From positions 1 through 34,161 of the forward strand of contig JAUIER010000010.1 of NCBI GenBank assembly GCA_030429765.1: 34,161 nt of DNA, in the 5' to 3' direction. The translations under genes and the position numbers were made by a program. The stretch's first letter is position 1, and every line of letters begins with the position of its first letter. The stretch comes from a bacterium. GTDB taxonomy: Bacteria; Omnitrophota; Gorgyraeia; Zapsychrales; Zapsychraceae. This document shows positions 1-34,161 of this stretch, in pieces. The notes below the pieces were generated by a model. That model searched no databases, was not told the DNA's origin, and was given only the letters and a program-made list of their open reading frames with translations.

Positions 1-100
1 AGGCGGAGTCACAGCGCCAGGTGTACCAAACGGCCCATTTGAACCAAACGGTGTTGTCGCACCGGGATCGCCAGTCGCACCAGGCGGAGTCACAGCGCCA
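1..100 (+). repeat. 81-bp in-frame repeat in the Pro-rich segment
   Basis: The 19 bases at 1-19 (start AGGCGGAGTC, end ACAGCGCCA) recur exactly at 82-100, a period of 81 bp or 27 codons, encoding GGVTAP each time. The array is cut by the window edge, so the copy number is unknown. Between the copies the sequence is degenerate but keeps the Pro/Gly/Ala pattern. Confidence 0.6.
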
Positions 101-514
101 AATGGAACAGAAGCGCCGGCATCTCCAGCGCCAGTCGGTGATGTAGCATCGCCATTTTCGCCAAATAGCCCAACCGGAACCACAGCTCCGAATTCGCCTG
201 CATCGCCAAATGCCCCATCAGGTGTAGCGATTGATATCTTGGCTTCTGGTTCAGATACCAGTGGCTTTAACTATGCGGTAGGAACCAATAATCCAAACGT
301 TCAACCGCGCGCTTTTAATTCTGCGTCAGCATCAAATGCTGGTAATTCGGTATCGGTATCTGATACGTCTCAGCAGAATTTGAGTGCCTTGGTAAATGTC
401 AATGCGGCTGGAAGTACAATTCCGGTTCAGATTAACCTCAACGTGATCATGAATTCGACGGTAGAGAGTATTACGACTTCCAACGATCTAAGTATCACCA
501 ACTATGGTAACTAG
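2..514 (+). CDS. Pro/Gly/Ala-rich secreted protein, C-terminal part (possible Fap-like amyloid or adhesin subunit); 5' end cut by window
   Basis: The frame is open from the first bases of the window to the TAG at 512-514, so 170 residues of a longer protein are visible. A start at the TTG at 239 is possible but unlikely, because the upstream frame is open and has the same style of composition. Residues 1 to about 78 are low complexity, with recurring TAP, SPxxP and PNG patterns, and include an 81-bp repeat. The last 90 residues are Ser/Asn/Thr/Val-rich without cysteine and contain VNVNAAG followed by alternating polar/hydrophobic residues, which would suit beta structure. The segment around VNVNAAG loosely resembles the VNxAAG repeats of Pseudomonas FapB/FapC, but the CxC motif near the C terminus of those proteins is absent. 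The next genes are FapD-like and FapF-like, so I infer that this is a substrate of that exporter. It could also be an unrelated surface protein. The identity is uncertain. Confidence 0.6.
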   Translation, partial: GGVTAPGVPNGPFEPNGVVAPGSPVAPGGVTAPNGTEAPASPAPVGDVASPFSPNSPTGTTAPNSPASPNAPSGVAIDILASGSDTSGFNYAVGTNNPNVQPRAFNSASASNAGNSVSVSDTSQQNLSALVNVNAAGSTIPVQINLNVIMNSTVESITTSNDLSITNYGN

Positions 515-528
515 GCAGTAAAAGTTAC

Positions 529-556
529 TTGAAAAAAATTCGATATGCAGTATACT
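529..556 (+). promoter_or_regulatory. Predicted sigma70-type promoter giving a near-leaderless transcript
   Basis: TTGAAA (529-534) and TATACT (551-556) are separated by 16 bp. Transcription would start near 563, about two bases before the ATG at 565. No Shine-Dalgarno sequence precedes that ATG, which fits a leaderless or near-leaderless mRNA. Confidence 0.5.
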
Positions 557-564
557 GAAACACT

Positions 565-1272
565 ATGTTTGTACACGGTTCTAAATGTCTGAAAATATTG
601 CCACTTTTGATTGTACTGCTCGGATTAAACATTTCACTTGTTCACGCGGCTAGTTTTAATGTTGGCGGTGTAAGAATCACCAAAAACGTTAAAACTATGC
701 GTGAGATCAAGCGGAAGAATGTTGTCTCGCAATCCATGGACTACAGTTGCGGGCCTGCCGGGCTCTCGACTCTCCTCAATTATTACCTCTCCGATCCCAT
801 ATCCGAGACTGAAATTATCAATACACTATTGAAACAAGTTCCACTTGAGAAGGTGCGTGAGCGTCGAGGATTCACGTTGCTGGACCTCAAAAAGTTTGCT
901 CAATCCAAGGGGTATAGTGTTACGGGTTACAAGATGGATGTGGAGTTTCTACGCAAGCTGGGTAAACCCGTTTTGGTGCCGATCAAGTTTAAGAACTATC
1001 GGCATTTTGTTATCGTTAAGGGTGTGATTGCGGACCGCATTTTTATCGCCGATCCTGCGGTTGGGAATATGTCCATGAAAATATCCAAATTTGAAAAGGT
1101 TTGGACCAACGGCATCGGATTGGTGGTTGAGACAGCCGCGGAGGATGACGCCGTTGAATACGCCCTTCGAGTCAAGCAAAACGATTTAATTATTTCCGAC
1201 TATAAGCGTATGCGACAGCTAATTGATCGGGGAGCCATCAGAACAACCATTTATCCATCGGAATGGAAATAG
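565..1272 (+). CDS. C39-family cysteine peptidase, exported (FapD-like)
   Basis: The protein has 235 residues. An N-terminal signal peptide is visible (Lys at 8 and 10, hydrophobic LPLLIVLLGLNISLV, then HAA). The C39 peptidase signature follows: Cys62 in DYSCGPAG, His147 in RHFVIVKG and Asp163 in the ADPAVG segment, which together form the family's Cys-His-Asp triad. The family includes double-glycine leader peptidases of bacteriocin exporters and FapD, which is needed for export of Fap amyloids. Here the domain stands alone, with no ABC transporter part, as in FapD. It lies directly upstream of the FapF-like barrel, the relative order seen in fap operons (without fapE between). No Shine-Dalgarno site is visible before the ATG. 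I infer a periplasmic protease that processes or helps export the product of the upstream gene. A general C39-like peptidase is the alternative. Confidence 0.8.
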   Translation: MFVHGSKCLKILPLLIVLLGLNISLVHAASFNVGGVRITKNVKTMREIKRKNVVSQSMDYSCGPAGLSTLLNYYLSDPISETEIINTLLKQVPLEKVRERRGFTLLDLKKFAQSKGYSVTGYKMDVEFLRKLGKPVLVPIKFKNYRHFVIVKGVIADRIFIADPAVGNMSMKISKFEKVWTNGIGLVVETAAEDDAVEYALRVKQNDLIISDYKRMRQLIDRGAIRTTIYPSEWK

Positions 1273-1285
1273 ATAGGTAGGGATT

Positions 1286-2707
1286 ATGTTTCAAAAAACT
1301 AGGTCTTCTCGAATTCACAAGGTAATTGCAGCGACAGCGCTGTTTGTTTTTTCATCATTCAATCTTAGTCCCCAGATTTACTCAGAAGATTTCAATATTT
1401 CGGAAGACTTATACACACAAATCAAGCAGGATATCAAACGAGAGCTTTATGAGGAAGTCAAGGCTGAGCTCAAGGCGGAGATGGATCGGGAAATCAAGAC
1501 CTTGGTGGAGCAGAATGTACGGATGGAGCTGCAGCGACAGCTAGCCGAAATTGGCGCGTCGGGACCGACACACCAAAAATCTGCGGCCGCACATTTGGAT
1601 GTGGAGCTCAAACCGGGCGAGTCACTGGAAATGGCTGTCAAACGGACGGTTCAGGAGGTCTTTCAAACGGGGCAGTATCGAAACTATATCTCCGACGAGG
1701 ATTTGGATCGTGTGGTTGCCGGAAATACGATTAAACCGGAATTAAGCATCACAAGCCGCTACAAGAAGAGTTTGCCATACGAGCAAACTGCCCAAGCTCA
1801 GCCCAATGCCGAATTGATGGCGCGACAAGATTATGAGATTGTTGGGGGTGAAGAACAACGTACGGACTCGATTGAGCGAACGCTTCAGCAAAAGGGAAGT
1901 ATGCTGCTTCAACGAGGTAAGCTACAGGTAGAGCCCAGCACATCTTGGGCCCATTTTTCATCGAATAGTATCAACATCAATGGATTCAGCATCGTGGATG
2001 TCATCGTTATTGGAGACGTATCGGTTCGAAAGACACGTCGGGATTTGTTCATCCAGAATTTGACGCTCAAATATGGACTGTTGAATAATTTGCAGCTTGA
2101 GGCCAAAATTCCCTATCGCGGACAGTTTAATCGGGATACGATCACGTCGAGTTCCGAGACTACAACTGGACATACAGGAATTGGTGATGTTGAGGTCGGT
2201 TTAAGCCGTCAGATCGCCTGGGAGCAAGGTCTGATGCCTGATTTGGTCGCAGCCGTGAACTTCAAGACAAAAACGGGTGCAGCTCCGTATAATCGTGAGA
2301 TTGGCTTGGGAACAGGGCACTATGCCGTGAGAACGTCTTTAGTGGCAGCCAAAGCCAGTGATCCGGCCTTTATCTTTGGTAGTCTGAGTTATACACACAG
2401 TTTTGAAGAAACGGTCGACAGGGTTGGAAAGGTTCAGCCTGGAATCACCGTTGGTTACAGTCTTGGATTAGCTATCGCATTGAGTTATCAGGTGGCGATC
2501 AATTTTTCGTTTGATCATAGTATCACATCCACTCAGAAAGTTCGCGGAACCGAGGTTGCCGGATCATTTATCAACAGTGCGAATGTGAAGATAGGTGCCA
2601 ACTGGGCATTGAACGAGCGTTCATCAATCGATTTTAGTGTTGGTTTTGGTGTCACGGATGACGCGCCGGATGTCACGGCCGAAGTTCGCGTTCCGATTTC
2701 ATTCTAA
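1286..2707 (+). CDS. Coiled-coil plus beta-barrel outer-membrane protein (FapF-like amyloid exporter)
   Basis: The protein has 473 residues. A signal sequence (about 1-33) is followed by a charged heptad-like coiled coil (about 35-90, rich in Glu/Lys/Arg). A linker runs to about 205, and then about 265 residues of alternating beta-strand sequence end in a C-terminal aromatic (PISF), as in outer-membrane barrels. The barrel opens with a QRGKLQVEPS stretch, then INGFSIVDVIVIGDV and LTLKYGLLNNLQLEAKIPY. I associate this pattern with FapF and the related phenol-degradation MetA-type transporter family. FapF is a trimeric secretion channel with an N-terminal coiled coil that exports Fap amyloid subunits. 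A Shine-Dalgarno-like AGGTAGGG precedes the ATG, and the gene starts 13 bp after the C39 peptidase gene. The family call rests on motif memory and the two-gene context. Confidence 0.72.
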   Translation: MFQKTRSSRIHKVIAATALFVFSSFNLSPQIYSEDFNISEDLYTQIKQDIKRELYEEVKAELKAEMDREIKTLVEQNVRMELQRQLAEIGASGPTHQKSAAAHLDVELKPGESLEMAVKRTVQEVFQTGQYRNYISDEDLDRVVAGNTIKPELSITSRYKKSLPYEQTAQAQPNAELMARQDYEIVGGEEQRTDSIERTLQQKGSMLLQRGKLQVEPSTSWAHFSSNSININGFSIVDVIVIGDVSVRKTRRDLFIQNLTLKYGLLNNLQLEAKIPYRGQFNRDTITSSSETTTGHTGIGDVEVGLSRQIAWEQGLMPDLVAAVNFKTKTGAAPYNREIGLGTGHYAVRTSLVAAKASDPAFIFGSLSYTHSFEETVDRVGKVQPGITVGYSLGLAIALSYQVAINFSFDHSITSTQKVRGTEVAGSFINSANVKIGANWALNERSSIDFSVGFGVTDDAPDVTAEVRVPISF

Positions 2708-2716
2708 ACAGCGGAT

Positions 2717-3286
2717 TTAATTTGAAAGACTTTTGGCGGATTCATTCAGGAGCTGGGTTTGCAGCTGTTGGATCATGTCGTGATAGTCTTGGTAAGTATC
2801 TGAATGTCTTAAAGTGAGAGTCTGATTCCAGGCTTTCACTTTTTTTGTGCTATTATGCTCAAAAACCATCCATTGTCCCCGCCCGGAATTTAAAATCATA
2901 TAACCATTCTTATTCGGATGCTTTTTCAGGAACAAGACGTATTTTCGATTAGGCTTGAGCTTGACGATGGCTCGATCAATTTTCGGATAGGAGAATATAG
3001 TTACCTGGTCTTTGGGATTTAATCCCTTATATGTTTTCTCGACGAGAAATTCGGTCAGATTAACCGTGCCGTATCCCACGGTTATCGATTGTTTGCTATT
3101 GTCGACATAAATCGGGAGCCTTCGGTCGTCACGGGCCGATTCATCAAGGGTTTTTCCTTCGATGATAAGATCCGCTTCGTCGGTAAGTTTCGCCATGTCA
3201 AAGTCGCTGATGGCCGTGGCCTGAGCCGGTGAAATTTGGGCTGAAAGAAGTAGAATGACGCTGGCAAAGATTCCGAATGATCGCAT
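2717..3286 (-). CDS. Exported protein of unknown function
   Basis: The protein has 189 residues from the ATG at 3286, which has an upstream GAGGA about 8 bases away. A TTG start ten codons earlier (3316) is possible but has weaker support. A clear signal peptide is visible (MRSF, then GIFASVILLLSAQISPAQA), so the mature protein is probably periplasmic or secreted. The mature part has ADLIIEGKT near its start, a VEKTYKG segment, and strands ending at YVLFLKK and YMILNSGRGQW. This pattern appears in small secreted beta-rich domains annotated only as hypothetical. No cysteines or catalytic signature are visible. It converges with the FapF-like gene with 9 bp between the stops and no visible terminator. 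No function is assigned. Confidence 0.75.
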   Translation of the reverse strand: MRSFGIFASVILLLSAQISPAQATAISDFDMAKLTDEADLIIEGKTLDESARDDRRLPIYVDNSKQSITVGYGTVNLTEFLVEKTYKGLNPKDQVTIFSYPKIDRAIVKLKPNRKYVLFLKKHPNKNGYMILNSGRGQWMVFEHNSTKKVKAWNQTLTLRHSDTYQDYHDMIQQLQTQLLNESAKSLSN

Positions 3287-3359
3287 AGTTGTTAGTCCTC
3301 GCTGTGATAGATTCAACGGTATGACCTAAAGTATGCCCCGAGCCACTGAGGCTGTCAAC

Positions 3360-3402
3360 GGGACAAACCAGGACAACCGGACAGTCCCGGACATGATGGG
3401 AC
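3360..3402. repeat. Cluster of GGAC/GTCC tetramers (possible degenerate REP-like element)
   Basis: Within 43 bases upstream of the reverse-strand secreted gene there are five GGAC words (3361, 3371, 3379, 3389 and 3399) and one GTCCC (3384). GTCCC and the GGGAC at 3398-3402 form a short inverted pair. The density and near-regular spacing (8 to 10 bp) look non-random and recall the GGGACAGTCCC-type palindromes associated with REP-type transposases. No transposase is present here. Confidence 0.35.
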
Positions 3403-3448
3403 ACTGGCGAGCTGTCGGTCTGGTACAAGATATAAATATAGGTTTGGC

Positions 3449-4342
3449 TTAAAACTGCGTGCGGAAGGAGATGGTGCTTTCGCGGATTGATGTATTGGGC
3501 TTATGTGAAGATTGCTGAGCTTCCTGATATTTGCCTGATTTGATAAGCGCTTCGAGTTTGCTTTCCAGCTGGTGAATCGCGTGAGACTTCTGGAAACCGA
3601 ACAGGGTGTCGATCATTTTGAGAAACATCAGCGTGTACTTCGTCGCATTGCTCAGGTTCGGGACAATCCCGATGTCCGATGGCAGCGGCGAGAAGATGAG
3701 TTTTTGATCGTTCTGGATCAGGTATTCATTGTCACCCAGAATGGTCGGATGGGAGAAGCGTGAACAGATGCGAAAAGTGTTCTCATATTCACGCAGTAAT
3801 TTTTTGTCGACTTTCTTGGCCATATCGCGTGTCGTTTTCCCCGACCATGAGACCAGCGCGCGGTCCGACAGAACATTGAACTTCTCTTTGAATTCCTCAA
3901 CTTTTTGAAGAACGCGAGCCTTTTTTTCAAGAAACTCGTTTTTCTCGTCGGGAGTTCCGTTTCTCACGTTGCGTTCCTGATCAGGCAAGTGCCGTTTAAA
4001 GATCACCCATTTGTAGGCCACAAAACGGGAAGCTTTTTCATCCGCCGTTTTTTGATCGTAGGTGATGTATTTGGCGGTGACCAGATTTTCCAGCAGACTC
4101 CGCAGCAAGGTGGCCACATCCTGGCCGAAACCTTTTTTACATAGTTCCACAATCGAGAAGTAGGTTTTTAGTGAGCGGGTGACAATGAATAGAAAAATCC
4201 GCTGATTAGCCGGTAAGTCGAAGAGCTTGAGATGTCGCCGGTTGAACTCTTCCAAAACACTCTGGGCCATATGGATTGTCTGGTCGGCCAGATCAAAGAG
4301 TTCCTGAAATTTAAGATGCAGCTGTTCTTGAGGTTGAGACAT
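3449..4342 (-). CDS. DUF5677-like protein
   Basis: The protein has 297 residues, is mostly helical by composition, and has no signal peptide, so it is probably cytosolic. The segment TLLRSLLENLVTAKYI (about 84-99) matches the R-S-x-x-E core I associate with DUF5677-type proteins, and a later FRICSRFSHPT fits the conserved His-containing helix of that group. No biochemical function is known to me; members often lie in accessory regions. No Shine-Dalgarno site precedes the ATG, but an extended -10 lies about 33 bases upstream. The gene stands alone, 162 bp from the next reverse-strand gene. The family call is tentative. Confidence 0.6.
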   Translation of the reverse strand: MSQPQEQLHLKFQELFDLADQTIHMAQSVLEEFNRRHLKLFDLPANQRIFLFIVTRSLKTYFSIVELCKKGFGQDVATLLRSLLENLVTAKYITYDQKTADEKASRFVAYKWVIFKRHLPDQERNVRNGTPDEKNEFLEKKARVLQKVEEFKEKFNVLSDRALVSWSGKTTRDMAKKVDKKLLREYENTFRICSRFSHPTILGDNEYLIQNDQKLIFSPLPSDIGIVPNLSNATKYTLMFLKMIDTLFGFQKSHAIHQLESKLEALIKSGKYQEAQQSSHKPNTSIRESTISFRTQF

Positions 4343-4374
4343 GGCAATAGATATCAGTTGAAATTAAGCTCCAT

Positions 4375-4383
4375 ATTATAGCA
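4375..4383 (-). promoter_or_regulatory. Extended -10 promoter for the DUF5677-like gene
   Basis: On the minus strand the sequence reads TGCTATAAT, a consensus extended -10 element. No good -35 box is visible upstream, as is common for extended -10 promoters. The predicted leader is about 26 bases. Confidence 0.4.
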
Positions 4384-4559
4384 TAAGTCTATAGTTTGCA
4401 GTGTTTTTCGTTCAATTTGCACCATAGGATCAAACTATTTTGGGGCGGCTTTTCCGCGTTCCGTCCCGGCGGCGGAAGGATTTGGAATAATCCAGCGTAA
4501 ATAAGAAATTAGTTGCGTTTTTGGCTGATTTGGATAAAATATAGTTTCTATCTATTTTG

Positions 4560-4587
4560 TTGAAATCATGTACGAACGGGTTATTGT
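4560..4587 (+). promoter_or_regulatory. Predicted promoter for the nucleotidyltransferase-TVP38 pair
   Basis: TTGAAA (4560-4565) and TATTGT (4582-4587) are separated by 16 bp. The ATG is at 4620, with AGTAGG as a weak ribosome site. The rest of 4343-4559 shows no gene; a possible TTCCG/CGGAA hairpin near 4452-4475 is weak. Confidence 0.4.
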
Positions 4588-4619
4588 TGTGTTTAATGCT
4601 TAAAAAGTAGGCAAAAATC

Positions 4620-5462
4620 ATGAAAAAATACAATCTTATTATTCTGGCCGGTGGCGAAAACGAAGAGTGGTGCAATCAGTATGGTTATAATCGTAAGGCG
4701 TTCCTTCCTCTAGACGGTGAGCCGATGTTGGGTCGGGTCATTCATGCCTATCGTAAAAGTAAATATATCGACAAAATTGTGGTGGTCGGATCAGCTGAGT
4801 TGGATCAGCTTTCGGCGATGAAGTATGTTCACAAACGGGTGGGTGAGGGGAAGTCCTTTATTCAGAATCTCGTCCGTGCAATTATCTATGTGAAAAGTTC
4901 TATTTACAAATTTCGTAACCGGCACAATGGATACCTGATTTCTTTTTGTGACGCAGCCTACCTAAATACCAAAATTATTGACGCGACGCTCGAAGAATTG
5001 GATCGACATGATCCGGATCTCGGTATTCATTATGTCGAAAAACAAACCTTGAGTAACGGTGGATTTCCGGTCGAGAACCGAAGCTATATGCCGGTGGCCG
5101 GAAAGCAATACACCGGTTCAAATATTTATTATGTCCGCTACTTCAGAGTCCTTGTGAAGGTCCTCAAGGATATCGTGACCCTGAGAAGTTACCGAAAGAA
5201 TCCACGCTTAATTCTCAAACACTTGGGCTGTGAGGACAAGGACTTTGACGGCATCTCCGAGGTCCTGTCCCGAAAGCTTAAGAATCGCACGAAAATTATT
5301 GTGTCGCCATTTGCCGAGATGGGGGTCGACGTGGACAAGCCGATCGATTACGAATTGGCGAAGATTGAGTTGGAGCAGGACGTCAAGCTCAAGTCACGTG
5401 ACAGAGATGAAGTGCTGAATGAGATCTACGACGAGCTCAATCGTCTGGGTATCAAGGTTTAG
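4620..5462 (+). CDS. MobA-like nucleotidyltransferase (GT-A fold)
   Basis: The protein has 280 residues. The N terminus NLIILAGGENEEW replaces the LAGGxxxRxG loop of NTP transferases and is followed by RKAFLPLDGEPMLGRVI, the usual Lys-x-x-x-x-x-x-G-x-P-M motif. SFCDAAYL holds the metal-binding Asp in the middle, and MGVDVDKPIDYELA near residue 240 is the typical second metal/acceptor motif. Such enzymes transfer a nucleotide from an NTP to a sugar phosphate, a cofactor or another phosphorylated acceptor. The altered first loop and an insertion with many basic residues (about 175-200) make the substrate unclear. The gene ends 7 bp before the TVP38 gene and is probably cotranscribed with it, hinting at a membrane-lipid or envelope role. 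That is inference only. Confidence 0.7.
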   Translation: MKKYNLIILAGGENEEWCNQYGYNRKAFLPLDGEPMLGRVIHAYRKSKYIDKIVVVGSAELDQLSAMKYVHKRVGEGKSFIQNLVRAIIYVKSSIYKFRNRHNGYLISFCDAAYLNTKIIDATLEELDRHDPDLGIHYVEKQTLSNGGFPVENRSYMPVAGKQYTGSNIYYVRYFRVLVKVLKDIVTLRSYRKNPRLILKHLGCEDKDFDGISEVLSRKLKNRTKIIVSPFAEMGVDVDKPIDYELAKIELEQDVKLKSRDRDEVLNEIYDELNRLGIKV

Positions 5463-5469
5463 GTTCAGC

Positions 5470-6204
5470 ATGAAGTCGGTCTTATCCAAACTTTATTCCA
5501 AAGACAATCTCAAATTTGTCCTGATCCTGCTGGCAACAGTCGGGCTGGTCCTGATCACCAAGTATTTTCAGGGAAATGTTTACGTGCAGGCCATGTTTGA
5601 GCGGATTGACGGTCTGGGGATTTGGGCCCCGCTGCTCTATATCTTGCTTTACGTCTGTATGTCCGGCATTTTTATGCCCTCAATTGTCTTTAAGGTCTTC
5701 GCGGGAACAATCTTTGGCGTGTTTTTCGGCGTGTTATGGGTGTCGATCGCGTCGACGATATCTTCACTGATCAAATTTTTATTGGCCCGATATTTCCTGC
5801 AGGAGAAAATCAACCGTCGTATCCAGAACAATCCGTCTATGCGGAAGATGGATATGATGATTGAACGGGACGGTTGGAAGATCTTACTGCTCTTACGAAA
5901 TGTGCCTGTCGCCAATTCGTTATTCCTCAATTACATTTGCGGTGTAACCAAGATGCCGGTTTGGGATTTCGTCTTCGGTTCATTTGTCGGCCGACTGCCG
6001 ACATCCTTTTTATATGTGTACCTCGGTTACCTGGTGGGATACAGTGCGGGTATTGACGGCACCAATGAGACCCGGGTGACATTCGAGTGGATCCTGTTAT
6101 GGGTCGGGTTGCTGGCTACCGTGGCGTTGAGCTATTACGTCATTTACATCTCGCGCAAAATGGTTCAGGAAGACGTCGGACCGATCGCCGCCTCAGAATC
6201 TTAA
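5470..6204 (+). CDS. TVP38/TMEM64-family membrane protein (DedA superfamily)
   Basis: The protein has 244 residues from the ATG at 5470, preceded by AGGTTCAGC and 7 bp after the upstream stop. An open frame extends 17 codons further upstream into the previous gene, but that segment is out-of-frame coding of the neighbour. About five or six membrane segments are visible. The family core is present: a re-entrant hydrophobic stretch with FMPSIVFKVFAGTIFGVFFG, the soluble helix with RDGWKILLLLRNVPVANSLFLNYICG, and GRLPTSFLYVYLGYLVG. DedA/TVP38 proteins are implicated in lipid-carrier flipping and membrane homeostasis; the substrate here is unknown. Coupling to a nucleotidyltransferase suggests a shared pathway. 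Confidence 0.82.
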   Translation: MKSVLSKLYSKDNLKFVLILLATVGLVLITKYFQGNVYVQAMFERIDGLGIWAPLLYILLYVCMSGIFMPSIVFKVFAGTIFGVFFGVLWVSIASTISSLIKFLLARYFLQEKINRRIQNNPSMRKMDMMIERDGWKILLLLRNVPVANSLFLNYICGVTKMPVWDFVFGSFVGRLPTSFLYVYLGYLVGYSAGIDGTNETRVTFEWILLWVGLLATVALSYYVIYISRKMVQEDVGPIAASES

Positions 6205-6229
6205 TCAAACCCTCTAAATTGGACTATCT

Positions 6230-6892
6230 ATGAAACGAATATTTCTTGCACTTTTAATGCTGTCGATCACGACAGCGTCTTTTGCCGATGTAAAGACTTT
6301 TTCTTATCAGAAAACCAAGGCGCGTGGGGCCCGCGTGGTCAATGAATATGATCTGACGATTGAGCCGCTGGACAATGGACATACGAAATTCAGCCGCACG
6401 ATTGTCAGCCGGCGTTATACACAGGATGAGGAGTTTGTGCTTGATCCCAACTATGAAACAGTCCAGTGGTCGACCAAGAATGAAAAGGAAGAAACTGATT
6501 ACTCTGGTGTCCTGGAAGGTCGAGTGATCACGCTGAAAGGAATGCTTGAGGGGCAGGACATCAGTAAGACGATTAAGCTTGAAGATGATCGCCCTTTCTA
6601 TTTTTCACCGAAATTCAATCTCACCAAATTTGTGTTGTCTGATGACAAGGAAATCAAGTTCTGGATGCTTCGAAAGGATAAGCTGACGGAGTATTTGATG
6701 GAAGTTACCAAACTTGGCGAGGAGACCATCACGGTCAAGGGAAAAGAAGTGAATGCGATCAAGATTCGGCTGGCCGCGACGGGAAAAGGCGCAAAGTACT
6801 ATAAGCGCACGTATTTTTACAGAAAGTCTGACGGCATGTTTCTTATGCGTAAAGCGCTGGATGGAGCCGTCACGGAACTGATCAGTAAGTAA
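6230..6892 (+). CDS. Exported beta-rich protein of unknown function
   Basis: The protein has 220 residues. A short signal peptide is visible (MKRIFLALLMLSITTASFA), and the mature protein starts near Asp20. The rest is rich in alternating beta-strand sequence and ends with a strand pair around YYKRTYFYRKSDGMFLMRK. This ending resembles periplasmic DUF3108-type or LolA/LppX-fold proteins, where a last strand pair closes a curved sheet. There are no cysteines in the mature part and no catalytic motif. It follows the TVP38 gene by 25 bp and converges with mlaA (5-bp gap). The ribosome site is weak. Assignment to a fold family is a guess. Confidence 0.7.
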   Translation: MKRIFLALLMLSITTASFADVKTFSYQKTKARGARVVNEYDLTIEPLDNGHTKFSRTIVSRRYTQDEEFVLDPNYETVQWSTKNEKEETDYSGVLEGRVITLKGMLEGQDISKTIKLEDDRPFYFSPKFNLTKFVLSDDKEIKFWMLRKDKLTEYLMEVTKLGEETITVKGKEVNAIKIRLAATGKGAKYYKRTYFYRKSDGMFLMRKALDGAVTELISK

Positions 6893-6897
6893 ATAAA

Positions 6898-7689
6898 TTA
6901 TTCTTTAATCTGGCTCTCGCGATATTGAACGTAGAAGTTCTGCAGAGCGGAATAGGGATCAAAGGCGTCTTCCATAATTTCTTGGTAGGCGTCTTTTGTT
7001 TTGTAGGCGTAGGCATTGACCCGGCGCAGATAGGTCATGTTGTCAAAGACTTCTTCCGGATATACATCATAAATACCGAACCACGTGAAAGGATTCAGAA
7101 ACCGGTCACCGACAAACCCCACCAAATCCCGGCCGGAAGACGGTCCGAGCAATGGCAGAACCAGGTACGGTCCGCTGCCGATTCCATAATGGCCGAGTGT
7201 CTGGCCAAAATCCTCTTTGGATTTCTTAAGTTTAAAAAATGATTCCGCGGGATCAAAAAGTCCACCGATACCTACGGTGGAGTTGATAGCAAAGCGACCG
7301 AAGACGGTCGAGGCGTTCTTGAATTTGGCCTGAAAAAGATTGTTGAAGAAAGGGATCGTGGAACGGGCATTGGTGAATATATTATCGAAGCCTTTCTGCA
7401 CCCGTTTCGGGCAGATCCAATTGTATACCTTGGCGAGCGGGTTGAAAATATATGTATAGACCTTGTCGTTTACATTAAACATAAATTTATTGTAACGGTA
7501 GAAGGGGTCGCTGATCGCGCTTTCCGGCTCTTCAAACATGTCCCATTCATCATCCACACCGAAGTCGTCGTCAAAATTGCTGGGAGCCGAGAGATCAACT
7601 TCGACACCTTGACCGTAAGCCGAAGTTGTCGTGAACGAAAGTCCCAGAACACAGGCTAAAAGCAGAAGCATATGAATGTGTTTTTTCAT
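6898..7689 (-). CDS. mlaA: MlaA (VacJ) outer-membrane phospholipid-removal protein
   Basis: The protein has 263 residues from the ATG at 7689. A GTG four codons upstream overlaps the mlaC stop, but the GAGGAG at the mlaC end is better spaced for the ATG. The family signature is clear: DPFYRYNKFMFNVNDKVYTY, then RSTIPFFNNLFQ, FAINSTVGIGGLFDPA, KEDFGQTLGHYGIGSGPYLVLPLLGPSSGRD. MlaA sits in the outer membrane and passes mislocalised phospholipids to periplasmic MlaC. In E. coli it is a lipoprotein. Here LLLAC occurs very early in the signal, but a signal peptidase I site after SAYG is at least as likely, so lipidation is uncertain. An acidic stretch (DDDFGVDDEWDMFEEPE) precedes the core. It is the last gene of the mla operon, whereas E. 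coli mlaA lies apart from mlaFEDCB. Confidence 0.93.
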   Translation of the reverse strand: MKKHIHMLLLLACVLGLSFTTTSAYGQGVEVDLSAPSNFDDDFGVDDEWDMFEEPESAISDPFYRYNKFMFNVNDKVYTYIFNPLAKVYNWICPKRVQKGFDNIFTNARSTIPFFNNLFQAKFKNASTVFGRFAINSTVGIGGLFDPAESFFKLKKSKEDFGQTLGHYGIGSGPYLVLPLLGPSSGRDLVGFVGDRFLNPFTWFGIYDVYPEEVFDNMTYLRRVNAYAYKTKDAYQEIMEDAFDPYSALQNFYVQYRESQIKE

Positions 7690-7697
7690 AAGTGAAA

Positions 7698-8306
7698 TCA
7701 CTCCTCGTCAATTTCCATTTCGCGCTCGCGAAGTTTTTGCATTAGTTCCTCGAATGATGATTTGGAGAGGATGCTGTTAAATTGAGTCCGATAGTTGGTA
7801 AGTACGCTGACGCCTTCAATGGTGACATCATAAATTTTCCAGTCCTGTCCTTTGAGTTTCATGCTGAAGTCCACGACGATTTTATTTTCACCTTTGACAA
7901 AGTTAGTCTGGACTTTACCGCGAGAGCCCTTTACCGCCTCCCGGATATAAATAATCTCGCCCTCGCTGTAATGATCTGATTTTCTTAAATAGACATCCTT
8001 GAGAACAGTAGTGAACACCTCAGTAAATTCCTTTTTCTGCTGCGGATTTAACTTCAGCCAGTGGCGTCCCAGGGAGCGTTTGGAGATTTCCTCAAAGTTA
8101 AAAACCGGCCCGAGCGTGTTCCAGAGCTGGTTGCGCCGTTCATCGATGGTTTCGTCGGATTGCATCGAGGTGTCTCTCAGGATACTCATGCCTTCATCAA
8201 TCTTCTGGATGATGGTTTCGCCCGGAGTGGCCGCCATAACAGTCGCGGTCGGCGCCACGGTAATGAGTGTCGCGATTAGGATGGTCTGTAAAAAGGTATT
8301 TTTCAT
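7698..8306 (-). CDS. mlaC: MlaC periplasmic phospholipid-binding protein
   Basis: The protein has 202 residues, with a signal peptide (about 1-25, ending TVMAA). The mature sequence carries the tolerance-Ttg2/MlaC pattern: FNFEEISKRSLGRHWLKLNPQQKKEFTEVF, then a central strand region and KGQDWKIYDVTIEGVSVLTNYRTQFNSIL, a very characteristic C-terminal motif. MlaC shuttles phospholipid between MlaA in the outer membrane and MlaFED in the inner membrane. The tail (MQKLREREMEIDEE) is charged. The gene sits between mlaD and mlaA, with a 23-bp gap upstream. No second copy is seen. Confidence 0.95.
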   Translation of the reverse strand: MKNTFLQTILIATLITVAPTATVMAATPGETIIQKIDEGMSILRDTSMQSDETIDERRNQLWNTLGPVFNFEEISKRSLGRHWLKLNPQQKKEFTEVFTTVLKDVYLRKSDHYSEGEIIYIREAVKGSRGKVQTNFVKGENKIVVDFSMKLKGQDWKIYDVTIEGVSVLTNYRTQFNSILSKSSFEELMQKLREREMEIDEE

Positions 8307-8329
8307 GTTATGTCCTCGGGAATTTCAGT

Positions 8330-8767
8330 TTATTCGTCCACGGCCAGATTCTTGATCACCAACATCAGGTCAAATGGCGGTTCGGTATCGAAGAGTTCGT
8401 CACCGTCGGCGAGTACAACGTCTGAGGCGCCGGGCAATATTTCGATGTACTGTTCGCCGAGTAGTCCTTTGGTGCGGATTGACGCGATGGCGTCATCCTG
8501 AATTTCAATGCCTTTACGGATATCCATCTCCACCACAGCCTGGTAATCTTTGAGGCGGATGTCCTTGATCGTTCCGACCGTGACACCGGCGATCTCAACA
8601 TTCGTGTCTTTTTTGAGGCCGGATACACTGGTGAAATCCGCCGTGATCGTGTAATGGTCGTTTGAAAAGAGATTGACTTTGCCGAGTTTAATCGAAATAT
8701 AACCCATGCAGATGACACCGATAATGATAAACAAACCGACAATGAGTTCGATGGAGTTTTTCTTCAT
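8330..8767 (-). CDS. mlaD: MlaD, MCE-domain phospholipid transport subunit
   Basis: The protein has 145 residues from the ATG at 8767; a frame extension nine codons upstream lacks a better site. One N-terminal membrane helix (about 6-26) is followed by a single MCE domain: SNDHYTITADFTSVSGLKKDTNVEIAGVTVGTIKDI, then VVEMDIRKGIEIQDDAIASIRTKGLLGEQYIEI. MlaD forms a hexameric ring that holds lipid above the MlaE permease. The protein is shorter than E. coli MlaD (183 residues) because the C-terminal tail is trimmed, so only the MCE core remains plus an acidic ending. Gene order E-F-D-C-A supports the call. Confidence 0.95.
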   Translation of the reverse strand: MKKNSIELIVGLFIIIGVICMGYISIKLGKVNLFSNDHYTITADFTSVSGLKKDTNVEIAGVTVGTIKDIRLKDYQAVVEMDIRKGIEIQDDAIASIRTKGLLGEQYIEILPGASDVVLADGDELFDTEPPFDLMLVIKNLAVDE

Positions 8768-8809
8768 CTCATACCAACCTTTCGCTAACAGCAAAAAATT
8801 TTGATCTTG

Positions 8810-9538
8810 TTATTCAATTTCGCCCTTAAGAAATTTCTGGACGATTGGTACAGTTGAGTTTTGGATTTCATCTGACGTTCCGACTTGAATAATTCGGCCG
8901 TCATGCAGCATGGCGGCCCGGTCTACGATCTTAAAAATACCGGGAATTTCGTGACTGATAATAAAGCTGGTCAGATTTCGCTCTCGCTGCAGTTTTTGAA
9001 TGGTACTGTAAATTGAGTTCGCGATCACGGGATCCAGTCCGGTAGTCGGCTCATCAAATAATATGATCTCCGGATCCATGACCAGGCACCTGGCCACGGC
9101 CACCCGTTTACGCATCCCGCCGCTGATCTGAGCCGGAAACTTTTCTTCCTCACCCTTGAGCCCGACATTGTCCAGTGCGGCTAAAACCTTGTCGTTGATT
9201 TGCTTGGCCCCCAGACGCGTTTTCTCCTGCAGCGGGAAGGCGACATTGTCGAAAACACTCAACGAATCAAAAAGAGCTCCAAATTGAAACACGATCCCGA
9301 TCCGGTTTTTGAGTTGAACGAGCTTTTTGCCGTGCAGCCGACCGATGTCCTGGCCGTCAATCTTCACCTGGCCCTGATCGGGCTTCATCAGTCCGATCAT
9401 GTGTTTGATGAGTACGGATTTGCCCTTGCCGCTGGCGCCGATCAACGCGAACGTCTCGCCCTTGGCTACTTTTAGATTCACGCCCCTGAGTACGGCGTTG
9501 GTCCCAAATTTTTTATGTAAATCAACGATTTCAATCAT
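8810..9538 (-). CDS. mlaF: MlaF, ABC transporter ATPase
   Basis: The protein has 242 residues, a normal length. The Walker A motif GASGKGKS is at 34-41, the Q-loop lies in VFQFGALF (about 84-90), the signature ISGGMRKR is at 138-145, Walker B with DEPTTGLDP is at 162-170, and the switch His is His196 in ISHEIPG. The FQFGALFDSLSVFDNVAFPL segment is characteristic of the MlaF/Ttg2A branch. It powers phospholipid movement through MlaE-MlaD. The start is 12 bp after the mlaE stop. MlaB, the STAS protein that regulates MlaF in E. coli, is not encoded in the operon. Confidence 0.96.
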   Translation of the reverse strand: MIEIVDLHKKFGTNAVLRGVNLKVAKGETFALIGASGKGKSVLIKHMIGLMKPDQGQVKIDGQDIGRLHGKKLVQLKNRIGIVFQFGALFDSLSVFDNVAFPLQEKTRLGAKQINDKVLAALDNVGLKGEEEKFPAQISGGMRKRVAVARCLVMDPEIILFDEPTTGLDPVIANSIYSTIQKLQRERNLTSFIISHEIPGIFKIVDRAAMLHDGRIIQVGTSDEIQNSTVPIVQKFLKGEIE

Positions 9539-9550
9539 AAGTCTATTTGT

Positions 9551-10339
9551 CTAACCGAATATCATGACTGACGTGATGAAGTAATCACACACCAGGATGA
9601 GTACTGATGAAAGAACCACCGCGTCGGTGGTGGCCTTGCTGACGCCCTGAGCGCCGAAACCTGATCCAACGCCTGCGAAAAAGCCTTTGTAGCAGCAAAT
9701 CCACGTCACGAGGACCCCGAAGCTCAATGCCTTATAAAATCCCAGCAACAGGTCATTCAGCAGGATTGAGTCGGACATCGCGCCAAAGAAGACACCCGGC
9801 GCCATGCCGGTGAGTTGGACGGCTACCAGATATCCACCCCAGATGCCGGCTACGATAAAGAATGAGGTCAGGATCGGAAAAACGATCAGGCTGGCCAGAA
9901 TGTTGGGGATAACCAGATATTTGTGTGGATTGAGGGCCATGGCATCCAGCGCGTCAATCTGCTCGGAAATTCGCATAATCCCGATCTCGGCCGTCAGCGC
10001 CGATCCGGCCCGTCCGACGACCATCAGTCCGGTCAAGACCGGTCCGATTTCCCGGATCAGGGATAGAGACAGAATTGACCCCAAACGGGCCTCAGCCCCG
10101 AAGGTCACCAGGACATAGTAGCTTTGCAGGGTCAGGACCATCCCGGTAAATAGGCCGGTAAGTACCACAACCAAAATTGTTTTCACTCCTAGAAAGTGAA
10201 TCTGGCGCGTCACCCGGTTGAGCAGGAATGGAGGGGTAAATACGTAGAAAAGGGCTGTTAGAAGAAAACAACCTATTTTACCCAATTCCCGCACGAATCC
10301 GATCACCGATGCGCCGATGGATTGAATGAATGTAAGCAT
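9551..10339 (-). CDS. mlaE: MlaE, ABC transporter permease
   Basis: The protein has 262 residues with about five or six membrane segments. Family motifs are clear: VVLTGLFTGMVLTLQSYYVLVTFGAE, LSLIREIGPVLTGLMVVGRAGSALTAEIGIMRISEQIDALDAMALNP, and a C-terminal GFGAQGVSKATTDAVVLS. MlaE forms the membrane core of the Mla complex, dimerising with two MlaF and a hexameric MlaD. It is the first gene of the operon. No Shine-Dalgarno site is evident before the ATG. Two TATAAT boxes lie 41 to 68 bases upstream. Confidence 0.96.
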   Translation of the reverse strand: MLTFIQSIGASVIGFVRELGKIGCFLLTALFYVFTPPFLLNRVTRQIHFLGVKTILVVVLTGLFTGMVLTLQSYYVLVTFGAEARLGSILSLSLIREIGPVLTGLMVVGRAGSALTAEIGIMRISEQIDALDAMALNPHKYLVIPNILASLIVFPILTSFFIVAGIWGGYLVAVQLTGMAPGVFFGAMSDSILLNDLLLGFYKALSFGVLVTWICCYKGFFAGVGSGFGAQGVSKATTDAVVLSSVLILVCDYFITSVMIFG

Positions 10340-10379
10340 GATCAGTAGAATTGCAGGTCTTTACGGAATTAACAACTCT

Positions 10380-10407
10380 ATTATAGGGAAAATTCGTCGA
10401 AATTATA
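10380..10407 (-). promoter_or_regulatory. Two tandem TATAAT boxes upstream of the mla operon
   Basis: On the minus strand TATAAT occurs at 10407-10402 and again at 10385-10380, with 16 bp between them. No clear -35 is seen for the distal box. The proximal box would give a leader of about 34 bases before mlaE. Either or both may be the operon promoter. Confidence 0.4.
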
Positions 10408-10446
10408 GAGCAAATATTTCTTTTTTTGACGGGATTTCAGCAGAGA

Positions 10447-11979
10447 TCAAAATGTATCCGACACTTGGGTTTTCGGCAGGATCTGATAGAAACCGAATTC
10501 ATAGACTTGCTGGCGAAGTTCGCCGCGATGCCAATCTTCGTAGGGGTGTTTACCTAGTTCATGCACTTGATAATGGTCAAATATAAAGTCGGCAAAATGA
10601 CTGTATGGTTCATTGGTGATCATGCCTGGGTGTGTGACGAATACCGGCTGATGGTCCTTCAGCTGCCGATCAATCTGTTGCTTCAAAGGGGCGGCATTGG
10701 CCGCTACGGAGTAATCGACACTGGGAGATCGACGGATCATGGAGCGGTCGCCGTAATATTTCAGAAATCCGATTTCATCTGAGACGATAATGGTGGCATT
10801 GTCCGGTGTTAGCGATTGGATCCAGCGGGCATATTCGACCGTATGGGCATACGTGTGCCGGTGATGGAGGATGGGGATGATGTGATGACTGGTTAAGCCG
10901 AGGATCATCATACCGAGCAGCACGCTCATCATCCGCATCTTGAAGGACAATTGATACAATTTCCATAAAATATAGGTAAGCCCGATGCAAAGAGGTGGAA
11001 GAATCAGCAGGAAGAATCGGGGCACAATTGTAGTTGTGTTACCGTAAAACAAGACAGGAATGATAACCCAGATGGACAGTAATCCGCCCGCGCGCGGCTG
11101 TTTGATTCTCAGCCAAATCAGCCCGGCCACCGCCAGAAAAAATCCGATCGGTGTAAAACATTGCATCATGAATTTGAGAAACAGTCCCAGATAGGGCGAA
11201 ACGAGGCCGGCATAATTATTCTCAAGGCCGATGGTCCAGAAAATGGATAACTGCTCGGTGAATTCCGAGGATGTACTTTTCCCGACGAGAAATGGTATAT
11301 GAAGTCCGATCACCACGGCGGCGATAAGTCCGAGTGATTTGAGAAAATCGCCCAACGCGGGGCGGGAGATTTCAGGGGCGAGCGGCCGGACAAAAAATCC
11401 AAAGAGCAGCATCGGGATGATCAGCACCATATCCTGGATACGCGCCGCGCCCATCAAGCCGATCGCGATCGAGCCCCAGACTAAATATCTAAGGCGTCCG
11501 GTTTTGTTGAATTTGAGGAACCAGTCAACCCCGGCCAGCAGGCACATCATCGCCGGCATATGACTTTTACCGTAAATCGATAGTCCCAGACCGATAGGCG
11601 ACAATGAAAAAAACACGGCGGCCAGGATCGCCGGGATTTCACTTTGCAGGATTTTCCGGGCAATCAGGTACATCAACGGAACGGCGATAGATGATGTAAT
11701 CACGCTAACCAAGTTCACGGCCGTGACGGCATCATTCATGCCGAGCCAGCGTCCGATCGCGATAAAGGCCGAAGACAGGATCACCATCAGCGGATAACCA
11801 AAGCCGAACAGGCGCTGCAACTGGCCGGTCTGAAGCGTTCGCTCCGCCTGCATGACGATGTAGATGGTGTCACCGTGATATGGCCCCTTGCTGATCAGCG
11901 CCAGCCGTATCGCCAGTGAAGCCACAAAGATCAGTCCGCAGATGAGCCATACATGTCGGATTGAGGATTGATGTGTCAT
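10447..11979 (-). CDS. GT-C-fold glycosyltransferase (ArnT/PMT, GT39-like), integral membrane
   Basis: The protein has 510 residues from the ATG at 11979 (GAGG nine bases upstream). Another ATG five codons earlier at 11994 is an alternative, and the much longer open frame beyond it runs into the divergent gene and is not credible. About ten or eleven membrane helices are visible. The first periplasmic loop holds GPYHGDTIYI, where Asp is the likely catalytic or metal-coordinating residue of GT-C enzymes. The membrane part ends near 400 and is followed by a soluble segment with YARWIQSLTPDNATIIVSDE. Such enzymes move a sugar from a polyprenyl-phosphate donor to lipid A, protein or another acceptor; the acceptor is unknown. 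The gene is divergent from the pseudo-metallopeptidase gene. Confidence 0.72.
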   Translation of the reverse strand: MTHQSSIRHVWLICGLIFVASLAIRLALISKGPYHGDTIYIVMQAERTLQTGQLQRLFGFGYPLMVILSSAFIAIGRWLGMNDAVTAVNLVSVITSSIAVPLMYLIARKILQSEIPAILAAVFFSLSPIGLGLSIYGKSHMPAMMCLLAGVDWFLKFNKTGRLRYLVWGSIAIGLMGAARIQDMVLIIPMLLFGFFVRPLAPEISRPALGDFLKSLGLIAAVVIGLHIPFLVGKSTSSEFTEQLSIFWTIGLENNYAGLVSPYLGLFLKFMMQCFTPIGFFLAVAGLIWLRIKQPRAGGLLSIWVIIPVLFYGNTTTIVPRFFLLILPPLCIGLTYILWKLYQLSFKMRMMSVLLGMMILGLTSHHIIPILHHRHTYAHTVEYARWIQSLTPDNATIIVSDEIGFLKYYGDRSMIRRSPSVDYSVAANAAPLKQQIDRQLKDHQPVFVTHPGMITNEPYSHFADFIFDHYQVHELGKHPYEDWHRGELRQQVYEFGFYQILPKTQVSDTF

Positions 11980-12118
11980 AAATACAGGCCTCATGGGGGT
12001 TTCCCTAACAATAATGTAATTGTGTCCCCGCGTCAAGGTGAGGACGGATTGATTCGAAATCGCCAGTTGGCGATGGTCAGAGCGCCGGCTATCCCGGATG
12101 AGCCAGCCGATATTTTCC

Positions 12119-12147
12119 TTATCAAATCGGGCGTTTACCGCTATAAT
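12119..12147 (+). promoter_or_regulatory. Putative promoter for the pseudo-metallopeptidase gene
   Basis: TATAAT (12142-12147) is preceded at 17 bp by TTATCA (12119-12124), a weak -35. A strong AGGAGG (12173-12178) follows before the ATG at 12182. The 200 bp between the two divergent starts otherwise show no gene. Confidence 0.35.
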
Positions 12148-12181
12148 TACTTGATCACAAAATTCATACGCAGGAGGAGCG

Positions 12182-12964
12182 ATGATGAACAAATTATTCC
12201 CAGTGATATTTTTCAGTTTGATGTTGATGGTTTCCGCCGTCGGTGCCGAAGATGTCGAGATTCGTTGTTTGCCGGAAGAAACCACGGAAATTTTTGAGAC
12301 GGTCGATAACAGTGCCGGTATTCAGATTTTGGCCACGGGGTCAGTTCAGGCCACCGAAATGGCTTATGTCAAAGACATTTACAATCAGCTTTTAATGCGG
12401 GACGATAACTCAGAAGGGCGAATCCGTGCAGCCATTGAACGTGAAGCGCCAACGATTCTGATATTTGAAGATGCAGATGACATGGACGAATTCTACGAGG
12501 AGCATTGGGACAATAAGACATTCGGCGGGTGCTACGTTCAGGAGCTTCTGCAGGAAGAGATCATCATTCACGGCTCGCCGGCTGCCCAGTATGAATTTGT
12601 GGACACAACCCTGAATGAGATTGTCTATTTGATCCATCTCAACGGCATTAAGAAGGCCTATCCATCCTGGGACCAGCGGCTGCAGCGCGCGTCCAAGAAG
12701 GCCGTCAAGGACATGATTTATAAGCCGAAGTTATTTGATCCCGAAGAGCCGGATCCGGAATATCTGCCGCAGGATGATCATGATATTTCCACCTATTCAC
12801 AGTATCTAGCTGTTGGCCTTGAGGTTTATTACGGGTACTGGAAGGACAAAGATTCGGTGATGTCCGGCGGGTATGAATTTCCGACACGGGAAGCGATGCA
12901 AGAGGGAGATCCCGAGCTTTTCAATTTAATTGAGGAAATATTTCCGCAGTCGCTATTTAAATAA
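12182..12964 (+). CDS. Exported protein resembling ATLF-type metallopeptidases but with zinc ligands lost
   Basis: The protein has 260 residues; an ATG at 12185 is equally possible and better spaced from AGGAGG. A signal peptide ends near VGAED. The second half follows the layout of secreted anthrax-lethal-factor-like (ATLF) metallopeptidases as I recall it. First comes the position of HExxHxxH, read here as NEIVYLIH. Then a helix with WDQRLQRASKKAV, the EYFAEGVxxYF segment read here as QYLAVGLEVYYGYW, and finally FPTREAMQEGDPELFNLIEEIF, which matches the usual closing motif. Both zinc-binding His in the first motif and the Glu of the second are replaced, so I infer a non-catalytic homolog, perhaps a binding protein. 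Two cysteines remain in the mature part (Cys29, Cys112). The family assignment is from memory. Confidence 0.6.
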   Translation: MMNKLFPVIFFSLMLMVSAVGAEDVEIRCLPEETTEIFETVDNSAGIQILATGSVQATEMAYVKDIYNQLLMRDDNSEGRIRAAIEREAPTILIFEDADDMDEFYEEHWDNKTFGGCYVQELLQEEIIIHGSPAAQYEFVDTTLNEIVYLIHLNGIKKAYPSWDQRLQRASKKAVKDMIYKPKLFDPEEPDPEYLPQDDHDISTYSQYLAVGLEVYYGYWKDKDSVMSGGYEFPTREAMQEGDPELFNLIEEIFPQSLFK

Positions 12965-12996
12965 TGGTCTTTCCTATCGTTGAATCCACATAAAAA

Positions 12997-13032
12997 TTGA
13001 TTTTTAGGCTGACCTGGTTAGAATAGCCTAAA
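12997..13032 (+). promoter_or_regulatory. Promoter with inverted-repeat operator around the -10 box
   Basis: TTGATT (12997-13002) and TAGAAT (13019-13024) are separated by 16 bp. A perfect 8-bp inverted repeat, TTTAGGCT (13003-13010) and AGCCTAAA (13025-13032), begins directly after the -35 and resumes directly after the -10. The centre-to-centre distance is 22 bp, compatible with a dimeric regulator. No regulator gene is adjacent. Confidence 0.5.
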
Positions 13033-13072
13033 TGACTTAAACTCCGTTTAACATGAAGAAAGGAAAACAAAG

Positions 13073-14116
13073 ATGAAATCCTGGATCAAAATTTTGCCGG
13101 TGGCAATTGCTGTGCTGGTCGTATCAGTTGGACAGGCAGACGCCATGAAACGATATGAAACGCGGTCGGGTTATATCAAATACGAGGGAACCAACGGTTC
13201 CGAAGAATTGTACTGGGATAATTACGGCGAGAAAGAGGCACGTTATCGCAATACGACGGTCACTGTATTTGGAATGACGCAGACGGATAACAGTGTCGAC
13301 ATCATCGATGGGGATTGGTTGTATACGTACAAGCCCGGTGACGCACAGGCGAAGAAAATCAATTACACCGAGATGATGCAGCAGATGACCAATTCAAAGG
13401 CCAGCCAGCCGCGGGAGTTCAGCGAAGCGATGATCAAGCAATGGGGCGGAGAGAAGGTCGGCGAAGAGCGAATTCTCGGCAAGAAGACGGAGATCTATCA
13501 ATTCTCAATGATGGGCGATTACAAAGTATGGCTCTACAAAAAGACTATTCCTCTGAAAATGCAGGCCAACGCGATGATGATCAACATCGAAAGTGAAGCC
13601 AAAGAGTTCAAGGAAAACGCGCGTATCGATAGTGCCAAGTTTCAGCTGCCGTCGAATGTCCAGATTGTCGAAGAGAATATCGATATGCCGAACCCTGAAC
13701 AAATGCAGGCCTACCGCGAGCAAATGAATAACATGCAAAATGATCCGGAATTCCAGGCGGCGATGCAGCAGATGAAAGAGTTGCAGAATAATCCGGAATT
13801 TCAAAACGCGCTTCAGCAGATGAAGGATATGCAGAATAATCCTGAATTCCAAAATGCGATGGAGCAGATGCAGAATGCCCAGAACAATTCCAATTACCAG
13901 AACGCCATGGGCCAGGCCCAGGAAGCCATGCAGCAGAATACTAATTACGGCAACTACGGCAATTCAGGATCCGCTTCGGGAAACGCGGCCGGTGGCACAT
14001 TGGTGGGAGATACTGTTGACATCATCAAAGACGAAACAACCACGGCTGTCAAAGACGGTGTCCGTCAGAAAACCAAAGACCTTTTGGGCGGCGGGCTCAA
14101 GAAGTTCCTCAACTAG
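13073..14116 (+). CDS. Exported LolA/DUF4412-like protein with four 16-residue Gln/Asn/Met repeats
   Basis: The protein has 347 residues. The signal peptide ends near QADA (about 1-24). Residues 25 to about 205 form a beta-rich domain with short strands and the pattern seen in LolA/LppX-type and DUF4412 proteins (GDWLYTYKPGDAQAKKI, ILGKKTEIYQFSMMGDYKVWLYKKTIPLKMQ). Residues 221-284 are four tandem 16-residue repeats of the form (M/L/A)QN(N/D)PEFQNAMQQM(K/Q)(E/D/N). They would make amphipathic helices and recall STI1-type NPE/NPEF repeats, although I would not call them that. A Gly/Asn/Ser/Ala-rich stretch (to about 310) and a Lys-rich tail ending in LGGGLKKFLN follow. It may bind lipid or protein at the envelope. 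The ribosome site is AAGAAAGG. A terminator follows. Confidence 0.65.
   Translation: MKSWIKILPVAIAVLVVSVGQADAMKRYETRSGYIKYEGTNGSEELYWDNYGEKEARYRNTTVTVFGMTQTDNSVDIIDGDWLYTYKPGDAQAKKINYTEMMQQMTNSKASQPREFSEAMIKQWGGEKVGEERILGKKTEIYQFSMMGDYKVWLYKKTIPLKMQANAMMINIESEAKEFKENARIDSAKFQLPSNVQIVEENIDMPNPEQMQAYREQMNNMQNDPEFQAAMQQMKELQNNPEFQNALQQMKDMQNNPEFQNAMEQMQNAQNNSNYQNAMGQAQEAMQQNTNYGNYGNSGSASGNAAGGTLVGDTVDIIKDETTTAVKDGVRQKTKDLLGGGLKKFLN
13733..13924 (+). repeat. Four 48-bp in-frame tandem repeats
   Basis: Units lie at 13733-13780, 13781-13828, 13829-13876 and 13877-13924, each encoding 16 residues. Unit 4 is the most diverged. Nucleotide identity between units is moderate (many silent changes), so the array is old rather than freshly expanded. 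Confidence 0.8.
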
Positions 14117-14125
14117 ACCTCACTC

Positions 14126-14163
14126 AATCCCTCACGACCAAATCGGTTGTGAGGGATTTTTCT
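14126..14163 (+). terminator. Rho-independent terminator after the repeat-protein gene
   Basis: A hairpin of ATCCCTCACGACC (14127-14139) and GGTTGTGAGGGAT (14145-14157), with one G-T pair, is followed by TTTTTC. The next gene starts 5 bases after the T-tract, so it may use read-through or its own promoter. Confidence 0.8.
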
Positions 14164-14167
14164 TGAT

Positions 14168-14656
14168 ATGGATAAACCCAAACAATTAGTCGACTGGAGT
14201 TCGGCCTTCTGGGCCGGGCTTATTGCCGGGATAGTTTTTCTGCTGGCCAATCTGTTCTGGCTGCCGCAGCTCATGGGCGGTAATGCATGGGTCGTGATCC
14301 GCTTGTTCGCTTCGATTCTTTTGGGATCGGACGTCTTGGCCCCACCAGCGACGATGCACGTCGGCGCGCTGATCGCGGGGCTCATGACACATTTTACTTT
14401 GTCACTTTTGTATGCCTGCATGATTGCCTTTCTCATTCATCGCTGGGGATTAATTACGGGGATGTTCTTGGGGATGGTGATCGGCGCGGCGATCTATGTT
14501 GTCAATATCTACACGGTGTCGCTGTTGTTTCCGTGGTTCTTTACCATGCGGCACACGGGATTTTTAATCACACATCTGCTGTTCGGTCTGGTGGCCGGCG
14601 GTGTCTATGAAACCCTGGAAGTGGAAGAATTTGAGAAGCTTCCCACGACGAAATAA
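14168..14656 (+). CDS. Small four-helix membrane protein of unknown function
   Basis: The protein has 162 residues with four predicted membrane segments (about 12-33, 45-80 including HVGALIAGLMTHFTLSLLYA, 88-118 and 125-148). The C-terminal tail EVEEFEKLPTTK is cytosolic and charged. The pattern of short hydrophobic loops and the H-x-x-x-x-x-x-x-x-G motif recalls DUF1440 (YagU)-like or similar small integral-membrane proteins; I cannot place it precisely. It lies just behind a terminator and two bases before the M48 peptidase gene, with which it is probably cotranscribed. Confidence 0.6.
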   Translation: MDKPKQLVDWSSAFWAGLIAGIVFLLANLFWLPQLMGGNAWVVIRLFASILLGSDVLAPPATMHVGALIAGLMTHFTLSLLYACMIAFLIHRWGLITGMFLGMVIGAAIYVVNIYTVSLLFPWFFTMRHTGFLITHLLFGLVAGGVYETLEVEEFEKLPTTK

Positions 14657-14658
14657 TC

Positions 14659-15531
14659 ATGGCTAGATATTCTAATCGCGGTTCGGTATTTGGTCGGCGG
14701 CTGCCGATGTCCTACCGACGGCGTCCGTCGTCGCATCGATCGATGAACAAGGCCCGTTTAATGCTGGGCTTGGCCGTGGCCGTGGTTTCACTGATTTCAT
14801 ATTTTGGATCCAGCAGCTACAATCCGGTGACGGGTGAAACGCAGTATATCAGTCTGGCGCCGCATCAGGAAATCGCGATGGGGCTTCAGGCGCGTCCAGA
14901 ATTGATCCAGCAGTACGGTGGATTATATCCCGATCAGTCTGATCAGGATCTTGTCGATCGGGTGGGTTATTTGCTGGTCAATAGCAGCGAGGCCCGCGCG
15001 ACGGAATGGAATTTTGAATTTCATCTTTTGAACGATGCGCAGACGGTCAATGCCTTCGCGTTACCGGGTGGACAGGTGTTCATTACCTATGCCCTTTACG
15101 ATCAACTGGAATCAGAAGGCCAATTAGCCGGCGTATTAGGGCATGAGATCGGTCATGTGGTCGCCCGACACGGGGCGCAACATATGGCCAAGGCCGGCCT
15201 TACCCAGGGATTGATTGGGGCTGTCATGGCCGGAACGGGTCGACAGGATGCGGGCCGGATGGCCCAGATGATCGGTCAGATGGTGAATATGAAGTACGGC
15301 CGGGACGACGAACTGCAGTCAGATCATCTAGGTATCAAGTTTATGGTCGACGGGGGATATGATCCCCGTTCACTTATCGGTGTCATGGAAATTCTAGCCC
15401 GTTCGATGGGCGGAAGTCGACAGCCTGAATTCTTCAGTACGCATCCCAACCCGGAAAACCGCGTTGAAAAGATCGAGATGGCCATTCAGAGTATCTTTCC
15501 GAATGGTGTGCCGAATCATTTAAAACCATAG
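14659..15531 (+). CDS. M48-family zinc metallopeptidase, membrane-anchored (LoiP/BepA-like)
   Basis: The protein has 290 residues. A basic N terminus (about 1-34, many Arg) precedes a membrane anchor or signal segment (about 35-50). The catalytic motif HEIGH is at 162-166 with catalytic Glu163. The third zinc ligand is Glu218 in DDELQSDHLG (Asp222 follows, the usual ExxxD pattern). LPGGQVFITYALYDQL and THPNPENRVEKI are typical of the family. M48C proteins such as LoiP and BepA degrade or repair misfolded outer-membrane proteins in the periplasm. The Arg-rich N terminus is unusually long before the anchor. The gene begins 2 bp after the membrane-protein gene, without a clear ribosome site. Confidence 0.88.
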   Translation: MARYSNRGSVFGRRLPMSYRRRPSSHRSMNKARLMLGLAVAVVSLISYFGSSSYNPVTGETQYISLAPHQEIAMGLQARPELIQQYGGLYPDQSDQDLVDRVGYLLVNSSEARATEWNFEFHLLNDAQTVNAFALPGGQVFITYALYDQLESEGQLAGVLGHEIGHVVARHGAQHMAKAGLTQGLIGAVMAGTGRQDAGRMAQMIGQMVNMKYGRDDELQSDHLGIKFMVDGGYDPRSLIGVMEILARSMGGSRQPEFFSTHPNPENRVEKIEMAIQSIFPNGVPNHLKP

Positions 15532-15557
15532 TTTCATAATTTTCAAAAAGGAGTCCT

Positions 15558-15941
15558 ATGCGCCTACTTCATGTGATGCTCCGTGTCGTGGATCTGGAAC
15601 GATCCATCAAATTCTATACCGAAGTTTTGGGAATGAAGCTCTTGCGCCGCAAAGATTTTCCCGAAGGAAAGTTTACGCTGGCATTCCTGGGATATGGTGA
15701 TGAAGACGCCCATACGGCGTTGGAATTGACCCATAACTGGGAGACCAAAGAATACGAATTGGGCACCGCTTATGGTCATATCGCGATCGATGTGCCGGAC
15801 GTGTACAAAGCCTGTGAGGAGATCCGCCATCGGGGCGGCAAGGTTGTGCGCGAGGCCGGACCGATGAAACACGGTTCCACGATTCTGGCCTTTGTCGAAG
15901 ATCCTGATGGATACAAAATTGAGCTTTTGTCGAAGGGGTGA
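15558..15941 (+). CDS. gloA: Lactoylglutathione lyase (glyoxalase I)
   Basis: The protein has 127 residues. The metal ligands sit at the same numbers as in E. coli GloA: His5 (RLLHVMLRV), Glu56 (TALELTHNW), His74 (YGHIAI) and Glu122 (YKIELL). It converts the methylglyoxal-glutathione hemithioacetal to S-lactoylglutathione, a cytosolic detoxification step. This form without the extra helix (as in the Ni-dependent E. coli enzyme) is likely Ni/Co-dependent. A good ribosome site (AAAGGAG) precedes the ATG. The stop codon is followed at once by the receiver-like gene, so the two are translationally linked. Confidence 0.95.
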
Positions 15942-15946
15942 TGAGG

Positions 15947-16306
15947 ATGGGGCAGCAAATACTCATCCTCGACGAAATCGAGCGCGGCGAGCTCATCAAA
16001 CAGATCCTGGAATCCGCGGACTTCGGGTATCAATGTGATTGTATGCCCGAGCTGGAAGAATGGAAGAAAGTGCTGGCGCGCAAAGACTATAACACGCTTG
16101 TGTTTCACAAAGAGGACGGACTTAAAGACCAATTACGGGCCGTTAAACAAATGAAACTGACGCATCGGCAAATGCGGGTGATCATGATCGCCGCCGAGCT
16201 CGAGGAGAGCGAGGCCTTGCTGGCTCGAGAGCATTTTGTTGATGAGTTTTGTCCGGCCGAAGACTACGCGGCGCTGATCAATTCAATTGAAGGCGTCATC
16301 GAGTAA
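15947..16306 (+). CDS. Degenerate receiver (CheY-like) domain protein
   Basis: The protein has 119 residues from the ATG at 15947, which has AAGGGG (15933-15938) eight bases upstream. A GTG at 15938 and an ATG at 15941 lie too close to it. The layout follows a response-regulator receiver: ILILDEIERGELIKQIL at the N terminus with the acidic pair Asp-Glu, a third strand NTLVFHKED, a fourth strand RVIMIAAE and a fifth region DEFCPAED. The phosphoacceptor Asp of strand 3 is absent (Phe/His there), the conserved Thr/Ser of strand 4 is Ala, and the Lys of strand 5 is Cys or missing. I infer a pseudo-receiver that cannot be phosphorylated in the usual way. There is no output domain. It sits between gloA and PPK2, which suggests a cytosolic regulatory or scaffold role. 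Confidence 0.6.
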   Translation: MGQQILILDEIERGELIKQILESADFGYQCDCMPELEEWKKVLARKDYNTLVFHKEDGLKDQLRAVKQMKLTHRQMRVIMIAAELEESEALLAREHFVDEFCPAEDYAALINSIEGVIE

Positions 16307-16330
16307 ACGAGTTTACCGAAAGAGGACAGC

Positions 16331-17134
16331 ATGGATAAGTACAAAATCAAACCCAATACCAAGGTGCTGCTGAGCCGGCACGATCCGGATGATTTGACGT
16401 ATTACGACGGTGACAAAAAAGCCGGACGAAAATATCTCAAAGAGCTGAACAAGGAGCTTTCGGAGCTTCAGAAACTGTTTTATGTCGACGGGCGGTACAA
16501 GATGCTGATTGTCCTGCAGGCGACAGATACGGGCGGTAAGGATGGAACGATACGCAGTGTGTTTCATCGTGTCAATCCGCAGGGAGTCCGGGTGGCTTCT
16601 TTCAAAAAACCGACCCCGGAGGAATTGAGCCGTGATTATTTATGGCGGGTGCACGAGGAGGTTCCGGCTAAAGGAAAAATTGTGGTATTTAACCGCAGTC
16701 ATTACGAAGATGTGCTGGTGCCGAAGGTGCACGGGTTTATTCCTCCGTCAGTGATCCAGAAACGTTATCATCATCTGGTTGAATTTGAACGTCTGCTGGC
16801 GGAAGAGGGAACGATTATCCTGAAGTTTTATCTGAACATCAGCAAACAGGAACAGAAAGAACGGCTGCAGGCCCGCCTGGATGATCCGGCCAAGCACTGG
16901 AAGTTCAATCCCGGCGATCTGGAAGAGCGAAAGCTTTGGACCAAGTACCAGCGCGCGTTTGAGGCGATGCTGTCCCGGACCAGCGAATCATTTGCGCCGT
17001 GGTATGTGATCCCGGCCAACCGAAAGTGGTATCGAAATATTGTGATCTCGCGCATCATTATTGATCAGCTCAAGTCGCTCAAACTCAAGTATCCCGTTGC
17101 GCAATGGGATCCATCCGAAATCAACATCGTCTAG
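16331..17134 (+). CDS. ppk2: Polyphosphate:nucleotide phosphotransferase, PPK2 family
   Basis: The protein has 267 residues. The Walker A-like motif ATDTGGKDGT is at 64-73, followed by VNPQGVRVASFKKPTPEEL, DYLWRVHEEVP and the Walker B segment IVVFNRSHYEDVLV (117-130), then lid residues around KHWKFNPGDLEER. These are the diagnostic motifs of one-domain PPK2 enzymes, which use polyphosphate to phosphorylate AMP, ADP or other nucleotides. The PEELxxDYLWRVH style fits the class that can phosphorylate both nucleoside mono- and diphosphates, but the substrate cannot be told by eye. Its start has GAGG nearby. PPK1 and Ppx are encoded about 8 kb downstream in the same window. Confidence 0.92.
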   Translation: MDKYKIKPNTKVLLSRHDPDDLTYYDGDKKAGRKYLKELNKELSELQKLFYVDGRYKMLIVLQATDTGGKDGTIRSVFHRVNPQGVRVASFKKPTPEELSRDYLWRVHEEVPAKGKIVVFNRSHYEDVLVPKVHGFIPPSVIQKRYHHLVEFERLLAEEGTIILKFYLNISKQEQKERLQARLDDPAKHWKFNPGDLEERKLWTKYQRAFEAMLSRTSESFAPWYVIPANRKWYRNIVISRIIIDQLKSLKLKYPVAQWDPSEINIV

Positions 17135-17148
17135 CAAAAGTGTCTCGA

Positions 17149-17829
17149 ATGAAAAATACATTGATCCTGATCCCGCCATCCGAAGGCAAGACACCGGGAG
17201 GGAATGGACGGTCATTGAAAAAGGCCTCGAGCCATATCAAACCCATGATCGATGCGCTCAGTCATGTCAAAGACAGTGAGTGGGGCAAGATTTTAGGTGT
17301 CAAAGGCAAGGCGCTGGAGGCCGCGGTTGAGGCCAACACCAACATACTGACGTCACCAACGATGGCCGCGATCGAACGATACTCCGGTGTGGTCTACAAA
17401 GCCATTGATCACACTTCCCTAGACCAAGCCAGCCGCAAAGTCTTTGATCAGTCTGTGCGGATTGTCTCAGCGGTTTTCGGTCTGGTTAAGCCGCAGGACA
17501 TGATTCCCGATTACAAACTCAAAATCGACAAACTAGGGGCGGACAAATACTGGAAGTCGCTAAACGCCAAGACGCTCAAAGATGTGTTTGTTATCGACCT
17601 TCTTCCCAAGGCGCATCAGAAGGCGGTGGAATACGACAACGGTGTGGTTGTTGAATTTTTTCATCTGCGCGACGGCCGAAAAATATCAGCCGGTCATCAG
17701 GGCAAGCACATCAAAGGGCGATTCATCCGGTGGTTGGTCCAACAGCCCGCGTTGAATCCTGAGTGCTTTGTCCAGTTCACGGACGAGGGATATAAGTGGA
17801 ACGGGGAGGCCTTCACCAAGAAGGTTTAG
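17149..17829 (+). CDS. yaaA: YaaA-family (UPF0246/DUF328) peroxide-stress protein
   Basis: The protein has 226 residues from the ATG at 17149. The frame is open further upstream over the end of ppk2, but LILIPPSEGKTPGG is the true N terminus of this family. Other family segments are ERYSGVVYKAIDH, VRIVSAVFGLVKPQDMIPDYKLKI and the C-terminal FTDEGYKWNGEAF. E. coli YaaA limits iron-dependent DNA damage during peroxide stress and binds DNA. The PPSEGK variant with a shorter length is the form common outside enterobacteria. It follows ppk2 by 14 bp and precedes a noncoding stretch. Confidence 0.85.
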   Translation: MKNTLILIPPSEGKTPGGNGRSLKKASSHIKPMIDALSHVKDSEWGKILGVKGKALEAAVEANTNILTSPTMAAIERYSGVVYKAIDHTSLDQASRKVFDQSVRIVSAVFGLVKPQDMIPDYKLKIDKLGADKYWKSLNAKTLKDVFVIDLLPKAHQKAVEYDNGVVVEFFHLRDGRKISAGHQGKHIKGRFIRWLVQQPALNPECFVQFTDEGYKWNGEAFTKKV

Positions 17830-17904
17830 TTGGTCTATTTTCTTCAATACTCAAGTAGTTTTAGATTTAAACTATTGAAATCAATAAATTAATGAAAAAA
17901 AACC

Positions 17905-17929
17905 TATCATGTATAAAAAATACATGATA
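17905..17929. promoter_or_regulatory. Perfect 10-bp palindrome upstream of the HMG-CoA reductase-photolyase operon
   Basis: TATCATGTAT (17905-17914) and ATACATGATA (17920-17929) are separated by AAAAA. It lies 20 bp upstream of the -35, an activator-type position. It has the size and symmetry of a dimer operator. A T-run does not follow, so it is not a terminator. Confidence 0.5.
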
Positions 17930-17948
17930 TGTGCGTGTTTTAGAAGCG

Positions 17949-17976
17949 TTGTCTCATGCTTACAAACTGCTACACT
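17949..17976 (+). promoter_or_regulatory. Predicted promoter of the HMG-CoA reductase-photolyase operon
   Basis: TTGTCT (17949-17954) and TACACT (17971-17976) are 16 bp apart. Both boxes are imperfect, which would suit an activated promoter. The leader to the ATG at 18030 is about 46 bases and contains AAGGAGG at 18017-18023. The remainder of 17830-17904 is AT-rich; a bulged TTCAATA/TATTGAA hairpin (17843-17879) could be a weak terminator for yaaA. Confidence 0.45.
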
Positions 17977-18029
17977 GTCAGTAAGTGGTCAGACAGGGCC
18001 GCCCAATCACAATACCAAGGAGGCCAGCG

Positions 18030-19301
18030 ATGCCAATGTCCAACGCCCTTTACAAGTCAATGATTAATACGGTGATCGATTCGGAAGTCATGGATCGAAT
18101 TGAGCCCAAGTTACAGTCCAAATCGGTGAAGGATACACCACTGGTGCGTAACTTTGATAAAGTTAAGCATCAGCATGCCTTGGACTATGTGTGCGGTCGC
18201 AACAATGTGGCCGGCGAAGAGCACTATCAAGGCAACATCGAGAATTTTATCGGCGTGGCGCAGGTGCCCATCGGGGTGGCCGGACCGTTGCGTGTGAACG
18301 GGGCCTATGCCAATGGCGATTTTTTTGTCCCGCTGGCGACAACGGAAGGCGCGCTAGTCGCCTCGTATAACAGGGGAGCCAGGGCGATGAGCATGAGCGG
18401 CGGCGCGACTGCATTGTGTGTCAGTGATTGCATCTCGCGGGCGCCGGGTTTTGTCTTTAGGAACATCAGTGAGTCCAGTCGATTTGTGGCCTGGTGCTCG
18501 GAAAATTTCGAGATATTTAAGGACATCGTCCAGCAAGTCACTCGTTTTGGTCGTCTGCAGGATATGCAGCCGACGCTGGAAAACAACTACGTCTTCATAA
18601 ACTTCCAATACACCACCGGCGACGCGGCCGGGCAGAACATGGTGACGATTGCGACTGAGGCTATATGTCAATGTATTGTTAATTTTGCACCCGTCAAACC
18701 CCAACGTTGGTACATCGAGGCGAATTTGTCAGGTGACAAGAAGGCCACACGATTGTCACATCAGACCGGCCGAGGTAAAAAGGTCCTGGCTGAAGTTGTG
18801 ATCCCGGCAGGGATTGTTCAGAAGATGTTGCGCACAACGCCGCAGAAGATTGTTGATTATTCAGCGATGGCGACGCAAGGAGGTATTCAGAGCGGGTCGA
18901 TCGGTACGCATGGTCATTTTGCCAACGCGTTAACGGCGTTGTACATCGCGTGCGGTCAGGATGCCGCTTGCGTATCGGAGTCCGCGATTGGCACATCGCG
19001 CGCGGAGGTGACCGAAGACGGCGATCTGTATGCGTGCGTATCGCTACCCAATCTGGTTGTCGGCACCGTCGGGGGCGGGACACATTTGCCCACGCAGCGA
19101 GAGTGTCTGGACATGCTAGGTTGTCTGGGTAAGGGAAAATCGCGCAAGTTTGCTGAAATTTGCGCGGCGACAGTGCTCGCGGGCGAGATCTCCATCGCGG
19201 CGGCACTTTCAGCCGGACACTTCACGGCCGCGCATATCAACTACGCGCGCAAACCCAAGACCGATTCAGAACCGACACCCGATTATTGCTGCAGTATCTA
19301 A
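18030..19301 (+). CDS. Hydroxymethylglutaryl-CoA reductase
   Basis: The protein has 423 residues from the ATG at 18030, six bases after AAGGAGG; an upstream GTG frame extension is not used. It reduces HMG-CoA to mevalonate with NAD(P)H. Catalytic residues are all present: Glu107 in TTEGALV, Lys237/238 in SGDKKAT, Asp311 in GQDAAC and His397 in AGHFTAAH. The ENFIGVAQVPIGVAGPL, GDAAGQNM and GTVGGGTHLPTQ segments match class I-like enzymes (class I usually has GDAMGMNM). It lacks a membrane anchor and is soluble. It ends in DYCCSI with a short Pro/Ser-rich tail. No other mevalonate-pathway gene occurs in the window, and the gene leads an operon with a photolyase, an unusual setting. Confidence 0.93.
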   Translation: MPMSNALYKSMINTVIDSEVMDRIEPKLQSKSVKDTPLVRNFDKVKHQHALDYVCGRNNVAGEEHYQGNIENFIGVAQVPIGVAGPLRVNGAYANGDFFVPLATTEGALVASYNRGARAMSMSGGATALCVSDCISRAPGFVFRNISESSRFVAWCSENFEIFKDIVQQVTRFGRLQDMQPTLENNYVFINFQYTTGDAAGQNMVTIATEAICQCIVNFAPVKPQRWYIEANLSGDKKATRLSHQTGRGKKVLAEVVIPAGIVQKMLRTTPQKIVDYSAMATQGGIQSGSIGTHGHFANALTALYIACGQDAACVSESAIGTSRAEVTEDGDLYACVSLPNLVVGTVGGGTHLPTQRECLDMLGCLGKGKSRKFAEICAATVLAGEISIAAALSAGHFTAAHINYARKPKTDSEPTPDYCCSI

Positions 19302-19315
19302 CAAGGAAATGAGCG

Positions 19316-20311
19316 ATGAAAAGCATATCTATTGATCACTCAATTGATCATCTGCGTTTTGCCCGACGTGTACGGAACATCAAGTGTTTCGGATCACAGG
19401 GAATGTCCTACTCCGCGTTGCAGCCTGAGATACGTGAATTTCGTCATCCCGATTTTAAGGGCTTCATCCCGTACATGCGAGTGTGGGGAATCGACTATGT
19501 GCTGTCAAATCCGATCACACCCAAGTCGCATTACGCGACGGCCATTCAGGAATTTCGTCATCGGCATCCCAACGCGGTGTTTTGTCAAGTCGATCACCTG
19601 ATGGCCCGTTTGTTCAATGCAAATGGATACACGGTCAATGGTTTCGGCGTCGAACACTGGTTGAGTCTGTCAAATTTTCGGATCACCTGGAAAGAACGAC
19701 GGGGAATCAAGCGATTCCTTTCGCGCCTGTCGAATCTGGGGTACAGCGTCTTTGAACATTTGGATTTTCAGTCCGAGACTTACGATATCAGCCGGGATTG
19801 GCTGACGTCTAAACAAAATTCCAGCGAGTTTCGTTTTTTGGCCCGCCCCTACGGGATGGATTACGGGCAGGGCATGCGCACATTTTATATGGTCCATCAA
19901 CGCCGGCTCATCGGTTTTTGCACATGGGATCCGATTTATACGGACGAAGGGACGGGCGTGCCGACTCGATATGTCATGCAGCACCTTCGTGTGCGGTCGG
20001 ATGCTCCGTCGGGAGCGGGTGATTTTCTGCTGGCCAATTGCCTGATGTGTCTGCGCGATGAGGGTATAAAGTTCGCGTCACTGGGATTATCGCCGCTATA
20101 CAGGCGTGCCAATCCATTTCCGGGATATTCCCGGTTCGCGGAAAAGATTTTCGAGATGATCTACAGAACGGAACGATTCTACCGGTTCAAAAACGTGGGC
20201 GAACACAAGGACCGGTTTCAGACGATCAAGCATCAGACTTATGTGGCGACGTCAGGGTTTTTTACACCGCGTAAATTGGTAGGACTTTTGAAGGTCAATA
20301 ATCTTATTTGA
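19316..20311 (+). CDS. DUF2156 (phosphatidylglycerol lysyltransferase C-terminal-like) protein
   Basis: The protein has 331 residues, no membrane part. It matches the GNAT-fold domain of DUF2156/LPG-synthase C-terminal proteins: FRFLARPYGMDYGQGMRTFYMV, then LIGFCTWDPIY, MQHLRVRSDAPSGAGDFLLANCLMCLRDEGIKFASLGLSPL (the usual D-P-x-x-x-x-G/A-x-x-D/E-x-L stretch) and EHKDRFQTIKHQTYVATSG near the end. LPG synthases transfer amino acids from tRNA to membrane lipids, but stand-alone soluble DUF2156 proteins have unknown substrates. It begins 14 bp after the HMG-CoA reductase stop and 13 bp before the SRPBCC gene. AAGGAAATGAG serves as the ribosome site. Confidence 0.75.
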   Translation: MKSISIDHSIDHLRFARRVRNIKCFGSQGMSYSALQPEIREFRHPDFKGFIPYMRVWGIDYVLSNPITPKSHYATAIQEFRHRHPNAVFCQVDHLMARLFNANGYTVNGFGVEHWLSLSNFRITWKERRGIKRFLSRLSNLGYSVFEHLDFQSETYDISRDWLTSKQNSSEFRFLARPYGMDYGQGMRTFYMVHQRRLIGFCTWDPIYTDEGTGVPTRYVMQHLRVRSDAPSGAGDFLLANCLMCLRDEGIKFASLGLSPLYRRANPFPGYSRFAEKIFEMIYRTERFYRFKNVGEHKDRFQTIKHQTYVATSGFFTPRKLVGLLKVNNLI

Positions 20312-20324
20312 GCAGGGGACAGCA

Positions 20325-20801
20325 ATGAAGATATTCCAGTTAAGCCGCCGTCAGGTGATTCCCATTTCCCTTCAGGATTCATGGGACTTTTTTCAAAGCC
20401 CCAACAATTTGGCAGAGATCACACCTAAGGAACTGGCGCTGCGGATCAAAGTCAAAGTGAATCAGCCGATCTACAACGGGATGATCATTGAGTATGATGT
20501 TAAGCCGCTGTTAAATATTCCGTTGCTGTGGCTGACCGAAATCAAGCATGTCAACGCCCCGTACTTTTTTGTCGACGAGCAGCGCTTCGGTCCGTACAAA
20601 TTTTGGTATCATCAGCATTTTTTTAAAGAGGTTCCCGGCGGAACAGAAGTCGTGGATGAAGTTTATTACGGTCTGCCCTATGGTTGTTTGTCGGGGTTGA
20701 TCGATCGTATGTATGTGCGTCGACAGCTTGACCATATTTTTGACTATAGATTCAAAACTCTCGAAAAAAAGTTTGGTCGGATGACCGCCGATAAGAGCTG
20801 A
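20325..20801 (+). CDS. SRPBCC-superfamily ligand-binding protein
   Basis: The protein has 158 residues with no signal peptide. The START-like pattern is clear: FQLSRRQVIPISLQDSWDFFQSPNNLAEITP at the N terminus, a GMIIEYDVKPL strand, LWLTEIKHVNAPYFFVDEQRFGPYKFWYHQHFFKEVPGGTEVVDEVYYGLPYG in the middle and a long C-terminal helix (RRQLDHIFDYRFKTLEKKF). The fold encloses a hydrophobic pocket; related proteins act on or carry polyketide, steroid or other hydrophobic ligands. SRPBCC genes often lie next to photolyase genes in other bacteria (recall, not checked). A ribosome site AGGGGA precedes it, and the photolyase start follows 15 bp after its stop. Confidence 0.8.
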   Translation: MKIFQLSRRQVIPISLQDSWDFFQSPNNLAEITPKELALRIKVKVNQPIYNGMIIEYDVKPLLNIPLLWLTEIKHVNAPYFFVDEQRFGPYKFWYHQHFFKEVPGGTEVVDEVYYGLPYGCLSGLIDRMYVRRQLDHIFDYRFKTLEKKFGRMTADKS

Positions 20802-20816
20802 CGAAGGAGGATGGGT

Positions 20817-22205
20817 ATGGCCGGTTCGTCAAGATACGAACGCAGCGTTTTTATATTTCGCCGCGACTTGCGGCTTCAGGATAACACGGGACTGATCAGG
20901 GCTCTGGAAGAGTCGGAGATGGTTATCCCGTGTTTTATTTTTGACCCTAGACAAATCAGTAACAATGATTACCGGGCGGATAATTGTGTGCAGTTTATGC
21001 TGCAGTCGCTCGATGAGCTCGACGCGGAGCTCAAGGGCAAGGACAGCCGTTTGTATCTCTTTCATGGAAAGCCGTCCGACGTCGTTTCTGCCTTGTATCG
21101 GGAGGTTTCGTTCGGCGCGGTTTATGTGAATCATGATTATACCCCCTTCAGTATTCACCGCGATCTGGCGATTGAATCGGCCTGTAAAGATCTGGGGATA
21201 AATTTTCATCATAACGCGGATTATCTGCTTAACGAACCCGACGAAGTGCCTAAACAGGATGGCGGCGTTTACAGTGTCTATTCGCCATTCGCGCGACGGG
21301 CCAGAGAGAATGAGGTTCGTCAGCCCCGTCGGAACGGAAGGAGTAATTATTACGGGCGGCCAATTAAGCTGCACGAGGCGGGTATTTACAAAAAAGTGCT
21401 GACGTCAACCAATGACAATTTATTCATGAAGGGCGGTCGCTCGGAGGCGTTGAAAATTTTACGCTCGATCGGAGATTACACGAATTATGACAACGAGCGT
21501 AATCTGCCCGCCGTGCGCGGAACTACCGGACTATCCGCGCACAATAAGTTCGGCACGTGTTCAATCCGCGAGGTCTACCATGCCATTGTCGACAAGCTCG
21601 GCAAAGGGCACACGATGATCAACGAACTGTACTGGCGGGATTTTTTTACACATGTGGGGTATCATAATCCGGATGTGTTGGGCAGCGCGTTTCATGAAAA
21701 GTACAATAAACTCAAATGGAGCGGCAGCAAGAAAGACTTTCAGCGATGGTGCGAGGGGCAGACCGGATTTCCGATTGTGGATGCCGGGATGCGCGAACTC
21801 AACACCACCGGCTACATGCATAACCGCGTGCGGATGATCACGGCGTCATTCCTGGTCAAGGATCTTCATATCGACTGGCGCTGGGGTGAAAAATATTTCG
21901 CGCAGCGGCTGATTGATTACGATCCATTTGTCAATAACGGCAACTGGCAGTGGGCCGCTTCCACCGGTTGCGACGCACAGCCCTATTTTCGGATATTCAA
22001 TCCCTGGCGTCAGCAGGAAAAGTTTGATCCCGACGCCAAATACATCAAGCAATGGATTCCGGAATTGAAGAGTCTGTCACCCAAGGAAATCCATAAGTGG
22101 GAGGGGGGTGGATCATTGTTTAACGAAGATTATCCGGCGCCGATGGTCGACCATTCCGCCGAAAGCCAAAAGGCCAAACAGATGTACAAGGAGTTGAAGG
22201 GGTAG
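20817..22205 (+). CDS. phrB: Deoxyribodipyrimidine photolyase, class I CPD type
   Basis: The protein has 462 residues from the ATG at 20817. AAGGAGG abuts the earlier ATG at 20811, leaving no spacing, whereas it is six bases before 20817. The N-terminal antenna domain begins FIFRRDLRLQDNTGL. The FAD domain has NELYWRDFF, the TGFPIVDAGMRELNTTGYMHNRVRM stretch, DWRWGEKYFAQRLIDYDPFVNNGNWQWAASTGCDAQPYFRIFNPW and a normal C-terminus. The enzyme repairs cyclobutane pyrimidine dimers with blue/UV-A light. A cryptochrome role cannot be excluded, but the repair-type FAD pocket is intact. In E. coli PhrB, Trp382, Trp359 and Trp306 form the electron chain, and Trp residues occur in the matching segments here. 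Confidence 0.92.
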   Translation: MAGSSRYERSVFIFRRDLRLQDNTGLIRALEESEMVIPCFIFDPRQISNNDYRADNCVQFMLQSLDELDAELKGKDSRLYLFHGKPSDVVSALYREVSFGAVYVNHDYTPFSIHRDLAIESACKDLGINFHHNADYLLNEPDEVPKQDGGVYSVYSPFARRARENEVRQPRRNGRSNYYGRPIKLHEAGIYKKVLTSTNDNLFMKGGRSEALKILRSIGDYTNYDNERNLPAVRGTTGLSAHNKFGTCSIREVYHAIVDKLGKGHTMINELYWRDFFTHVGYHNPDVLGSAFHEKYNKLKWSGSKKDFQRWCEGQTGFPIVDAGMRELNTTGYMHNRVRMITASFLVKDLHIDWRWGEKYFAQRLIDYDPFVNNGNWQWAASTGCDAQPYFRIFNPWRQQEKFDPDAKYIKQWIPELKSLSPKEIHKWEGGGSLFNEDYPAPMVDHSAESQKAKQMYKELKG

Positions 22206-22208
22206 ACC

Positions 22209-22766
22209 ATGGAGCAGAAAACCAAGTCAGTGTGGCTGTCGGCTATACTCATTGCGGGCGGATTGATCGGAGGCTATGCGGCTTATCGGTTGATTTACTC
22301 TCCCGGTGACGGGCTTGATGCTGGTATGGTGTCACGGATTTTATTCGTCGTGAATTGTGTGAGCACGTTCTATATGGTCGGACTCATCTGGATCGTCCAG
22401 TGTGTTAATTATCCGCTGTTCGCGCGGGTTGGGATCGATCAATTTTCTGATTTTCATCAGCGTCATGTCGGCCGGGTCACCGCGGTTGTCGCCGGTCCCA
22501 TGTTTCTCGAGGCTGTAACCGCGCTTCTGATGCTCTTTTATCCGCGTCCCGGAATCCCCCGAAACTTATTGGGCCTTGGCATGATCCTGATCTTTGTGAT
22601 CTGGATTTCAACCCTTATCCTTCAGGTGCCGCTGCATAACCGCTTGTCGCGCGGTTTCAACGCCCAGGCGGCGCGTCGGATGGTGTCTACCAATTGGGTT
22701 CGCACGGTGGCCTGGACACTGCGCGGCGGTTTGATGTCCTACCTGATGTTTGTTTCCCTCCAATAA
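22209..22766 (+). CDS. Four-helix membrane protein linked to photolyase
   Basis: The protein has 185 residues with four predicted membrane segments (about 9-25, 43-65, 92-110 and 122-140) and a C-terminal hydrophobic segment. The motif WIVQCVNYPLFARVG, then FHQRHVGRVTAVV and GPMFLEAVTALLML, recalls DUF1772-like (anthrone-oxygenase-related) membrane proteins. Similar proteins occur near photolyase genes (recall). The start is 3 bases after the photolyase stop with AAGGGG overlapping that stop, so translation is coupled. Function unknown; it is the last gene of this operon. Confidence 0.6.
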   Translation: MEQKTKSVWLSAILIAGGLIGGYAAYRLIYSPGDGLDAGMVSRILFVVNCVSTFYMVGLIWIVQCVNYPLFARVGIDQFSDFHQRHVGRVTAVVAGPMFLEAVTALLMLFYPRPGIPRNLLGLGMILIFVIWISTLILQVPLHNRLSRGFNAQAARRMVSTNWVRTVAWTLRGGLMSYLMFVSLQ

Positions 22767-22768
22767 AT

Positions 22769-22796
22769 TTGTCAATTGACTGATTTCATGTATAAT
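22769..22796 (+). promoter_or_regulatory. Strong predicted promoter for the hisI-like gene
   Basis: TTGTCA (22769-22774) and TATAAT (22791-22796) are 16 bp apart, close to consensus. TCATG (22786-22790) immediately precedes the -10, so the sequence reads TCATGTATAAT, shared with the ppx promoter. Confidence 0.65.
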
Positions 22797-22831
22797 GGTG
22801 GCTCAATCTAACAAGGAAAGGATTTGACGCG

Positions 22832-23272
22832 ATGGATCGCAAAGATTTTGCCGGAGAAGTGACCTCAAATGTGCTTGAGGAAAGTGAACAATTAATCATC
22901 GATTTTGAAAAATTACGGAAGATTGCTCAGGGTCAGGAGGCCGTGGTTCCTGTGGTCGTTCAGGATGCTGAATCCAAAGAAGTGCTTTTAATTGGGTACG
23001 CCAATCACAAGGCGCTCAAACACACCTTGGACAATCAAGTGGCCACGTTCTGGAGTACATCGCGCAATGAATTGTGGATCAAGGGATTGACGTCGGGTGA
23101 TCAGTTGGACATCGTCGATGTCTTTGTCAATTGCGAGCAGAATTCATTGCTGTATCTGGTCAAGATGGTCGGAAAGGGATCCTGCCATACCAAGCATGCC
23201 GACGGACAGACCCGTCTGGGATGTTACTATCGACGGATCGTCGGTGATAAACTCGAATTTACCAACAAATAG
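22832..23272 (+). CDS. hisI: HisI-like phosphoribosyl-AMP cyclohydrolase, variant metal site
   Basis: The protein has 146 residues. HisI opens the purine ring of phosphoribosyl-AMP in histidine synthesis. DFEKLRKIAQGQEAVVPVVVQD, LLIGYANHKALKHTL, FWSTSRNELWIKGLTSGD and CHTKHADG are clear family motifs. The three zinc cysteines are present (Cys101, Cys118, Cys131). The usual DCDxD magnesium motif is NCEQN (100-104), so all three Asp are replaced, and the spacing between the second and third Cys is twelve instead of six residues. It is not in a his operon; its only neighbour is a dehydrogenase-like gene. It could be an active variant typical of a lineage or a paralog with another substrate. Confidence 0.8.
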   Translation: MDRKDFAGEVTSNVLEESEQLIIDFEKLRKIAQGQEAVVPVVVQDAESKEVLLIGYANHKALKHTLDNQVATFWSTSRNELWIKGLTSGDQLDIVDVFVNCEQNSLLYLVKMVGKGSCHTKHADGQTRLGCYYRRIVGDKLEFTNK

Positions 23273-23287
23273 GTCAAAGGGGATGCT

Positions 23288-24055
23288 ATGAAGAAGCCAG
23301 TCGCGTTAGTGGGAATCGGTGAAATGGGCGGGGTATTTGCCCGGGGATTATTGAAATATGGTCACCCCGTTTATCCGGTGACGCGTGATATGCAATTAGC
23401 TGATTTGCCGGACCGGCTGACGGATCTAGAGTCGATTATTGTCGCGGTGGGTGAGCGTGACCTGGCATCGGTGTTGGAACAGTTGCCGGCCCAGTGGCAT
23501 GACCGCGTGGTCCTGTTGCAGAATGAATTGCTTCCGCAGGACTGGGCCAAGTTTAAGATTGATAATCCCACTGTCATTTCCGTCTGGTTCGAAAAGAAGC
23601 AACCCAAAGATTACAAGGTTATTATTCCATCGCCGGTCTACGGGCCTAAAGCTGATTTGATCGCTCAAAGTCTGGGATCCATCAATATTTCAACGAAGGT
23701 GCTGGCCTCGTCGGACGATCTGCTTTTTGAATTAATCCTCAAGAATCTATACATTGTCACCACCAATGTCGGCGGACTGAAAGTCGGCGGCAATGTCGGT
23801 GAACTATGGGGGCAGCATCAGGATTTTGCCCGAACGCTGGCTAACGAAGTGCTGGATGTCCAGTTTGCCCTGGCCCAAAAGGAATTTGATCGGGACCGTT
23901 TGATCGGGGAGATGGTCAAGGCCTTTGAAGGTGATCTCGAACACAAATGCATGGGGCGATCTGCGCCTGCACGCCTGGAACGCGCCATCCAACAGGCCGA
24001 TCAGTTTGGATTGGACGTCCCGACCATGCGCGATATTCAAATGGCCGCCAAATAA
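23288..24055 (+). CDS. NAD(P)-binding dehydrogenase-like protein (ketopantoate reductase-like)
   Basis: The protein has 255 residues. VALVGIGEMGGVFARGLLKYGH is a Rossmann nucleotide-binding motif (GxGxxG variant with GIGEMG). The second half contains ELILKNLYIVTTNVGGL and then HKCMGRSAPARLERAIQQADQFGLDVPTM, which parallels the C-terminal domain of ketopantoate reductase/6-phosphogluconate dehydrogenase-like enzymes (catalytic Lys in the ILKN segment, Lys152). The canonical glutamate and other substrate residues of PanE cannot be confirmed by eye. It starts 15 bp after hisI with AAAGGGG six bases upstream, so both genes are probably cotranscribed. The substrate is unknown. Confidence 0.65.
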   Translation: MKKPVALVGIGEMGGVFARGLLKYGHPVYPVTRDMQLADLPDRLTDLESIIVAVGERDLASVLEQLPAQWHDRVVLLQNELLPQDWAKFKIDNPTVISVWFEKKQPKDYKVIIPSPVYGPKADLIAQSLGSINISTKVLASSDDLLFELILKNLYIVTTNVGGLKVGGNVGELWGQHQDFARTLANEVLDVQFALAQKEFDRDRLIGEMVKAFEGDLEHKCMGRSAPARLERAIQQADQFGLDVPTMRDIQMAAK

Positions 24056-24251
24056 TATTCATTTCACACAGTTTTCACCTGCCTGCCGTCAAACTGACAA
24101 AGTATCCTGCGAGAATGATCTTGTTCAACACAATCCCGCCCAAAATCCTCGCTGAATCCCTGCCCAAATCTGTCCTAAACCTGCAGTAATCGAGAGGTAT
24201 GCAGCGGGAAAATCCGGCTGTATGCCTGTTTTGGGCAAATTTGGCTGAGAT

Positions 24252-24279
24252 TTGTAATTTTGTGTAGATCATGTATAAT
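24252..24279 (+). promoter_or_regulatory. Predicted promoter of the ppx-ppk1 cluster
   Basis: TTGTAA (24252-24257) and TATAAT (24274-24279) are 16 bp apart; ATCATG precedes the -10. AAAAGGAG precedes the ATG at 24300. The 244-bp gap upstream (24056-24299) otherwise holds no gene; a GCCCAAAA/TTTTGGGC pair is present but far apart. Confidence 0.6.
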
Positions 24280-24299
24280 ACAGCTCCAAAAGGAGAAAC

Positions 24300-25835
24300 A
24301 TGCGAGCAGCCATTATCGATATCGGATCACATTCCACCAAGCTCTTCATCGCGGAAGATGATGGGGAGAACCTCAAAATTATTGAAACCCTCCGTAATGC
24401 CAATGACTTAGGAAAAAGCTCTTTCTATAAGGGAAAAATCGCCCAGGACGTATTCAATGACGTTATCGAGGTCTTAAACCGGTACAAACAAGTACTTGAG
24501 GGTTATGATATCGAAGTCGTCCGGGTGATTGCCACAACGGCGGTGCGCGAGGCGATCAACCGGAATATTTTTATTGACACCGTCCGGCGAATGACCGGGT
24601 TTGAGATTGAGGTGTTGAGTGTGGGGGATGTGGTTTATTACATCGACGCCTTTATCTCCTATAAGCTGAACAAGACCTATCCGATTAACGAAAAAAATCT
24701 ACTGATTGTTGAGCTCGGTGGCGGCAGTATGGATATTTCTGTGCTGGAAAAAGGTTTTGCCGTGGCCAGTTTCGGAATGCCGTTGGGAACTCTACGGCTC
24801 TATCAATTCAAGAACCGTATAGACGGCAGTAAACGCGAGGTGTATCAGGCGCTCGAGGAATATGTTGAGAATGAGATCATCAATACCAAACGTTCATTTC
24901 CAGACATCAAGATTGACGATATCATCCTGATTGATGAGAGCCATTCCATGGCCATTCACAAAATCCTTCCTGACAACAAGCGGGACGGAAATTTCTTTAA
25001 GTTCCGTTATAGCGAATCCGAAGAGTTAGTGCGTAAAATTCAGACGCACAAGATGGAGGATATTTCGGAGATGTTCGATGTGCCGCTGGAAATGTCGGAC
25101 TCCATCGACGGGTACGCGATTATTCTCAATAAGTTATTTAAGCTGGTCAAGAAACGTTCGATTTTTATCCTCGAAACTTCGTTGGCCGAGGCGCTGCTGG
25201 CCAATACCATTTTCGGAACAGATCTATCGCAAAAGTACCGCAAAGAAAACCAGTTGATCTCGGTGGCAAGATTTTTGTGTCACAAGTATGACCTGGATAT
25301 TAAACACACCCGTCATGTGGCCTTTTTATCAGAAGAGCTTTTTCGGCAGCTCAAGGATCTGTTGGGGCTGGAAGAGGACCAGTTGCTGTATCTAACGCTG
25401 GCCGCTTATCTCCATAATATCGGATTATTTATCAATAATCGTTCGCATCACAAACATACCGAGTACATCATTAATTCGTTGAGTCTTTTCAGGCTTCAGC
25501 CCGAGGAGATCAAGATGATCGCGTCCATCGCTCGATATCACCGTAAGGCGACGCCGCAGAAATCACATTACAATTATGTGAGTTTATCGTCAGACGAACA
25601 GCTCGTGGTGCAGAAGCTGAGCTCGATTCTGCGGATTGCCAATGCCCTGGATGCGTCGCATAAACAAAAAATCAAACAGATTGATGTTCAGATGAAAAAG
25701 CGCGGGCTCATCACGCTGGACGTGTACACGCAGGACAGCATCGCGCTCGAACGGACATCATTTCTCGATCGCAAACGTTTCTTTGAAGAAATATCCGGAA
25801 AAAGTATCAATCTTAAAGTCAAACCAATCGCCTAG
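24300..25835 (+). CDS. ppx: Exopolyphosphatase/GppA-family phosphatase with C-terminal HD domain
   Basis: The protein has 511 residues. The N-terminal actin-like half has IDIGSHSTKLFI, TTAVREAINRNIF and ELGGGSMDISVLEKG, the phosphate-binding loops of Ppx/GppA. The C-terminal half is an HD-type module: RHVAFLSEELF, YLHNIG (His372-Asn373), HHKHTEYII and IARYHRKATPQKSH. As in E. coli Ppx (LHE), the canonical HD pair is changed. The enzyme hydrolyses polyphosphate or pppGpp in the cytosol. The next gene, 9 bp away, is ppk1, a common pairing. The C-terminal module is closely similar to that of the metallophosphoesterase fusion two genes downstream. Confidence 0.93.
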   Translation: MRAAIIDIGSHSTKLFIAEDDGENLKIIETLRNANDLGKSSFYKGKIAQDVFNDVIEVLNRYKQVLEGYDIEVVRVIATTAVREAINRNIFIDTVRRMTGFEIEVLSVGDVVYYIDAFISYKLNKTYPINEKNLLIVELGGGSMDISVLEKGFAVASFGMPLGTLRLYQFKNRIDGSKREVYQALEEYVENEIINTKRSFPDIKIDDIILIDESHSMAIHKILPDNKRDGNFFKFRYSESEELVRKIQTHKMEDISEMFDVPLEMSDSIDGYAIILNKLFKLVKKRSIFILETSLAEALLANTIFGTDLSQKYRKENQLISVARFLCHKYDLDIKHTRHVAFLSEELFRQLKDLLGLEEDQLLYLTLAAYLHNIGLFINNRSHHKHTEYIINSLSLFRLQPEEIKMIASIARYHRKATPQKSHYNYVSLSSDEQLVVQKLSSILRIANALDASHKQKIKQIDVQMKKRGLITLDVYTQDSIALERTSFLDRKRFFEEISGKSINLKVKPIA

Positions 25836-25844
25836 AAAGTACAT

Positions 25845-27857
25845 ATGGAAGCCAAAGATAAATACATTCCCCGGGACCTCAGCTGGCTGCTCTTTAATGA
25901 GCGCGTTTTGAATGAGGCGACGGAACCGCAAAACCCTCTGCTGGAACAGGCCAAGTTTCTGGCCATTTTTGTTAGCAATCTAGACGAGTTCTACGCGGTG
26001 CGTGTGGCCAGTCTGAAGAACAGAATTGAATCTCAGGTCAACGATACGCTTTATGGTTACTCGGCGACACAATTGCTGGAACATATCCTTGAGTACTCCC
26101 AAAATCTGATCAAGCAATTGTATCAAACATATCAGAAGAACATTCTCAAGCAGTTTGAGACGCACAAAATTTATATCCGGAAATGTACCGACCTCAGAAA
26201 AGAACAGGCGAAATTTGTCGAGGATTATTTTCAGACGACGCTGTACCCGATCGTTACGCCGCTGGCCGTGGATCCGGGGCATCCGTTCCCGGTACTGCCG
26301 TCAAAAACCCTGGCGTTCGCGGTCCATGTTAAGCGAAAGGGCGAGGAGAATCTGGCGATTGTTCCGATCCCGAAAAACATTCCGCGCCTGCTGCGAGTGC
26401 CGTCGGCCCGGGATGAATATTGTTTTGTGCTGATTGAAGAGGTGATCCGTGTGTATCTCGAACAGTTTTTTAAAGGATATGAATTGGTGGATTTTTCATT
26501 GTTCCGTGTTGTCCGGGACAGCGAGTTGGAAGACGGAGATGCATCGACGCCGGATCTGTTGAAAACGATTGATCGGCAGGTCAAAAAACGCTCCTTTGCC
26601 AAACCGGTATATCTGGAAGTGGAACGCAAATGCAGTCCGGACCTGTTGCTGATGCTGTGCGACGGTCTTAAATTTGTGATGGACGAGGTTACCGAAATTG
26701 ACAGCGATTTTGATCTGACGTTTCTATTTGAACTATTTGGTCATATTGATAATTCCAAACTCAAGTATCCAAGCTTCACGCCGGCCACGGTGGAATACGA
26801 GGATATCTTTGAGCACATCAAACAGCAGGACTTTCTGATCCACATGCCGTTTCAGTCGTTTGACCCGACAGTGGATCTGGTCCAGTCGGCAGCGCGCGAT
26901 CCGAATGTGCTGGCCATCAAGATGACGCTTTACCGGACCGACAAGGGATCGGCTATCATTGACGCGCTCAAAGAGGCGGCGGTTAACGGCAAGCAGGTCA
27001 CGACGCTCGTCGAGATCAAGGCCCGGTTTGACGAGGAAAATAATATTCGCTGGACGCGCCAGCTTGAAGAAGCCGGCTGTCATGTGATCTATGGTATTCC
27101 CGGACTGAAAGTCCATTCCAAAATGACACTGGTGGTGCGTGAAGAGGAAGGCCGTATCCAGCGTTATGTTCATTTGTCGACCGGCAATTACAACCAGAAG
27201 ACTTCTGAGATTTATACGGACGTCGGTTATTTTACGGTGAACGAAGACATTGCCCGTGATATTTCCGAACTGTTCAATGTGATCACCGGTTATTCGCAAC
27301 CCACACATTGGGATCAGATCATCGCGGCGCCGGACAAGATGCGGGATTACACGATGGCCTTGATCGAGCGGGAGATCAAATTCCAGAAGAAGTACAAAAA
27401 CGGACATATTTTCGCAAAGTTCAATTCGTTAGAAGATCTCAAGATCATTGATAAACTGTATGAGGCCTCTCAGGCAGGCGTCAAGATCAAGTTGATCGTC
27501 CGCGGCATCTGCTGTCTGATCCCGGGGATTGAGGGGCTCAGTGAGAACATCGAGGTCAAGAGTGTCGTCGGCAGGTTTCTCGAGCACACCCGGATATTTA
27601 TCTACAATAATAATGACAACCCGCGTGTGTTTCTAAGCTCAGCCGATTGGATGAAACGTAATTTTGACCGGCGGATCGAAATCCTATTCGAAGTCAATAA
27701 GGCGGATATCAAGGACCATCTCCGAAAGATCATGAATTTGTATTGGAAGGACGTGCACAATTCCTGGGAGCTGAATTCTGTCGGTGAGTACATGAAGCTG
27801 GAAAGTAAAGGCAAGGCCTACAATATTCAGCAGGATCTGATTGAGCGCTACGCATAG
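25845..27857 (+). CDS. ppk1: Polyphosphate kinase 1
   Basis: The protein has 670 residues, close to the usual size. The N domain begins RDLSWLLFNERVLNEA, and LAIFVSNLDEFYAVRVASL follows. The catalytic core has His424 in LKVHSKM, the site of autophosphorylation, and a second His581 in FLEHTRIFIY. Their spacing (157 residues) is the same as His435 and His592 of E. coli PPK1. STGNYNQKTSEIYTDVGYFT and GICCLIPGIEGLSENI are conserved. It builds polyphosphate from ATP, reversibly. It starts 9 bp after ppx and is followed 29 bp later by the metallophosphoesterase-HD gene. The ribosome site is weak (AGAAAG). Confidence 0.97.
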   Translation: MEAKDKYIPRDLSWLLFNERVLNEATEPQNPLLEQAKFLAIFVSNLDEFYAVRVASLKNRIESQVNDTLYGYSATQLLEHILEYSQNLIKQLYQTYQKNILKQFETHKIYIRKCTDLRKEQAKFVEDYFQTTLYPIVTPLAVDPGHPFPVLPSKTLAFAVHVKRKGEENLAIVPIPKNIPRLLRVPSARDEYCFVLIEEVIRVYLEQFFKGYELVDFSLFRVVRDSELEDGDASTPDLLKTIDRQVKKRSFAKPVYLEVERKCSPDLLLMLCDGLKFVMDEVTEIDSDFDLTFLFELFGHIDNSKLKYPSFTPATVEYEDIFEHIKQQDFLIHMPFQSFDPTVDLVQSAARDPNVLAIKMTLYRTDKGSAIIDALKEAAVNGKQVTTLVEIKARFDEENNIRWTRQLEEAGCHVIYGIPGLKVHSKMTLVVREEEGRIQRYVHLSTGNYNQKTSEIYTDVGYFTVNEDIARDISELFNVITGYSQPTHWDQIIAAPDKMRDYTMALIEREIKFQKKYKNGHIFAKFNSLEDLKIIDKLYEASQAGVKIKLIVRGICCLIPGIEGLSENIEVKSVVGRFLEHTRIFIYNNNDNPRVFLSSADWMKRNFDRRIEILFEVNKADIKDHLRKIMNLYWKDVHNSWELNSVGEYMKLESKGKAYNIQQDLIERYA

Positions 27858-27886
27858 GCGGTTTCATTCATCCATGACAGTGTTAT

Positions 27887-29233
27887 ATGGCGGCAGCAAA
27901 TACTAAATCCATAGCCGTGATCGCCGACGCGCATGCCAATTTGCCGGCGTTACAGGCCGTTCTTAAAGACATTCGCCGTCGGGACATTGATCAGGTTTGG
28001 TACCTCGGAGATTTTCTGGGGTACGGGGCCTTTCCCAATGAAGTGGTCGATGAGATCCGATCCAATGGCGATCGCGTCATTGTCGGGAATCATGATCTCA
28101 GTGTCATCCATATCCCGGATGAACGGCTGAAGCGGTTACAGAGAAAGAATTATTCGAAGTTTCTTTCATTTGGCTGGACACAGCGCAATTTGAGTCCAGC
28201 GAACCGGTCCTATTTGCTGGCATTGCCGCCGCAATTGAAAGTCCGTGCGCTGGAAACTGACTTTCTGCTGGTGCATGGGAGTCCGGCGCGGATCGACGAG
28301 CCCTTGACCCGTTCAATGCCGGATCTTCGGTTCGAGGAGTTAGCCGATCAGGTCAGAGCCGATGTGGTGTTATGCGGGCATACGCATGTGTATTTTGACC
28401 GGAGTCACAATGACGTTCGTTTTATCAATCCGGGAAGCGTCGGGCGTCCGTTCGACGGTGATCCCCGGGCGTCATACGCGGTGCTGACCCGGGTTAACAG
28501 GGAAATTCAATCGGAAAATATCAGGGTTAAATATAACGTTCAACGAGCTGTTCAAGCAATGCAACAACGGGGGTTTGCCGACGATATGATTCAATCTATA
28601 GCCGAAGGACAAAGCCTGGACACGATTCAGGCCCAGAAGGATTTAGAAAACAAACGCATGCAACTAATAACCGCGGCCATGGAATTGGCCATCGCTTGCT
28701 GTTATGAAAAAAAACATGCGCATCATGTCACCGATTTAAGTATGCGATTGTTCGATGAATTAGAGGAGCTGCATGGTTTAAACGATCATGACCGAATGCT
28801 GCTCGAGGCGGCGGCGATTCTGCATGATATCGGTTGGATCAGCGGACGCTCCAAGCATCATAAAACATCGCGCAACATTATCCTGGCCGATACGTTGCTG
28901 CCGTTATCCAGAGAGGACCGGATCATGGTGGCCTTAATCGCGCGTTATCATCGACGGGCGGCCCCGCAGGATTCACATCGGTATTATCGGAATTTGTCGG
29001 AGATGAATAAGGGCCGGGTTCGGAAAATGGCCGGACTGTTGCGAATCGCGGACGGTCTGGATCGAAGGCACATCAGCGCGGTCAAAGATTTAACGTGCAT
29101 GGCGAGTGATGATCGGGTGGTCATTCACGTGGTTTCCGATGGTTTGGGCTTGTGGGAGAAGAACGCGGCATTGAAAAAATCTGACGTGTTTTGTGCTGTC
29201 ATGAACCGGACGTTGAATATCAAAGTCAATTAA
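27887..29233 (+). CDS. Metallophosphoesterase-HD fusion protein in the polyphosphate cluster
   Basis: The protein has 448 residues in two domains. Residues 8 to about 205 form a calcineurin-like phosphoesterase of the YfcE/MJ0936 type: Asp14 and His16 (IADAHAN), Asp42 (YLGDFLGYG), Asn68-His69 (GNHD), His130 (LLVHGSP), and His165 and His167 (CGHTHV). All metal ligands look intact. A helical linker (about 215-255) follows. Residues 255-448 form an HD domain like the C-terminal half of Ppx: His313-Asp314 in ILHDIG, His324-His325 in SKHHKTS and IARYHRRAAPQDSH at 351-364. Unlike the neighbouring Ppx, it has a full HD pair. I infer a bifunctional phosphohydrolase acting on polyphosphate, nucleotide second messengers or related compounds. 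The ribosome site is poor. The architecture is not one I recognise. Confidence 0.85.
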   Translation: MAAANTKSIAVIADAHANLPALQAVLKDIRRRDIDQVWYLGDFLGYGAFPNEVVDEIRSNGDRVIVGNHDLSVIHIPDERLKRLQRKNYSKFLSFGWTQRNLSPANRSYLLALPPQLKVRALETDFLLVHGSPARIDEPLTRSMPDLRFEELADQVRADVVLCGHTHVYFDRSHNDVRFINPGSVGRPFDGDPRASYAVLTRVNREIQSENIRVKYNVQRAVQAMQQRGFADDMIQSIAEGQSLDTIQAQKDLENKRMQLITAAMELAIACCYEKKHAHHVTDLSMRLFDELEELHGLNDHDRMLLEAAAILHDIGWISGRSKHHKTSRNIILADTLLPLSREDRIMVALIARYHRRAAPQDSHRYYRNLSEMNKGRVRKMAGLLRIADGLDRRHISAVKDLTCMASDDRVVIHVVSDGLGLWEKNAALKKSDVFCAVMNRTLNIKVN

Positions 29234-29244
29234 AAGGAAATACT

Positions 29245-30588
29245 ATGGCAAAGAAAATATATTGTGGCGTGGATGTCGGCGGAACCAAGGTCCTGGCCGG
29301 TTTGGTGGACTCATCCGGACAGGTGATCAGTCGAAAGAAGATCGCCACCCCGCAAAAGGCCTCCGCGACTCGAATTTACAATCAGATCAGGCAGTTAATT
29401 ACCGATTTGCTGAAAGAAAGCGGCGTGGATGCGGATTCGGTGCGCGGGATCGGCATGGGCATTCCGGGTATCGTATTGCCGAATCAGATCGATATTCTGC
29501 GCGCGCCGAATATCAATCTGGCGAATTTCCCCTTGGCTGAGCGTTTGTCCAAACATTTTGGATTGAAGGTGGTGCTCGGTAATGATGTTAATCTGGGACT
29601 ACTGGGAGAGATGTGGCTCGGTATTGGCAAAGGTCATGAGAACATGGTGGGGCTGTTTCCCGGGACGGGCGTCGGCGGAGCGATTATCCTCAACGGAAAG
29701 TTGGTGCTTGGGGCGCAGGGGGCGGCCGGCGAGTTGGGGCATGTGATCGTCGAACAAGGAAGCTCCAAGAGCAGTGCCGGATTGTACGGCACGCTTGAGG
29801 CGCTGGCCTCAAGACGCGCGGTTGAACGCGAGATCCGGGCCGCCATGAAAAATGGCCACAAATCTGTGGTGACTAAATATCTGAGCCGGCCTTCCGATGT
29901 CATCAAGAGCAAGATGATTCTCAAGGCGTTGGAGAAAAAAGATCCCGTAGTTGTGAAGGTGATCAATGAAGTTTGTGTGACGCTGGCGAATGCCTGTATA
30001 TCGATGCGTCATGCGCTAAATCCGGATTTGATTGTCCTGGGCGGCGGGCTGATCGAGGCTTGCGGAAAGTACATGCTGCCGCGAATTCGGCGCCGTTGTA
30101 ACGCGAGCCCATTCTTGAAAGGTATCGACAATTGTAAGATTGTACCGTCACAATTGGCGGATGATGCGGTAATGATCGGGGCGGTGGCGCTTCTTAAGCA
30201 GGAACTCAAGAAGAAATCCACCCTGAAAAGCCGCCGCTATCCCATTGTCCAGCTGCAACGCGGAAATAAAATCGTGATTGATGATAAAACGATCAAGACA
30301 GATTTTTATATCGGTCCCGCGGGGCGTATCCGGGCGGTGGATTCCAGCACGGCTTTCAAGATCTATGTCCAGAAAAAGACGCTCACCGAGAAAATTCTGA
30401 AGAAATTCTGCAAAAAAAGCACCGACGTCCTGATCGTGGCCAAGGGGACCAAGGCATTGCGCCTTTCGCAGGACGCCAAGGATTTTCTCGTTGAAAATTC
30501 CATCGAATGCACGATTTTACCGATCCGCGATGCCATCCATGCGTACAGCACGGTGAACAAGGTCAAGGCCTTGTTTGTATCGCAGTAG
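29245..30588 (+). CDS. ROK-family kinase fused to an Mth938-like domain
   Basis: The protein has 447 residues from the ATG at 29245 (AAAAGGAAA upstream; a longer frame begins inside the previous gene). Residues 1-320 are a ROK sugar kinase: DVGGTKVLAGLVD, GIGMGIPGIV, Asn113-Asp114 in GNDVN (catalytic base), GTGVGGAII and LIVLGGGLI. After GELGHV (His166) the usual zinc motif CxCGxxGCxE is absent: the stretch GSSKSSAGLYGTLE has no cysteine. Residues about 331-445 match the Mth938/DUF498 fold: IVIDDKTIKTDFYIGPAGRI, DVLIVAKGTKALRLSQDAKDFL, CTILPIRDAIHAYSTVNKVKALF. Mth938 domains have no known enzymatic role. It is probably glucokinase-like by family, but with a missing structural zinc the substrate is uncertain. 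Confidence 0.85.
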   Translation: MAKKIYCGVDVGGTKVLAGLVDSSGQVISRKKIATPQKASATRIYNQIRQLITDLLKESGVDADSVRGIGMGIPGIVLPNQIDILRAPNINLANFPLAERLSKHFGLKVVLGNDVNLGLLGEMWLGIGKGHENMVGLFPGTGVGGAIILNGKLVLGAQGAAGELGHVIVEQGSSKSSAGLYGTLEALASRRAVEREIRAAMKNGHKSVVTKYLSRPSDVIKSKMILKALEKKDPVVVKVINEVCVTLANACISMRHALNPDLIVLGGGLIEACGKYMLPRIRRRCNASPFLKGIDNCKIVPSQLADDAVMIGAVALLKQELKKKSTLKSRRYPIVQLQRGNKIVIDDKTIKTDFYIGPAGRIRAVDSSTAFKIYVQKKTLTEKILKKFCKKSTDVLIVAKGTKALRLSQDAKDFLVENSIECTILPIRDAIHAYSTVNKVKALFVSQ

Positions 30589-30702
30589 AGGTGTGTGAGT
30601 TCAATCGAGGCATTCGTTTTGGTCGATCCGGCGGCTTGTTTCACGAAAGTCTTAAGCTTATTAGCCTTAATAGGATAGGTCGATTGATTGGTAGAATATT
30701 GC

Positions 30703-30730
30703 TTGTAATCCCATGAATAATTTGTATAAT
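30703..30730 (+). promoter_or_regulatory. Predicted mscL promoter
   Basis: TTGTAA (30703-30708) and TATAAT (30725-30730) are 16 bp apart, the same boxes as the ppx promoter. TTAGCCT follows the -10 at 30730-30736 and also occurs at 30661-30667. The rest of 30589-30702 holds no gene. Confidence 0.65.
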
Positions 30731-30781
30731 TAGCCTAAGCTTGGGGACACAGGTAAACCAAATTAAGGAAAGGATTATAAT

Positions 30782-31183
30782 ATGTCCATGTTAAAGGAAT
30801 TTAAAGAGTTTGCGATGAAGGGAAACGTGGTCGATATGGCCGTGGGGATCATCATCGGTGGCGCTTTCGGAAAGATTGTCAGCTCATTGGTGAATGATGT
30901 GATTATGCCGCCTATCGGTGTTTTGACTGGTGGGATGGATTTCAGCAAGATGGGATTGACGATTAAGGAAGCCGTTGGGGATGAGGAAGCGGTTGTGATT
31001 GCTTATGGTCAGTTTATCAATCATACCATTAACTTCCTGATCGTAGCCGCGTCAATCTTTGTATTGGTCAAGGCCATGAACAGTATGAAAAAGAAGGAAG
31101 AAGAGAAGCCGGCGGCTCCTCCAAAGCCTTCCAAAGAAGAAGTATTGTTAACTGAGATTCGCGACGCACTTCGCGCCAAGTAA
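30782..31183 (+). CDS. mscL: Large-conductance mechanosensitive channel MscL
   Basis: The protein has 133 residues. The N-terminal helix [42 protein letters not shown] is the classic pore-lining TM1, with the Gly-Ala pattern used for gating. The second TM segment is around [24 protein letters not shown], followed by a short C-terminal helix with Lys/Glu and a [21 protein letters not shown] bundle. It opens on membrane stretch to release solutes under hypo-osmotic shock. AAGGAAAGG precedes the ATG. It is monocistronic between its own promoter and a strong terminator. Confidence 0.97.
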
Positions 31184-31207
31184 CATACATTTTTAGAATC
31201 ATTTAGG

Positions 31208-31262
31208 GCAGTAAGCCGTAAGTTTGAGTTGATCCGAGCTTACGGCTTGCTGCTTTTTTTTT
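31208..31262 (+). terminator. Strong rho-independent terminator after mscL
   Basis: A 15-bp stem, GCAGTAAGCCGTAAG (31208-31222) with CTTACGGCTTGCTGC (31239-31253), contains one T-G pair and is followed by nine T (31254-31262). Confidence 0.92.
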
Positions 31263-31267
31263 GACAT

Positions 31268-31597
31268 ATGGCTTATGATGAAAAATTAGCGCAGCGCGTG
31301 CGGCGCATTATGTCCGAATATGACGGAGTGCAGGAAAGGCGTATGTTCGGCGGATTATGCTTTATGTTCCGCGGAAATATGTGCTGCGGCGTAGAACGTG
31401 AGAGTCTGATGCTGCGCGTGGGCAAGGATCAATACGACAAGGCGTTGAAACGGACGCATGCCCGTCCTATGGACTTTACCGGCCGGCCGCTCAAGGGATT
31501 TGTGTATGTTGCCCCGGCCGGCTACAAAACAGCGGCACAGCTCAAGGCGTGGATCCGGATGGCTTTGGATTTTGTCGAAACCTTACCGAGGAAATAG
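31268..31597 (+). CDS. TfoX/Sxy N-terminal domain protein
   Basis: The protein has 109 residues. It is the stand-alone TfoX N-terminal fold: MFGGLCFMFRGNMCCGVERESLMLRVGKDQYDKAL, then ARPMDFTGRPLKGFVYV and a closing helix with AWIRMALDFV. Full-length TfoX/Sxy regulates competence with CRP, but short single-domain forms like this are widespread and their function is unknown. The ATG starts a few bases after the mscL terminator without a clear ribosome site, so expression may be low or leaderless. Confidence 0.85.
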   Translation: MAYDEKLAQRVRRIMSEYDGVQERRMFGGLCFMFRGNMCCGVERESLMLRVGKDQYDKALKRTHARPMDFTGRPLKGFVYVAPAGYKTAAQLKAWIRMALDFVETLPRK

Positions 31598-31642
31598 ACT
31601 CAGAATATTTTAGATTAGTACATCACCGTGAAGGAGGAGCTT

Positions 31643-32452
31643 ATGGCGATTCGCAAAGGGGCCCGCGGGGCCCAGGTCAAAGAACTTCAGCAGGCGCTGT
31701 TAAAGCGGGGATTTAATCCGGGGCGGATTGACGGTGTGTTTGGTGACGGGACGCTGGCGGCATTGAAGGCCTTTCAGGCCAGCGCCCAATTGCTGGTGGA
31801 TGGGGTCGCGGGCGCACGCACGCTGCAGACGCTTGAAATTAAATCCACTGATTTGGCCTCATCGGCTGCCATTCAGGACTTTTCCAACCGATTGACAACG
31901 GAGATCGTCAGTCAGTTGTTTCCCGGAGCACCCAAAAAAAATATCAAGAAGTATCTGCCGAGCATTCACGAGTCGCTCAAGGAAAAGGACCTGGCAGACC
32001 AGCATATGACGTTGATGGCCCTGGCCACCATCCGCGCGGAGACCGCTGGATTCGCGCCGATCAGCGAATATCCTTCCAAATACAACACCTCGCCCAACGG
32101 GCATCCATTTGATCTGTATGACAACCGCAAAGATCTGGGCAATCGGGGGAAGCCTGACGGAGAGCGGTATAAAGGCCGCGGTTTTATCCAGCTGACCGGC
32201 CGGGCCAACTATGAACGGATCGGTAAAAAGATCGGGATGGGCACCAAACTGGTAGAGAATCCGGAATTGGCCAATGATCCGGAGATCGCGGCCAAGATTT
32301 TGGTCGCTTTTCTGGCCGATAAAGAACGAAAGATCAAAGAGGCGTTGGTGCAGCGGGATTTGAGGGGCGCGCGGCGTCTGGTGAACGGCGGATCCCACGG
32401 GCTGACGAATTTCAGCGATTGCTACCGCCGGGGTGAGAAAATGATGACCTGA
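31643..32452 (+). CDS. Endolysin-like protein: peptidoglycan-binding domain plus GH19-type lysozyme/chitinase
   Basis: The protein has 269 residues from the ATG at 31643, five bases after AAGGAGG; a GTG at 31628 lies upstream of that site and is rejected. Residues 5-64 are a PG_binding_1 domain (VKELQQALLKRGFNPGRIDGVFGDGTLAALKAFQ). Residues about 80-269 match GH19-type hydrolases: the likely catalytic Glu133 in RAETAGFAPISEY, then FDLYDNRKDLGNRG and YKGRGFIQLTGRANY. It has no signal peptide, so it would need a holin-like route, lysis or nonclassical export to reach the wall. No other phage gene is nearby. It resembles phage endolysins and may be a domesticated one. Confidence 0.82.
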   Translation: MAIRKGARGAQVKELQQALLKRGFNPGRIDGVFGDGTLAALKAFQASAQLLVDGVAGARTLQTLEIKSTDLASSAAIQDFSNRLTTEIVSQLFPGAPKKNIKKYLPSIHESLKEKDLADQHMTLMALATIRAETAGFAPISEYPSKYNTSPNGHPFDLYDNRKDLGNRGKPDGERYKGRGFIQLTGRANYERIGKKIGMGTKLVENPELANDPEIAAKILVAFLADKERKIKEALVQRDLRGARRLVNGGSHGLTNFSDCYRRGEKMMT

Positions 32453-32600
32453 AGTCTGACGAAATCAATAAAAATTGGTAATCCAGCCGTTAATCAGTTA
32501 CAATTAAATTCCGCCGCCGGAAGACACCATATTGTCGCCTGACGGACCGAATCACAACTTGAGGTATACATCGATACAGACACACAACAAGGAGGAAACA

Positions 32601-32801
32601 ATGGCAGTTGCAAAAGTAACCGAAGTGATTTCATCGTCAAAGAAGAGCTTTGATGACGCGGTAAAAAACGGCGTGTCACGAGCCAATAAAACTCTGAAAA
32701 ATGTCCGGTCGGCCTGGATCAAAGATCAGCAGGTCACAGTGGTCAAGGGCAAGATTACAGAATACCGTGTAACGATGAAGATCACCTTCGTCCTTACATA
32801 A
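32601..32801 (+). CDS. Dodecin (flavin-binding protein)
   Basis: The protein has 66 residues from the ATG at 32601, with AAGGAGG upstream; an open frame starting at 32532 is longer but does not match the family. The sequence is a full dodecin: VAKVTEVISSSKKSFDDAV, TLKNVRSAWIKDQQV (Trp39, the flavin-stacking residue), then KITEYRVTMKITFVL. Dodecins form dodecamers that bind pairs of flavin or CoA and buffer free flavins in the cytosol. A weak promoter (TTGGTA 32475, TACAAT 32499, 18-bp spacer) is possible upstream. The gene ends in a terminator. Confidence 0.96.
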   Translation: MAVAKVTEVISSSKKSFDDAVKNGVSRANKTLKNVRSAWIKDQQVTVVKGKITEYRVTMKITFVLT

Positions 32802-32812
32802 TTTAACGGCTT

Positions 32813-32860
32813 AAGCCCTTCCTGAATGAAGATCGATTGATTTTGGGAAGGGCTTTTGTT
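32813..32860 (+). terminator. Rho-independent terminator after dodecin gene
   Basis: AAGCCCTTCC (32813-32822) pairs with GGAAGGGCTT (32846-32855), with a 23-base loop, followed by TTGTTTTG. The T-rich tail is interrupted by one G. Confidence 0.75.
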
Positions 32861-32878
32861 TTGACGAAAGAGACGGAT

Positions 32879-33511
32879 ATGATGAAGATAGTGAGCTTAA
32901 TTTTCCTGATATGGACGGTGCTGTTGATCGGCGCACCGGTCAACGCCAAGATGACGGTGCAGGCAACGGATGAGATCATTGACATCAGTCAACGCCGATC
33001 GATGCAGATCCGACATATCGATCTGCGGGAGATGATGTTTGAGATGTATGATGATGATCTGCACGATTACGAGCCCGAAACGATGGACGACGAAATTCTC
33101 AATGAATTGGCGGTTGAGCTGTATGAACATTTTCAGGTGCAGCTCAAAGACACGATCGATATGAAGACCGGTGACCTGGAGACATCCGGGGCTGAACTAT
33201 TTCTGGATTTGAAACTGGCGGCTACATTTTCCGCCCATGAACAGGGGATGTTCATGGACTGGTTGTTGAAATCCAATGCCGAAGAGACCACGCTTTATCT
33301 GACATGCCGGATCATCGATGCCCGCAATGGTCAAATTCTTTATGTTGTTGAAGATGAACATCAATTTGAATCCCCGCAGGCGGACAATCCGCTAAGCACC
33401 GACGAAGAACGGCAGGCGGCCACCGACATATTCCGGGTTTGGGCGACGCGGTTTGCCAAGGTGTTTCAGCAGATTCAATCCAATCCCGCGGCCATCCAAT
33501 ATGCCCAGTAA
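32879..33511 (+). CDS. Exported protein of unknown function
   Basis: The protein has 210 residues from the ATG at 32879; an ATG at 32882 is equally possible, and the frame upstream to 32837 runs across the terminator. A signal peptide is visible (MMKIVSLIFLIWTVLLIGAPVNA). The mature region is acidic at first (MYDDDLHDYEPETMDDEILNELA) and later has strand-rich LTCRIIDARNGQILYVVEDEH, a pattern seen in DUF3313-like and CsgG-neighbour lipoproteins, but there is no lipobox and I do not recognise a family. It overlaps the SpoU gene by 11 bases, implying cotranscription. Confidence 0.7.
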   Translation: MMKIVSLIFLIWTVLLIGAPVNAKMTVQATDEIIDISQRRSMQIRHIDLREMMFEMYDDDLHDYEPETMDDEILNELAVELYEHFQVQLKDTIDMKTGDLETSGAELFLDLKLAATFSAHEQGMFMDWLLKSNAEETTLYLTCRIIDARNGQILYVVEDEHQFESPQADNPLSTDEERQAATDIFRVWATRFAKVFQQIQSNPAAIQYAQ

Positions 33512-34161
33512 TTCTGAACAAGGTTATATCCTCGAGGTCAAACGACTCCGGACCCGGTCGTATCGCCGGCAGACCGGATGTGTGATTGTGGAAGGCCTGC
33601 CTGAGGTGCGACGTGCGATTCAATCCCAAACTCCGATTGAACAGTTGTTTGTTTGTCCGGAAATTCTGGAGACGGTTGATAAGCAGATCACTGACCTCAA
33701 CCCCATCGAGGTTTCACGCGACGTCTTTGCGGCCATGGCCTTTGGATCGCGCTTAAAGGGGATCCTGGCTATTTGCAAACCCCACCCGCTTAATTTATCT
33801 GATCTCAAGATCCAAGAAAATGCCTGTTTCGTGGTTTTGGAAGGTGTTGAAAAGCCCGGTAATATCGGTTCGGTGATCCGCAGCGCGGACGGAGCCGGTA
33901 TTGATGCGGTGTTCTTAAGTGAATCGGCCACAGATCTCTATAACCAGCATGTGGTTCGCGGGAGTATCGGTACCGTGTTCACGATTCCGGTGCTCGAAAC
34001 CAAGAATGAATGGCTGCTGGAATTCTTTAAACAGCGTGGTATCAAAGTCTTTGCCGCCAGCGCCAAGGCTCAATCGGTCTATACAGATCAGGATTTCACC
34101 GGATCATCTGCCGTGGTTGTGGGTAATGAACATCATGGCGTGTCAGAATTCTGGCAGCAGC
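33501..34161 (+). CDS. SpoU-family (TrmH-like) RNA 2'-O-methyltransferase; 3' end cut by window
   Basis: The frame is open from the ATG at 33501 to the window end, about 220 residues. An N-terminal substrate-binding part is followed by the SPOUT knot motifs: motif 1 EGVEKPGNIGSVIRSADGAG, motif 2 HVVRGSIGTVFTIP and motif 3 VVVGNEHHGVSEFW. The enzyme methylates ribose 2'-OH in rRNA or tRNA using S-adenosylmethionine; the target is unknown. The Asn/Glu of motif 3 and the Arg of motif 2 are present. It begins inside the last codons of the upstream gene (11-base overlap). Confidence 0.9.
   Translation, partial: MPSNSEQGYILEVKRLRTRSYRRQTGCVIVEGLPEVRRAIQSQTPIEQLFVCPEILETVDKQITDLNPIEVSRDVFAAMAFGSRLKGILAICKPHPLNLSDLKIQENACFVVLEGVEKPGNIGSVIRSADGAGIDAVFLSESATDLYNQHVVRGSIGTVFTIPVLETKNEWLLEFFKQRGIKVFAASAKAQSVYTDQDFTGSSAVVVGNEHHGVSEFWQQ

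Follow-up and report, generated by a model that had tools for sequence, protein, structure and literature searches.

The window, a 34,161-nucleotide stretch covering positions 1 to 34,161 of contig JAUIER010000010.1 from an Omnitrophota assembly (GCA_030429765.1), contains a cluster of polyphosphate (polyP) genes, one of which codes for a calcineurin-like phosphoesterase (MPE) domain joined to an HD domain of the type seen in the exopolyphosphatase PPX. The genes of this cluster and the parts of the fusion protein, here termed MPE-HD, are:

24300..25835, + strand: PPX (exopolyphosphatase), its own HD domain degenerate (HN, IANALD); from the open reading frame, Pfam and alignment
25845..27857, + strand: ppk1, polyphosphate kinase 1; from Pfam and NCBIfam
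27887..29233, + strand: MPE-HD fusion protein, 448 amino acids, ATG start; from the open reading frame, Pfam and NCBIfam, and an AlphaFold2 model
27908..28492, + strand: calcineurin-like phosphoesterase (MPE) domain, residues 8-202; from its ligands, GNHD with H69, and the folds 3rqz and 3qfn
28706..29134, + strand: HD domain of the PPX domain-III type, residues 274-416; H277, H313-D314 and D389 intact
29078..29230, + strand: C-terminal strand-strand-helix-helix-strand module, residues ~398-448; from the secondary structure of the model and the Foldseek match to 3rf0
29245..30588, + strand: ROK-family sugar kinase, DUF498-like in its C-terminal part and encoded at the end of the cluster; from Pfam and NCBIfam

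The ppx and ppk1 genes are 9 bp apart, and a further 29 bp separate ppk1 from the MPE-HD gene, which is followed by the ROK kinase gene; the placement directly after ppk1 reported in an earlier note on this DNA is thus correct, and linkage to ppk1 recurs in relatives. The ROK kinase probably starts at the ATG at 29245, preceded by AAAAGGAAATACT, rather than at the TTG at 29191. The ROK family takes in polyphosphate glucokinase (PMC5932413) and this kinase (29245-30588) could be one; it is kept as the last gene of the polyP clusters, its C-terminal part missing in some relatives. Genes for a PRA-CH-like (HisI) and a dehydrogenase-like protein (22832-24055) are also found near the polyP cluster at two related loci, L026 and L034, with the order reversed in L034. 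A search with Rfam found no RNA family in the window, and as PADLOC returned only chance-level matches we assign the locus no defence role.

The N-terminal half of MPE-HD matches the Pfam family Metallophos_2 over residues 9-202 (E 1.3e-24; 87.4 bits against a cut-off of 27), along with Metallophos, and in NCBIfam the protein scores 64.2 with the YfcE subfamily against a cut-off of 56.25. The full calcineurin-like ligand set of D-x-H, GD, GN[H/E], H and GHxH is present, and the corresponding residues (D14, H16, D42, N68, H130, H165 and H167) are invariant in all 14 fused homologues; H69 of the GNHD motif is His in eight of the 14 and Tyr in the other six. Foldseek places the solved structures 3rqz and 3qfn nearest to this half. 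The first, a metallophosphoesterase from Sphaerobacter, is its best match in both sequence and fold, while the second, SapH (E 8e-16, 23% identity), is the nearest characterised MPE, with an entry title that names it an asymmetric Ap4A hydrolase and phosphodiesterase.

The C-terminal half matches Ppx-GppA_III over residues 274-416 (E 1.1e-15) and the HD family (E 4.9e-5) in Pfam. It shares 35% identity over 194 residues with the C-terminal region of the adjacent PPX (E 8e-27), including the string IARYHR[K/R]A[T/A]PQ[K/D]SH, such that the paralogy of the two claimed in the earlier note is well founded. The actin-like (ASKHA) domains I-II of PPX are absent, with no match to PF02541 in Pfam, and the N-terminal half is instead the MPE domain; since the latter takes the place of the ASKHA domains, MPE-HD is not a PPX although it shares the PPX C-terminal half. 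An AlphaFold2 model of the full protein from 11 alignment rows has a mean pLDDT of 91.8 and a pTM of 0.73, so the individual domains are well modelled and their relative placement is uncertain; the HD half modelled alone reaches a pLDDT of 96.3 and a pTM of 0.92. All 28 Foldseek matches of the HD half with E <=0.001 are PPX/GppA proteins, with TM scores of ~0.7 over the whole length (0.72/0.73 against 3rf0), and in the model the HD domain and the C-terminal module form a single unit that is the predicted equivalent of the entire PPX C-terminal half. No PDB chain covers the MPE-HD architecture; matches to Mcl-1 in the PDB search (E 0.005-0.16) were taken as chance.

Given the likeness to SapH, the nearest functionally described fold of the MPE half by E-value (8e-16), we considered an Ap4A-type hydrolase, in which the MPE half would act like SapH, the HD half would serve as a second nucleotide hydrolase, and the link to polyP would be regulatory. 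An HD-domain Ap4A hydrolase, YqeK, is described (PMC11857287). However, the identity to SapH is only 23%, the HD half matches PPX with no YqeK among its 50 best structural matches in Foldseek, and the genes that stay linked to it are those for polyP, and we accordingly regard this role as distinctly unlikely.

The HD half retains a full H...HD...D set of ligands in H277, H313-D314 and D389, each invariant in the 14 fused homologues; we take D389 to be the last ligand because it corresponds to LADRLH, a motif of the RelA/SpoT hydrolase domain. The metal-site motifs are therefore complete in both halves, in line with the earlier note, and the ligands are held throughout the fused set. Comparison with 34 HD domains of PPXs encoded at these or related loci sets the last position apart: it is Asp in 14 of 14 fused and 15 of 16 free-standing HDs, whereas it is Asn in 28 of the 34 from PPX. 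In the PPX of the window the HD pair reads HN and the final Asp has become Asn (IANALD), and the site is likewise lost in most related PPXs. As the fused and free-standing HDs and the PPX HDs belong to separate clades, shared descent could account for part of the difference at D389; this caveat notwithstanding, the aligned residues show that one lineage has retained the predicted metal site and the other has lost it. Residues HHK (324-326), ARYHR (352-356) and R386 are conserved in the HD halves and the PPX HDs alike, as would be expected for a shared phosphate-binding surface, and the predicted pI of the HD half is 9.2, that of the MPE half 7.1.

The H-HD-D pattern is also that of the RelA/SpoT hydrolase domain, and the HD half is homologous to the C-terminus of GppA, both of which would fit a (p)ppGpp hydrolase that relieves alarmone inhibition of PPX; alarmones were among the substrates suggested in the earlier note. 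The RelA_SpoT synthetase domain, however, went undetected in 21 of the 23 relatives bearing the gene, some of them only 76-90% complete, as well as in the 95% complete host genome, in a search that was positive in 11 of 14 control genomes and gave two matches near the cut-off among the relatives. The lack of a detectable synthetase domain disfavours this substrate, and we hold a (p)ppGpp role to be extremely improbable. A weak RelA_SpoT match lies within an open frame of 16,007 amino acids, a giant-protein gene (L177; G001:C67:54852-55199).

We then examined the distribution of the fusion. An alignment search of 81 genomes from the order recovered the full-length form in 11, the host included, and in a translated search the 10 other full-length homologues of the order showed 37-49% identity. 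Two more relatives have either a fusion split across two contig ends (G272) or at least the MPE half (G456). In a broader contig scan the single-protein query gave no match, while an alignment query found two loci outside the phylum, one on a Phycisphaerales chromosome record of 6.5 Mb (CP070782.1) and the other in a Bathyarchaeota bin (WRCX01000020.1), an assignment that could be due to contamination. With many independent genomes carrying the fusion, an assembly artefact or chance fusion is ruled out; the joining of a calcineurin-like phosphoesterase to a Ppx-type HD domain, first read from this one gene, is thus borne out by the Pfam domains and by recurring homologues. Plasmid records gave 43 matches, none spanning 80% of the query, and the 20 matches listed cover the MPE half only.

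Consideration of gene neighborhoods revealed a persistent association with polyP genes. Among Omnitrophota loci with enough flanking sequence, ppk1 lies no more than two genes away from all 11 fused genes and from 12 of 13 free-standing HD genes, usually with a CHAD gene between them; the thirteenth free-standing gene (L066) adjoins a CHAD gene. The usual orders in relatives are ppx-ppk1-CHAD-HD-ROK, with a free-standing HD of ~200 amino acids, and ppx-ppk1-CHAD-MPE-HD-ROK. The Phycisphaerales locus has the order CHAD, MPE-HD, PPX, PPK1, and in the Bathyarchaeota bin a single 777-residue CHAD-MPE-HD protein (L098) is encoded between PPK1 and PPX; beyond it lie what we take, from their sequences, to be PPK2-, PhoU- and Pst-like genes. 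Single MPEs related to this one are neighbours of CHAD in two Anaerolineae, where a PhoU-like gene also lies close by, and of PPK1 in Electronema. By its linkage to ppk1, ppx and CHAD across lineages, MPE-HD is thus a member of polyP gene clusters. In the host genome (3.3 Mb, 95% complete), which has ppk1 and ppx, no CHAD domain was detected, so that MPE-HD here occupies the CHAD position. The CHAD domain is a polyP binder, and CHAD genes that stand alone are often part of polyP operons (PMC6537752). That polyP is the polymer concerned is best supported by this linkage across phyla and by the natural fusion to a polyP-binding domain, although linkage to polyP genes alone is no proof of substrate.

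Certain of these clusters have further features. In the two Anaerolineae, two tandem thymidylate-kinase-like P-loop genes, possibly P-loop polyP kinases, stand between the phoU-like gene and the CHAD-MPE pair (L100:5452-6871 and L101:5381-6826), and at L101:7992-9575 an MPE of the polyP-linked group is fused to a SAM hydroxide adenosyltransferase in a protein of 527 amino acids. The ppk1 of one genome (G433) is spread over two frames and the MPE match, in translation, runs through stops (L091:5999-9679), which points to a decaying cluster or to assembly errors.

A cyclic dinucleotide, c-di-AMP, was considered as a substrate as well. HD-type c-di-AMP phosphodiesterases exist, and 10 of the 11 genomes tested, the host among them, encode a diadenylate cyclase, which keeps such a role in consideration. 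Yet the host cyclase is encoded on another contig (G000:C4), the clusters examined are polyP clusters, and the HD half matches PPX/GppA only; we therefore judge it very improbable. Gene context lends support to neither Ap4A nor c-di-AMP as a substrate.

The MPE and HD components are a recurrent linked pair, fused or separate depending on the relative, and not a single invention. Neither needs the other, since many genomes with the HD gene have no MPE and G027 keeps a free-standing MPE directly after ppk1 with no HD gene; a relative from the same genus as the host (G001) has CHAD and HD, with MPE absent. In phylogenetic analysis, the Omnitrophota HD halves, the free-standing HDs and the Phycisphaerales HD form one group apart from the PPX HDs (SH-aLRT 96, or 95 with the long branches L066 and L098 included). 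The HD of one locus (L095) groups with the PPX HDs instead and has the look of a PPX gene that was split. A single clade of all fused HDs was rejected (p-AU 0.0003), whereas the fused MPEs of Omnitrophota form one group with the free-standing MPE of G027 inside it (SH-aLRT 96). One event is therefore less likely than an MPE that was repeatedly lost or re-joined, and these trees suggest an old MPE-HD partnership from which the MPE part was repeatedly split off or lost.

An alternative reading is that the MPE half is the sole enzyme and the HD half a polyP-binding anchor that holds it at granules, the HD ligands being structural. A fragment of E. coli PPX, its polyP-binding domain (PPBD, PPXc), has been used as a probe (PMC13061417, PMC9079103). 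From the name PPXc we take it to be the C-terminal half of PPX, and binding by the PPX C-terminal part would agree with the basic character of the HD half, with the retention of HHK, ARYHR and R386 in HD halves and PPX, and with the fusion of another binder, CHAD, in L098. Against this, the Asp/Asn contrast with PPX HDs at D389 is hard to explain by binding alone and free-standing HD genes exist without any MPE, leaving the anchor, in our estimate, rather unlikely.

Based on the above, we propose with moderate confidence that MPE-HD is a polyP-directed hydrolase, in which the MPE half cuts phosphoanhydride bonds and the HD half grips polyP and probably also hydrolyses. Counting against this proposal are the closeness of the MPE half to SapH, the Tyr at the GNHD His in six of the 14 fused homologues, the independent occurrence of the two halves and the lack of a CHAD gene in the host genome. 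The protein would be co-produced with the ROK kinase, PPK1 and PPX; its HD half would grip the polyP chain via the conserved basic and histidine surface (HHK, ARYHR, R386) and, its H-HD-D metal site being complete unlike those of its PPX cousins, would probably also hydrolyse chain ends or short chains. The MPE half, a two-metal phosphoesterase, would receive the chain from the HD half, and from CHAD where that occurs, and cleave phosphoanhydride bonds in it. By analogy with yeast PPN1 and PPN2 this cutting is quite possibly internal, a guess for which the support is genomic linkage. Co-expression from an operon, metal binding, the polyP substrate, the endo mode and the division of labour between the halves are what we infer from sequence, models and gene order. 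The two-step hydrolysis and the new enzyme type envisaged in the earlier note are likewise hypothetical. We further put forward, only tentatively, a stronger form in which MPE-HD is a dedicated prokaryotic endopolyphosphatase with a still catalytic HD half that trims the fragments, combining internal and terminal cleavage in one protein.

To our knowledge, bacterial polyP breakdown has been described almost wholly via PPX and PPK2. An endopolyphosphatase has been stated to be undiscovered in prokaryotes (PMC5932413, PMC12978653), a 2018 survey reporting none and a 2026 paper giving PPN1 as exclusive to eukaryotic cells, and PPNs are listed as eukaryal (PMC13318637). The conserved MPE-HD proteins found in Omnitrophota, in a Planctomycetota genome and in the Bathyarchaeota bin offer a specific and cheaply testable candidate. 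Both domains were already known and the new element is their combination in a polyP cluster, an architecture not found there in the literature searched and possibly catalogued already in domain-architecture databases. The occurrence of CHAD genes beside polyP-metabolising enzymes is related in passages of PMC6537752 (citing Iyer & Aravind 2002), which mention neither MPE-HD nor a free-standing PPX-type HD in these clusters.

Among known systems, SapH/Spr1479 (3qfn) and 3rqz have the MPE fold in common with MPE-HD at 23-30% identity, but are single-domain proteins with no HD. The yeast endopolyphosphatases PPN1, of the calcineurin-like kind, and PPN2, which is a metallophosphatase, act on polyP (PMC6973038); they are eukaryotic, and we liken them to the MPE half at the superfamily level only. 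The PPX/GppA proteins (2flo, 1u6z, 8jgo, 3rf0) share with the HD half its fold and the motifs HHK, ARYHR and LRIAxxLDxxH, whereas the full H-HD-D of the latter is replaced by HE in the PPXs of E. coli and Deinococcus, and the H. pylori PPX/GppA is without the HD pair. A PPX-type HD domain that retains the catalytic site lost by PPX thus bears on the origin of the HD domain of PPX itself.
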